DNA of 38,987 nucleotides from a virus, in IMG/VR virus record IMGVR_UViG_3300044712_001434, positions 1 to 38,987 of that record, one strand, 5' to 3'. Shown one piece after another: positions 1 to 38,987 of this stretch. How positions within the stretch are numbered: the first letter of the stretch is position 1; every line of letters starts with the position of its first letter. A program made the translations under genes and the position numbers. The notes beneath the pieces were generated by a model. The model was not told where the DNA came from, did not search any database, and saw nothing but the letters and a program-made list of their open reading frames with translations.

Positions 1-96
1 ACCGGAACTTTCGGACAGGCTTTAAAGAGCGCGATTGGTGGGATTTACATCAAGAGAAGGAACGTCATCATTTTAATGATCCGAGATTCATCCAAG
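1..96. repeat. Terminal direct repeat, left copy (circular genome overlap)
   Basis: These 96 bases are identical to the last 96 bases of the window (38892-38987). An open reading frame continues in frame across the join. This is the usual mark of a circular or circularly permuted genome assembled into one contig with an overlap. The repeat lies inside a gene, so it is unlikely to be a true cohesive or terminal repeat end. Confidence 0.95.
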
Positions 97-266
97 ACGA
101 TGTGAATCTAATCGATGTGCTCGATCAGATTATTGATGGTGTGATGGCAGGGATGGCCAGGTCAGGAACTTATCGACAAGAGAACATCAGCCCAGAGTTA
201 CTCGTGAAGGCATACCATAACACTGTCAAATTGCTTCTAGACGAGGTTGAGGTGGCAAATGACTAA
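1..266 (+). CDS. DUF5662-like phage protein, C-terminal part (gene wraps from 38696)
   Basis: This is the 3' part of a gene that begins at 38696 and runs over the end of the linear window; the reading frame enters at base 3 and stops with TAA at 264-266. Joined, the product is about 152 residues. The part here has the segment HQEKERHHFNDP followed by a helix reading LIDVLDQIIDGVMAGMARSG. Together with NHDLTKL in the upstream part, this resembles the DUF5662 family seen in many phages, whose spaced His/Asp residues recall HD-type metal phosphohydrolases. Enzyme activity is inference. The stop overlaps the ATG of the next gene (259) by 8 bases, so translation is probably coupled. Confidence 0.8.
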   Translation, partial: RNFRTGFKERDWWDLHQEKERHHFNDPRFIQDDVNLIDVLDQIIDGVMAGMARSGTYRQENISPELLVKAYHNTVKLLLDEVEVAND

Positions 267-576
267 CCAGAAGCGGCGGGAGTGGTTAGTTCAATATGCT
301 GGAATGCAGTTCAATGGCTTCGAGACGGTCAGCCTAGCTGTAACTGTGGACCCTCGCTCTAAATTTGGTGGCAATGGTGTGCATCAGTTAGTCCACGCAC
401 GCGAAGCTCTCCCTGGCGACCTACTCCTAAGCGCCGAGGAGGTGGAGAAGATTCGATCACTATTGAGCGACATCGCAAAGAACTACATCGGCCATCCCGA
501 TGACATCAAGATCGGTCGTATTGAATGGGCCAAAGAAGCCCTCGCAATCATCGACTCGAAAAGAGGCGGTGAGTGA
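259..576 (+). CDS. Hypothetical phage protein, 105 aa
   Basis: The function is not recognised. The ATG at 259 overlaps the stop of the preceding gene. An in-frame TTG at 247 is a less likely start. The protein is soluble, with no membrane segment, a mixed N-terminal half and a helical C-terminal half (about residues 58-100). It stops at TGA 574-576, sharing bases with the ATG of the next gene. It belongs to the chain of small overlapping genes downstream of the replication initiator, where phages usually keep host-takeover or accessory functions. Confidence 0.7.
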   Translation: MTNQKRREWLVQYAGMQFNGFETVSLAVTVDPRSKFGGNGVHQLVHAREALPGDLLLSAEEVEKIRSLLSDIAKNYIGHPDDIKIGRIEWAKEALAIIDSKRGGE

Positions 577-812
577 TGCTTTTCCTATGGGTATTGGTAA
601 TTCCAGCGCTGGTCTTCGTATTGATAGGCGTAGATGTGATTCGCTCCAGATACTTCACTCACTACGTATGCAGTCGATGCGGAAGAGAACGCCTGGGCAA
701 GGACATCAAGTCTTCGAGTACGACGAACTGGAGTGGATCGTCATATAGGGTGACATGCAAAGAGCATGAGGAGTGTACCAGAATTTGGCTGGAGAAGGAT
801 TACAAGCCATGA
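576..812 (+). CDS. Small membrane protein with a Cys-pair (CxxC) tail, 78 aa
   Basis: The protein starts with one strongly hydrophobic segment (about residues 2-20, MLFLWVLVIPALVFVLIG). A cytoplasmic or periplasmic domain follows, with Cys at VCSRCG and further Cys in TCKEHEEC. The Cys spacing suggests a small zinc-binding knuckle, which is inference. The start ATG overlaps the previous stop (TGATG) and the stop overlaps the next start (ATGA), so it lies inside a coupled operon. It also resembles the small anchored zinc-ribbon proteins of accessory regions. No function can be assigned. Confidence 0.7.
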   Translation: MLFLWVLVIPALVFVLIGVDVIRSRYFTHYVCSRCGRERLGKDIKSSSTTNWSGSSYRVTCKEHEECTRIWLEKDYKP

Positions 813-1051
813 CTGAGGAAAGCACCACAATGACCGCTAAACAGAGATTTGATAGCTGCAAGGAGATGGCTGGATTCGGCATAGTCATTGCCGTGGCATT
901 AGTGTGGGGAGGTGCGCGATTCATTTTGCGGCTGTTAGATCCACGCATTCCCATTGTGATTGTGCTTATGGTTTTGGGTGGTGCTGTCGTGTACATTCTG
1001 GCCGGCATTATTTTTGTGGTTGATACCGTGATGAGAAGAGGTGGTCGGTGA
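809..1051 (+). CDS. Small membrane protein with two predicted TM helices, 80 aa
   Basis: The ATG at 809 overlaps the upstream stop as ATGA. After about 24 polar residues there are two hydrophobic stretches, roughly residues 25-43 (GFGIVIAVALVWGGARFIL) and 50-73 (VIVLMVLGGAVVYILAGIIFVV), ending in a basic tail (MRRGGR). This looks like a two-helix inner-membrane hairpin. Its place far from the lysis cassette argues against a holin, and superinfection exclusion is one possible role. Function unknown. Confidence 0.65.
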   Translation: MTEESTTMTAKQRFDSCKEMAGFGIVIAVALVWGGARFILRLLDPRIPIVIVLMVLGGAVVYILAGIIFVVDTVMRRGGR

Positions 1052-1257
1052 AAATCACATTCCATTGCGACAACAACGCCAATATCTATTCTGAGCTCAC
1101 CGAGGAGTTTTCTCCAAAAGATCTCGGGTTAACTGAGCAGGAGTGGCGCTCAATGAGCGAGGATGAGAAGACCGAGATGGTAAAGGGTTGGGCGCTTGAG
1201 CGTTTTGATTACTGGTACACGGAGAAAGATAAAAAGAAAGGACCGCGCCGTGAGTGA
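1048..1257 (+). CDS. Small acidic phage protein, possibly DUF7167-like, 69 aa
   Basis: It uses a GTG start overlapping the previous stop (GTGA). The sequence has the pattern EDLGLTEQEW...SEDEKTEMVKGWA, a short helical acidic protein type that is common in phages and that I believe matches DUF7167. That match is from memory and was not searched. The C-terminus is strongly basic (KDKKKGPRR). Function unknown. Confidence 0.65.
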   Translation: MKITFHCDNNANIYSELTEEFSPKDLGLTEQEWRSMSEDEKTEMVKGWALERFDYWYTEKDKKKGPRRE

Positions 1258-1532
1258 AGAGAAAGGCAAGTGAGATGGTTGGAAATGGAGCTTGGAATTT
1301 CCCAAATAGGAATGTTGGCGATAGAGGTCGCAAAGAGTCGATCGTCTTTGCTACACGGCCATTAAAGACAAACAAAGGCTGGCGATGGCTGGTTCATGTG
1401 CGACGAGTTTCGACGATAGAAGCTCAAGAGATCGGCGGCATCTTCGGCCTGATCTTTGATTTTCTGGGCTTCGGATCAGACACAGATGTTGAAGTAATTA
1501 GGTATGAGTTACTCGAGGAGAAAGCCCCATGA
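1254..1532 (+). CDS. Hypothetical protein, 92 aa
   Basis: GTG at 1254 overlaps the upstream stop, and AAAGGA lies about ten bases upstream. An ATG at 1275 is an alternative start. The middle contains a positively charged segment followed by KGWRWLVHVRRV. A hydrophobic patch near residues 58-75 (EIGGIFGLIFDFLGFGSD) is probably an amphipathic helix rather than a membrane span. No family was recognised. It is kept because both ends overlap neighbouring genes exactly as in the rest of this operon. Confidence 0.6.
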   Translation: MKRKASEMVGNGAWNFPNRNVGDRGRKESIVFATRPLKTNKGWRWLVHVRRVSTIEAQEIGGIFGLIFDFLGFGSDTDVEVIRYELLEEKAP

Positions 1533-2155
1533 GTAATCACGAATCACCCTCAATCACCTCTCCGATCGAGGCATGGGTTGACGAAAATGCCGATCAGCTT
1601 CGCGCTGACATCGTGACTCATTTGCGAGCCTACGGAATCTCTCCAGCAACTACAGAGACCTTGATTCGGATGATTATGTGCTCGGTGCGCCAATGGTCGA
1701 ACGCTCAGAATGCCCCCCAAGTCGGCCTCGACGAAGAGGGTGGTTGTTTGGATTGCAACATCCTAGAATACATTCTCGAAGAAGAGCGCAAAGACTATCG
1801 GACACTGAACCGTTTTTATGTCGAGCTAAATGATGAGAACAAGAAGCTGCGGAATGAACTGGACGTGATCTATCGAACGTCTGGCATTGACGCCGGACGC
1901 CTTACACTTACGGCTGGTCACGGCGCGGCACAGATCGCGGAATCAAAGGTGAATCTCGTTGAGCCGTCGGACCGCGAACAGGCCGAGGAGTGGTCGCAGA
2001 CGACCGCTGAGTATGTGTGGGGCCTGAAGGAGCGAATCCTGGAGCTCGAGGCTAAACTCAATCAAGGCGAAGCGAACTCTGCCGAGAATGCGAAAAAGAT
2101 GAGGGAGCTTGAGGCTGAGGTTGAGAAATGGCGCGGGGCCTGCTCACGTCGCTGA
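1529..2155 (+). CDS. Hypothetical protein with C-terminal coiled coil, 208 aa
   Basis: ATG at 1529 overlaps the previous TGA. The N-terminal 45 residues look helical. A segment CLDCNILEYILEEERKDYRTLNRFYVELNDENKKLRNELD (roughly 75-112, quoted in part) and residues 160-208 are rich in Glu, Lys and Leu heptads and should form coiled coils. It is the last gene of the rightward accessory operon, ending inside a hairpin (2150-2178) that faces the leftward operon. Function unknown. Confidence 0.7.
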   Translation: MSNHESPSITSPIEAWVDENADQLRADIVTHLRAYGISPATTETLIRMIMCSVRQWSNAQNAPQVGLDEEGGCLDCNILEYILEEERKDYRTLNRFYVELNDENKKLRNELDVIYRTSGIDAGRLTLTAGHGAAQIAESKVNLVEPSDREQAEEWSQTTAEYVWGLKERILELEAKLNQGEANSAENAKKMRELEAEVEKWRGACSRR

Positions 2156-2178
2156 CCTCCCTTCGGAGACAGTCAGCG
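2150..2178. terminator. Bidirectional hairpin between convergent genes
   Basis: CGCTGAC (2150-2156) and GTCAGCG (2172-2178) are exact inverted repeats. An inner CTCC/GGAG pair closes a CTTC loop. The structure contains the stop codons of both convergent genes (2155 on + and 2173 on -). There is no strong U-run on either side, so termination strength is uncertain, but position and symmetry fit a shared terminator. Confidence 0.5.
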
Positions 2179-2937
2179 GCATATCCGTTTCATTTTCTTG
2201 AGAGCATCGCCATCATGGACCCAGTCCTGGAAAAGAGCCATGCTGCGGACAAGCTTACGCATTGGTTCGGGAGCGTGCAGGCGCCTTGCTCGTATTTCGC
2301 CATCAAGCCATACCCAAGGTATTATTTTATAATATGTAGGCGTACCACCTCGCCCTGGCCCAGCTTTTGTCTGCAAGTAAAAATCCGGCTCTGTGCCGAA
2401 TGCCTCTCGAAATTGAGACAGGGTTATTCCGTTTAGAGATTTTGACGATACGCCGAGCAGCTCAAGTCGATCCTTGATGCCCAATAACCCACCGCGATTG
2501 AGCTTCTTCGCAATCCAATCTCTCGGCATAAGGCCGGCATGAGCCAACAAGAATTGATAGTCGCTAGCGGTCCATGGTTTTTTATTTCGCTGATCTTTGA
2601 ATTTGGGCGGGAGTAGGCCGGACCTTCTCGATGTTTCGAGAATCCCAATCGTTTGACCATGGGAGATTTTGAATTTCTCGGCGGTCTCTCTTGCGTTGTG
2701 ATTGCGAAAGTACGCTATGACCTTCTTTCGAAATTCATCGGAATATTTCTTGTTCCACTTTCCATATACTTTCGAAGAAGCCGTATTCTTGATTCCAAAT
2801 TTTCTAAGCCGATACGATATGGAATAGGGAGATCGGCCCAGCTTCTCGGCGATTTCTTTATTCAGAAAATTACCAGTTTTGACCAGGAGAAAAAGCTCTC
2901 GGTCCTGATCCTGAGTCCATCCGTAATTAGCGCTCAT
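2173..2937 (-). CDS. Large HTH DNA-binding protein, 254 aa
   Basis: The N-terminus (residues about 5-50) reads GWTQDQDRELFLLVKTGNF, then NKEIAEKLGRSPYSISYRLRKFG, a clear Myb/SANT or GcrA-like helix-turn-helix. A second HTH-like part follows, with ETAEKFKISHGQTIGIL (about 80-100). A third W-rich repeat comes next (PWTASDYQFLLAHAGLMPRDWIAKKLNR, about 118-145, quoted in part). The C-terminal 90 residues are of unknown fold. Several DNA-reading modules in a row suggest a transcription regulator. The ATG at 2937 has no clear Shine-Dalgarno and overlaps the upstream stop by 11 bases, so it is probably coupled. It is the last gene of the leftward regulatory operon. Confidence 0.75.
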   Translation of the reverse strand: MSANYGWTQDQDRELFLLVKTGNFLNKEIAEKLGRSPYSISYRLRKFGIKNTASSKVYGKWNKKYSDEFRKKVIAYFRNHNARETAEKFKISHGQTIGILETSRRSGLLPPKFKDQRNKKPWTASDYQFLLAHAGLMPRDWIAKKLNRGGLLGIKDRLELLGVSSKSLNGITLSQFREAFGTEPDFYLQTKAGPGRGGTPTYYKIIPWVWLDGEIRARRLHAPEPMRKLVRSMALFQDWVHDGDALKKMKRICR

Positions 2938-3184
2938 TCAAAAACTTTGCAGCCTGGATTGCGGTGTTGATCGTTTCATTCAGGCGAGCCACGCAGTTGC
3001 ACGCGGCGTTCACGGTGTTGTGGTCGAGCTTTTCTTTTGTCACCGATTTCATCATGTGATGGAGGTGGTCGAGTGTTTCGCCAACTTTGAAATGCTCGTT
3101 CACGAACATGATCTTATCCTCCTGTGTTTTTCCCACGACTTGTGTTTGGCGCGCTCCTTGAGTCAGTTGGCGTGATTCAGACAC
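2927..3184 (-). CDS. Small helical protein, 85 aa
   Basis: A strong ribosome-binding site, AAGGAGG, followed by CTATC sits just before a GTG at 3184, so this start is preferred. An ATG at 3205, overlapping the upstream stop, would add seven residues. The protein is helical, with HLHHMMKSV and a C-terminal helix NAACNCVARLNETINTAIQA. No family was recognised. In the same operon as the sigma-like and LuxR-like genes, it could be a partner or anti-factor, which is inference only. Confidence 0.65.
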   Translation of the reverse strand: MSESRQLTQGARQTQVVGKTQEDKIMFVNEHFKVGETLDHLHHMMKSVTKEKLDHNTVNAACNCVARLNETINTAIQAAKFLNER

Positions 3185-3204
3185 GATAGCCTCCTTGAAT
3201 TTCA

Positions 3205-3615
3205 TTAGATGCTACATTCTAAATATGCGAGGTAGATACTTTTGATCTCCTCTTTATTCCGCGCAAGCCCGACGATTTGATCGATGAGATTCAAGGCGCT
3301 TGTAATCTCCGAACGCATCTCCATATCGTCTCCATGGACCCCGATAAAGTCAGCAAGTGTAGCGTCGCTGTCATCTTTAACCGGCTTATCGAGACTTATG
3401 GATCGTTCGCTTAGAGTTTTTGCCGAAACTCTGCCGCGATCGCCATAGCCTTGAATCCTGAGCCAGTCGTAAAAACAGTATTCCCAACTGGCTTTCTCAT
3501 TCTCAAATACGCGCATGGCGACATATTGAACAGCATCATCGAGCTCATGGTGTAAGGCCGGGATTAGGTGATCACGAACAAACCACTTAATCTTATCATA
3601 GGTTTTCTGATCCAT
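3205..3615 (-). CDS. Sigma-factor-like protein without region 4, 136 aa
   Basis: The N-terminal half (about residues 10-60) looks like a sigma region 2 helix bundle: DDAVQYVAMRVFENEKASW, then YCFYDWLRIQG. This is followed by KTLSERSISLDKPVKDDSDA and TLADFIG, very like the SLDxPV...LxDxI linker that joins regions 2/3 to region 4 in sigma-70 family factors. The expected C-terminal region-4 HTH is missing: only about 45 residues follow, and they show no HTH. The stop (TAA) overlaps the alternative ATG of the next gene. The gene directly upstream encodes a free-standing LuxR-type HTH. This could be a degraded sigma factor, or one half of a two-protein factor. Confidence 0.6.
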   Translation of the reverse strand: MDQKTYDKIKWFVRDHLIPALHHELDDAVQYVAMRVFENEKASWEYCFYDWLRIQGYGDRGRVSAKTLSERSISLDKPVKDDSDATLADFIGVHGDDMEMRSEITSALNLIDQIVGLARNKEEIKSIYLAYLECSI

Positions 3616-3640
3616 GATTCATCGCGCGAGCTCCGCGGTG

Positions 3641-3925
3641 TTAAGCGGCCTGTCCGACTGGTAGTTCCGGTTTCGGCGCTGGCGCCTCTTCGATTATCGG
3701 TTCGTGACCTTTCGGTAAAAGGCCAATGAACTTTACAATCAGCTGTGCGCGCGATTTCACCTCAACCTTTCTGTAGATGTTCGTCAGGTGGAACTTGACC
3801 GTTTTCTCAGTCACAAACAGCTTGTCCGCGACTTCTTGATTGGTCTGGCCTTTGATGACGTGCTCAACCACTTCGGCTTCGCGGCTCGAGCAGTGGTACT
3901 TCGTGGTGAGTTCTTGGCGCAGCAT
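3641..3925 (-). CDS. LuxR/GerE-type HTH regulator, 94 aa
   Basis: Almost the whole protein is one GerE DNA-binding domain: SSREAEVVEHVIKGQTNQEVADKLFVTEKTVKFHLTNIYRKV (residues about 12-54, quoted in part), including the diagnostic ET-VKFHL-NIY-K recognition helix. A Pro/Glu-rich tail follows. There is no receiver or autoinducer domain, so it is a stand-alone regulator like some phage late activators. A strong AAGGAGG lies five bases before the ATG at 3925. It sits directly upstream of the sigma-like gene. The domain call is certain; the target promoters are unknown. Confidence 0.85.
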   Translation of the reverse strand: MLRQELTTKYHCSSREAEVVEHVIKGQTNQEVADKLFVTEKTVKFHLTNIYRKVEVKSRAQLIVKFIGLLPKGHEPIIEEAPAPKPELPVGQAA

Positions 3926-3969
3926 TGCATCCTCCTTGTGGCGTTTTCTTAGTGGCCATCCATGGCCAT

Positions 3970-4197
3970 TTACGCGGCATCCGTTCCGCGTTTTAGTTTC
4001 GTTTTTTGAAATTTAGTTTCTAATGGCAGGCGATCCTTCAGGATCGAGCGAATAATATCTGCTGCGCTTTCTCTTCCTTCGAGCGCGATCAACTGATCGA
4101 TGTAGTCTCGCAACTCTTGATCGCACCGCATGGAATAGTGGCAGGGGAATTTGATATTGCTCTTGGACTCAGTCGTTGTGTCTTCGAGTTTTTGCAT
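3970..4197 (-). CDS. Ribbon-helix-helix (CopG/Arc-type) DNA-binding protein, 75 aa
   Basis: The core HYSMRCDQELRDYIDQLIAL then GRESAADIIRSILKDRL fits a ribbon-helix-helix fold: a short strand with alternating residues, helix A, a turn, then helix B. The tail is basic (KTKLKRG). The ATG at 4197 is chosen; a TTG at 4245 would add 16 residues of unlikely sequence. It is the first gene of the leftward operon. A GTATAC-TTGA-GTATAC palindrome about 50 bases upstream is a natural candidate for its operator. Autoregulation is inference. Confidence 0.7.
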   Translation of the reverse strand: MQKLEDTTTESKSNIKFPCHYSMRCDQELRDYIDQLIALEGRESAADIIRSILKDRLPLETKFQKTKLKRGTDAA

Positions 4198-4245
4198 GAG
4201 CTCATTAGAGTATAACCAATGACCAGTCCGCAAGGGGGTCAACAA

Positions 4246-4261
4246 GTATACTTGAGTATAC
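4246..4261. promoter_or_regulatory. Candidate operator between the divergent regulatory and late operons
   Basis: Two copies of the self-complementary hexamer GTATAC are separated by TTGA. A further AGTATA sits at 4209-4214. The site lies in the 138-base divergent gap between the leftward RHH gene (start 4197) and the rightward late operon (start 4336). Closely spaced palindromic half-sites are typical of RHH protein binding. The AGTATA strings also read as TATACT, a good -10 element, on the minus strand, but no well-spaced -35 was found. The rest of the gap holds an AACTGAA/TTCAGTT inverted repeat at 4288-4309. Confidence 0.45.
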
Positions 4262-4335
4262 CCAGCACAAGAGCCGCGATCGGTGCAAACTGAAGCAAAT
4301 CTTTCAGTTCATCACAACCGCTGCGGTGATCAAGC

Positions 4336-4587
4336 ATGGATGCTTCAAGGCTGCTGACTTTCTTCAAACGAAAATTCGCACGACCAAGAACGGTGGTGGT
4401 CATTACAGCCGGACCGAACCTCATTCTTGCGCCTCATGGATTCAGCGAGCCAATCGTAAATGGAATCAAAGGACTCTGGTGCGCAGGTCTTTCGCCAAAC
4501 GAGATTGCGCGTGCATACGGCATGAGCGAAGTCGTCGTTCGAAAGATCCTGAAGCGCGTGATGCCTAAATACGGACGAATCATGTGA
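4336..4587 (+). CDS. Small HTH protein at head of late operon, 83 aa
   Basis: The C-terminal half contains GIKGLWCAGLSPNEIARAYG then MSEVVVRKILKRVMPKYG, a helix-turn-helix of the resolvase/homeodomain-like kind used for short DNA-binding proteins. The N-terminus (MDASRLLTFFKRKFARPR) is basic. It is the first gene after the divergent control region, so it may be a late regulator or part of the packaging apparatus. No enzyme motif is present. Overlapping frames are not credible as coding. Confidence 0.65.
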   Translation: MDASRLLTFFKRKFARPRTVVVITAGPNLILAPHGFSEPIVNGIKGLWCAGLSPNEIARAYGMSEVVVRKILKRVMPKYGRIM

Positions 4588-4603
4588 GCCAGGAGGGCGC
4601 TGC

Positions 4604-4783
4604 GTGTGTCGATCACGAAAGAGAGACAAGGCAAGGGAACGACGTCGATGTGGACCGAAGAGGATTGCAAAGAGTCCTGTTCAATGCCTGAGCTGCGGCG
4701 AAACGTTTCAGTCGCCGGATCGGCGGCTCATCCGAATCTGCACCAACTGCAAGAAACTCGATCGGTGGAGATTTGCGGCTTGA
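4604..4783 (+). CDS. Short zinc-finger protein, 59 aa
   Basis: Translation from GTG 4604 gives an Arg/Lys-rich N-terminus followed by CLSCGETFQSPDRRLIRICT and NCKK. This is a four-cysteine (CxxC...CxxC) zinc ribbon like those of many short phage and bacterial proteins. AGGAGG (4591-4596) lies seven bases before the GTG, the best ribosome site in this area. A longer frame (4606-4794) on the same bases lacks the Cys pattern and is rejected. It probably binds nucleic acid; its role is unknown. It precedes the packaging genes. Confidence 0.7.
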   Translation: MCRSRKRDKARERRRCGPKRIAKSPVQCLSCGETFQSPDRRLIRICTNCKKLDRWRFAA

Positions 4784-4836
4784 GGTCTAGATGATGTCGG
4801 TAGAACTGCGATGATAATGCGATGGAGGAGAAATCC

Positions 4837-5052
4837 ATGAAGTTTTTTGTAGTCCTTATTTTTCTTGCCTGGATTTGTGCGGCGATCGCGATCTCGATCA
4901 AGGGTCTGATCTTGGCGTTCTCTGCTTCGATCATACTTGGCCTGATTGCGTTGGTCATCCAACCACTTCCATTTGTGATCGGGATCATTGGAATCTTCGG
5001 CCGATCTGATCTTTGCGAAGTGGTGGCGCAATGGCTGAATTTACCCATGTGA
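4837..5052 (+). CDS. Small membrane protein, 71 aa
   Basis: GGAGGAG (4824-4830) positions the ATG at 4837 as the start; the ATG at 4822 lies upstream of that site and is rejected. The protein is nearly all hydrophobic, with spans at about residues 2-24 and 28-52, and a short polar end (RSDLCEVVAQWLNLPM). It could be a two-helix inner-membrane protein. Its place just ahead of the terminase genes does not fit a lysis role well. Function unknown. Confidence 0.6.
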   Translation: MKFFVVLIFLAWICAAIAISIKGLILAFSASIILGLIALVIQPLPFVIGIIGIFGRSDLCEVVAQWLNLPM

Positions 5053-5060
5053 GGTTTGCC

Positions 5061-5246
5061 ATGACCGAAAGACCAAAGCCGATCACGTCGAGCTATATGG
5101 CAGGCAAAGAGCGATACGACCAGGGATATCGGGATGGCGTCGAGAGTGGGCGAATTCAAGTGATCGTATTTCTCGTAGGACTGCTTGGTTTGGCGTGGCT
5201 GCTTTACTGTTTCGTCGCGGCTGTGGCGACTTCTGTCTGCAAGTGA
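5061..5246 (+). CDS. Small single-pass membrane protein, 61 aa
   Basis: The start is ATG 5061 with GAGG nine bases upstream; earlier in-frame starts (5013) overlap the previous gene and have no ribosome site. The polar N-terminal half contains KERYDQGYRDGVESGR. One strong transmembrane segment follows, IQVIVFLVGLLGLAWLLYCF. The topology suggests an N-in anchored protein. It is next to the previous membrane gene and could act with it. Function unknown. Confidence 0.6.
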   Translation: MTERPKPITSSYMAGKERYDQGYRDGVESGRIQVIVFLVGLLGLAWLLYCFVAAVATSVCK

Positions 5247-5260
5247 ATCAGAGGTGATCA

Positions 5261-5662
5261 ATGGCGATCGGCAAAAAGACAGGCGGGCGAGACTTTAAGC
5301 CGGGACAGGTTGCAAACCCGAACGGACGTCCGATTGTTCCTGAAGAGATCAAGGAACTCCGAAAGCTCAACCGCTCCGAGATCGAACAGCTGATCAGCGA
5401 CTTTATGAGAAAGCCGCTGCATGAGCTTCAAGCCATGTCAAAGAACCCGGCGACCACAGCGCTTGATCGCATGATCGCGAGCGTGGTCGAGCAGGCGGTG
5501 TTCCGCGGTGATCATAAGCGTCTCAACTTCCTTCTTGATCGACTCATCGGCAAGGTGCCTGACCGCCTGGCGGATGCGGATGGGCAACCCATAGTACAGA
5601 CATTTGTGGACCTGATTCGAATCGCCGCTGAGTCAAAAGCCAAGGAAGGAAAACAGGAGTGA
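5261..5662 (+). CDS. DUF5681-type protein, probable terminase small subunit, 133 aa
   Basis: The N-terminal motif GGRDFKPGQVANPNGRP is the hallmark of DUF5681, a family found next to phage terminase large subunits. The rest is helical and basic (LRKLNRSEIEQLISDFMRK and later HKRLNFLLDRLIGKVPDRL). The gene ends four bases into the TerL gene (GTGA overlap). A TerS role, recognising phage DNA for packaging, is inferred from position and family; no classical TerS HTH is obvious. Confidence 0.7.
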   Translation: MAIGKKTGGRDFKPGQVANPNGRPIVPEEIKELRKLNRSEIEQLISDFMRKPLHELQAMSKNPATTALDRMIASVVEQAVFRGDHKRLNFLLDRLIGKVPDRLADADGQPIVQTFVDLIRIAAESKAKEGKQE

Positions 5663-7275
5663 CACCGGAAGAGGCAGCACTCCTGGCGGAGCGATATCAG
5701 CAAGACCCGGTTGCTCACTTGATGGAGGTTCAGGGTGTCGAGTCACTCGAGGATTATCAGCGCGATAAGATCCTTCTTCCTATCTGGCGTAACGAGCGCG
5801 TCGCTGTGCGGGCATGTCATAACGTCGGGAAGACTTGGACTATCGCCAAGGCTGTTCTGGCCATCGGATCAACCTTCACTCGTTCCAAGATTATCACCAC
5901 CGCACCGACATTCACTCAGGTCGAAAAGCTTCTCTGGAGCGAGATTCGAGCGGGACATCGGCGATCTAAAATTCCACTCGGTGGGCGCATGCTTAACGTG
6001 GAGTGGAAGATCGAAGATGATTGGTTCGCGCTCGGAGTCAGTCCGGATGACGGCTCTGAAAGCTCGGACGGATCTCAAGGTGGCACATCAAGTTTCCAGG
6101 GGTATCACAGCGCTGAGGGTCTCGTCGCAATTGTCTTTGACGAGGCCACGGGGGTAAGCGCAAAGCGGTGGATCCAGGCCGAGGGTATGATGACGCAGCC
6201 GCGAGTGAAGTGGATAGCGATCGGGAACCCGACGTCGCCATCGTCGCCGTTCGCTCAGTGTTTCAAAGATCCGGCTTGGTTCAAGTCGCACATCTCATGC
6301 TTCGATTCGCCGAACCTTAAGGCGAACAACTTCAACAATGTCGATGATATTCGAATCGAGGTTGCCTATCTCCGAACTCTTACTGATGCCGAGATCTTGA
6401 GGCGCCTCAACTCGTATAAGAACGTGAACCCGTATCTGCTTACTGCGAAATGGGTGGTAGCACTTGCGCTCAGGCGTGGCGTCGACTCGGCGGTCTTTAT
6501 TTCGAAAGCGCTTGGCGATTTCCCGGATGAGGATGAACACGTTCTGATTCCTCTCTCAAAGGTCGATGCGGCTCAGCGACGCACGTATGAACCAAAACCA
6601 GAGGATGGCCGATACATCGGCGTTGACGTCGCACGCTACGGAATGGATGAGACGATCATCACACGAATCGAAGGTTGGTCCACAACCGAGCGGCGGGTGA
6701 TTTCGAAGCGCGCGACTACTGAGGTGGTCGGCGAGATCATCGTGATGATCACAGCACTTCCTCGCAGGCAGATCGAGGTTATCGTAATTGACGGCACCGG
6801 CATTGGAGCTGGTGTCGTTGACCAGCTCCGCGAGCGCGTGCGAGACGGCGTTCTACCGCCGCACATTAAGATCGTCGAAGTGAACTTTGGCGAGACGGCG
6901 GATGACGAAGTGGGCCCGAAGGAAGTCGCGGAGAAAAAGCCGTCTGAGCGATACGTGAACCGCAAGGCCCAGATGTTCGATCTTCTCGCAACTGACATCG
7001 GCGAGCTCACGCTGCCCCCGGATACCGTTTATCAAGAAGAACTGCCGGCGATTCAGTACAAGTACGACTCGAAGGGTCGGATGAAGATTGAATCAAAAGA
7101 CGAATTCAAATCAAGAACGGGCCTTGGCTCCCCCGATACGGCGGACTCAACGGCCCTTGCCAATTTCGGTCGGCATGTTACCGCTCGAGTTGGCAGTTTC
7201 ACCGAAGCAATGAAGCTCGCGGCCGAGCGCTCAAGCCCGATCGCGTCTAGCCTTAAATCAGGAGATAAGTGGTGA
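5659..7275 (+). CDS. Terminase large subunit (TerL), 538 aa
   Basis: This is the DNA-packaging motor ATPase and headful nuclease. The Walker A-like loop ACHNVGKT is at residues 52-59. The TAPT coupling motif is at 81-84. Walker B VAIVFDE is at 156-162. The C-terminal RNase H-fold nuclease has its acidic residues in YIGVDVARYG (D323), IEVIVIDGTG (D378) and GSPDTADS (D493/D496). The Gly residues of the A loop vary from the classical form, as in other TerL proteins. GTG start overlapping the upstream stop. The length is normal for the family. Confidence 0.95.
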   Translation: MTPEEAALLAERYQQDPVAHLMEVQGVESLEDYQRDKILLPIWRNERVAVRACHNVGKTWTIAKAVLAIGSTFTRSKIITTAPTFTQVEKLLWSEIRAGHRRSKIPLGGRMLNVEWKIEDDWFALGVSPDDGSESSDGSQGGTSSFQGYHSAEGLVAIVFDEATGVSAKRWIQAEGMMTQPRVKWIAIGNPTSPSSPFAQCFKDPAWFKSHISCFDSPNLKANNFNNVDDIRIEVAYLRTLTDAEILRRLNSYKNVNPYLLTAKWVVALALRRGVDSAVFISKALGDFPDEDEHVLIPLSKVDAAQRRTYEPKPEDGRYIGVDVARYGMDETIITRIEGWSTTERRVISKRATTEVVGEIIVMITALPRRQIEVIVIDGTGIGAGVVDQLRERVRDGVLPPHIKIVEVNFGETADDEVGPKEVAEKKPSERYVNRKAQMFDLLATDIGELTLPPDTVYQEELPAIQYKYDSKGRMKIESKDEFKSRTGLGSPDTADSTALANFGRHVTARVGSFTEAMKLAAERSSPIASSLKSGDKW

Positions 7276-9689
7276 GCACGGAAGCACAACCAATCGGACA
7301 GAGCGAAGCCACAGTTGAAACTCAAGCCAGCACACCGGCGCCGCTGCAGTTCCACGCACAGGGATCGTCAGGTATCAAGTCGAGTTCAGGCATTCCAAGC
7401 GAAGAATACCTTGCGGCACTCACGGGCCGGAAAGCGGCGGACGTCTACGATAAGATGCGCCGGTCTGATTCGAAGATCAAAAAGGTACTCAAGGCGGTGA
7501 AGGACCCGATCAAGGCGGCGAGTTGGGGCATCGAGCCAGCCGGCGATTCGGATCAAGAGAAGCTTCACGCTGAGCTCATCGAGCACATTCTATTCCATGG
7601 CCTCGATGAGGATGCCTCGTTCCAGCAATTCTTGAGCGAAGCGCTCACGGTCTACGACTTCGGTCATGCCGTGTTCGAGGAACTCCATAAGCTCGTAATG
7701 GCGCATCCCAAGTTTGGATCGTACATCGGCCTTCGTCGCCTCGCATGGCGTAGCCCGAGAACGATCGAGGCGTTCAACCTTAAATCGAATGGCGGTCTTG
7801 CGAGCATCAAGCAGGTTGCCGATGGCGACCTCGCGCGCAACGTCGATATCGATGCCAAGAATATCGTTGTGATCACTCTCGATCGAGAGGGTGACAACTA
7901 TGCTGGGGTCTCTGCACTCCGCGCGTGCTATGGCCCGTGGCTGCGAAAACAGACGTATCTGAAACTCATGGCGATCGGGATCGAGAAGTACGCAGTACCG
8001 ACCCCGGTTGGGAAGGTGCCTCAAACATCGGGCCCTGACTTCGAAACGTTCAAGGCGTCTCTAGAGGCGTACACGTCTCACGAAACCAACTACATGACTT
8101 TGCCGAATGGCTGGGATGTTGAGTTCAAGGAAAACAACTTTGATCCGGAAAAGGTGCGCTCGGCAATTGACGGCGAGAACATGGATATCGTTGACGCGTT
8201 CCTCGCAAACTTCCTGGAACTCGGTATGAACGGAAGTGGTGGTGCCTATTCGCTCTCGAACGATCAGAGTGACTTCTTCCTGAGTAGCCTGACTCACGTC
8301 GCGCAGCTCATTTGCGATGCGATCAACCTTAAAGTCATTCCGACGTTGATCAAGAACAACTTCGGCCCGCAGCAGGCCTATCCGAAACTCAAATGCACGG
8401 GCCTCACTGATAAGGCTGGCCAGGAGCTCGCGACGGCAATCAAGGCACTTGTCGACGGTCGAGTGATTGTGCCAGACGATCAGCTCGAGGATAACCTCCG
8501 CGATCGGTTCGCGCTTCCGAAGAGATCCATGGAAGGACGTCGTGAGGCTGTTGTGGCGGCAAGCACCGCTCCAGCGGCTACGGCGCCGACTCCTGTTTCC
8601 ACGGCGGCTGGAACTGGCGAGGTTACAAAGGCGGCCGATACAGCGCTCAACGGAGCCCAAGTCGACTCACTTCTCAGCATCATCCAAAGTGTCGCCGGCG
8701 GAACGCTTCCGCGCGATGCTGCGGTCAATATCATCGCGACTGCATTCAACAGAAGCACTGAAGATGCTGACCGAATGCTTGGGTCGGTTGGACGGGGATT
8801 CAAGTCGGCTGCACCTGCGGCGCAACTATCAGAAGAAAAGATCCAACTTGCGGAGAGAACGGCAAAGAAGTTGATTGCGGATGGGGCTTCATCGCTTGAA
8901 GAGGTTATGCGAAAGAACCTTGGGGAGCTGAGCCGCAGTTTCGTTACGCGTCTCATGCGAGCGGCCACCAAGCTTTCTCCTGATGCTCGGGTGAATGCTG
9001 CTAAGAAGGTCGATATTACGGACACGGCGGCGTACCGCTCCGCTCTTCGTGAGGAGATGGCCAAGATCGCAGCTGCGGCGATAGCGAGCGCGCGCAAGGA
9101 CGTGCCGAAGGCCTCGGGTGTGAAGCTTGCCGGCGAAACGTCCGGAGTACAGTTGAGCGAGTTCGATAAGCTCCCGCCGAATGTGAAGCGAATGATCGAT
9201 GTCCAGAGCGAGCTCATCATCTCAGGCCAAGTCGGGGACCTTAAGAAGAGCGTCCTCCTTCAGTTTACGTCCTCCGTGGCGTCTACTGACAGTGAGGCGA
9301 TACTTGAGGATGATCTGCTTCTCGCTGGTTCGAAAGTGGTAGACGGAGCTGCGGTTGGGACGGGGGCTGGTACGACATCGGCACAGGTCACGAACACTGC
9401 GCGTCTGGACTTCTTCGAAGATCCTGAGGTGTCTGACCAGGTGGAGGCGTTCCAGTTCGTGAACGGCGATCCCGTGTCTCCGATTTGTCAGGACTTGGCT
9501 GGGACGATCTTTTCGAAGGATGACCCGATGGCGTCGCGCTATATGCCGCCACTGCATCACAACTGCAAGAGCTACATCGTGCCGATTCTAAAGGGCGAGC
9601 TCGGCAATAAAGAAGTTGCGAATCTCCGACCGTCAAAGGCTTCCCTCGAGAAGTACATCACTCTCGGAGAGGGTAGACAGAAGTCCTGA
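7269..9689 (+). CDS. DUF935 portal protein fused to a MuF-type minor head domain, 806 aa
   Basis: The N-terminal part (about residues 40-430) is a Mu gp29-like DUF935 portal: VYDKMRRSDSKIKKVLKAVK, and LELGMNGSGGAYSLSNDQSD at about 317-336. A long Ala/Ser-rich helical region follows. The C-terminal part (about 640-785) is an SPP1 gp7/Mu gpF head-morphogenesis domain with EAFQFVNGDPVSPICQDLAG and MPPLHHNCKSYIVPI. In Mu the two are separate genes, so 806 residues is explained by fusion. The portal forms the head vertex through which DNA passes. GTG start (7269 or 7272) overlaps TerL. Confidence 0.9.
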   Translation: MVSTEAQPIGQSEATVETQASTPAPLQFHAQGSSGIKSSSGIPSEEYLAALTGRKAADVYDKMRRSDSKIKKVLKAVKDPIKAASWGIEPAGDSDQEKLHAELIEHILFHGLDEDASFQQFLSEALTVYDFGHAVFEELHKLVMAHPKFGSYIGLRRLAWRSPRTIEAFNLKSNGGLASIKQVADGDLARNVDIDAKNIVVITLDREGDNYAGVSALRACYGPWLRKQTYLKLMAIGIEKYAVPTPVGKVPQTSGPDFETFKASLEAYTSHETNYMTLPNGWDVEFKENNFDPEKVRSAIDGENMDIVDAFLANFLELGMNGSGGAYSLSNDQSDFFLSSLTHVAQLICDAINLKVIPTLIKNNFGPQQAYPKLKCTGLTDKAGQELATAIKALVDGRVIVPDDQLEDNLRDRFALPKRSMEGRREAVVAASTAPAATAPTPVSTAAGTGEVTKAADTALNGAQVDSLLSIIQSVAGGTLPRDAAVNIIATAFNRSTEDADRMLGSVGRGFKSAAPAAQLSEEKIQLAERTAKKLIADGASSLEEVMRKNLGELSRSFVTRLMRAATKLSPDARVNAAKKVDITDTAAYRSALREEMAKIAAAAIASARKDVPKASGVKLAGETSGVQLSEFDKLPPNVKRMIDVQSELIISGQVGDLKKSVLLQFTSSVASTDSEAILEDDLLLAGSKVVDGAAVGTGAGTTSAQVTNTARLDFFEDPEVSDQVEAFQFVNGDPVSPICQDLAGTIFSKDDPMASRYMPPLHHNCKSYIVPILKGELGNKEVANLRPSKASLEKYITLGEGRQKS

Positions 9690-9745
9690 AAGAAAAAATT
9701 TTGGCGCGCTCTTGTTGTCGTCGGTGCGGGTGGCACCGTGTTCTC

Positions 9746-10738
9746 ATGAGCGCAAAGAAACTTCCTTTCGTCGTTAAGCTGAACGAGTCCGGATCGATCA
9801 CGCGCGATTATGAGATCGCGCGCGTTTGCACGATTACCGATCCTCGTTATGGGAAAGTCCCGATCACTAAAGAGACCCTGATTAAGTTCATCGAGAACTT
9901 CGACAAGAACGCTCGCGGCATCGATATCATGATCGACTTCGAACATAAGGTCGACGGCGGAGCTGCTGGCTGGATTAAAAAGCTTTATCTCGGAGAGGAC
10001 GGAGTGACACTTCGTTCCCAAATCGACTGGACACCTAAGGGCGAGGCTGCACTCCAAAACAAGGAGTACGCCTATTTCTCGCCTGATTTCGAATTCAATT
10101 ACGAAGACAACGAAACCGGCGAGAAGTTCGGCCCCGTGCTGAAGGGCGCGGCACTAACGAACAGACCCGTGATTAAGCGCATGGAGCCCGCCGTTGCACT
10201 TTCAGAAGGAGAGACCATGAAGACCGATCTCGAGAAAGCACAAGATGAAGTGAAGCGACTGACCGACGAACTCGCGAAGGTCAACGCTGATCACGTGAAA
10301 CTGTCGGAGCAAGTCGCTGCCGACCAGAAAAAACTCGCCGATCTCGGCATGTCCCCCGAAGACATGAAAAAGCTGATCGACGAACTCCAAGCTAAGATCC
10401 AAGAGCTCGAAGCCTCGAACGCTCAAGCTGCTGCGGACAAACAGATGGCTGAGAAGAAGACGCAGTTCCAAAAGCTTCTGAGCGAAGGCAAAGCTGTTCC
10501 AGCTCAAGAAGAAGCGTTTCTCGCAGGCGATACCGTCAAGTTCGCTGAACTCGCGGGCAACGTGAACCTCAGCGCGAAAGGTCATGGCGGCGGCGGTCCT
10601 GCTCACGTCGACGATCCGGATGCGAAGATCATGGAACTCGCAGAGAAGAAGATGGGCGAGAACAAAAGCTTGTCGCTCTCTGAGGCTATCAGCCAAGTGC
10701 GTAGCGAGAACCAGGATCTCTGGAAGTCTCGCAAGTAA
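9746..10738 (+). CDS. Mu gpI-like prohead protease with C-terminal scaffold, 330 aa
   Basis: The N-terminal domain (1-150) matches Mu-type gpI head maturation proteases: FIENFDKNARGIDIMIDFEH, then GWIKKLYLG, EYAYFSPDFEF and GPVLKGAALTNRPVIK. The C-terminal half (158-260) is a long charged coiled coil (scaffold). ATG 9746 is chosen; the upstream TTG at 9701 would add Cys/Arg-rich sequence unlike the family. It cuts the scaffold and probably capsid parts during head maturation. A second in-frame start at 10217 would release the scaffold alone. Confidence 0.85.
   Translation: MSAKKLPFVVKLNESGSITRDYEIARVCTITDPRYGKVPITKETLIKFIENFDKNARGIDIMIDFEHKVDGGAAGWIKKLYLGEDGVTLRSQIDWTPKGEAALQNKEYAYFSPDFEFNYEDNETGEKFGPVLKGAALTNRPVIKRMEPAVALSEGETMKTDLEKAQDEVKRLTDELAKVNADHVKLSEQVAADQKKLADLGMSPEDMKKLIDELQAKIQELEASNAQAAADKQMAEKKTQFQKLLSEGKAVPAQEEAFLAGDTVKFAELAGNVNLSAKGHGGGGPAHVDDPDAKIMELAEKKMGENKSLSLSEAISQVRSENQDLWKSRK
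10217..10738 (+). CDS. Nested scaffold protein (in-frame start inside protease gene), 173 aa
   Basis: AGAAGGAGAG followed by ACC and an ATG at 10217 is one of the strongest ribosome sites in the head module, yet it lies inside the protease gene and in the same frame. The product would be only the coiled-coil scaffold (MKTDLEKAQDEVKRLTDELA onward). Mu makes its scaffold Z in exactly this way from inside gene I, so nested expression is expected. The sequence supports the start; production is inference. Confidence 0.65.
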   Translation: MKTDLEKAQDEVKRLTDELAKVNADHVKLSEQVAADQKKLADLGMSPEDMKKLIDELQAKIQELEASNAQAAADKQMAEKKTQFQKLLSEGKAVPAQEEAFLAGDTVKFAELAGNVNLSAKGHGGGGPAHVDDPDAKIMELAEKKMGENKSLSLSEAISQVRSENQDLWKSRK

Positions 10739-10765
10739 CCACCGTCATCACGAAAAGGAGAAATC

Positions 10766-11149
10766 ATGGCATCAATCAGCAATCCCAGAATCCAGACCTA
10801 CAAGGCCGGTGGCGCGATCGCCCTCGGTAAAGCTGTCAAGTTTGGCGCCGACGCACAAACAGTTGTCGCTTGCGAAGCAACAACTGACAAGTCGATCGGT
10901 ATCGCGCAGAACCCCGCAACTCAAGCGGGCGATTACGTCGAAGTGGCTCTCCCGGGTGGCGGTGCAAAAGCGCTCTGCCAAGGCGCCATCGCGGCGGGCA
11001 AGCTCCTCACTTCTCACACTGATGGTTCGCTCAAGCCCGTTGCGGCTGCGAACGATCGCGTTGTGGCGATGGCGATGGATTCTGGCGTCGCCAACGACCT
11101 GATCCCGGTCGAGGTCCTGATTTGTCAGGGCACCGCGGTCGAAGCGTAA
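10766..11149 (+). CDS. DUF2190-type capsid decoration/stabilising protein, 127 aa
   Basis: The protein shows the DUF2190 pattern: NPRIQTYKAGGAIALGKAVK, GIAQNPATQAGDYVEVALPG, and ATTDKSIG in between. Such small beta proteins bind the outer surface of Mu-type or HK97-type heads. It is placed between scaffold and major capsid, as usual. AAAGGAG lies eight bases ahead of the ATG. It carries a Cys-containing segment near residue 72, with no other oddity. Confidence 0.85.
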   Translation: MASISNPRIQTYKAGGAIALGKAVKFGADAQTVVACEATTDKSIGIAQNPATQAGDYVEVALPGGGAKALCQGAIAAGKLLTSHTDGSLKPVAAANDRVVAMAMDSGVANDLIPVEVLICQGTAVEA

Positions 11150-11180
11150 ACCTGAAACTAAACAAAATTAGGAGACAAAG

Positions 11181-12119
11181 ATGTCAACTGGAATGAAAGC
11201 ACAAGTCGATAAGCTCCTCAGTGGCGTTCTGATGGCATATAAGCCGGAAGGTTTCATTTGCGAGGAAATCTTTCCTGAGGTGAAACACACGCAGTACAGC
11301 GGAAAGCTCGGGAAGCTCACGAACTCGCATCTTCGCATCCAAAACACCGTCATGGGTGGCAAGGGCGCGGCTCGTCGGATCGACGTTATTACACGATTGA
11401 CAGATTCCTTCGAAATCGAGAGTCACGGCCTCGAGGGTCTCATCACCCCGCGTGACAAGAAGAACTTCGAAGACCCGTTCGATGCAGAGAAGGAAGAGTC
11501 GACAGCACTTGGTCTTGCGATGCAGATCGGCAAAGAGAAGTCGGTTGCGGACACACTGACCGACAACTCGATTATCACGCAAGGCGTGACTCTGACCGGA
11601 GAAGCGCGTTTCAACGATTACGTGAGCTCTGACCCGCTGGCGAAGTTCAACATCGCGTCCCAGACTATTGAGGATGCGATCGGTGTCGCTCCGAACGTCG
11701 CGATCATGAACGCGAAAGTTCGTCGATACCTCCGCCGTCATCCGGCCATCATCGAATTCATTCGTGGCAAGGTGCAGCCTGGTGCTCGCCTGACCGACGC
11801 TGAGCTCGCAGAGGTTATGGATGTCGAGAGAGTCCTTGTTGCTTCTGCCAAGTACAACTCTGCAAAAGAAGGTCAGACCGACGTACTCAAGAATATCTGG
11901 GGCAATCACATTGTCTTTGGTGTGCTTCCTGCGAAAGCGGAAGTCGGTCAAATGTCGGGTGGCTATCAGGTCCGCTTGCAGGGCTCGGCTCCGCGCCAGG
12001 TCCGCAAATGGGCAGTGAACAACCCGCCTGATTCGGATGCGATTCTTTGCACCGACGAGTACGACATGCTGCTCTCCAACGCAGCGGCGTTCTACCTGAT
12101 CAAAGACGCGGTCGGCTGA
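11181..12119 (+). CDS. Major capsid protein, 312 aa
   Basis: The position after DUF2190, the length and the style of sequence fit the Mu/HK97-fold major head proteins: GFICEEIFPEVKHTQYSGKL, LGLAMQIGKEKSVADTLTD, VAIMNAKVRRYLRRHPAIIE and a C-terminal VRKWAVNNPPDSDAILC (each quoted in part). AGGAGA sits six bases ahead of the ATG. A 313-codon open frame on the other strand (11184-12125) is only the antisense shadow. It would form the icosahedral shell. There is no long N-terminal delta domain, which fits the separate or nested scaffold. Confidence 0.85.
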   Translation: MSTGMKAQVDKLLSGVLMAYKPEGFICEEIFPEVKHTQYSGKLGKLTNSHLRIQNTVMGGKGAARRIDVITRLTDSFEIESHGLEGLITPRDKKNFEDPFDAEKEESTALGLAMQIGKEKSVADTLTDNSIITQGVTLTGEARFNDYVSSDPLAKFNIASQTIEDAIGVAPNVAIMNAKVRRYLRRHPAIIEFIRGKVQPGARLTDAELAEVMDVERVLVASAKYNSAKEGQTDVLKNIWGNHIVFGVLPAKAEVGQMSGGYQVRLQGSAPRQVRKWAVNNPPDSDAILCTDEYDMLLSNAAAFYLIKDAVG

Positions 12120-12139
12120 TCTCACAAGCGTTCGACCAT

Positions 12140-12170
12140 GGTCCCAGGGGCATCCTTGGGACCGCTTTTA
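12140..12170 (+). terminator. Hairpin between major capsid and next gene (weak terminator or attenuator)
   Basis: GGTCCCA (12140-12146) pairs exactly with TGGGACC (12157-12163) around a ten-base loop, and GCTTTTA follows. The U-run is short, so it may stop only part of the transcription. This would give more capsid message than downstream message. It lies in the 68-base gap after the capsid stop and before the ribosome site GAGGAG of the next gene. Confidence 0.5.
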
Positions 12171-12187
12171 ACTCGAGGAGAAATCTC

Positions 12188-12862
12188 ATGAGAAATATTC
12201 TTATCGCAATCGCCCTCGTCTTGTTTAGCTTCGCGGTAACAGTGCAAGCTGCACCGATTCAAGTTGAGCGACGAGACATGAAACTCGCCACACAACAGAT
12301 GATCGAAAAACAAACGATCACCAATCCGGTTGCGGCGAGCGCCTCGCGCTTGCTGAACGGAGTGGCAGGCCCTACTTCCGCAGCCGCTGCTTCCATTTCC
12401 AGTTTTGCGGCTCAGCCTGACGTACCCCGAAACCTGACGCTCACTCCCGGCGGCACGACCGCTGATGTGAAGGGCTGCACAGTGGTCGTCAATGGCACGA
12501 ACATCTTCGACCAGGCGATCACTGAGAGTTTCGTTGTGGCTGATAATGCGAGCTCGGCTGTGGTCGGAGCTAAGGCATTCAAGACAGTCACGTCGGTTGT
12601 GTTCCCTGCTAACTGCGAAGAAGACACATTTGCCGCAACATGGTCGCTTGGGGTCGGTGAAAAAATCGGACTTAAGCGCTGCATGGATTACGCCGGACAT
12701 TTCGTTTTCTCGACGGTCGCCGGTGCGTACGAAACAACGCGCGCCACAGTCACGGCTGATGCGGACGAAGTCGAAAAGAACACGGCAGACTTTAACGGAA
12801 CGATGGATGGCTCAAACGACTTTGAGGCGTTCTTCATCCAAAACTTCCGCTGCTTTCCGTGA
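12188..12862 (+). CDS. Virion-module protein with an N-terminal signal peptide, 224 aa
   Basis: The first 21 residues (MRNILIAIALVLFSFAVTVQA) form a clear Sec signal peptide with an Ala-x-Ala cleavage site before APIQVE. The mature part carries DVPRNLTLTPGGTTADV, GTNIFDQAITESFVV and FKTVTSVVFP. This beta-rich repeat style is seen in many uncharacterised phage head-module proteins. It contains five Cys in the mature part, unlike the Cys-poor head proteins around it, which fits an oxidising compartment. GAGGAG is well spaced before the ATG. It could be a secreted or virion surface protein. The contradiction between signal peptide and head location is unresolved. Confidence 0.65.
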   Translation: MRNILIAIALVLFSFAVTVQAAPIQVERRDMKLATQQMIEKQTITNPVAASASRLLNGVAGPTSAAAASISSFAAQPDVPRNLTLTPGGTTADVKGCTVVVNGTNIFDQAITESFVVADNASSAVVGAKAFKTVTSVVFPANCEEDTFAATWSLGVGEKIGLKRCMDYAGHFVFSTVAGAYETTRATVTADADEVEKNTADFNGTMDGSNDFEAFFIQNFRCFP

Positions 12863-12870
12863 GGCCTGAA

Positions 12871-13116
12871 ATGAAGAAATGGGTTGCAACCTGTAATTTC
12901 GACACCGGCAAGGGTGAGATACCAAAGGGAGCTTTGGTCGATCACTCTGAAGAGCTCGAGAAGCTTGGTCTCATCGCTCCCGTCGAAGGGCCTGAGGAAA
13001 TGACCAATGAAGACGCGCAAAAGGCGGTTGATGCTGGTGAAGCATCGGTCCCGCCCGAAGCGATCGTTGGCGTGCCTCATGAACCGAAGAAACACGGCAA
13101 GGGCAAGAAGAAGTAA
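12871..13116 (+). CDS. Small head-module protein, 81 aa
   Basis: ATG 12871 has GAGG seven bases upstream; a GTG at 12859 overlapping the previous stop would add four residues. The N-terminal 40 residues (KKWVATCNFDTGKGEIPKGA) look like a small SH3-like strand domain. An acidic linker and a Lys-rich end (KKHGKGKKK) follow. Similar short proteins lie between capsid and connector genes of Mu-like heads. Role unknown. Confidence 0.6.
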   Translation: MKKWVATCNFDTGKGEIPKGALVDHSEELEKLGLIAPVEGPEEMTNEDAQKAVDAGEASVPPEAIVGVPHEPKKHGKGKKK

Positions 13117-13131
13117 GGAAGGGGCGCGGGT

Positions 13132-13572
13132 ATGGCTTATTGCACGCGTGAAGACGTTCAGGCTGAGTTCAGAGGCCTCGAGATCGAGGCGGGGTCGGTA
13201 ATAACCCCGGCCAAGCTTGATGCGTTTATAAGCCAAGCCTCGCGCGAAATCGATGGCAGGATCGGAGTGCGCTTTATTACCCCAGTTACCTCCGGTGATG
13301 GAGCCCTTGAAATACTCAAGACGATCTGCGTTTGGCTTGTGGCTCCACGAGTCAAGGAAATCCTTGAGGTGAAGACGGCAAGCCCTGACACCAGTCAGGC
13401 GATTCGCGGCGGTAGCACTGCGAAAGATGCCCGGAAGATGCTCGACGACATTGTTGAAGGGAAGCTGCTCCTTGATGGCGCAAGTCCAAGGAACGCAGCG
13501 AATGGCGTTAGCTCTTTCAATGTGAGTAACAACCAGGAGCATCAGTTCAAGCGTAACGAGGATCAGTGGTGA
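13132..13572 (+). CDS. Mu gp36-like head-tail connector (DUF1320), 146 aa
   Basis: MAYCTREDVQAEFRGLEIEA and KLDAFISQASREIDGRIGVR give the DUF1320 N-terminus (begins MxYxTxxDl, then a helix with Ser-Ala and Ile-Asp-x-x-Ile/L). The C-terminal region SFNVSNN then HQFKRNEDQW also fits. Such proteins form the adaptor ring under the portal. It ends three bases before the next ATG, and order with the next genes matches the Mu family (gp36, gpG, gp37). Confidence 0.8.
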   Translation: MAYCTREDVQAEFRGLEIEAGSVITPAKLDAFISQASREIDGRIGVRFITPVTSGDGALEILKTICVWLVAPRVKEILEVKTASPDTSQAIRGGSTAKDARKMLDDIVEGKLLLDGASPRNAANGVSSFNVSNNQEHQFKRNEDQW

Positions 13573-13575
13573 GCC

Positions 13576-14106
13576 ATGATCTCTTACTCGATCGATAACG
13601 ACAGGCGATTCAGAAATGGGCTTGAGCGCGCAAAATCCGCAACGTCGGATCTTCGTGTTCCGTTCACTCTGATCGCAAATGACTTTTATCGATCTCAAAG
13701 AGCTATCTTCAATTTGAAGAGCCCCGGTCAATATCCCGACTTGGCAGCGAGCACGAAGAAGCAGCGTGATCACGACGGTCAGCCGTATTACCCGATTCTG
13801 GTCGGGGTATCCGGCGACTTATTTCGTGCGGCTTCAATGCGCGGAGCGGATGGAAACGTGACACTTATTGGTAAGCAGACGCTCGCCATGGGTGTAGATG
13901 CGCGTGTGATCCCGTACGCCATCTATCACCAATCAGACAAGCCGCGAAAGAAGATCCCACAACGTAAATTTTTGTTCATTGGTCCAGAAGCTAAGCAGTT
14001 CGCAAACAGTGATCAGATGGGTCGCCTCGAACGTTGGCTTAATACGCTCAACAGCTATGTGCTGAAAGTCATGAAGCAGCAGGGCTTTGACACGGGAGAA
14101 GTCTGA
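13576..14106 (+). CDS. Virion morphogenesis (Mu gpG-like) tail completion protein, 176 aa
   Basis: The pattern ATSDLRVPFTLIANDFYRSQ then LKSPGQYPDLAASTKKQRDH fits the phage virion morphogenesis family (an early helix followed by a Pro-rich Lys loop), and PRKKIPQRKFLFIGPEAKQF near residues 125-144 is the usual IPxRxFLg motif. It would join heads to tails or complete tails. The stop overlaps the next gene's start (TGATG). Confidence 0.8.
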   Translation: MISYSIDNDRRFRNGLERAKSATSDLRVPFTLIANDFYRSQRAIFNLKSPGQYPDLAASTKKQRDHDGQPYYPILVGVSGDLFRAASMRGADGNVTLIGKQTLAMGVDARVIPYAIYHQSDKPRKKIPQRKFLFIGPEAKQFANSDQMGRLERWLNTLNSYVLKVMKQQGFDTGEV

Positions 14107-14570
14107 TGACGTTCGATATTGAATCACTTCTCGCTTCGGTTGAATCCTTCACGAAGGCCAATCTCCATCCGAAGCTTGATGCAATATCGAGCGAGAAGGG
14201 CGACGGCCTCGTATTGAAGCCAATCGCCGATAAGGCTTATTTCATCCAGACGCTGAATGAACAGGTCGCGAACTATGACCCATACGTCTACATCGGCATT
14301 ACCGATCCGCCTCAGGTGAGCGTGAACGGGCCCGCGATCGCGCGCACGTATACGGTCAACGTCGCATTGGTGATTGCCGACAGCGGTCAGGATCGTAGCC
14401 TATGGAAGAGGTTGTCCCGATATCAGCGGGCGTTTGAAGAAATCTTCCGCGATGGTTGGGGCCGGACTGGCGGGGGCCAGCGACTTACTGCTGAAGGATA
14501 CATCTTTCCGCTCCCACCAGAAGAGAGGAAGCAGCAGGTCGGCGTCATTCTCAAAGTAACGATCGTTTAA
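14106..14570 (+). CDS. Probable tail terminator (Gp37-like), 154 aa
   Basis: The order after gpG-like and before the tube protein, the length, and the mixed alpha/beta sequence with VNVALVIADSGQDRSLWKRL and a final VGVILKVTIV strand match tail terminator/Gp37-type proteins, which cap the tail tube and join the head. No single diagnostic motif is visible, so the call rests on position and general form. ATG overlaps the upstream TGA. Confidence 0.6.
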   Translation: MTFDIESLLASVESFTKANLHPKLDAISSEKGDGLVLKPIADKAYFIQTLNEQVANYDPYVYIGITDPPQVSVNGPAIARTYTVNVALVIADSGQDRSLWKRLSRYQRAFEEIFRDGWGRTGGGQRLTAEGYIFPLPPEERKQQVGVILKVTIV

Positions 14571-14587
14571 GCGAAGGAGAAAATAAA

Positions 14588-15466
14588 ATGGGACTTTCGA
14601 ATCCAAGAGCAATCTACGGCGTTCACTCGGTGAGCCCGTACAATCGTACAACTGGCGAATTCTACGGCACCGCGAAGGTAATCGGGCAGTTTGCCGCAAA
14701 CTTCAGCGGTGAACTGTCAGCACTCAACGGTGGCTCGTCGCCGTATCCGTGGGCGGTCGAGCAAGGCACGTTCAAGGCGGAGATGTCTTTGAGCTTTAAG
14801 GAATACGCTGACTGGATGTTCGAGCTGTTCCTCGGTCAGAAGCCGACGACATCAGGAGCTGATGCTGCTGGTTCGGTATCGACTGCAGCCAACAAGAAGG
14901 GAACGTCGGTTATCTCGGCAACCACGGGCATCGCATCGGTCGTCGTGATTCCATCGACCGGTAAAGCCAACCTGAAATTCGGCAAATATGTGGTTGTTGC
15001 GACAGGTACCAACAAGGTCGATGTTCGCATGTCGAGCGATGCCGACTTCAACCGTGGAACGTCCGGTGAATTCATCGATGACCTGCTGACTGTTGCTAAG
15101 GACCTGACGATCGCCACAGGCACGAACGACATCGCCGCGTTCGGTCTTCGCCTCACTGGTGGTTCTGGCACGATCGGATTCACCGTTGGCGACACTGCGG
15201 TATTCGAAGTGAAACCGCCGTCGTCGGCAAGCATGGAAGTGGTTGTCGGCGCATCGGGCGCGACATTCCCCGAGTTCGGCTGCGTCGCGATGGCCCAGAA
15301 GCGCGGCACCGGTGAGCTTTGCGAGCTCGATATCTATCGTTGTAAAGGTGTTGGTCTTCCTCTCTCGTTTAAAGAGAACGCGTGGAGTGAAGCGGAAGTG
15401 ACCGCTCAAGCGCTCTTCGACTCCGAGAAAAACGGGGTTTACAAGCTGCGCATCGTGACGCCATAA
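14588..15466 (+). CDS. Major tail tube protein, 292 aa
   Basis: The N-terminal half is in the style of siphovirus tube proteins: AIYGVHSVSPYNRTTGEFYG, GGSSPYPWAVEQGTFKAEMS and FKEYADWMFELFLGQKP. The Ala/Thr/Val-rich part (about 95-210) may be an inserted Ig-like or surface domain. The C-terminus ends on a strand YKLRIVTP. GAAGGAG precedes the ATG. A strong terminator follows 33 bases after the stop, as often seen for this highly expressed gene. No sheath gene is present nearby. Confidence 0.8.
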   Translation: MGLSNPRAIYGVHSVSPYNRTTGEFYGTAKVIGQFAANFSGELSALNGGSSPYPWAVEQGTFKAEMSLSFKEYADWMFELFLGQKPTTSGADAAGSVSTAANKKGTSVISATTGIASVVVIPSTGKANLKFGKYVVVATGTNKVDVRMSSDADFNRGTSGEFIDDLLTVAKDLTIATGTNDIAAFGLRLTGGSGTIGFTVGDTAVFEVKPPSSASMEVVVGASGATFPEFGCVAMAQKRGTGELCELDIYRCKGVGLPLSFKENAWSEAEVTAQALFDSEKNGVYKLRIVTP

Positions 15467-15499
15467 TTGTTCCTCAAGACAGAAGAGAAGACGACCTAA

Positions 15500-15534
15500 G
15501 GGGCCCGGGGAAACTCGGACCCCTTTATTTTTTT
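15500..15534 (+). terminator. Rho-independent terminator after the tail tube gene
   Basis: GGGGCCCGGGG and CTCGGACCCC form a stem around a GAAA-type loop (one internal mismatch), followed at once by TTTATTTTTTT. This is the clearest intrinsic terminator in the window. It would lower the message for tail assembly genes relative to head and tube genes. The U-run overlaps the end of a small minus-strand gene. Confidence 0.85.
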
Positions 15535-15704
15535 AGTAGCCTACGATCAGCGTTGAGTGCGGCATGCCTTAGCCACGAGCTCACGCGACCGCCGGCGTAT
15601 GCCTTGGCAAGCCACCGAATGCGAGCTGCCTCTCGTGCGTTCGCGCGAAAGTAAAATAGACTGGACTTTGGGCTTTTTAATTTGGGCCTACCGCGCTTTT
15701 TCAT
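15525..15704 (-). CDS. Tiny ribbon-helix-helix protein on the opposite strand, 59 aa
   Basis: Read on the minus strand from ATG 15704 to TAA 15525, the product begins MKKRGRPKLKSPKSSLFYFR and ends VSSWLRHAALNADRRLLKK. A basic GRPK start, a short strand, a helix (ANAREAARIRWLAKAY), then S-x-W-L-R-x-A-A-L is the pattern of Arc/CopG-like RHH proteins. It is the only minus-strand gene inside the late operon and fills an otherwise empty 314-base gap (15467-15780). The ribosome site is weak; TTGAAA upstream may be part of a promoter. It probably binds DNA; the target is unknown. Confidence 0.65.
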   Translation of the reverse strand: MKKRGRPKLKSPKSSLFYFRANAREAARIRWLAKAYAGGRVSSWLRHAALNADRRLLKK

Positions 15705-15780
15705 AATTCATGTCTTACAGAAATACCGATTTTTTCAAGTGGCCTCTTGTCGTCAGCGGTACGCGCGCTAGCGTCGGGTT

Positions 15781-16344
15781 ATGAAGCTTGAAGATGTCAT
15801 CCCAGAAAAACCGGAGTTTACTCTTTCAACTCACCCGAATCAGGCGTTCGCACTTCGAATCCCGAACATCGAGGATCGAGCGTGGATGAAGAAAAGATTC
15901 AGCGGAGATGCGGTCCAGGCTGCTTTCAATGAGCGCGACTGGGATGTGATTGCACTCATCGTTTTTCGTTTACTCGTGGATAAGAGCGAGTTTCTCGCGC
16001 ACGAATCTACTGAGATCAATGACGATGGCGACGAGATCAAAACGCGATTGGTTGGTCCTCAGCTTCTTCAGCGTGCGATTGAGACCTTCGATGATGAGAT
16101 CGCCGTGCTTCGCGCGTTTTCGTCGGCGATCGCGCTCAGTAATCCAGTGATCCGCGACTATCTCGTGAGCGAGGTAAAAAAAAGCCTGAAGGAGGCGCAA
16201 AGCCCGACAGAACAAACTGGGCCGCAGTCTTCGATAGCCTCGCAAGCGAATATGGCTGGACCTTCGCGTACATCCGAACCCTCACGCTCCGCGAAATTCA
16301 GTTCGCGCTCGAAGAAGCAAAAAAGCGGAGGCACGAAGAGCTAA
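15781..16344 (+). CDS. Tail assembly chaperone, short (G-type) form, 187 aa
   Basis: This is an acidic helical protein between tail tube and tape measure, the fixed place of the tail assembly chaperone in siphoviruses. The segment FALRIPNIEDRAWMKKRFSG suits the family. It stops at TAA 16342-16344 after a Ser/Lys-rich tail, which is the product when no frameshift occurs. The start ATG 15781 lies after a 300-base gap and has only a weak ribosome site (CGGGTT). A run of eight A (16176-16183) provides a slip site for a longer form. Confidence 0.8.
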   Translation: MKLEDVIPEKPEFTLSTHPNQAFALRIPNIEDRAWMKKRFSGDAVQAAFNERDWDVIALIVFRLLVDKSEFLAHESTEINDDGDEIKTRLVGPQLLQRAIETFDDEIAVLRAFSSAIALSNPVIRDYLVSEVKKSLKEAQSPTEQTGPQSSIASQANMAGPSRTSEPSRSAKFSSRSKKQKSGGTKS

Positions 16345-16487
16345 GAGTTGAGGGGCTGTTTCATCGGATCGAGATCCCAGCTCTCGTTGCAGACGAGGGA
16401 CCAGGCGAGGCGCCGGACGAGGAACTGATCAACCGCGCAATGCAGGCGGCGATTGAACGCAAGAGGCGGGAACTGAAGAATGAGTAA
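15781..16487 (+). CDS. Tail assembly chaperone, -1 frameshift (GT-type) form, about 235 aa
   Basis: In the chaperone frame the run reads GTA AAA AAA AGC; a -1 slip on A-AAA-AAA (16176-16182) joins a second open frame. It reads GAKPDRTNWAAVFDSLASEY then GWTFAYIRTLTLREIQFALE, ending LKNE at TAA 16485-16487. That Trp/Tyr-rich helical domain is the usual T extension of such chaperones. The extension's stop overlaps the tape-measure ATG (16480) by eight bases, so the second frame is clearly used. The two forms would coat the tape measure in a fixed ratio. Confidence 0.85.
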
Positions 16488-18714
16488 TCAGGAACTTCTC
16501 GTAAAAATATCAGGCGACATCAGCGGCCTCTCCGATGCATTCGACCAGGCAAAAGAGAAGACCCAGAGCCTTGCCGATGCGGCGTCAGCGATCGCGAAGG
16601 TCTCGGCTGCAGCGTTCGCAGCGTTCACTGCTGAAGCGGTGTTCGCGCTGAAAGCATACGGCGAAGCGGAAGCGGCGACCAACAGCCTTAGCCAAGCCCT
16701 TCAGAATCAGGGCATGTACTCGCAAGAGCTCATGGATAAGTACAAAGAGATGGCGGACGCGATCGAGGCCAAGACCGGCGTCGATGGTGACAACATCCGG
16801 TCCGGTCAGGCGATGCTGCAGGGAATGGTCGGGCAGATTTCAATATCGAAAGACCTCACTCAAGCCGTGGTCGATCTTGCTGCGGCAAAGAAAATGGATC
16901 TCAACTCTGCGTTTGAACTCGTAGGCAAAGCCGCAACAAACAATACGGTTATTCTGGCTCGCTATGGAGTTCAGGTCGAAGATGCAGGGAACCGAGCACA
17001 AAATCTCGAACGTATCACTCGTGCCCTGTCTGCAGCGTACGGTGGGCAGGCCGAGGCGGCAAATCAAGGTATCGGGTCTATCGAAGGTTTAAAGACCGCC
17101 TTTGGAAATCTCCAGGAGGAGATCGGTGGGCGGCTCGCTCCAGTGGTAACGACCGCGGTCAAGGGCATCACGTCGTTCATGCAGACGATCGCGAATAGCC
17201 CGGCCCTGATGGATTTCATAACTTCGATCGGCATTGCTGGCGCAGTGGTCGCCGGACTCGGTACGGTGATCGGTGTCGCAGCAATGGCATTTCTTCAATA
17301 CAAAGCCGCGGCTGTGGCCGCTGGTGTAGCAACGCAGGCTACATCATTGGCGGTGAAAGGATTGGCCGGAGCGACAGGATTAGGCCTACTGATCGTTGCG
17401 GCAAGTGAAATTGCGCTCAACTGGAACTCGATTTGGCCCAGGGTACAGGGAGTATTTTCGGCGTTCGTAAACAACGTCATGACTCTGTTGGGTGGACTCG
17501 GCGAAGCGTTGATCGGCGTGTTCTCATTTGACATGCAGACGATCAAAGAAGGACTGAGTAAGGCCAAAGAGGCGCTCTCGGCTGGACTGAACGATTACAA
17601 CTCGGTTGTCGATGCAAAACTTAAAGAGCGCCAGGAAATTGAGAATGCAGCCGAGGAGGAGAAGAAGAAGAAAGCGGCGGACGCGGCTGCAGCGGCGGCA
17701 GAATTAGAGGCCAAACGTCGAGCACATGAGGCTCGCATGGCAGAGATCGAGCGTGAAAGATTGGTCCTTCGAAACCTTGAGGCTCGTAACGCCAGTAAGG
17801 AAATGATTGATCTTCAGAACCAGGAAATCGCCCTGCTTGAGCAGATCGACCAGGCAAAGACCGACAAGATGCGTGAGGCTCTTGCTGCCAGACTCGAGGT
17901 TGTGCGGCGGCACCAGCAGGAGCAGGCTGCGATCGAGCTCGGTCAGCGTGCAATTTTAGATCAGGAGCTCCTGACGCAAAACGAAGAATTTCAGGCGCTC
18001 AGCGATGAGCAGAAAGCGGCGTTTCTTGAGAAAAACGCAAATGAGCTTCAGGCACAGATTCTTACTGAAAAAACCGCGCGCGACCTGGCAGCACGTGAAC
18101 GACTGCAGCAACAAATCACAGAGCACAATGAGTACCTGAAAAACCAGCAAAAGTTCGGCACGGCGTACGCGGTAATAAACAAACTCATGCACTCGGAAAT
18201 ATATGAAGGAAGCAAGCAGGCCTTCGGTGAGCTGGCTGACCTTCAGCGGAGTTCGAACGCAACACTCAAGTCGATTGGCAAGGCTGCTGCGGTCGCAAAT
18301 ATCGCGATCAAGACGGCTGAAGCCGCAATGAATATCTACGCTGGCTTCTCGACGATCCCGATTATTGGTCCCGCTCTCGGTATCGCTGGAGCGGCTGCTG
18401 CGATCGCGTTCGGCGTCGAGCAGACCAGTGCGGTCGTGGCGGCCGCGGATGGCGGTCTCATGACTGGTGGGATTCCAGGACGGGATTCGATCCCGACACT
18501 TACCATGCCGGGCGAGCTGATCGTTCCAACGCGCAATTTTGATGAGGTCGTGAGTGCAGTTGCCGCTCAGCGGGCTGCGGCGCCGGCGGGTTCAGATAGT
18601 AGCGAAGGAATCTTTGGGCGTCTGGTTATTGAACTCAAAGACAATCTTGTCGAGTTCATTGAACTGAAACAGGTTGAACGTCGCGGTCTCGGTATCGCGA
18701 TCCAGGGGGCGTGA
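16480..18714 (+). CDS. Tail tape measure protein, 744 aa
   Basis: It starts SNQELLVKISGDISGLSDAF, with long helical, Ala/Gln/Lys-rich sequence. A hydrophobic pair of segments lies at about 245-310, and coiled coil at about 385-560 (EEEKKKKAADAAAAAAELEA). A C-terminal hydrophobic part is followed by GGLMTGGIPGRDSIPTLTMP and GELIVP, a very common end of tape measures. The length sets the tail length, roughly 110 nm by the usual 1.5 Å per residue rule (inference). It is expressed by overlap with the chaperone extension. Confidence 0.9.
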   Translation: MSNQELLVKISGDISGLSDAFDQAKEKTQSLADAASAIAKVSAAAFAAFTAEAVFALKAYGEAEAATNSLSQALQNQGMYSQELMDKYKEMADAIEAKTGVDGDNIRSGQAMLQGMVGQISISKDLTQAVVDLAAAKKMDLNSAFELVGKAATNNTVILARYGVQVEDAGNRAQNLERITRALSAAYGGQAEAANQGIGSIEGLKTAFGNLQEEIGGRLAPVVTTAVKGITSFMQTIANSPALMDFITSIGIAGAVVAGLGTVIGVAAMAFLQYKAAAVAAGVATQATSLAVKGLAGATGLGLLIVAASEIALNWNSIWPRVQGVFSAFVNNVMTLLGGLGEALIGVFSFDMQTIKEGLSKAKEALSAGLNDYNSVVDAKLKERQEIENAAEEEKKKKAADAAAAAAELEAKRRAHEARMAEIERERLVLRNLEARNASKEMIDLQNQEIALLEQIDQAKTDKMREALAARLEVVRRHQQEQAAIELGQRAILDQELLTQNEEFQALSDEQKAAFLEKNANELQAQILTEKTARDLAARERLQQQITEHNEYLKNQQKFGTAYAVINKLMHSEIYEGSKQAFGELADLQRSSNATLKSIGKAAAVANIAIKTAEAAMNIYAGFSTIPIIGPALGIAGAAAAIAFGVEQTSAVVAAADGGLMTGGIPGRDSIPTLTMPGELIVPTRNFDEVVSAVAAQRAAAPAGSDSSEGIFGRLVIELKDNLVEFIELKQVERRGLGIAIQGA

Positions 18715-19520
18715 TGGCCGGTCAAATCCTGTTTTTCTATAAGAACAAGGCCGACTACACAAATACATCGGTTGTTGCGACTGCGAGCCAGGGAGCCGCA
18801 TATGCTCGCCGAGCTCTTGATCGCTCAAACCTGACGGCGTGGATTACGTCCGGATCAGTCGATGCCGATGCAACGACATATGATGTAGATTTCGGTGAGC
18901 GCCGAAACATCTCCGATGTCATTCTAATTGGCCACAACTTCGCAGCGTTCACGGTCAAGTATTCGAACGATGACGGCGCAACGTGGAATGATTTCTCAGC
19001 GCCGATCTCGGTCACTGGTTGCCAGTCTGAGGACTCATACTTTCAGGTCGATAAAGTCGCGGTGCAGAAAATTCGTGTCGCGATTTCTGGCACCCAGATC
19101 TCCAACTCAGACAAGTACCTCTATCAATTTATCGCGACGGAGAAACTCGGTCGCCTCGAAGCTTGGCCACAGATCAAGAACGTCAATCATGACCGAAATC
19201 TTCAGGCGATGAAGACGCTCTCCGGAAAAATGCACTTCAATGCGAACCTTGGCGGATTCTCCTGTCAGCTGACTGTAACTCGCTGGTCGTCTCAAGCGGA
19301 TATGATTCTCGTCCAGGGCCTGTATAAAAGCTCCGAAGGCTTCCTCGTGTGGCCATGTGGTGGTGATGAATCGCAGTTCAAGCCTCTTGTTGAAGGGTAC
19401 CGGATGAGAGACCTGTATCTCATGCAATGCTCCGGGAGTTTTAAACCGGAGTTCTTCCAGGGTGTGTACTCCTTGGGCCTCAACGGTCTCAAGATTGACT
19501 TGGCTGAGGTGATTGAGTGA
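18714..19520 (+). CDS. Distal tail/tail-tip protein with a discoidin-like front domain, 268 aa
   Basis: The front part (about 15-145) has the discoidin (F5/8 C) look: RALDRSNLTAWITSGSVDAD, then VDFGERRNISDVILIGHNF and VKYSNDDGATW. The back part has MHFNANLGGFSCQLTVTRWS and a final strand FQGVYSLGLNGLKIDL. Position right after the tape measure fits the distal tail or hub ring that caps the tube. A sugar-binding role for the discoidin part is inference. The stop of the tape measure overlaps the ATG. Confidence 0.65.
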   Translation: MAGQILFFYKNKADYTNTSVVATASQGAAYARRALDRSNLTAWITSGSVDADATTYDVDFGERRNISDVILIGHNFAAFTVKYSNDDGATWNDFSAPISVTGCQSEDSYFQVDKVAVQKIRVAISGTQISNSDKYLYQFIATEKLGRLEAWPQIKNVNHDRNLQAMKTLSGKMHFNANLGGFSCQLTVTRWSSQADMILVQGLYKSSEGFLVWPCGGDESQFKPLVEGYRMRDLYLMQCSGSFKPEFFQGVYSLGLNGLKIDLAEVIE

Positions 19521-20743
19521 GGCAGAGCTGCTGGCGATTCTACATCCGACCGTTCGATGATGCAGGGGCCTATGCGGACTGGATCGAAGTCACAAATGAC
19601 GTCGAATTCAACTCGCTTGGAACACTCTCGCAGCAGCTCGACAACACCGAGTTCGACATAGGTGTCTATCGGAACGCAAACGTCGCCGTCACGCTCAGAA
19701 ATGATCACGGACGATATGCTGACGTGAACGTTCTGCAGTCAATTTTCCGTTATAAGAGATCAGACTCGCTTCTCAAAATCACCTGGGAGATGCAGCAGGA
19801 GGCCGCCGCGTACTGTGGTACTGCAATCCTTGGCGATGCCTACTTATCTGAAGAGGTGGATGTCTTCACCGGCCTGATTTCCGATGAATCGCTGTCGATG
19901 GATGTCGAGCAGCTTAAGGTTCCTTTTCAAGTTCTTGGTCGTGAGGTGATCCTAGAGCGCGAGATCGTTCCATTCGGCTCGATCGCTGCGGGCGAGCTTA
20001 TCTCATCGGTCATATTCAAGTGCCTCAACCAAGCAAAGATCACCGCGTTGCTTAATGTGAGCGAGGCTAATATCGCTGTTGGAACTGATGTCGCTCTTGA
20101 TGTCATCGATAGCCTCCAGGGGAAGACCGTTAAAGACGCTGTCACTGAGCTTATGCGTGTCTCTAACTCAGTATTGAGAATTGAAGGCGACTCAATCATT
20201 GTGTCGCCGAGGACTCCAAGCGCTACTGTTGCTTTTTACTTCTACGGCCAAGCGTCGACCGATGGGGCCGAGAATATCGACGCGATCACAGAGATCAAAA
20301 CTGGGCTCTCTAGGACGTTCAACTACATGACCTGGAAAGACTCAAATGCGGTCGGTGCCGATGCTGACTCGGTGATTAAATTCGGTCATCGCACTAAGGA
20401 ATTCTCATCCGCTCTCATCACAAGCCAGCCCAAGCAAGCGGCGCTCATGGATGGATTGATTAGTGAGTTCGGTCAGCCAAGGCAGGAATTCCTTCTTGAG
20501 ACTCCGCTCAACTACGGATCACTGGCGGTAAAACACCTCGATCGCGTTTCTGTTGACTATCCAACCGTATATGTTGCGGGCGATTCTCCGATGCCAATTT
20601 GTGGGATCGCAATTTGTGGGCAAGCCGTTTTGCCCAAGGGGCTCTGGGCATTCACGGTTGATCCCCTTGATCACTACAAGATCACTGGGCGATCCGTGGA
20701 TCTTAGGAAAGCAATAATCAAATTTAGATTAAGGAAAATCTAA
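19517..20743 (+). CDS. Tail hub / baseplate protein, 408 aa
   Basis: A GTG start overlaps the upstream stop. The sequence is beta-rich, with FDIGVYRNANVAVTLRNDHG, ILEREIVPFGSIAAGELISS and DVALDVIDSLQGKTVKDAVT. The style and length match tail hub (gp27/gpD-like) or tail-associated proteins acting at the tail tip. Near the end there is a direct repeat CGIAICGQ. No enzymatic motif is visible. The assignment rests on order between distal tail and fibres. Confidence 0.6.
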   Translation: MRQSCWRFYIRPFDDAGAYADWIEVTNDVEFNSLGTLSQQLDNTEFDIGVYRNANVAVTLRNDHGRYADVNVLQSIFRYKRSDSLLKITWEMQQEAAAYCGTAILGDAYLSEEVDVFTGLISDESLSMDVEQLKVPFQVLGREVILEREIVPFGSIAAGELISSVIFKCLNQAKITALLNVSEANIAVGTDVALDVIDSLQGKTVKDAVTELMRVSNSVLRIEGDSIIVSPRTPSATVAFYFYGQASTDGAENIDAITEIKTGLSRTFNYMTWKDSNAVGADADSVIKFGHRTKEFSSALITSQPKQAALMDGLISEFGQPRQEFLLETPLNYGSLAVKHLDRVSVDYPTVYVAGDSPMPICGIAICGQAVLPKGLWAFTVDPLDHYKITGRSVDLRKAIIKFRLRKI

Positions 20744-21529
20744 ATGGGAACACAGACAATTCCGACTCGGGAAAACGCAAAGACCATCGACGAAACATGG
20801 TTCAACATTTTCAAACAAGTGTTGACCGGAGATCTCGTCCCCAGGAATACAAGCGGGGTTTCGCAGTCGATCATTGGCTCGTTAGGTTCGAGCACCTATC
20901 TCTGGCTCAAGGCTCATATCGAGTCTGGCTACTGGAAAGCCGGTGATATGAAAATGCACTTTTCATATAACGGCACGATTTACGTCGGTCATGGATGGAT
21001 GAAGTGCGATGGTCGCCAAGTAACACAAGCGACGTACGACGCCGAGCATGGAGCTGGTGCGTGGGCGACGTACATTGGCAGCTCGCCGCTTGTAAATAAA
21101 TATCTCCCTAATTATACCAACAAGTATCCGGTTGGTGGGGCAGTCACACAAGATGGGTCGATTGCTATTACATCGACCGGAAACGCAAGCCACACCGCAA
21201 CTTATAGCCATACGCATACGCTTAGCCATACTCACACGACGCCTGCTCACGTTCACCAATGGAACTCTACAAGCGGCAGCTTCACGTCTAGCGGCGCTGC
21301 TCTTGGTTGGGATTCGATGACTTCGCACACTTCGCAAGCGGGCTTCATTTTCCGAAACTCATTCAATAGCCAGACGGGCGGCGCGATGCGAACCGATGCT
21401 TACACGTCTTCGGCGGGTGCAGTTACAACCGATTCGCAAAGTAATGCTACGACGAGTAACCCGAATACGGCTTCGGTGAACGTGCAGCCTGAATCTATTG
21501 TGTCGGAATTTTACATGAGGATCATCTGA
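20744..21529 (+). CDS. Tail fibre with phage tail collar domain, 261 aa
   Basis: The N-terminal 35 residues include TRENAKTIDETWFNIFKQVL, similar to the start of the next fibre gene. A tail collar domain follows (about 65-130): MKMHFSYNGTIYVGHGWMKC, DGRQVTQATYD, LPNYTNKYPVGG. The C-terminal part has closely spaced His-x-His pairs (ATYSHTHTLSHTHTTPAHVH). In T4 gp12 and similar proteins these bind metal in a needle-like trimer. It is likely a receptor-binding short fibre. The ATG follows the upstream TAA directly. Confidence 0.8.
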   Translation: MGTQTIPTRENAKTIDETWFNIFKQVLTGDLVPRNTSGVSQSIIGSLGSSTYLWLKAHIESGYWKAGDMKMHFSYNGTIYVGHGWMKCDGRQVTQATYDAEHGAGAWATYIGSSPLVNKYLPNYTNKYPVGGAVTQDGSIAITSTGNASHTATYSHTHTLSHTHTTPAHVHQWNSTSGSFTSSGAALGWDSMTSHTSQAGFIFRNSFNSQTGGAMRTDAYTSSAGAVTTDSQSNATTSNPNTASVNVQPESIVSEFYMRII

Positions 21530-23772
21530 TGAAATTCTCAGACATCGTCAATCGCGAAAACGGAACGAAAATTGCGTACTCGTGGTTTAACTCTTTAAGA
21601 GATGCCGGAGTACGAGCGGAGGATATTGCTGATGCAGCAGCTGCAAACGCCACAGCCGCCGCAGCGTCAGCCACAAGCACAGCGAGCGCTGTCGCGACTC
21701 ACGAGGCCGATACGACCAATATTCACGGCATCGCGGATACATCAGCTCTTGCTACGAAAGCCGGTGCCGAAGTTCTCACCAACAAAGACATCGACGGCGG
21801 AACTGCTTCGAACACAAGCCGCATTACGCTTCCCAAGAACACGAAAGCAAATCTCGATGGCCTCGCTCGCAAAGAAGCAACGATTGTTTATGCGACAGAC
21901 CAAGCGAAAGCCTACCTCGATACCGGCTCAACCCTTATTCCTGTAGGCTCTGGCTCGGGAAGCAGCGGTGTAAACTACGTTAACGACGATGATTCAAACT
22001 TTGAGAACGGCATCGGATCTTGGGCTACTGATAATGGATCGGGTTCTGCCTCGACAGTTTTGTCACTGGCATCTGAGACGACAAACATCCTTCGCGGATC
22101 GAAGTCTCTAAAGATTGCCAAGTCTGCGTCGTCGGCAAGCGGTCACTTCGCGAAAGTCTCATCTAAGACAATCGACGTGGCAGACAGAGGCAAGGTCCTT
22201 TGGGGCTCACTCGAGGGGAATTTCACTGACGCAAACTATGCATCGGGTGACCTAACTATTGAGGCGTATGACCTGACGAATGCCGCTGTAATTCCGGCGT
22301 ATGTCGAGGGTGGAACAAGTGGCGCGTTCAACTCTGGCAAGGGCCAGTACATTTTTAGAATCGCGACTTCAACAACAACGGCAAGCATTCAGGTCAGAAT
22401 CAAAGGAAACTCAACCAACGCGGCGGCGTATAACGTCTACGTTGATGACGTGAAATTCGGGCCGCAAGAGTATGTGATTGGGTTTTCTGGAAGCGACTGG
22501 CAAGACCTAACCAAATTTGGCACGATTGAATACCGAGGCGGCTCAAACGGATCTCTTTACACAAACCTGTCAACAACCTATGCAAAGGCTCGTAGGGTTG
22601 GCGACACGCTTGAGATCAACGTCCGCGTGGCGGCAACTGGTTTGCCTGGCACTGGCACTGGCGCGCTCCAGTTGGTTATCAACGGCATCCAAATCGACAC
22701 CGACAAATATGGAACGCAAACCGACTCTTATCAGGACAGCGTTGTTTTTGTTGATTCATCGGCTGGCCTCGCTTTTAGTGGCAGTGCGCGGGCGTACAAT
22801 CAATCAGGCGGAATTTGGATTCTAGGTCAGATAGTCGGACCGTCCGGTTCGGCTGCTACATTTAGTCCAAGCGGTTCTTCGCCGGTTGTTTGGGCAAGTG
22901 GCGACTATCTCGTTTTCAAGGCGAGCTTCCCAATCGCTACTTGGGTTAGCGGCACCATCCTATCAAACTCTCGCGTGGAGTACGCCTACAACTCAAGCAC
23001 AAGCACGACGAGTGACTCTACAAGCTTTGGTTATGGCTCTGGTGGTGTAGTATTTCAATCGTTCGCGCCAGCTGGAACTGGCAACGTATCAAAGCGTGTA
23101 CGCTTCCAAAACACGATCGGTGTCACTGACAAACTTTGGATCGAGACTGATTGCGGCACTTCGGGCGCGCGGTGGGTTAGCTTTACAGATCGATTCGGAG
23201 GGTTCGGAACTAACAACACCATTTCGTGGGGTGTGAAGTTTTCGATTATCAATGCCACCGATGTTGACGTGTATTTCTACAATCAGATAACCGCCACTAC
23301 AGGCGACGCATGGTCTGGCATCACGTCATGGAAATGGCGTCTGTGTAAGGCATCAAACCCGCTCGGGGTTGAGACGGCGACGAAAGAGTTTATTCAGGCC
23401 CGCGTAACCTCAGCGACCAACTGGCCCGTCGCAGTAAGCACTTATGGCGACCTTACTAGCATACCGCTTACACCAGGCGAATGGGATCTCACTGGTATTG
23501 TCGGTACATTCAATAACGGCGCTGTCACGTCGACCATCATGACAATCGGTATCAGCACAACGTCCGGCAACAGCGGCACTGGCTTGGTTCGAAACGATAG
23601 CTTCAACGAACTAACACTCAACCAAGCCTCGGGAGCTCGGGCAACTCTCATAGTTCCGAACTTCAGAGTCAGCGTTACAGCGCCGACAACGTACTACCTA
23701 AAGGGAACCGTTGACGGGAGCGTGACCAATCTCCAATACGCCTGCCGCCTATCGGCTCGGAGGATCCCATGA
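21529..23772 (+). CDS. Large tail fibre / receptor-binding protein, 747 aa
   Basis: The N-terminus (IVNRENGTKIAYSWFNSLRD) matches the preceding fibre's start, a likely common tail attachment site. An Ala-rich coiled coil (about 34-60) and the shaft-like TNIHGIADTSALATK then AGAEVLTNKDIDGGTASNTS follow. From about 150 a carbohydrate-binding-like domain begins (FENGIGSWATDNGSGSASTV), then several beta, Gly/Ser/Thr-rich domains to the end. Such modules usually bind host surface sugars. It overlaps the neighbours at both ends. There is no esterase or lyase motif I can see. Confidence 0.75.
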   Translation: MKFSDIVNRENGTKIAYSWFNSLRDAGVRAEDIADAAAANATAAAASATSTASAVATHEADTTNIHGIADTSALATKAGAEVLTNKDIDGGTASNTSRITLPKNTKANLDGLARKEATIVYATDQAKAYLDTGSTLIPVGSGSGSSGVNYVNDDDSNFENGIGSWATDNGSGSASTVLSLASETTNILRGSKSLKIAKSASSASGHFAKVSSKTIDVADRGKVLWGSLEGNFTDANYASGDLTIEAYDLTNAAVIPAYVEGGTSGAFNSGKGQYIFRIATSTTTASIQVRIKGNSTNAAAYNVYVDDVKFGPQEYVIGFSGSDWQDLTKFGTIEYRGGSNGSLYTNLSTTYAKARRVGDTLEINVRVAATGLPGTGTGALQLVINGIQIDTDKYGTQTDSYQDSVVFVDSSAGLAFSGSARAYNQSGGIWILGQIVGPSGSAATFSPSGSSPVVWASGDYLVFKASFPIATWVSGTILSNSRVEYAYNSSTSTTSDSTSFGYGSGGVVFQSFAPAGTGNVSKRVRFQNTIGVTDKLWIETDCGTSGARWVSFTDRFGGFGTNNTISWGVKFSIINATDVDVYFYNQITATTGDAWSGITSWKWRLCKASNPLGVETATKEFIQARVTSATNWPVAVSTYGDLTSIPLTPGEWDLTGIVGTFNNGAVTSTIMTIGISTTSGNSGTGLVRNDSFNELTLNQASGARATLIVPNFRVSVTAPTTYYLKGTVDGSVTNLQYACRLSARRIP

Positions 23773-24134
23773 AGTGCGTAGTACGTGATCTAAATGACCC
23801 GACAAAACTCAAGGTCGAAGAGGTTGAAGGCTTCGTGCCCTCGAATTTCGTCACCTTCGAAGTGCCGGCAGACGCTGATGACGGCGAACTCCTCGATCTC
23901 GAAACCTACACCGATAGAGACGGCGTTGAGAGAACTCGCGCGGTCGTGAGTGAAGCGAGAAAGCTCGCAAAGGCCTCAGCAAAAGAAGCAAGCAAGGCCG
24001 ATCAAGAAACGAAGCGTGCGGCAAAAGAGAATCGTCGCGCGCTGATCAAAGCGGCCAAGGGGAAGAAGCTCAAAGCTGCTGACCTTCCTGATTTGGTCGC
24101 GCTTCTGATTCAAGAAATCACGGATGAGGAATGA
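23769..24134 (+). CDS. Fibre-associated helical protein, 121 aa
   Basis: The start ATG overlaps the fibre stop (ATGA). The first 60 residues are a mixed beta part with ELLDLETYTDRDGVERTRAV. The rest is a very Lys/Ala-rich helix (SEARKLAKASAKEASKADQE, then TKRAAKENRRALIKAAKGKK), ending in acidic LLIQEITDEE. It may be a fibre chaperone or tail fibre assembly protein, by position only. Confidence 0.6.
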   Translation: MKCVVRDLNDPTKLKVEEVEGFVPSNFVTFEVPADADDGELLDLETYTDRDGVERTRAVVSEARKLAKASAKEASKADQETKRAAKENRRALIKAAKGKKLKAADLPDLVALLIQEITDEE

Positions 24135-24138
24135 GAAA

Positions 24139-24327
24139 ATGACAGGGCTTGAAATTTTACTATGGGTTTATCTTGGCGGAGCGACCTTCTTCGGTGGTGC
24201 AACAACAATCGGATGCTGGAACGAGCATGGAATTTCAAATGCGGAGTGCGCGGCGCTTGCCTCAGCCGTTGCGGTGACTTGGCCAGTTGCAGTCCCGGTG
24301 GCGATTTATTGGGGGTCTGCCAAATGA
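24139..24327 (+). CDS. Small two-helix membrane protein, holin candidate, 62 aa
   Basis: GAGGA lies eight bases ahead of the chosen ATG at 24139; an in-frame ATG at 24124 overlaps the previous gene. Hydrophobic segments run at about residues 4-24 (LEILLWVYLGGATFFGGATTI, one residue beyond shown) and 38-60, with a short loop containing Cys and charged residues. This is the right size and shape for a class II holin, at the front of the lysis cassette. No sequence family is recognised. Confidence 0.55.
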   Translation: MTGLEILLWVYLGGATFFGGATTIGCWNEHGISNAECAALASAVAVTWPVAVPVAIYWGSAK

Positions 24328-24354
24328 ACATCGAAATAACGGTTGAGGGTTGAG

Positions 24355-24564
24355 ATGCAGTTTGATCAGTTCGTCAGTTGGGCGTTTCAGGGTGTTATTA
24401 GCGGCGCGGTTATTTATGGCGTGGCGGAGATGAAGGGCTTGAGGACATCAATCGAGAGTCTCAATGCTAAGCTCGAACGAATAATCGAAAAAACAGATTG
24501 GCACGGCAAGGAACTTGATAAACACGACGAGCGCCTGAGGCGTCTCGAAATTGAAAAGGAGTAA
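24355..24564 (+). CDS. Membrane-anchored coiled-coil lysis-region protein, 69 aa
   Basis: One N-terminal hydrophobic segment (FVSWAFQGVISGAVIYGVA) is followed by a coiled coil (SLNAKLERIIEK, then HDERLRRLEIEKE). The form resembles small membrane proteins of phage lysis regions and also an inner-membrane spanin without its periplasmic Pro region. A nine-codon mini frame (24324-24353) bridges from the previous stop toward this ATG, perhaps helping ribosomes re-start. Function not proven. Confidence 0.55.
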   Translation: MQFDQFVSWAFQGVISGAVIYGVAEMKGLRTSIESLNAKLERIIEKTDWHGKELDKHDERLRRLEIEKE

Positions 24565-24566
24565 GT

Positions 24567-24725
24567 ATGCAGTGGTTTATTGAAAACGCAGGTGTGATTT
24601 TCGGCGTTCTCTTCGGCATCTCGGAAGTGCTTGGCCAGATCGACTCGATTAAACAAAACAACGTGTACGGCGTTGTGAAGAGCATTCTTAGCTCTCTCAA
24701 GGATCTTTTCACCAAGAAGGCTTGA
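24567..24725 (+). CDS. Small hydrophobic protein, holin-like, 52 aa
   Basis: AAAGGAG (24555-24561) precedes ATG 24567 after a five-base gap. The product starts MQWFIENAGVIFGVLFGISE and ends SILSSLKDLFTKKA. A single N-terminal membrane helix, a short loop and an amphipathic C-terminal helix with Lys end suit a short holin or anti-holin. It sits between two other membrane genes of the lysis region. Confidence 0.6.
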   Translation: MQWFIENAGVIFGVLFGISEVLGQIDSIKQNNVYGVVKSILSSLKDLFTKKA

Positions 24726-24727
24726 AC

Positions 24728-24997
24728 ATGATTTCGACGATACTGTCGATTGCTCTCGCCGTTTTCAAAGCGGTCCCTATCTTGAAAGAGGTATGGGACC
24801 AGCTTATCGCGCTGTACATTTCACGAGAGATTGCAGCCATGAAACAAGAGAACAAGGATGCAATCAGAAAGGCAATGGATGAACACGACCAACGAGACAT
24901 TGAAAAAGCGCTCGGCTCTAAGCGAGCTGGCGAGCATTCTGGTTCTACTGACACTGTCGTTGTCGACAGCCTTCCTAATGTCGGGATGCATAACTAG
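24728..24997 (+). CDS. Membrane/coiled-coil protein, inner spanin candidate, 89 aa
   Basis: The N-terminal 30 residues are hydrophobic to amphipathic (MISTILSIALAVFKAVPILK and following). A highly charged helix comes next (REIAAMKQENKDAIRKAMDE, then HDQRDIEKALGSKR). An anchored helix followed by a periplasmic coiled coil is the plan of Rz-type inner spanins, and a lipoprotein gene overlaps its 3' half in another frame, as Rz1 does Rz. The role is inference from arrangement. Confidence 0.5.
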   Translation: MISTILSIALAVFKAVPILKEVWDQLIALYISREIAAMKQENKDAIRKAMDEHDQRDIEKALGSKRAGEHSGSTDTVVVDSLPNVGMHN

Positions 24998-25229
24998 AGA
25001 CGAGATTGATGCTGTTATTTTTTTAAATAACGGCCCACTGCCAAGCGGAATTTGTGATCGAGAGCCAGAGCTAAAAAAGTATGGATTTTATCGAACGCTC
25101 AACAGCGGCAAGTTTGAATTCATGTCGTTCTGTCATCCGAAAGCAAACAAATTCCTTTCCGCTCGCGAGGATGATCTGAACGAGATACTCGATAAGACGC
25201 TGCCGAAGCAGCAGGGATTAAACCAATGA
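24879..25229 (+). CDS. Overlapping lipoprotein, outer spanin (Rz1-like) candidate, 116 aa
   Basis: This reading frame starts inside the previous gene in a different frame. It has a basic N-terminus, a hydrophobic stretch (SILVLLTLSLSTAFLMSG) and Cys in a lipobox (LMSGC), so it should be exported and lipidated. AAAGG lies a few bases before ATG 24879; ATG 24858 is an alternative. The overlap of a coiled-coil membrane protein with a lipoprotein is typical of Rz/Rz1 pairs, but this one is longer than usual and has two more Cys. Confidence 0.55.
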   Translation: MNTTNETLKKRSALSELASILVLLTLSLSTAFLMSGCITRDEIDAVIFLNNGPLPSGICDREPELKKYGFYRTLNSGKFEFMSFCHPKANKFLSAREDDLNEILDKTLPKQQGLNQ

Positions 25230-25948
25230 AAAACGTGAAAACATCATTCATCGCAAAGATGCTGGTCGTTCTTATCATGGCCATTTACGCCATGATTGCT
25301 TTCAGCTCATGCACGACAATGCCAACCACGGATCATCCGTCTACCGTATCAGTGAGTCCGACGCCGGGCCCGACACCTGTGCCAGCGTCGACCGCGCTCC
25401 CTATTTCGGAAGCGAATCCTAAGTTCGGGTATCTTCCGTTGTCATGGGAGAAGAATCATCCGGAGCGAGCGGCGTGGTCGAAGTCATTGATCGCTCAAGT
25501 CGTCGATGCGTGGTCACAACTCCGCGAGCCTAAAGACATGGATCGATTTTGTGCGAAGTACTCTTCACTCTTCACCGAACAGAGGATCAAAGTTTGGGCC
25601 GAGCTTTTCGTGGCCATGGCTTATTACGAATCTGGTTGGAACCCAAAGAGCGCATCTGTCGACGTTGGAACGAAAGACGATCGCGACACATGGAGCATCG
25701 GCCTTTGGCAGATGTCGGTCATCGATCAAGAGTCATATAAGCTGCCGCTCGGTTATAAGTACGAGCATTTGCTTGAGCCGGGTCCAAATGGAGACCTTGC
25801 AGTCCGCATCATGGCTCGGCAGATCGAACGTCGGGGGACGATTGTTGTCTCGTCGAGTCCGTATTGGGCGGTCATTAAAGAAGGCGGACGATACCAGAAA
25901 ATAAATCAGATCGCAGCGATGGTGAGCGCACTCCCGTTCTGCAAGTGA
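25226..25948 (+). CDS. Lipoprotein lytic transglycosylase-like (lysozyme-fold) enzyme, 240 aa
   Basis: The signal sequence MLVVLIMAIYAMIAFSS ends in a lipobox Cys (AFSSC). A Pro/Thr linker (about 38-63) is followed by an SLT-like catalytic core. WAELFVAMAYYESGWNPKSA holds the catalytic-type Glu of the YES motif, and WSIGLWQMSVID matches the usual GLxQ block. It would cut the sugar backbone of peptidoglycan, anchored to a membrane. A lipid anchor is unusual for a phage endolysin, so it may act from the membrane or be a virion-independent helper. ATG overlaps the upstream stop. Confidence 0.75.
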   Translation: MKNVKTSFIAKMLVVLIMAIYAMIAFSSCTTMPTTDHPSTVSVSPTPGPTPVPASTALPISEANPKFGYLPLSWEKNHPERAAWSKSLIAQVVDAWSQLREPKDMDRFCAKYSSLFTEQRIKVWAELFVAMAYYESGWNPKSASVDVGTKDDRDTWSIGLWQMSVIDQESYKLPLGYKYEHLLEPGPNGDLAVRIMARQIERRGTIVVSSSPYWAVIKEGGRYQKINQIAAMVSALPFCK

Positions 25949-25955
25949 GTAACCA

Positions 25956-26378
25956 ATGAAGCACGAAAATTCGGGTCATTGCCCTAAGTGCCAAGATATC
26001 CTCGATCGATATTCGGGTTTTAACGAAGATCTTCGCGAGTGGTTCGAAGAGTTTCAATCTGAATACCCAGAAGCGCACGTCTCATGCGCAGGGCGCGGGC
26101 GGGCAGACCAAGAAACGTGCTTCAAGTCAGGCGCATCGAGAGCGCACTTTGGCGAATCGGCGCACAATTGGAATTGTGCTATGGACCTGTTCGCGCTCAT
26201 TCCCCAGGCAAACACGATCTATCCGCGCGAGTGGTTTTACAACATTCTGGCTCCGAATCTGCCCGACTGGATTGAGTGGTATGGTCGAAAAGGGGCTGTA
26301 TTTTTTGAACTGCCACATATCGAGTTAAAGGGCTGGCGTGATCTCAGAAAGCAGATGAATATTCACTTGGTTGACTGA
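25956..26378 (+). CDS. M15-type peptidase endolysin, 140 aa
   Basis: The pattern SRAHFGESAHNWNCAMDLFA gives the His and Asp zinc ligands of the M15 (VanY/L-alanyl-D-glutamate peptidase) family. FFELPHIELKGW near the C-terminus gives the E-x-P-H motif with the last His ligand. It should cleave peptide cross-links in peptidoglycan. There is no signal peptide, so it needs a holin for export. Cys pair HCPKCQ near the N-terminus may bind another metal. It is the main endolysin candidate. Confidence 0.8.
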   Translation: MKHENSGHCPKCQDILDRYSGFNEDLREWFEEFQSEYPEAHVSCAGRGRADQETCFKSGASRAHFGESAHNWNCAMDLFALIPQANTIYPREWFYNILAPNLPDWIEWYGRKGAVFFELPHIELKGWRDLRKQMNIHLVD

Positions 26379-26406
26379 GAGAAGACGCCGGCGGAGAGAG
26401 GAGTAT

Positions 26407-26679
26407 ATGACCAAAAAAGTTCGTGAACTCACGCTTCGTGCTCTGGACGGCTCATCAAATCAGGAGCTCATACTGCACCTGTTTCATATCTCGCGTCATG
26501 CTCGGGCCGAAGAGCTCCTCGAATACATCACCATGAATCGGCTATGCGGATTGGAGTTGCTTTCGTTGATCCGCATCGAATTTGGCGGCTCTGTCTTAAA
26601 CTTCATGGCTGACATCGTGAAGCGAATCGACCGCGATATCATAAAACGACCGATCATCGTCGGCCGCGATTGGGCGTGA
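26407..26679 (+). CDS. Hypothetical protein at end of late operon, 90 aa
   Basis: AGAGGAG is well placed ahead of ATG 26407; an in-frame start at 26371 overlaps the endolysin gene. The protein is helical, with Arg/Leu-rich text such as ELILHLFHISRHARAEELLE, and no membrane span. No family was recognised. Its stop is one base from the end of the convergent lipoprotein gene and no terminator is visible between them, so late transcripts may run into that gene as antisense. Confidence 0.6.
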   Translation: MTKKVRELTLRALDGSSNQELILHLFHISRHARAEELLEYITMNRLCGLELLSLIRIEFGGSVLNFMADIVKRIDRDIIKRPIIVGRDWA

Positions 26680-26680
26680 A

Positions 26681-27052
26681 TCAGTGATATTCCGAGCAGG
26701 TGCTGTTGACGCAGAGATTGAGTGTGCCGGAAATATTTGAATACGTACCAGCACCGTTTAGGCCCGCGCACCCGGGATCGCCGGCTCCTCCGGAGTGATA
26801 AAGACACATCGAAAGCTCATATTCTCCGCCGCCGGGGGCTCCGTTAAACTCAGCATCACACACGCACTTCGCCCCATCTGAGAATGTAATCGTGACTTGG
26901 GATGTGTTGCCGAGTTTAACGCTCGTGAGATCGACTGACTTCGTTGCTCCAGCGTTGGACCATGAGTTCCAAATCATTTTGTGATCGGGCTGATAGTGAG
27001 CGCCACCGCAACCGCCAAGAAAAAGAGGAAGTACCAGCACAAGTAATTTCAT
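26681..27052 (-). CDS. Small Cys-rich lipoprotein, 123 aa
   Basis: The signal peptide MKLLVLVLPLFLGGC ends in a lipobox (LGGC), so it should be an outer- or inner-membrane lipoprotein. The mature part has six more Cys, in pairs such as KCVCDAEF and MCLYHSGGAGDPGC, which suggests disulfide bonds in the periplasm or outside. ATG 27052 is chosen with GGGGGTGG just upstream; ATG 27064 is an alternative. Lying leftward beyond the lysis genes, it looks like a lysogeny (moron) gene, possibly for superinfection exclusion or host change, which is inference. Confidence 0.65.
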   Translation of the reverse strand: MKLLVLVLPLFLGGCGGAHYQPDHKMIWNSWSNAGATKSVDLTSVKLGNTSQVTITFSDGAKCVCDAEFNGAPGGGEYELSMCLYHSGGAGDPGCAGLNGAGTYSNISGTLNLCVNSTCSEYH

Positions 27053-27093
27053 AGCCACCCCCATGATTGATTATCGGAGCAGGGGTGACTAAA

Positions 27094-27133
27094 TCGATAC
27101 GCTTAAGAAAACTTAAGCAGTTAGGTGTATCGA
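27094..27133. terminator. Compound hairpin between two leftward genes
   Basis: GCTTAAG and CTTAAGC pair exactly around AAAA (27101-27118). They are nested within TCGATAC (27094-27100) and GTATCGA (27127-27133), which also match. The structure follows the stop of the helical-repeat gene and precedes the lipoprotein gene on the minus strand. U-runs are weak, so it could be a terminator, a processing site or a binding site. Confidence 0.4.
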
Positions 27134-27840
27134 ATTAGGTCAGGAATGACCTGATTCTTTCGTTTTCTTGGCCTTGCCTTGTATTCGCGATTAGCTCGCT
27201 CAAGGAACTGAATGGCTCGCTCGAACTGAAAGTCGTAGTGCTCTCTGGGCAGGTGTGTTTCTCGCGCGCGCCTGAGGAGCTCCAGACCTTCTGCTTGACG
27301 TCCGGCCCTCCAGAATGCCTCACAGAGATGGGGTTTCAGTATTCCACGATCGGCGGCTGCATGGAGCATCTTGATCGCGTCTGCAAATCGTCCCTCGGCG
27401 GTGTAGATTTCCGTAAGATTCGCAAGGTATAGGCGGATCATGTCGGTTTTGCCCTGCGGGTCGACCGCGGCGATCTCGAGGAGCTCGGCGGAGTTTGGCT
27501 TGATCGCAAGAATGGCCTGTAGAAAGAGCTCATATTCCTCGATTGCGAATGGTCGAAACGCCGCCTTGCTGTAAAACCGATGAAATGCGAGCGGATAATT
27601 GAGCTGAGCGGCGATATAGCTTGGCTCTCGCACAAGAAGAGCGATCCAAGCACGAAGAAAGAGTTCGTGGTACTCCTCGATTTTCCCTATCTCGAGTTCT
27701 GGGAACTGACTCGCGAACACTCCTCGATCACTGGCCTCGATTACGACGCCCAAAAAATGCGTCTGCATTTCAAATTCAGAAAGGAATCGCGCGGCGGACC
27801 GTAGCCTATCAATGCTGACTCGGACTGGGGTGCTGGTCAT
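27121..27840 (-). CDS. Helical-repeat (TPR/BTAD-like) protein, 239 aa
   Basis: The whole protein is alpha-helical with repeats of about 34 residues, such as YELFLQAILAIKPNSAELLE, IYTAEGRFADAIKMLHAAAD and LCEAFWRAGRQAEGLELLRR. These are tetratricopeptide-like or bacterial transcriptional activator domain-like, and usually bind other proteins. The end is very basic (KARPRKRKNQ). ATG 27840 is chosen, although starts at 27873 or 27879 are possible and none has a clear ribosome site. No catalytic motif is visible. It may be a moron expressed in lysogens. Confidence 0.6.
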   Translation of the reverse strand: MTSTPVRVSIDRLRSAARFLSEFEMQTHFLGVVIEASDRGVFASQFPELEIGKIEEYHELFLRAWIALLVREPSYIAAQLNYPLAFHRFYSKAAFRPFAIEEYELFLQAILAIKPNSAELLEIAAVDPQGKTDMIRLYLANLTEIYTAEGRFADAIKMLHAAADRGILKPHLCEAFWRAGRQAEGLELLRRARETHLPREHYDFQFERAIQFLERANREYKARPRKRKNQVIPDLIRYT

Positions 27841-27935
27841 TGTTGGGCGACTCTTGTCCCGTGCGCAGGCCATCGTCAACGCATGACGCAGGTGCGCGAA
27901 TTTTGCGATCTCAGGTTGAGGCGGAATCTTGCTGG

Positions 27936-27966
27936 CTCTTCCTGTGGTTTCTTCCTACAGGAAGAG
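27936..27966. other. Perfect 10-bp inverted repeat in intergenic region
   Basis: CTCTTCCTGT (27936-27945) and ACAGGAAGAG (27957-27966) are exact inverted repeats around an 11-base loop rich in pyrimidine. It lies in the gap between the leftward helical-repeat gene and the rightward XRE gene starting at 28002. It could be an operator, a leader hairpin that hides the purine-rich GGAAGAGG, or an RNA structure. The remainder of this gap (27841-28001) shows no other gene. Confidence 0.4.
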
Positions 27967-28001
27967 GTGGCGACATTGCCCGCCGCCGATAATCGTCAGA
28001 A

Positions 28002-28247
28002 ATGGCTGCTCGTGACGAATCTGATTTCAACAAACAGGCATTCTTGCGGAAGCTCGGCACGCACATCGGCAAAGTGTGTCAGGCACAGGGCTACAGTGGT
28101 GATCGTGTGAATCTTGAGGCTGGCTTCTCAAGTGGCACTATGAGTAAGATCGTTTCAGGATTAGTAGATCCGAAGGCCACTACGCTTGCCAGAATCGCTG
28201 AAACGATCGGCGTGCCACTGAGTAAACTCACCGAGTTTAGAAAATAA
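28002..28247 (+). CDS. XRE-family HTH regulator, 81 aa
   Basis: The core NLEAGFSSGTMSKIVSGLVD then PKATTLARIAETIGVPLSKL is a full XRE (Cro/C1-type) helix-turn-helix. The N-terminus FLRKLGTHIGKVCQAQG provides helix 1. There is no effector or cleavage domain, so it is a simple DNA-binding protein. It points toward the repressor gene (convergent). It might act as a second regulator or antirepressor; target unknown. Confidence 0.75.
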   Translation: MAARDESDFNKQAFLRKLGTHIGKVCQAQGYSGDRVNLEAGFSSGTMSKIVSGLVDPKATTLARIAETIGVPLSKLTEFRK

Positions 28248-28441
28248 ATTTCGTGGGTCTCACCATGAGAATGCGTTGCTTAAGAGCTTCCGCAAGCTCC
28301 CTTAAACTCGTCTCGCTCAAAGTCATATCATATCGACTTAATTTATGTTTTTCGTTTTGAGACACTTTAGTTGAGCGAAATCGTTTCCGAGATTTATTGC
28401 ACTGAGAGGTGCGGAAATGAGACGCGCAGCTTTGAAGCGAA
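28248..28441. other. Intergenic region with inverted repeats between convergent regulators
   Basis: This 194-base gap has no convincing gene. It holds GAGCTT-CCGC-AAGCTC (a small hairpin) and an 8-base inverted pair TCGCTCAA (28313-28320) / TTGAGCGA (28371-28378) flanking an AT-rich stretch. A 29-codon minus-strand frame from 28326 to 28237 (MTLSETSLRELAEALKQ...) has no ribosome site. The gap may carry terminators for both converging genes or a small RNA. Confidence 0.35.
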
Positions 28442-28900
28442 TCAGGAAGTACGTGATTTTGATCCTTGATGAGATAGACGCAATTCCTCCAGAGCAGCCT
28501 CCGCCTTCTCATCCGAAAGATCGAGGACCTTCAGAGCCATCTCGCGCAGGTGTGGTTCTGCCTTTTCGAAAGCGTCGATTAGGGAGCTGTACGCATTGAG
28601 TTTTGCTGAGAGTTCCTTGTTCTCCTTCACCAGCTCCTGCATGGAATCTAGGAGTTTTTCGATGGTGGGGGACTGAGTCGGCGCAATATCGAGATTCTGG
28701 TAAAGATCTTCAGACGAGCAGCCAAGAGCTTGCGCGATAAGATCGATGCTGATTGCCTGTGGAGCCTGAGTGCCGGCCTCGATGCGGCTAATCGTTACAT
28801 TCGAGACCTTAGCAAGTTTTGATAAAGCAGTTTGCGAAAGTCCGAGGGCCTCCCTACGAGCACGAATATTTTTCCCAACGATTTTCGCAACAAAATTCAC
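28442..28900 (-). CDS. Phage repressor, XRE HTH plus coiled coil, 152 aa
   Basis: Residues 10-62 (IRARREALGLSQTALSKLAK then VSNVTISRIEAGTQAP) are a textbook XRE HTH. The part 80-120 (MQELVKENKELSAKLNAYSS) is a coiled coil for dimerisation, and a helical end follows. There is no LexA/C1-type protease domain, so induction would not be by RecA-aided self-cleavage. GTG start. It is divergent from a Cro-like gene across two matching operators, which strongly supports it being the lysogeny repressor. Confidence 0.85.
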   Translation of the reverse strand: MNFVAKIVGKNIRARREALGLSQTALSKLAKVSNVTISRIEAGTQAPQAISIDLIAQALGCSSEDLYQNLDIAPTQSPTIEKLLDSMQELVKENKELSAKLNAYSSLIDAFEKAEPHLREMALKVLDLSDEKAEAALEELRLSHQGSKSRTS

Positions 28901-28934
28901 AGCTTAAGCCTATCCGCAATCGTGCTTCTCTGCA

Positions 28935-28953
28935 TTAATCGAATTCCGATAAA
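28935..28953. promoter_or_regulatory. Operator 1 of the immunity region
   Basis: TTAATCGA-ATT-CCGATAAA is a near-palindrome (two 8-base half-sites, 3-base spacer) of the same form as the perfect site at 28967-28985. The centres are 32 bases apart, about three turns of DNA, so two repressor dimers could touch. It lies between the divergent repressor and Cro-like genes. Binding is inference. Confidence 0.65.
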
Positions 28954-28966
28954 ATTCCTGTACTTG

Positions 28967-28985
28967 TTTATCGAGTTTCGATAAA
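28967..28985. promoter_or_regulatory. Operator 2 of the immunity region (perfect palindrome)
   Basis: TTTATCGA-GTT-TCGATAAA has exact inverted half-sites. It ends eight bases before the ATG of the Cro-like gene at 28994. Its half-sites match those of operator 1 at 28935-28953. Both promoters of the divergent pair must lie in this 93-base gap, so proteins bound here should control both. Confidence 0.7.
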
Positions 28986-28993
28986 ACGAGACC

Positions 28994-29233
28994 ATGAGAC
29001 ACATTGATGGTTCTAAGCTCAGAGCTTGGCTCGAGGAAAATGGCGAGGATGCAAAGGTTAACCTCCATCTCAAGGCGAGGGTGTCCATTGCGTGGATCGA
29101 TAAGGTTATTGCGGGCCGCTACAACTCGGCGCCGCGACAAATCACCCAAATGGCCATCTGCCAAGCAACTGGCCTGAAGCGTGAAGTTCTCTTTCCGCTG
29201 GCAGCAACCGGCGGGAAGAGGCGGGCCTCGTAG
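28994..29233 (+). CDS. Cro-like HTH protein, 79 aa
   Basis: KLRAWLEENGEDAKVNLHLK, SIAWIDKVIAGRYNSAPR and MAICQATGLKREVLFPL make up a divergent XRE fold (helix-turn-helix plus the 'pPR...l a..tgl....LFp' end seen in Cro-like proteins). It is the first rightward gene after the operators, directly opposite the repressor, which is the classic cro place. It should shut off the repressor and tune early transcription. That role is inference from fold and position. Confidence 0.75.
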   Translation: MRHIDGSKLRAWLEENGEDAKVNLHLKARVSIAWIDKVIAGRYNSAPRQITQMAICQATGLKREVLFPLAATGGKRRAS

Positions 29234-29276
29234 GACGCAGCGTTAATACAACACACGAACTGAAATAGAAACCTAA

Positions 29277-29301
29277 ACGAAACAAATTGTATTTGTTTCG
29301 T
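29277..29301. promoter_or_regulatory. Perfect 11-bp inverted repeat upstream of recombination genes
   Basis: ACGAAACAAAT (29277-29287) and ATTTGTTTCGT (29291-29301) are exact inverted repeats around TGT. The site is in the 127-base gap between the Cro-like gene and the exonuclease gene. The stem is AT-rich and has no U-run after it, so an operator is more likely than a terminator. Its form (long arms, 3-base spacer) differs in sequence from the two immunity operators, so another regulator is expected. Confidence 0.55.
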
Positions 29302-29360
29302 GCTGGATTGGTGTTTGTCCAAGAGGAACGATTGGAGCGCCTAGAGCGCGGGAGTGAACA

Positions 29361-30272
29361 ATGGCAGTGGTAGCGATTCAACCCCAAAGCAAGCAGCATT
29401 GGCACGGGCTTCGTGCGCACGACGTGACGAGCACGGAATCGCCGGCGCTCTTCGGTATCTCGCCGTACACGACCGAGTTCGAGCTGTTCACGCGCAAAAA
29501 AGACCACCTCATCGTTGAAATTGAAGCCAATGAGCGGATGCTCTGGGGTGATCGTCTTCAGGACGCTATCGCTCAAGGCATTGCCGAGGATCAGGGCTGG
29601 GATATCCGCCGCATGACAGAGTATATGCGCGACGAGGAGCTCCGCATGGGTTCGTCGTTTGACATGGCGATCGGCGCTGAAGGCCTCCTCGAAATCAAGA
29701 ACGTCGACGCACTTGCGTTCCGTGATGGTTGGCTCGTCGAAGGCGACGTGATCGAGGCTCCGCCGCATATCGAGCTGCAGCTCCAGCATCAGTTCGCCGT
29801 AAGCGGTCGGAAGTTCGGTTACATCGGCGCCCTCGTCGGTGGCAACCGTGTCGTGCTGCTTAAACGTGAGCCTGATCAGAAGGTGATCGACGCCCTTCGC
29901 TCAAAGGTCGCGCTGTTCTGGGATCGGATCGCAAAAAATGATCCGCCAACGATCGACTTCGCCCGCGATGCTGAGTTCATTGCACAGCTCTACAATAGCG
30001 CCACCACCGGAAAGGTTTTCGATGCACGCGGGAATGAGGAACTCATGGATCTCGCCCGCAGGTACCGTGAACTCGGCGAACAGGAGAAGCAGATCGAAGC
30101 CGCACGCGAGGCAATCAAGGCTCAGCTTCTAATGACGATCGGCGATGCTGAAAAAGTTCTCGCCGATGGCTTCTCGATCTCGGCCGGTGTTGTCGCCGGC
30201 GGTCATGTGTCATACGAGCGCAAACCCTACCGGAATTTCCGCCTGAACTGGAAGAAGGAGAAGTCGGCATGA
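29361..30272 (+). CDS. YqaJ/lambda-Exo-type recombination exonuclease, 303 aa
   Basis: The motif order fits the YqaJ recombinase family: QHWHGLRAHDVTSTESPALF with GISPYTT (N-terminal box), WGDRLQDAIAQ, then GSSFDMAIGAEGLLEIKNVD giving the catalytic Asp and Glu-x-Lys of the PD-(D/E)xK nuclease, and IELQLQHQFAVSG. It would chew 5' strands of double-stranded DNA ends to load the annealing protein encoded next. The C-terminal 100 residues include a helical part (YRELGEQEKQIEAAREAIKA). Overlaps RecT by four bases. Confidence 0.9.
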   Translation: MAVVAIQPQSKQHWHGLRAHDVTSTESPALFGISPYTTEFELFTRKKDHLIVEIEANERMLWGDRLQDAIAQGIAEDQGWDIRRMTEYMRDEELRMGSSFDMAIGAEGLLEIKNVDALAFRDGWLVEGDVIEAPPHIELQLQHQFAVSGRKFGYIGALVGGNRVVLLKREPDQKVIDALRSKVALFWDRIAKNDPPTIDFARDAEFIAQLYNSATTGKVFDARGNEELMDLARRYRELGEQEKQIEAAREAIKAQLLMTIGDAEKVLADGFSISAGVVAGGHVSYERKPYRNFRLNWKKEKSA

Positions 30273-31132
30273 GTAACCCGAAAGCAGTCGCTCCGATCGA
30301 TGAGCTCCGAACAAGTCTCAATGCGATGGAGGCTCAATTCAAGCTCGCGCTCCCGGCGTATATTCCATCCGAGAAATTCGTCCGCGTTGTTTTGACGGCG
30401 GTTCAGGGTAACCCGGATCTTCTCAGCGCTGATCGTCGCTCGCTTTATGGCGCTTGTATGAAAGCCGCTCAGGACGGGCTTCTTCCTGATGGACGCGAAG
30501 CTGCGCTCGTGATTTTCAATACAAAGAACGGCCCGCTGGTTCAGTATATGCCCATGTTCGGTGGTCTTCTTAAGAAGGTCCGCAATTCTGGCGAGCTAGC
30601 CGCGATCACCGCTCAGGTGGTTAGAAAGAACGACAAGTTTCGCTATTGGGTCGACGGCGACGGCGAGCACCTCGAGCACGAGCCTCTCATGTTTGGAGAC
30701 CGTGGTGAGATCATCGGCGTCTATGCTCTTGCGAAAACGAAAGACGGTGCCGTTTACATCGAGGTCATGACTGAAGAGCAGGTTCAGGATGTTCGCAGCG
30801 TCTCGCGCGCGAAAGACTCAGGGCCGTGGTCTGGACGATTCGCAGACGAAATGCGCCGCAAAACCGCGATTCGCCGCCTATCGAAGCGCCTCCCAATGGC
30901 GACCGATCTCGAAGCCGTGTTTCGCCGCGATGATGAGATATTCGATTTCAATGGCCAGGCTGAAGAGTCGTCCACCGCAGCTCGAGACGTGGGTCCGAAG
31001 CCGAGTCGCCTTTCTCAGGTGATTGGTCAGGCCGAGGCGCCTTCTCAGGCACAAGCATCGTCATCGGCCACCGAGGCTCAGGCTCTGACCTCTGAGCCGC
31101 CATGGGATAACGGCGGTACGGACTGGAGATGA
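30269..31132 (+). CDS. recT: RecT-family single-strand annealing protein, 287 aa
   Basis: Typical RecT text: FVRVVLTAVQGNPDLLSADR, SLYGACMKAAQDGLLPDGRE, LVIFNTKNGPLVQYMPMFGG and KTAIRRLSKRLPMATDLEAV. It anneals complementary single strands in phage recombination with the exonuclease made from the preceding gene. The Ala/Ser/Gln-rich C-terminal end (about 225-287) is probably a flexible tail. ATGA overlap with the exonuclease. Confidence 0.95.
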   Translation: MSNPKAVAPIDELRTSLNAMEAQFKLALPAYIPSEKFVRVVLTAVQGNPDLLSADRRSLYGACMKAAQDGLLPDGREAALVIFNTKNGPLVQYMPMFGGLLKKVRNSGELAAITAQVVRKNDKFRYWVDGDGEHLEHEPLMFGDRGEIIGVYALAKTKDGAVYIEVMTEEQVQDVRSVSRAKDSGPWSGRFADEMRRKTAIRRLSKRLPMATDLEAVFRRDDEIFDFNGQAEESSTAARDVGPKPSRLSQVIGQAEAPSQAQASSSATEAQALTSEPPWDNGGTDWR

Positions 31133-31443
31133 GCATGCGATGCCCGTTCTATAAACCAAACGAAGAGATGATCGGAGTGTCTTGCGAGAAATACTTCTGG
31201 GTATGCGGACAAGTGATGTCGGACATGTCAATCAAAGACTTTCGCGTGGAGCTTGTGCATGCGAATCCGAAGGTTGGCGTTCAGTCGATAATCGATGTAA
31301 CGCTGGCGTTTTCAGAGAAAGAACTCGAGGGGCTCCGCGCTGAGCTGATTGAAGAATTTAAACGCACGACCGGCTCTCGGATGGACGAGTGCGTGGTAGC
31401 CAAGCGACAGGTCGAAGACCGAATGATGATGGAGGGCGCATGA
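31129..31443 (+). CDS. Hypothetical early protein, 104 aa
   Basis: It has Cys near the N-terminus (RCPFY, SCEKYFWVCG) and a helical C-terminus (EKELEGLRAELIEEFKRTTG). The ATG overlaps the RecT stop and the stop overlaps the start of the next gene (ATGA). The Cys could bind a metal. Membership in the recombination operon suggests a DNA-related role, but no family was recognised. Confidence 0.6.
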   Translation: MSMRCPFYKPNEEMIGVSCEKYFWVCGQVMSDMSIKDFRVELVHANPKVGVQSIIDVTLAFSEKELEGLRAELIEEFKRTTGSRMDECVVAKRQVEDRMMMEGA

Positions 31444-31766
31444 GCAAACACACGCCGGGGCCATGGAAAATAAGCGATGAGTTGACCGACGATTGCCACA
31501 TCGTGATCGATCTCGGACCAAATGATGGTTGCGTGCTGATCGAGCGGCAAATGCCAGGCCATGATTCCCAAGACATGCCAAACGCTAATCTGATCGCCGC
31601 AGCCCCCGAGATGCTCGAAGAATTAAAGTTTTTGGTCGAGACCTGCATTGAGACTTTCTCCCGTGAATACGCCGACGGTGGGACTTATGAGGTCGAGCAA
31701 ATCGAAGCCGGAGAAAGTACTGTGAAGCGAATCAGGGAACTCATCGCACGAGTGGAGAACGCATGA
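31440..31766 (+). CDS. Phage protein of the KHTPGPW type, 108 aa
   Basis: MSKHTPGPWKISDELTDDCH at the start and ANLIAAAPEMLEEL in the middle are the two hallmarks of a very common small phage protein family of unknown function. They are usually linked to recombination and early genes. The C-terminal part is helical (ESTVKRIRELIARVE). The ATG at 31440 overlaps the upstream stop; a longer in-frame start at 31389 lacks support. Confidence 0.8.
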   Translation: MSKHTPGPWKISDELTDDCHIVIDLGPNDGCVLIERQMPGHDSQDMPNANLIAAAPEMLEELKFLVETCIETFSREYADGGTYEVEQIEAGESTVKRIRELIARVENA

Positions 31767-33190
31767 GAATCGTGAAACTGCAGATCAAGAATTTCCTGTC
31801 GATCTCTGAAGCCGAGATTGCACCTGGTTCAGTTAACCAGATTGTCGGCGCCAACAACCAGGGCAAGACCTCGGTTCTGAAGGCGCTCGAGGCTGGGCTG
31901 TGCGGGTCCACCGACGGCTCACTTGTGAAACGAGGCGAGACCGAAGCCGAGATTATTGTCGAGTTCGATGATCAGACAACGGTTCGCCGCCGCATCAAGG
32001 CCGATGGCAAGCAGGCGTTGACTGTAAAGCGCGGCGATCTTACGGCGCAACAGCCTCAGGCTTTCATTGATCGCCTATTCGGTGAAGGCGTTTTCAATCC
32101 GCTCGAGCTTCTTGACCCGAAGAAGCGCACCGAAATCTTGCTTGGCGCAATTCCGATCAAACTAAGCGAAGAGAAAGTCTTGGCATTCGTTGGTTCGAGC
32201 CCTGTGGCGATGCCGCCTCTCGACTACGCTCAACATGGTCTCAAGGTCGCGGAGCAGGCGCACAAATATTTCTATCAGCGCCGGGCTGAGGCGAACAAAG
32301 ATGCGAAGATGAAAGACGATATCGCGCGCGTGAAGGCCTCCGAACTTCCGCCGCTTCCTGCCTTGTCGCTCAAGGAATCCGAGGCTGATATCCAGGAGCG
32401 CAACTTCGTCCTGAAGCAGAAGATCGCTGGAGAACAAAGGAAAGCGAATGTGCAGCGCGAGCACGAGGCCCTGATCGAGCGGGTTGAAGAAGAGATTTTG
32501 CGCGAAGATCAGGCAATAAATGAACTGAAGCGTGATATCGCAGCTCTTGAAGCTCGGATATTTGAAATGAGGAAGTCGATCGATGCCAAGCAAAAGGCGG
32601 TTGCCGAGAAAGACAATCGCCTGGCTGAGCTTCGAGCCGCACCCGCCGCTCAAGGGCCTGATCAATCTGCGATCGCGAAATGGAATGAGGAAATTCAAGC
32701 GGGGCTTGAGGAACTCCAGCGCCGTGCTGATCGCCGCGTGCTCGAGCAGCGTCATGCGCAGGTCGACGAGCTCAAGTCCACTGCAAAAAATGCTCAGAAA
32801 TTTGCAGATGATCTCGACGCGGTCGTAACGAAGCTCTCCACTTACGGCTCGGACCTGCTTTCGAAAGCAGAGATGCCGATCGCGGGCCTCGAGTACAAAG
32901 ACGGGGACTTCATGCTCGATGGCGTGAAGATCGAGAACTTGAGCTCAAGCGCAGCTGTGCGCCTGGCGGTCGCGATCGCACGAGCGGTGGCCGGGCCGTC
33001 GAAGCTCATCTGCCTTGATGGCGCTGAGGCGCTCGATGAAACGACGTTCGCCGTTCTTCGCCGCGAAATTCAGGACGACGGGTTTCAGTATTTCTTAACG
33101 AAGGTCGGTGATGCGTTCGCGACCGAAGCCGACGATCGAGTGATTGAGATGCGCGCGGGGGCGCCCGTGCAAGCGGAGGCAGTGGTATGA
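31763..33190 (+). CDS. SMC/RecF-like AAA ATPase, 475 aa
   Basis: The start KLQIKNFLSISEAEI then QIVGANNQGKTSVLKALEAG has Walker A (GANNQGKT, about 29-36) of RecF/SbcC/SMC-type ATPases. A coiled-coil middle (about 210-360) separates it from the C-terminal ABC part with NLSSSAAVRLAVAIA (signature-like) and LICLDGAEALD (Walker B). There is no hinge or nuclease domain. It follows exonuclease and RecT, so it probably helps recombination or end processing. The short coiled coil makes it a compact version. Confidence 0.85.
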   Translation: MRIVKLQIKNFLSISEAEIAPGSVNQIVGANNQGKTSVLKALEAGLCGSTDGSLVKRGETEAEIIVEFDDQTTVRRRIKADGKQALTVKRGDLTAQQPQAFIDRLFGEGVFNPLELLDPKKRTEILLGAIPIKLSEEKVLAFVGSSPVAMPPLDYAQHGLKVAEQAHKYFYQRRAEANKDAKMKDDIARVKASELPPLPALSLKESEADIQERNFVLKQKIAGEQRKANVQREHEALIERVEEEILREDQAINELKRDIAALEARIFEMRKSIDAKQKAVAEKDNRLAELRAAPAAQGPDQSAIAKWNEEIQAGLEELQRRADRRVLEQRHAQVDELKSTAKNAQKFADDLDAVVTKLSTYGSDLLSKAEMPIAGLEYKDGDFMLDGVKIENLSSSAAVRLAVAIARAVAGPSKLICLDGAEALDETTFAVLRREIQDDGFQYFLTKVGDAFATEADDRVIEMRAGAPVQAEAVV

Positions 33191-33327
33191 ACGACCTCTC
33201 TTTTGAAATCAAGCGATTGAGTGCGCACCTGGCTGATGAATCTCTGTCTGAGCTCGAGCGAGAAGGTATCGCGAACGACATTGATGCCTTGATGACGCTG
33301 CAAGAAATCGATGTGGTTTGGGAGTAA
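33187..33327 (+). CDS. Small acidic protein, 46 aa
   Basis: ATG 33187 overlaps the ATPase stop (ATGA), and the frame is open to TAA 33325-33327. The product (MNDLSFEIKRLSAHLADESL...) is helical with many Glu and Asp. No ribosome site of its own is strong, so coupling is expected. No function can be assigned. Confidence 0.55.
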   Translation: MNDLSFEIKRLSAHLADESLSELEREGIANDIDALMTLQEIDVVWE

Positions 33328-33329
33328 GC

Positions 33330-33512
33330 ATGGGTGCGCAGAAGAAGTTTTCGGATGTCCTGATTGCCCATGATGGCGAAATCCAAAAGCGCCCACCGAT
33401 CGTCGTGGTGAAACGCGAGCCAGCTGATTGGTGGGTTCTCGTCGTGATCGCAGCGTTCTTCCTTGGGTGTTGGATTGGTCAGTTGTCGGCCTTTGTGCCG
33501 TTGGGGGAGTGA
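33330..33512 (+). CDS. Small protein with C-terminal membrane anchor, 60 aa
   Basis: After 33 polar residues (MGAQKKFSDVLIAHDGEIQK...) there is a single transmembrane span near the C-terminus (WWVLVVIAAFFLGCWIGQLS). GGAGTAAGC precedes the ATG at 33330, immediately after the previous stop. A tail-anchored inner-membrane protein is likely. Function unknown. Confidence 0.6.
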   Translation: MGAQKKFSDVLIAHDGEIQKRPPIVVVKREPADWWVLVVIAAFFLGCWIGQLSAFVPLGE

Positions 33513-33513
33513 G

Positions 33514-33726
33514 ATGAAGATTGTAATCGAGAGCACAAATCAAATTGTGCACATTGATGGCGTGCGAGCCCGAATCTGGAATGGAAGAACGGAGTCCGGA
33601 GTGGCGGTGTTTCTCTTTGTGACCGCCGTCGCAGTCCATAATGGAGATAATGACTGTGAGTTGGAGCGTGATCTCGAGGATCGCGAGACGCCAAAGATCA
33701 ACGGTCCGTTCCCGATGAGTGTTTGA
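33514..33726 (+). CDS. Hypothetical protein, 70 aa
   Basis: GGGGGAGTGAG precedes the ATG at 33514, one base after the previous stop. The text MKIVIESTNQIVHIDGVRAR is a short beta-strand start, and VAVFLFVTAVAVHNG is hydrophobic but too weak for a sure membrane span. This style recurs in small phage early proteins. No function. Confidence 0.6.
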   Translation: MKIVIESTNQIVHIDGVRARIWNGRTESGVAVFLFVTAVAVHNGDNDCELERDLEDRETPKINGPFPMSV

Positions 33727-33736
33727 AGGTTTATAG

Positions 33737-33756
33737 CCCGAAGTCTTCGCTTCGGG
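33737..33756. other. Perfect 7-bp stem-loop after the small early genes
   Basis: CCCGAAG (33737-33743) and CTTCGGG (33750-33756) pair exactly around TCTTCG. There is no U-run after it on either strand, so it is a poor intrinsic terminator by itself. It sits ten bases after the end of the preceding gene and just before the next possible ATG (33758). Confidence 0.45.
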
Positions 33757-33757
33757 A

Positions 33758-34276
33758 ATGCGCTTGGGGCATCGTCCCTCCAACTCCAAAGAAAACCTGA
33801 GCGCATTCCTGAGGTGGCGACGTAACTCGAAGAAAAAGCGTGTCACGAAGGTCGAACAACACTTGTTTACGGAGTGCGACCTGGAATCTGAGTCCCACTT
33901 GCCGATCCCATTGCTGACGCTTGGGGTGGTCTTCGGTGAAATACCTGAAGAGGAATTCGGCCAGCTTCATGACTCCCGGGAAAGACCGGGTTTTGAAACG
34001 AGCACTTGCGCTGCGTGGTGTGGCACGTCTGTCTGGCTTGACGACATCAAGGGTTCGTTTGAACGACGACAGATGGGGGGCAACGTGGGGGCAGAGAAGA
34101 AAATCCTTTCGGATGAAATGATCGACGAGAAACTTCGTGTCGCTCGTTCGCGCCGAGCTCACGGTGGTGAGATGCATTTTCAATTACGAATTCCGATGTT
34201 GGTCAGTACTGGTCAGTGTTGGACCACGAACGAAAATTCCGATCGCCGTATAGACAATCCGTCAGCTCTGAAATAG
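33758..34276 (+). CDS. Uncertain open frame, 172 aa, in front of xis-like gene
   Basis: This is the longest rightward frame in a 570-base stretch (33727-34298) with no clear gene. It fits the operon by position (ends 22 bases before the next gene) and by GC-rich third bases, with plausible text TLGVVFGEIPEEEFGQL and LSDEMIDEKLRVARSRR. There is no good ribosome site. A minus-strand frame of 150 codons (33731-34183, with FLFRYFTEDHPKRQQW) covers the same bases and cannot be excluded. The stretch may also be non-coding. Confidence 0.35.
   Translation: MRLGHRPSNSKENLSAFLRWRRNSKKKRVTKVEQHLFTECDLESESHLPIPLLTLGVVFGEIPEEEFGQLHDSRERPGFETSTCAAWCGTSVWLDDIKGSFERRQMGGNVGAEKKILSDEMIDEKLRVARSRRAHGGEMHFQLRIPMLVSTGQCWTTNENSDRRIDNPSALK
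34199..34228. repeat. Three 10-bp direct repeats upstream of xis-like gene
   Basis: TTGGTCAGTA, CTGGTCAGTG and TTGGACCACG follow each other without gaps; the first two share TGGTCAGT and the third is degenerate. A period of 10 bases equals about one DNA turn. It is 70-100 bases ahead of the excisionase-like gene, so it may bind a regulator or the excisionase itself. Confidence 0.45.
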
Positions 34277-34298
34277 CGAAGATCAAGAGGGTGACATC

Positions 34299-34490
34299 AT
34301 GAGAAGAAAAGTTGATGACGATGAATTGCTTACTGCTGAGCAGCTTGCCGACCTTACGGGTGTGAAGCTCAGCTATATTCGGCACGCACGCCATAAGCTC
34401 GGTCTTAGATACTACCGGCTTGATGTTGTGAAAATCCGCTGGGGTGACTGGCGTGAATTTCAAGCTAAACGAGTTTGCCAAGCTGGTTGA
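34299..34490 (+). CDS. Excisionase-like HTH protein, 63 aa
   Basis: LLTAEQLADLTGVKLSYIRH then ARHKLGLRYYRL is a small winged-helix/MerR-like DNA-binding domain as used by excisionases. AGAGGGTGAC precedes the ATG. It ends two bases before the integrase ATG, and a xis-int pair of this kind is standard in temperate phages. It would bend attachment DNA to drive excision. Confidence 0.7.
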   Translation: MRRKVDDDELLTAEQLADLTGVKLSYIRHARHKLGLRYYRLDVVKIRWGDWREFQAKRVCQAG

Positions 34491-34492
34491 CC

Positions 34493-35794
34493 ATGGATGA
34501 CGAAAGCGCTGCTTCCAAAAAGAAGAAAGGCCCGACACTACAAGATCTCGTGCGGATCGAGAAACACCCATACTTCTTCGTGAATCCGATCTCGAAGAAG
34601 ATCACGTATCGCCGAACGCATGATGGCAAACCACTCACCATTCGCACTGGCAAAACGAAGATCAGCGAAGCTAAAACCTTTGTTGACGATGAGCTTCGAA
34701 AGCGTGCGACTGGCGAAACCAAGGGTGCGGCGAGACGAGCGAGGATCGGCGAAACGAACCCTTTGATCGAGGACCTTTGGTTTGAGTTTGTCGAAACCGC
34801 TAGCGTTGGGCGTGCTGACAACACGAAGAAGAATTACGGCAAGGCATGGAAGTACGCACTTCGTGGCTTCTGGGGCAAGCCTCCGGCCGACCCAAAGGAA
34901 CTCGAGCGAGACAAGATAGATTGCCCACACACGGTACCTACGGGCATTCCGAAGACGATCGCGGACCTCACGCCGGCGAACGTCGCGGCGTACAAGAAGT
35001 GGTATCTCGAGAAAAATCCGAACCGGATCTTTACTCAAACGAATGCGATTTTGAGGCTCTTCATTCGGTACCTGGTCGACCGCAAGCACTTGCCCGCATT
35101 CCCGTCGCTGAAAGACCTCGAGGACCTCGACGAGATCATCAAGGGCAACAAACAGTACATCAAGCCAGGACGGGTCTACACACCCACCGAAGAGAAGCGC
35201 CTGCTCGTCGCGTGGGAGGAGATCCTCACGCTTGGACGGGGGCACGGCCGGTACCCAAATGCGAAGGTTATGAATGCCGCCCGGGCCCGGCTCGGGGTGC
35301 TTCTTGGCCTTAAGCGCGGCCTTCGGATGAAAGAGATCCTGGCGCTCGAGAACGGCAAGGTCGACCTTAAGCGTCGAACTCTTGAGGTTTGGTCGTTTAA
35401 GAATAAGAAGTGGCGCACGATCCATCTCGACGATGAGCTGATTGAAGCGATCAAGTATCAGCAGCTCGCGAACGCCCACGTTAAATCAAAATGGCTCTTT
35501 CCGATGCCGACGGATCCCGAACGCTACATCTCGAACCAGGTGTTCGAGAAGTCTTGGTACAAGGTCCGAAAGATCGCTGGCATTCAGATTCGGCATAAAT
35601 ACGATGCGCGATTCCACGATTGCCGGAAAACATGCGCCACGCGTTGTGCAGAACTGGGCTGGCCGGTGAAGGTCGCCTGTGAGATGCTCGACATGAGCAT
35701 GAAAATCTTTGAGCAGGTCTATGCGTCGAATGTCGGCGTCGGGGCCCAAGCTCAGTGGATCGCCAAAACCTTCGGGGGCGGCGATGCGAAGTGA
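34493..35794 (+). CDS. int: Tyrosine-type site-specific integrase, 433 aa
   Basis: Tyrosine recombinase residues are visible: Arg in LGLKRGLRMKEILALENGK, Lys in VWSFKNKKWRTIHLDDELIE, His-x-x-Arg in ARFHDCRKTCATRC, and the nucleophile Tyr in IFEQVYASNVGVG. The N-terminal 75 residues are basic and could read arm-type sites, followed by a SAM-like core-binding domain (about 95-200). ATG 34493 is chosen rather than the upstream TTG at 34475. It joins phage and host DNA at attP, which lies 115 bases downstream. Confidence 0.9.
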   Translation: MDDESAASKKKKGPTLQDLVRIEKHPYFFVNPISKKITYRRTHDGKPLTIRTGKTKISEAKTFVDDELRKRATGETKGAARRARIGETNPLIEDLWFEFVETASVGRADNTKKNYGKAWKYALRGFWGKPPADPKELERDKIDCPHTVPTGIPKTIADLTPANVAAYKKWYLEKNPNRIFTQTNAILRLFIRYLVDRKHLPAFPSLKDLEDLDEIIKGNKQYIKPGRVYTPTEEKRLLVAWEEILTLGRGHGRYPNAKVMNAARARLGVLLGLKRGLRMKEILALENGKVDLKRRTLEVWSFKNKKWRTIHLDDELIEAIKYQQLANAHVKSKWLFPMPTDPERYISNQVFEKSWYKVRKIAGIQIRHKYDARFHDCRKTCATRCAELGWPVKVACEMLDMSMKIFEQVYASNVGVGAQAQWIAKTFGGGDAK

Positions 35795-35835
35795 TCGTGC
35801 TCACCACATCTCAAACGGAGGTCGGCACCGAGTTT

Positions 35836-35853
35836 TGTCGACTTCCTGTCGAC
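35836..35853. repeat. Arm-type repeats on the int side of attP
   Basis: TGTCGAC occurs at 35836-35842 and 35847-35853, eleven bases (one helical turn) apart. The same heptamer occurs on the other side of the core. Short repeats placed at both sides of a core are the normal arm sites of tyrosine integrases. Protein binding is inferred. Confidence 0.55.
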
Positions 35854-35909
35854 TGAACTCTTGCGAACTCCGTAAGTGCCTGAATTTTTTTGTGCTTTTA
35901 CATAAGAGA

Positions 35910-35935
35910 TGGTGCGCGAGACTGGACTTGAACCA
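35910..35935 (-). other. attP: attP core: 3' end of a tRNA gene
   Basis: Read on the minus strand, these bases give TGG, the T-loop TTCAAGT, then CCAGT, CTCGCGC, A and CCA: a tRNA 3' end from T-stem to CCA with all parts at the right lengths. The bases before it do not complete the T-stem (CATGG where ACTGG would pair), so it is only a fragment and not a working tRNA. Such a fragment 115 bases downstream of int is the usual attP core, which rebuilds the host tRNA on integration. The host tRNA would have an acceptor starting GCGCGAG. Confidence 0.75.
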
Positions 35936-36014
35936 TGCTTTTGCGAGTTCTCATCATCAGCTGAAATTTAACCGCAAGAGAAGCCTGAAACCCTTCAATT
36001 TCAAGGCTTTCAAG

Positions 36015-36164
36015 CCTGTCGACAGGTCGCGACCATCGTCGATGATTGTCGACAGATGCAGTGCGCCGTCTTCTAAAAGTTTGTCTACCAATCTGTCTAC
36101 CTGCCGACCGGCCCGCTTGAGCGGCATCGGATCGATTGTTTTTCCTGCCTTCCTATCCGTCTAC
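36015..36164. repeat. Arm-type repeats on the far side of attP
   Basis: TGTCGAC occurs at 36017-36023 (inside the palindrome CCTGTCGACAGG) and 36047-36053. The variant TGTCTAC is at 36082-36088 and 36094-36100, with CGTCTAC at 36158-36164. With the pair at 35836-35853 they flank the tRNA-like core. The rest of the 404-base gap between int and the next gene (35795-36198) holds no convincing gene. Confidence 0.55.
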
Positions 36165-36198
36165 CTCAGTTCCGCATCACGCGCCGTGGAGGTTCGTC

Positions 36199-37188
36199 AT
36201 GGCCAGGTTTGATAACGGCTGGATCGCGGTCTCGCGCGACATGGCTTTCGGCGATATCGCGCAGCGCGGGCCAGATACTCTGTGGGTATGGGTCCGAATT
36301 CTCACCATGGCCAACTGGAAGGAGTCTTCGGCCTACCTCAAGGGGCAGCAGCTCAGGCTTCAGCCGGGTCAGCTCGTGACCGGCCTCGCTGAATTGGCCG
36401 GCGACCACCTATCAATCAAAGCTGTCCGAAACGCGCTTTCCTACCTGGAGAGAACTGGTCGAATTGGGCAAGCAGCGGGCAACCACGGTCGCGTCATAAC
36501 TATCTGTAACTGGGAGAAATATCAGAACCCAGATTTTGATGAGACAAGCAACGGGCAAGCAACGGGCAAGCAAGGGGCAAGCAACGGGCAACATAGTGAA
36601 CAAGGAACCATTAACAAAATAACTTCTGCTTCTGCGGCAACGCCGCAGGTGCGGAAGCGGAAGGTTTCGCCAGAGGTTCTTCAGGCCACAAGTATCGACC
36701 AGGTGCTGACCTCGATCTCTCTCGAGCAGATTTCGACATGGAGCAAGCTTTACCCCGACGAGGAGTTTCGCAAGCGCACGGCGCTTCGGGCTTGGGAGTA
36801 CTACAAGCGGCCCCGCAACGCGAGAAAGGCCCCAACCACCATCGAATCTTGGATCGCAGTACTCGAGTACTGGTTCAACGAAGATTGGCCGAAGCACGTT
36901 CGCGCGATTCCCGGCGGAAAAGTGGACTCAAAGCCCTCTGCCCGGGCGCCTATTGCGCTCAGTGATCAGGGTGAGGCCTGGGTACAGCAGGTACTCGAGG
37001 CGCGCGCTCAGGGCGGCCTGGGGCTGCAAAATGCGATGCGCGGTATGCCTCCAAAAGTTGCTGAGATGGTTGAGATCAGTTTCGGCACCTGGAGGTCGAT
37101 CCCGACATCAGATGCTGAGCGTGAGATCAGAGCCGCATTTGCAATGCATGAGCGACAGATGCAGTCATCAGAGGCCGTGAGTGCGTAA
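36199..37188 (+). CDS. Replication initiator-like protein with internal iterons, 329 aa
   Basis: The N-terminal 120 residues form a winged-helix part typical of phage O/DnaD-like replication proteins: WIAVSRDMAFGDIAQRGPDT, GQLVTGLAELAGDHLSIKAV, RNALSYLERTGRIG and ITICNWEKYQ. A low-complexity linker (SNGQATGKQGASNGQ) is encoded by the iterons. The C-terminal part has SLEQISTWSKLYPDEEFRKR and a helical end. GGAGG seven bases upstream fixes ATG 36199. It should bind the iterons in its own gene and load host replication enzymes (inference). Confidence 0.75.
   Translation: MARFDNGWIAVSRDMAFGDIAQRGPDTLWVWVRILTMANWKESSAYLKGQQLRLQPGQLVTGLAELAGDHLSIKAVRNALSYLERTGRIGQAAGNHGRVITICNWEKYQNPDFDETSNGQATGKQGASNGQHSEQGTINKITSASAATPQVRKRKVSPEVLQATSIDQVLTSISLEQISTWSKLYPDEEFRKRTALRAWEYYKRPRNARKAPTTIESWIAVLEYWFNEDWPKHVRAIPGGKVDSKPSARAPIALSDQGEAWVQQVLEARAQGGLGLQNAMRGMPPKVAEMVEISFGTWRSIPTSDAEREIRAAFAMHERQMQSSEAVSA
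36547..36590 (+). repeat. ori: Four tandem 11-bp iterons, candidate replication origin
   Basis: AGCAACGGGCA is repeated four times head to tail (36547-36557, 36558-36568, 36569-36579 with one change, 36580-36590). Partial copies lie at about 36468-36489. An AT-rich stretch (ACATAGTGAACAAGGAACCA and on, 36591-36625) follows. The layout of iterons inside the initiator gene with an AT-rich flank is that of the lambda origin. An 11-base period shifts the reading frame each time, so the DNA rather than the protein sequence is conserved. Confidence 0.7.
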
Positions 37189-37221
37189 ACAATTTAACTA
37201 TGATCTGCAAGCGGTGGTGAG

Positions 37222-37491
37222 ATGGCAAAGAAACGAAATCGAAAGGCACGCGTCCCAGTCGAGCAGTTGCCTGTGAACTTTTGCAAGATCGATCCGCTTT
37301 CGCCTGGTGCACAAGATCGGTTCATAGCCAGGTCAGCCGAGCTCAATAAGGTGATTGGGAACACTATCCGCGCGTGGCATGGATTCAAGGATGCCGATGC
37401 TGAGCACAAGCCGTACTGGCTCGATATTTACAAGGGGTGCATCGGCGGCCTTGAACGCATGCATGCAGAGATCAATTACGAGGGGGCATGA
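37222..37491 (+). CDS. Hypothetical protein, 89 aa
   Basis: ATG 37222 follows GGTGGTGAG. The first 15 residues are very basic (MAKKRNRKARVP), and the rest has a helical character (RFIARSAELNKVIGNTIRAW). No known family was recognised. It is the first of the small genes after the initiator and may have a DNA-related role by charge only. Confidence 0.6.
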   Translation: MAKKRNRKARVPVEQLPVNFCKIDPLSPGAQDRFIARSAELNKVIGNTIRAWHGFKDADAEHKPYWLDIYKGCIGGLERMHAEINYEGA

Positions 37492-37492
37492 C

Positions 37493-37630
37493 GTGACACA
37501 AGATGAGTACACAAAAATTGTTGAGAACTGGGGAGGGGTCTGCTTCTGGATCTGGGTGGGCCTGACGGTCTTTCTCCTTGTTTCTTGGGTGGTAGGAAAG
37601 GCAGCCCTTGGCCTCATTGAGGTGAAGTGA
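37493..37630 (+). CDS. Small single-pass membrane protein, 45 aa
   Basis: GAGGGG lies seven bases before a GTG at 37493. The product reads VTQDEYTKIVENWGGVCFWI followed by a hydrophobic span to GLIEVK (WVGLTVFLLVSWVVGKAAL). It overlaps the next gene's start. It is a short inner-membrane protein of unknown function. Confidence 0.55.
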   Translation: MTQDEYTKIVENWGGVCFWIWVGLTVFLLVSWVVGKAALGLIEVK

Positions 37631-38094
37631 TGGAACACAGTGTTGCCGCTGGAACCGTTGAAGAAATCGTCGTTAGCGCATTTAGATCGAACGATGGTCT
37701 CACGTTTGATCAGGTGATGAGAAGTATCGTTGGCGGTCGTGGCTCGCCAATGCAAAGGAGTCAGGTCCGTAGTGCGATCGTCAGACTGCAGGAGCGTGGT
37801 GTGGTTCGGTCAATGCCCGTGCGTTACGAAATCGCGGCGGGCTCTCTCGCGATCAAGCGAGCAACCGATGCGTGGTCAAACCGCCAAGAAGCTCGTGATT
37901 TCATCATTGAGTGCCTTTCAAAAGAAGCTATTGGCGTGTGTGGCGTCCTGGCAAAGTTTGGGGCGGACGATACACCGGTGAACAGACGGATTGTTCAGAG
38001 AGCGTTCAACGATTTGCTTCGCGGTGGAGTCATTGAGCGGGTTGCGATCACCTCAAATAAGTGGGCGGTTTATCGCCTGGTGGAGAAGGCATGA
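37630..38094 (+). CDS. Protein with two winged-helix-like domains, 154 aa
   Basis: The N-terminal half (VEEIVVSAFRSNDGLTFDQV, then SQVRSAIVRLQERGVVRS, about 10-63) and the C-terminal half (RRIVQRAFNDLLRGGVIERV, about 120-140) each resemble a winged helix. It has no enzyme motif. It could be a transcription or replication accessory protein. ATG 37630 overlaps the upstream stop (TGATG); the stop overlaps the next start. Confidence 0.6.
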   Translation: MEHSVAAGTVEEIVVSAFRSNDGLTFDQVMRSIVGGRGSPMQRSQVRSAIVRLQERGVVRSMPVRYEIAAGSLAIKRATDAWSNRQEARDFIIECLSKEAIGVCGVLAKFGADDTPVNRRIVQRAFNDLLRGGVIERVAITSNKWAVYRLVEKA

Positions 38095-38483
38095 GCAACG
38101 CAAGTGAGTTTGATGAAAGAAAAGAGATTAGTGAGTTTCAGGACCTGTTGATCAAACATACTCGCGGGAATGAAGACGCTATGGATGCCATTCTTCATCA
38201 GCCGTTTGTCTTAATGGGGATTGCCGCTCGATACCAGCACGACAAGGACCGCGCGGAGATCGAAGACCTGAGACTGGCTCTCGAAGACAGAGAAAAGATG
38301 CATGATCAGCACTGTCAGTTTTTTGAAGCTGAAAGGCTGAGAGACCGCGCTCGAATCACTGAGCTTGATGAGTTGGTGAGAGAGGCAATTCCAATGGGCG
38401 AATACAATGTCGAATTCAGAGTGCCAGGCGCTAAGGAATGGCTCGACCGCGCCACTCGTGCCCTTGATGGTGACCATGGCTGA
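38091..38483 (+). CDS. Hypothetical coiled-coil protein, 130 aa
   Basis: ATG 38091 overlaps the previous stop (ATGA). It is a helical, charged protein with a coiled coil (DKDRAEIEDLRLALEDREKM, then FEAERLRDRARITELDELVR, about 54-97). The C-terminal end has VEFRVPGAKEWLDRATRAL. No family was recognised. It sits in the small-gene operon. Confidence 0.6.
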   Translation: MSNASEFDERKEISEFQDLLIKHTRGNEDAMDAILHQPFVLMGIAARYQHDKDRAEIEDLRLALEDREKMHDQHCQFFEAERLRDRARITELDELVREAIPMGEYNVEFRVPGAKEWLDRATRALDGDHG

Positions 38484-38694
38484 CATAAGCTTGTGCCGAG
38501 ACCACGAATGCCCGTCGCGAGTGCACTGCTACAGATATCGGGCTAAGCCACATGAGTTTAGACAGTCGTATGCTGACTTTAAACACGAGGGCGAGCGGTG
38601 TGAAGCTTACACCTCAGCAGCAGGCTGGGATGACTGGCATCTCTTGCCGATGGATACGCTTAATTGGATGGCGAAGGGTGAGGAGGCTGAGTGA
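38476..38694 (+). CDS. Small Cys-rich phage protein, 72 aa
   Basis: The front part LCRDHECPSRVHCYRYRAK has three Cys spaced by four and five residues, and a fourth Cys lies further on (GERCEAY). This is a metal- or cluster-binding pattern seen in several phage proteins of unknown function. ATG 38476 overlaps the previous stop; ATG 38467 is an alternative. The end is acidic (AKGEEAE). Confidence 0.65.
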   Translation: MADISLCRDHECPSRVHCYRYRAKPHEFRQSYADFKHEGERCEAYTSAAGWDDWHLLPMDTLNWMAKGEEAE

Positions 38695-38695
38695 A

Positions 38696-38987
38696 ATGAT
38701 TAAAATTAGGAAAAGTAAAACGGCTGATACTAGAACCTGTGACTGGTCGAAAGTCACAAAAGATGAGCTCCTTGATAGTACGCACTCTCATTTGGATGAC
38801 GTCAGGAAAGGCTTCTATTTTTTCGTCTACCTTATGATCAAACAGCAAGAAAATCACGACCTCACGAAGCTGAGCCACCTTGATGACTTCTACCGGAACT
38901 TTCGGACAGGCTTTAAAGAGCGCGATTGGTGGGATTTACATCAAGAGAAGGAACGTCATCATTTTAATGATCCGAGATTCATCCAAG
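38696..38987 (+). CDS. DUF5662-like phage protein, N-terminal part (gene continues at 1)
   Basis: The gene opens with ATG 38696, one base after the previous stop, and runs off the end in frame with the region 1-266. This part has SHLDDVRKGFYFFVYLMIKQ, QENHDLTKLSHLDDFYRNFR and ERDWWDLHQEKERHHFNDP. NHDLTK plus HQEKERHH is a histidine/aspartate pattern shared by the DUF5662 phage family. The whole gene is about 152 codons when the circle is closed. Enzyme activity is not shown. Confidence 0.8.
   Translation, partial: MIKIRKSKTADTRTCDWSKVTKDELLDSTHSHLDDVRKGFYFFVYLMIKQQENHDLTKLSHLDDFYRNFRTGFKERDWWDLHQEKERHHFNDPRFIQ
38892..38987. repeat. Terminal direct repeat, right copy (circular genome overlap)
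   Basis: These 96 bases are an exact copy of bases 1-96. Removing one copy gives a circle of 38,891 bp in which the gene at 38696 is whole. Confidence 0.95.

Follow-up and report, generated by a model that had tools for sequence, protein, structure and literature searches.

Genomic context of the locus

The stretch of DNA analysed here (hereafter the window) is the whole of the virus record IMGVR_UViG_3300044712_001434, 38,987 bases in length. An exact 96-base direct repeat is found at its two ends (1-96 and 38892-38987), and thus the window probably represents a complete, circularly closed phage genome, though it is handled here as linear. The presence of genes for an integrase, a Cro/C1-type HTH protein, RecT and a YqaJ-type protein makes the phage look temperate. 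Elsewhere in the window, tandem 11-base repeats (CAAGCAACGGG) occur at 36545-36588, within the open reading frame (ORF) at 36136-37188, and could possibly be candidate origin iterons inside a replication gene.

A leftward operon extending from 4245 to 2173 encodes a ribbon-helix-helix candidate, a GerE protein, a sigma-like protein of 136 residues, a protein here named X and a D5-like protein (table 1). The ORFs of the sigma-like and GerE proteins are separated by 25 nt, and the latter is preceded by an AAGGAGG ribosome site. A preliminary description of this DNA had singled out both ORFs and had taken the upstream one for a lone GerE HTH; the positions are correct, both ORFs lie on the minus strand, and the Pfam match makes the GerE assignment clear. 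The same description had a single late operon starting at 4336, which agrees with the structural genes that we find on the plus strand, including a terminase (phrog_2) at 5659 and a Mu-type portal at 7269. Between the divergent operons lies an inverted repeat, GTATACTTGAGTATAC, which overlaps the most upstream start of the ribbon-helix-helix candidate and is possibly an operator. Only two weak matches to the D5-like protein of the window were obtained from isolated phages.

Table 1. Features of the leftward operon and of the adjoining start of the rightward operon in the window.
Feature	Position	Strand	Evidence
D5-like DNA-binding protein, 254 aa	2173..2937	-	phrog_323 'transcriptional regulator, D5-like', 1.1e-14
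Protein X, 85 aa from GTG with AAGGAGG site (92 aa from ATG at 3205)	2927..3184	-	
Sigma-like protein, 136 aa; region 2 at about residues 1-62, region 3.2 linker at about 70-92, no region 4	3205..3615	-	Profile, control and invariant-residue tests; AF2 model
Lone GerE/LuxR HTH, 94 aa, no sensor domain	3641..3925	-	Pfam GerE 2e-19, 69.4 bits against a cut-off of 23.5
Small ribbon-helix-helix candidate, with which the leftward operon opens	3970..4245	-	Weak: Pfam RHH_1 E=0.14 only, below cut-off
Inverted repeat GTATACTTGAGTATAC between the divergent operons	4246..4261	.	Occurs once in the window; chance expectation is zero sites
HTH protein, 83 aa, first gene of the rightward late operon, the proposed target	4336..4587	+	HTH_23 E=0.0011, below cut-off

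Relatives in uncultured phages

Relatives of the sigma-like protein were reached indirectly, through a scan with the GerE core and scans with alignments of the GerE, D5-like and X proteins, followed by a profile search of the records so found. The protein is present in eight uncultured phage records, namely the window, L040, L043, L054, L056, L059, L060 and L069, and our scans of isolated phages and GTDB genomes recovered neither it nor protein X. Among intact members, identity to the protein of the window is 19-31%; the copy in L040 is interrupted by an in-frame TAG and its end is shortened. In five further records (L043, L054, L056, L059 and L069) the sigma-like gene is likewise followed by a relative of the D5-like gene. 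The gene cluster recurs across phages with different terminases, the packaging genes varying from the phrog_2 terminase of the window to Terminase_3 in L040 and others in L043 and L056. Among relatives reached through the terminase, L003 ends before the region, and L004 does not carry the module.

A Sigma70_r4 match over the family cut-off is found in none of the eight records, some of which are fragments. The r4-like match in the phage of L060 proved to be an ordinary Cro/C1-type HTH protein, and a weak match in MT836094 was dropped, as it sits among structural genes. Truncation of the sigma-like gene by assembly error is disfavoured, given that the proteins of the window, L054, L059 and L069 end at similar places and run straight into X or a GerE-X fusion, the broken L040 copy being the exception.

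A sigma homologue without region 4

The preliminary description saw in the 136-residue protein a region-2-like part and the linker of sigma factors. The motif SISLDKPVKDDSDATLADFIG is found in it. Searches with the protein alone gave only a Pfam match to Sigma70_r3 (E=0.14, residues 67-91) and, using phmmer, no useful match in the PDB, so that from one sequence the sigma likeness is near chance level. Across the sigma-like proteins Pfam yielded no sigma domain over cut-off, with Sigma70_r2 falling below its own.

The family as a whole is more informative. When a seven-member profile was compared with all PDB chains, the top two matches were sigma factors, covering region 2.2 and the linker (SigA) in the order that they have in sigma, with E-values of 0.19 and 0.36, neither of them significant singly. 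The region-2 part scored 31.8 against the sigma factors of L039 and L041, and the linker 20.1 against the E. coli sigma factors RpoD, RpoS, RpoH and FliA, while 120 column-shuffled controls reached at most 15.6 and 15.7, respectively; shuffling is a lenient null because it breaks helix periodicity, and with the same sigma profiles real alignments score 10-18 if they have no HTH and 14-46 if they have one. Reversed-sequence controls fail to match the sigma profiles. L039 and L041 are regarded as sigma factors because of their region 4 (matches of 7.6e-13 and 7.9e-6). Against a profile made from E. coli factors only, the region-2 part fell below some of the shuffles, and thus the link to sigma runs via phage sigma factors. 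Both sigma-like segments of the preliminary description were therefore recovered, as seven-member profile segments that exceed every control, but not over cut-off in single-sequence Pfam searches. Its statement that region 4 is missing also stands: the region-4 score of C-terminal residues 97-136 is no better than that of shuffles, and Pfam gives no Sigma70_r4 match in the ORF.

Besides Met1, the only invariant columns of the family are D27 and Q30, which align with two residues of E. coli sigma70 that have a general role in core binding, D403 and Q406 (their numbering was verified). The linker motif SLD..I.D is present in most members. The AlphaFold2 model of the window protein has a confident N-terminal helix set (block means of 83-90 over residues 1-50) and a poor middle, and a Foldseek search with it was weak and uninformative on its own, with sigma chains among the matches. 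The L069 model is of lower confidence (mean pLDDT 59); its fold search has sigma factors at ranks 1, 2, 3 and 5 and in about two thirds of the 50 matches listed, T4 gp55 being among the listed matches, and since all Foldseek E-values are at least 0.2 the evidence lies in the make-up of the match list and in no single match.

Because the region-2 and linker segments of the relatives exceed all shuffled controls, the two invariant residues coincide with D403 and Q406, and the fold list of one relative is mostly composed of sigma factors, these comparisons support the 136-residue protein as a sigma homologue without region 4. Of the features of the sigma-70 family it has region 2 and the region 3.2 linker, and region 4 is absent from the chain; thus we do not class it among complete sigma factors.

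The lone GerE gene and its neighbours

A lone GerE gene lies in the same cluster as the sigma-like gene in seven of the eight records, a proportion biased upward by the six relatives that were reached via their GerE gene. Adjacency of the pair in related phages, raised in the preliminary description, holds in large part: the two genes are adjacent or overlapping in six records, whereas in L056 the GerE gene is upstream with exonuclease-like and small terminase genes in between, and no GerE gene was found in the 39 kb record L069. Four records (the window, L040, L043 and L060) have the GerE gene immediately upstream of the sigma-like one. In L054 and L059 it is directly downstream, with overlapping ORFs, in the order region 2, linker, HTH, which is the domain order of an intact sigma factor. 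A programmed frameshift joining the two ORFs is disfavoured, as their relative frames differ between L054 and L059. In both of these records X is joined to the C-terminal end of GerE, the part in common being 60-70% identical.

Two observations concern the small proteins of these clusters. The GerE-X fusion of L059 (754-1020) contains a site (AAAGGGAG, GTG) like the AAGGAGG/GTG of X in the window (3184), and, to judge from this sequence, X may be made alone as well as fused in that phage. In L069, a 109-aa small HTH-like protein with a very weak match to the Fis-type HTH is encoded at 5260-5589, directly upstream of the region-4-less sigma gene, in the position that GerE would occupy.

Concerning the pairing itself, a sigma-like or full sigma gene was present within 3.5 kb in 9 of 23 loci found through GerE and in 0 of 21 found through the terminase (Fisher p=0.0016, indicative only, as some of these proteins had served to train the detector and several of the terminase loci hardly differ from one another). 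However, lone GerE also accompanies full sigma factors with region 4, being adjacent to one in L038 and in the same stretch in L039 and L041, and in many phages, annotated ones included, it has no neighbouring sigma gene. Thus, GerE is not simply a displaced region 4. The divergence of the GerE and sigma-like proteins is weakly correlated (r=0.31, p=0.07), with no clear co-variation, and a GerE tree gave no resolved branching. The profile of the GerE family can be aligned to sigma region 4 (hhalign probability 92%), a likeness expected anyway between two HTH folds; Pfam gives no Sigma70_r4 match over cut-off in the neighbouring GerE chain. A separate locus, L042, encodes the opposite half of a sigma factor, a 65-aa protein consisting of sigma region 4 only (Pfam 2.3e-5), one gene from a lone GerE (4500-4697 and 4965-5243).

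A proposed two-part initiation factor

The contacts of sigma region 2 are with the beta' clamp helices and with the -10 element, those of region 4 with the flap and with the -35 element (PMC7892883). We put forward, as somewhat better than an even bet, that the phage makes a minimal sigma factor together with a distinct small HTH protein encoded in the same operon, and that these redirect polymerase to phage promoters. The region-2 domain of the 136-residue protein would dock on the host RNA polymerase at the beta' clamp helices and would read a -10-like element, and its region 3.2 segment would reach into the active-site cleft. Having no part of its own with which to read or hold an upstream element, it may leave this to the lone GerE protein, and both proteins would redirect the polymerase to phage promoters, most likely those of the late operon from 4336. 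In the window, L040, L043 and L056, gene position makes the late operon the natural target. In L054 and L069 the integrase is close to the module, a placement that would equally suit a regulator produced early in infection. A two-part initiation factor is the likeliest reading of the locus; core binding, the physical partnership, docking at the flap, late targeting and timing are its conjectural parts.

A stricter form of this explanation has the GerE protein sitting at the place of region 4 on the beta flap tip helix, the two chains rebuilding one sigma factor, as the preliminary description had supposed. The overlapping genes of L054 and L059, in sigma domain order, favour it, as do the alignment of the GerE profile to region 4 and the lack of any other region 4 over cut-off in all eight records. 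Yet GerE proteins of the same type stand beside sigmas that keep region 4 (L038, L039 and L041) or occur with no sigma gene, L069 does without GerE, and the profile likeness is what two HTH folds would give in any case, so that we consider full reconstitution a minority prospect. The occurrence of only one of the two genes, which the preliminary description would have held against the pairing if late control were kept, is thus found in part, as GerE without a sigma gene nearby and as the L069 sigma without GerE. The same distribution could mean that the 136-residue protein acts alone as a gp55-like factor, the GerE protein being a DNA-bound activator or repressor of the ordinary sort that has no more than the operon in common with it. 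T4 gp55 indeed shows that a region-2-only protein is able to initiate (PMC7892883), and GerE does occur alone in other phages; against this stand the adjacent or overlapping genes of six records, in either order, and the sigma genes near 9 of the 23 GerE loci, and we rate this explanation, too, as unlikely.

Still less probable is that the protein is a sigma mimic that does not initiate and that, by occupying the core or by titrating a host anti-sigma factor in the manner of the PhyR sigma-like domain, shifts host transcription. PhyR offers a precedent for a sigma-like domain without initiation (PMC8103513), and the loss of region 4 and the strong divergence would suit such a role, but the residues that have stayed invariant are the core-contact residues of region 2.2, and the linker, for which a pure decoy would have no use, persists in most members. 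Finally, the insignificant single-sequence Pfam and PDB searches would be explained if this were some other sort of helical protein in which a sigma-like stretch had arisen by chance. The family profile tests disfavour chance similarity: independent segments exceed all shuffled and reversed controls, D403 and Q406 are matched, and sigma chains predominate in the fold search, which leaves chance very improbable.

The distribution would fit a history in which GerE was first an activator beside a phage sigma factor and region 4 would have been lost where the separate HTH made it dispensable. A further, speculative proposal, which we think unlikely to hold in full, is that the two phage chains rebuild a sigma factor, with a GerE/LuxR-type HTH at the polymerase flap in place of region 4, and that a group of uncultured phages switches on its late genes with it, the HTH half being exchangeable (L069). 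To our knowledge, only a handful of systems have split sigma factors. A phage module that recurs with a partner of GerE type would illustrate how a regulator HTH and a sigma domain can trade places, and would do so in a small, tractable system, with two proteins of less than 140 residues, one host polymerase and one late operon.

Comparison with known systems

Two known sigma systems offer parallels. In T4, the region-2-type protein gp55 directs initiation, and a second protein can occupy the flap (PMC7892883). As at the present locus, a region-2-only sigma protein is accompanied by a second small protein, gp55 and gp33 serving the late genes (PMC7892883, PMC2988020). However, gp33 has no structural relationship to region 4 and cannot bind DNA on its own, whereas the putative partner in the present case is a GerE HTH; activation of gp55 is by the sliding clamp; and the linker motif SLD..I.D is kept here in most members. 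In SigO-RsoA the halves of a sigma factor are on separate chains (PMC8103513), sigma2 and sigma4 being apart, and two proteins from neighbouring genes are involved, as here. The second chain of SigO-RsoA is a sigma region 4, while that of the phages is a GerE-type HTH, and the interaction has been shown for SigO-RsoA, being putative for the pair described here.

The remaining proteins have known relatives as well. The 94-aa protein is a clear Pfam member of the GerE/LuxR-type HTH regulators, from which it differs in having no sensor or receiver domain and in being encoded beside a sigma-like gene, and the last gene of the leftward operon matches the phage D5-like transcription regulators (phrog_323).
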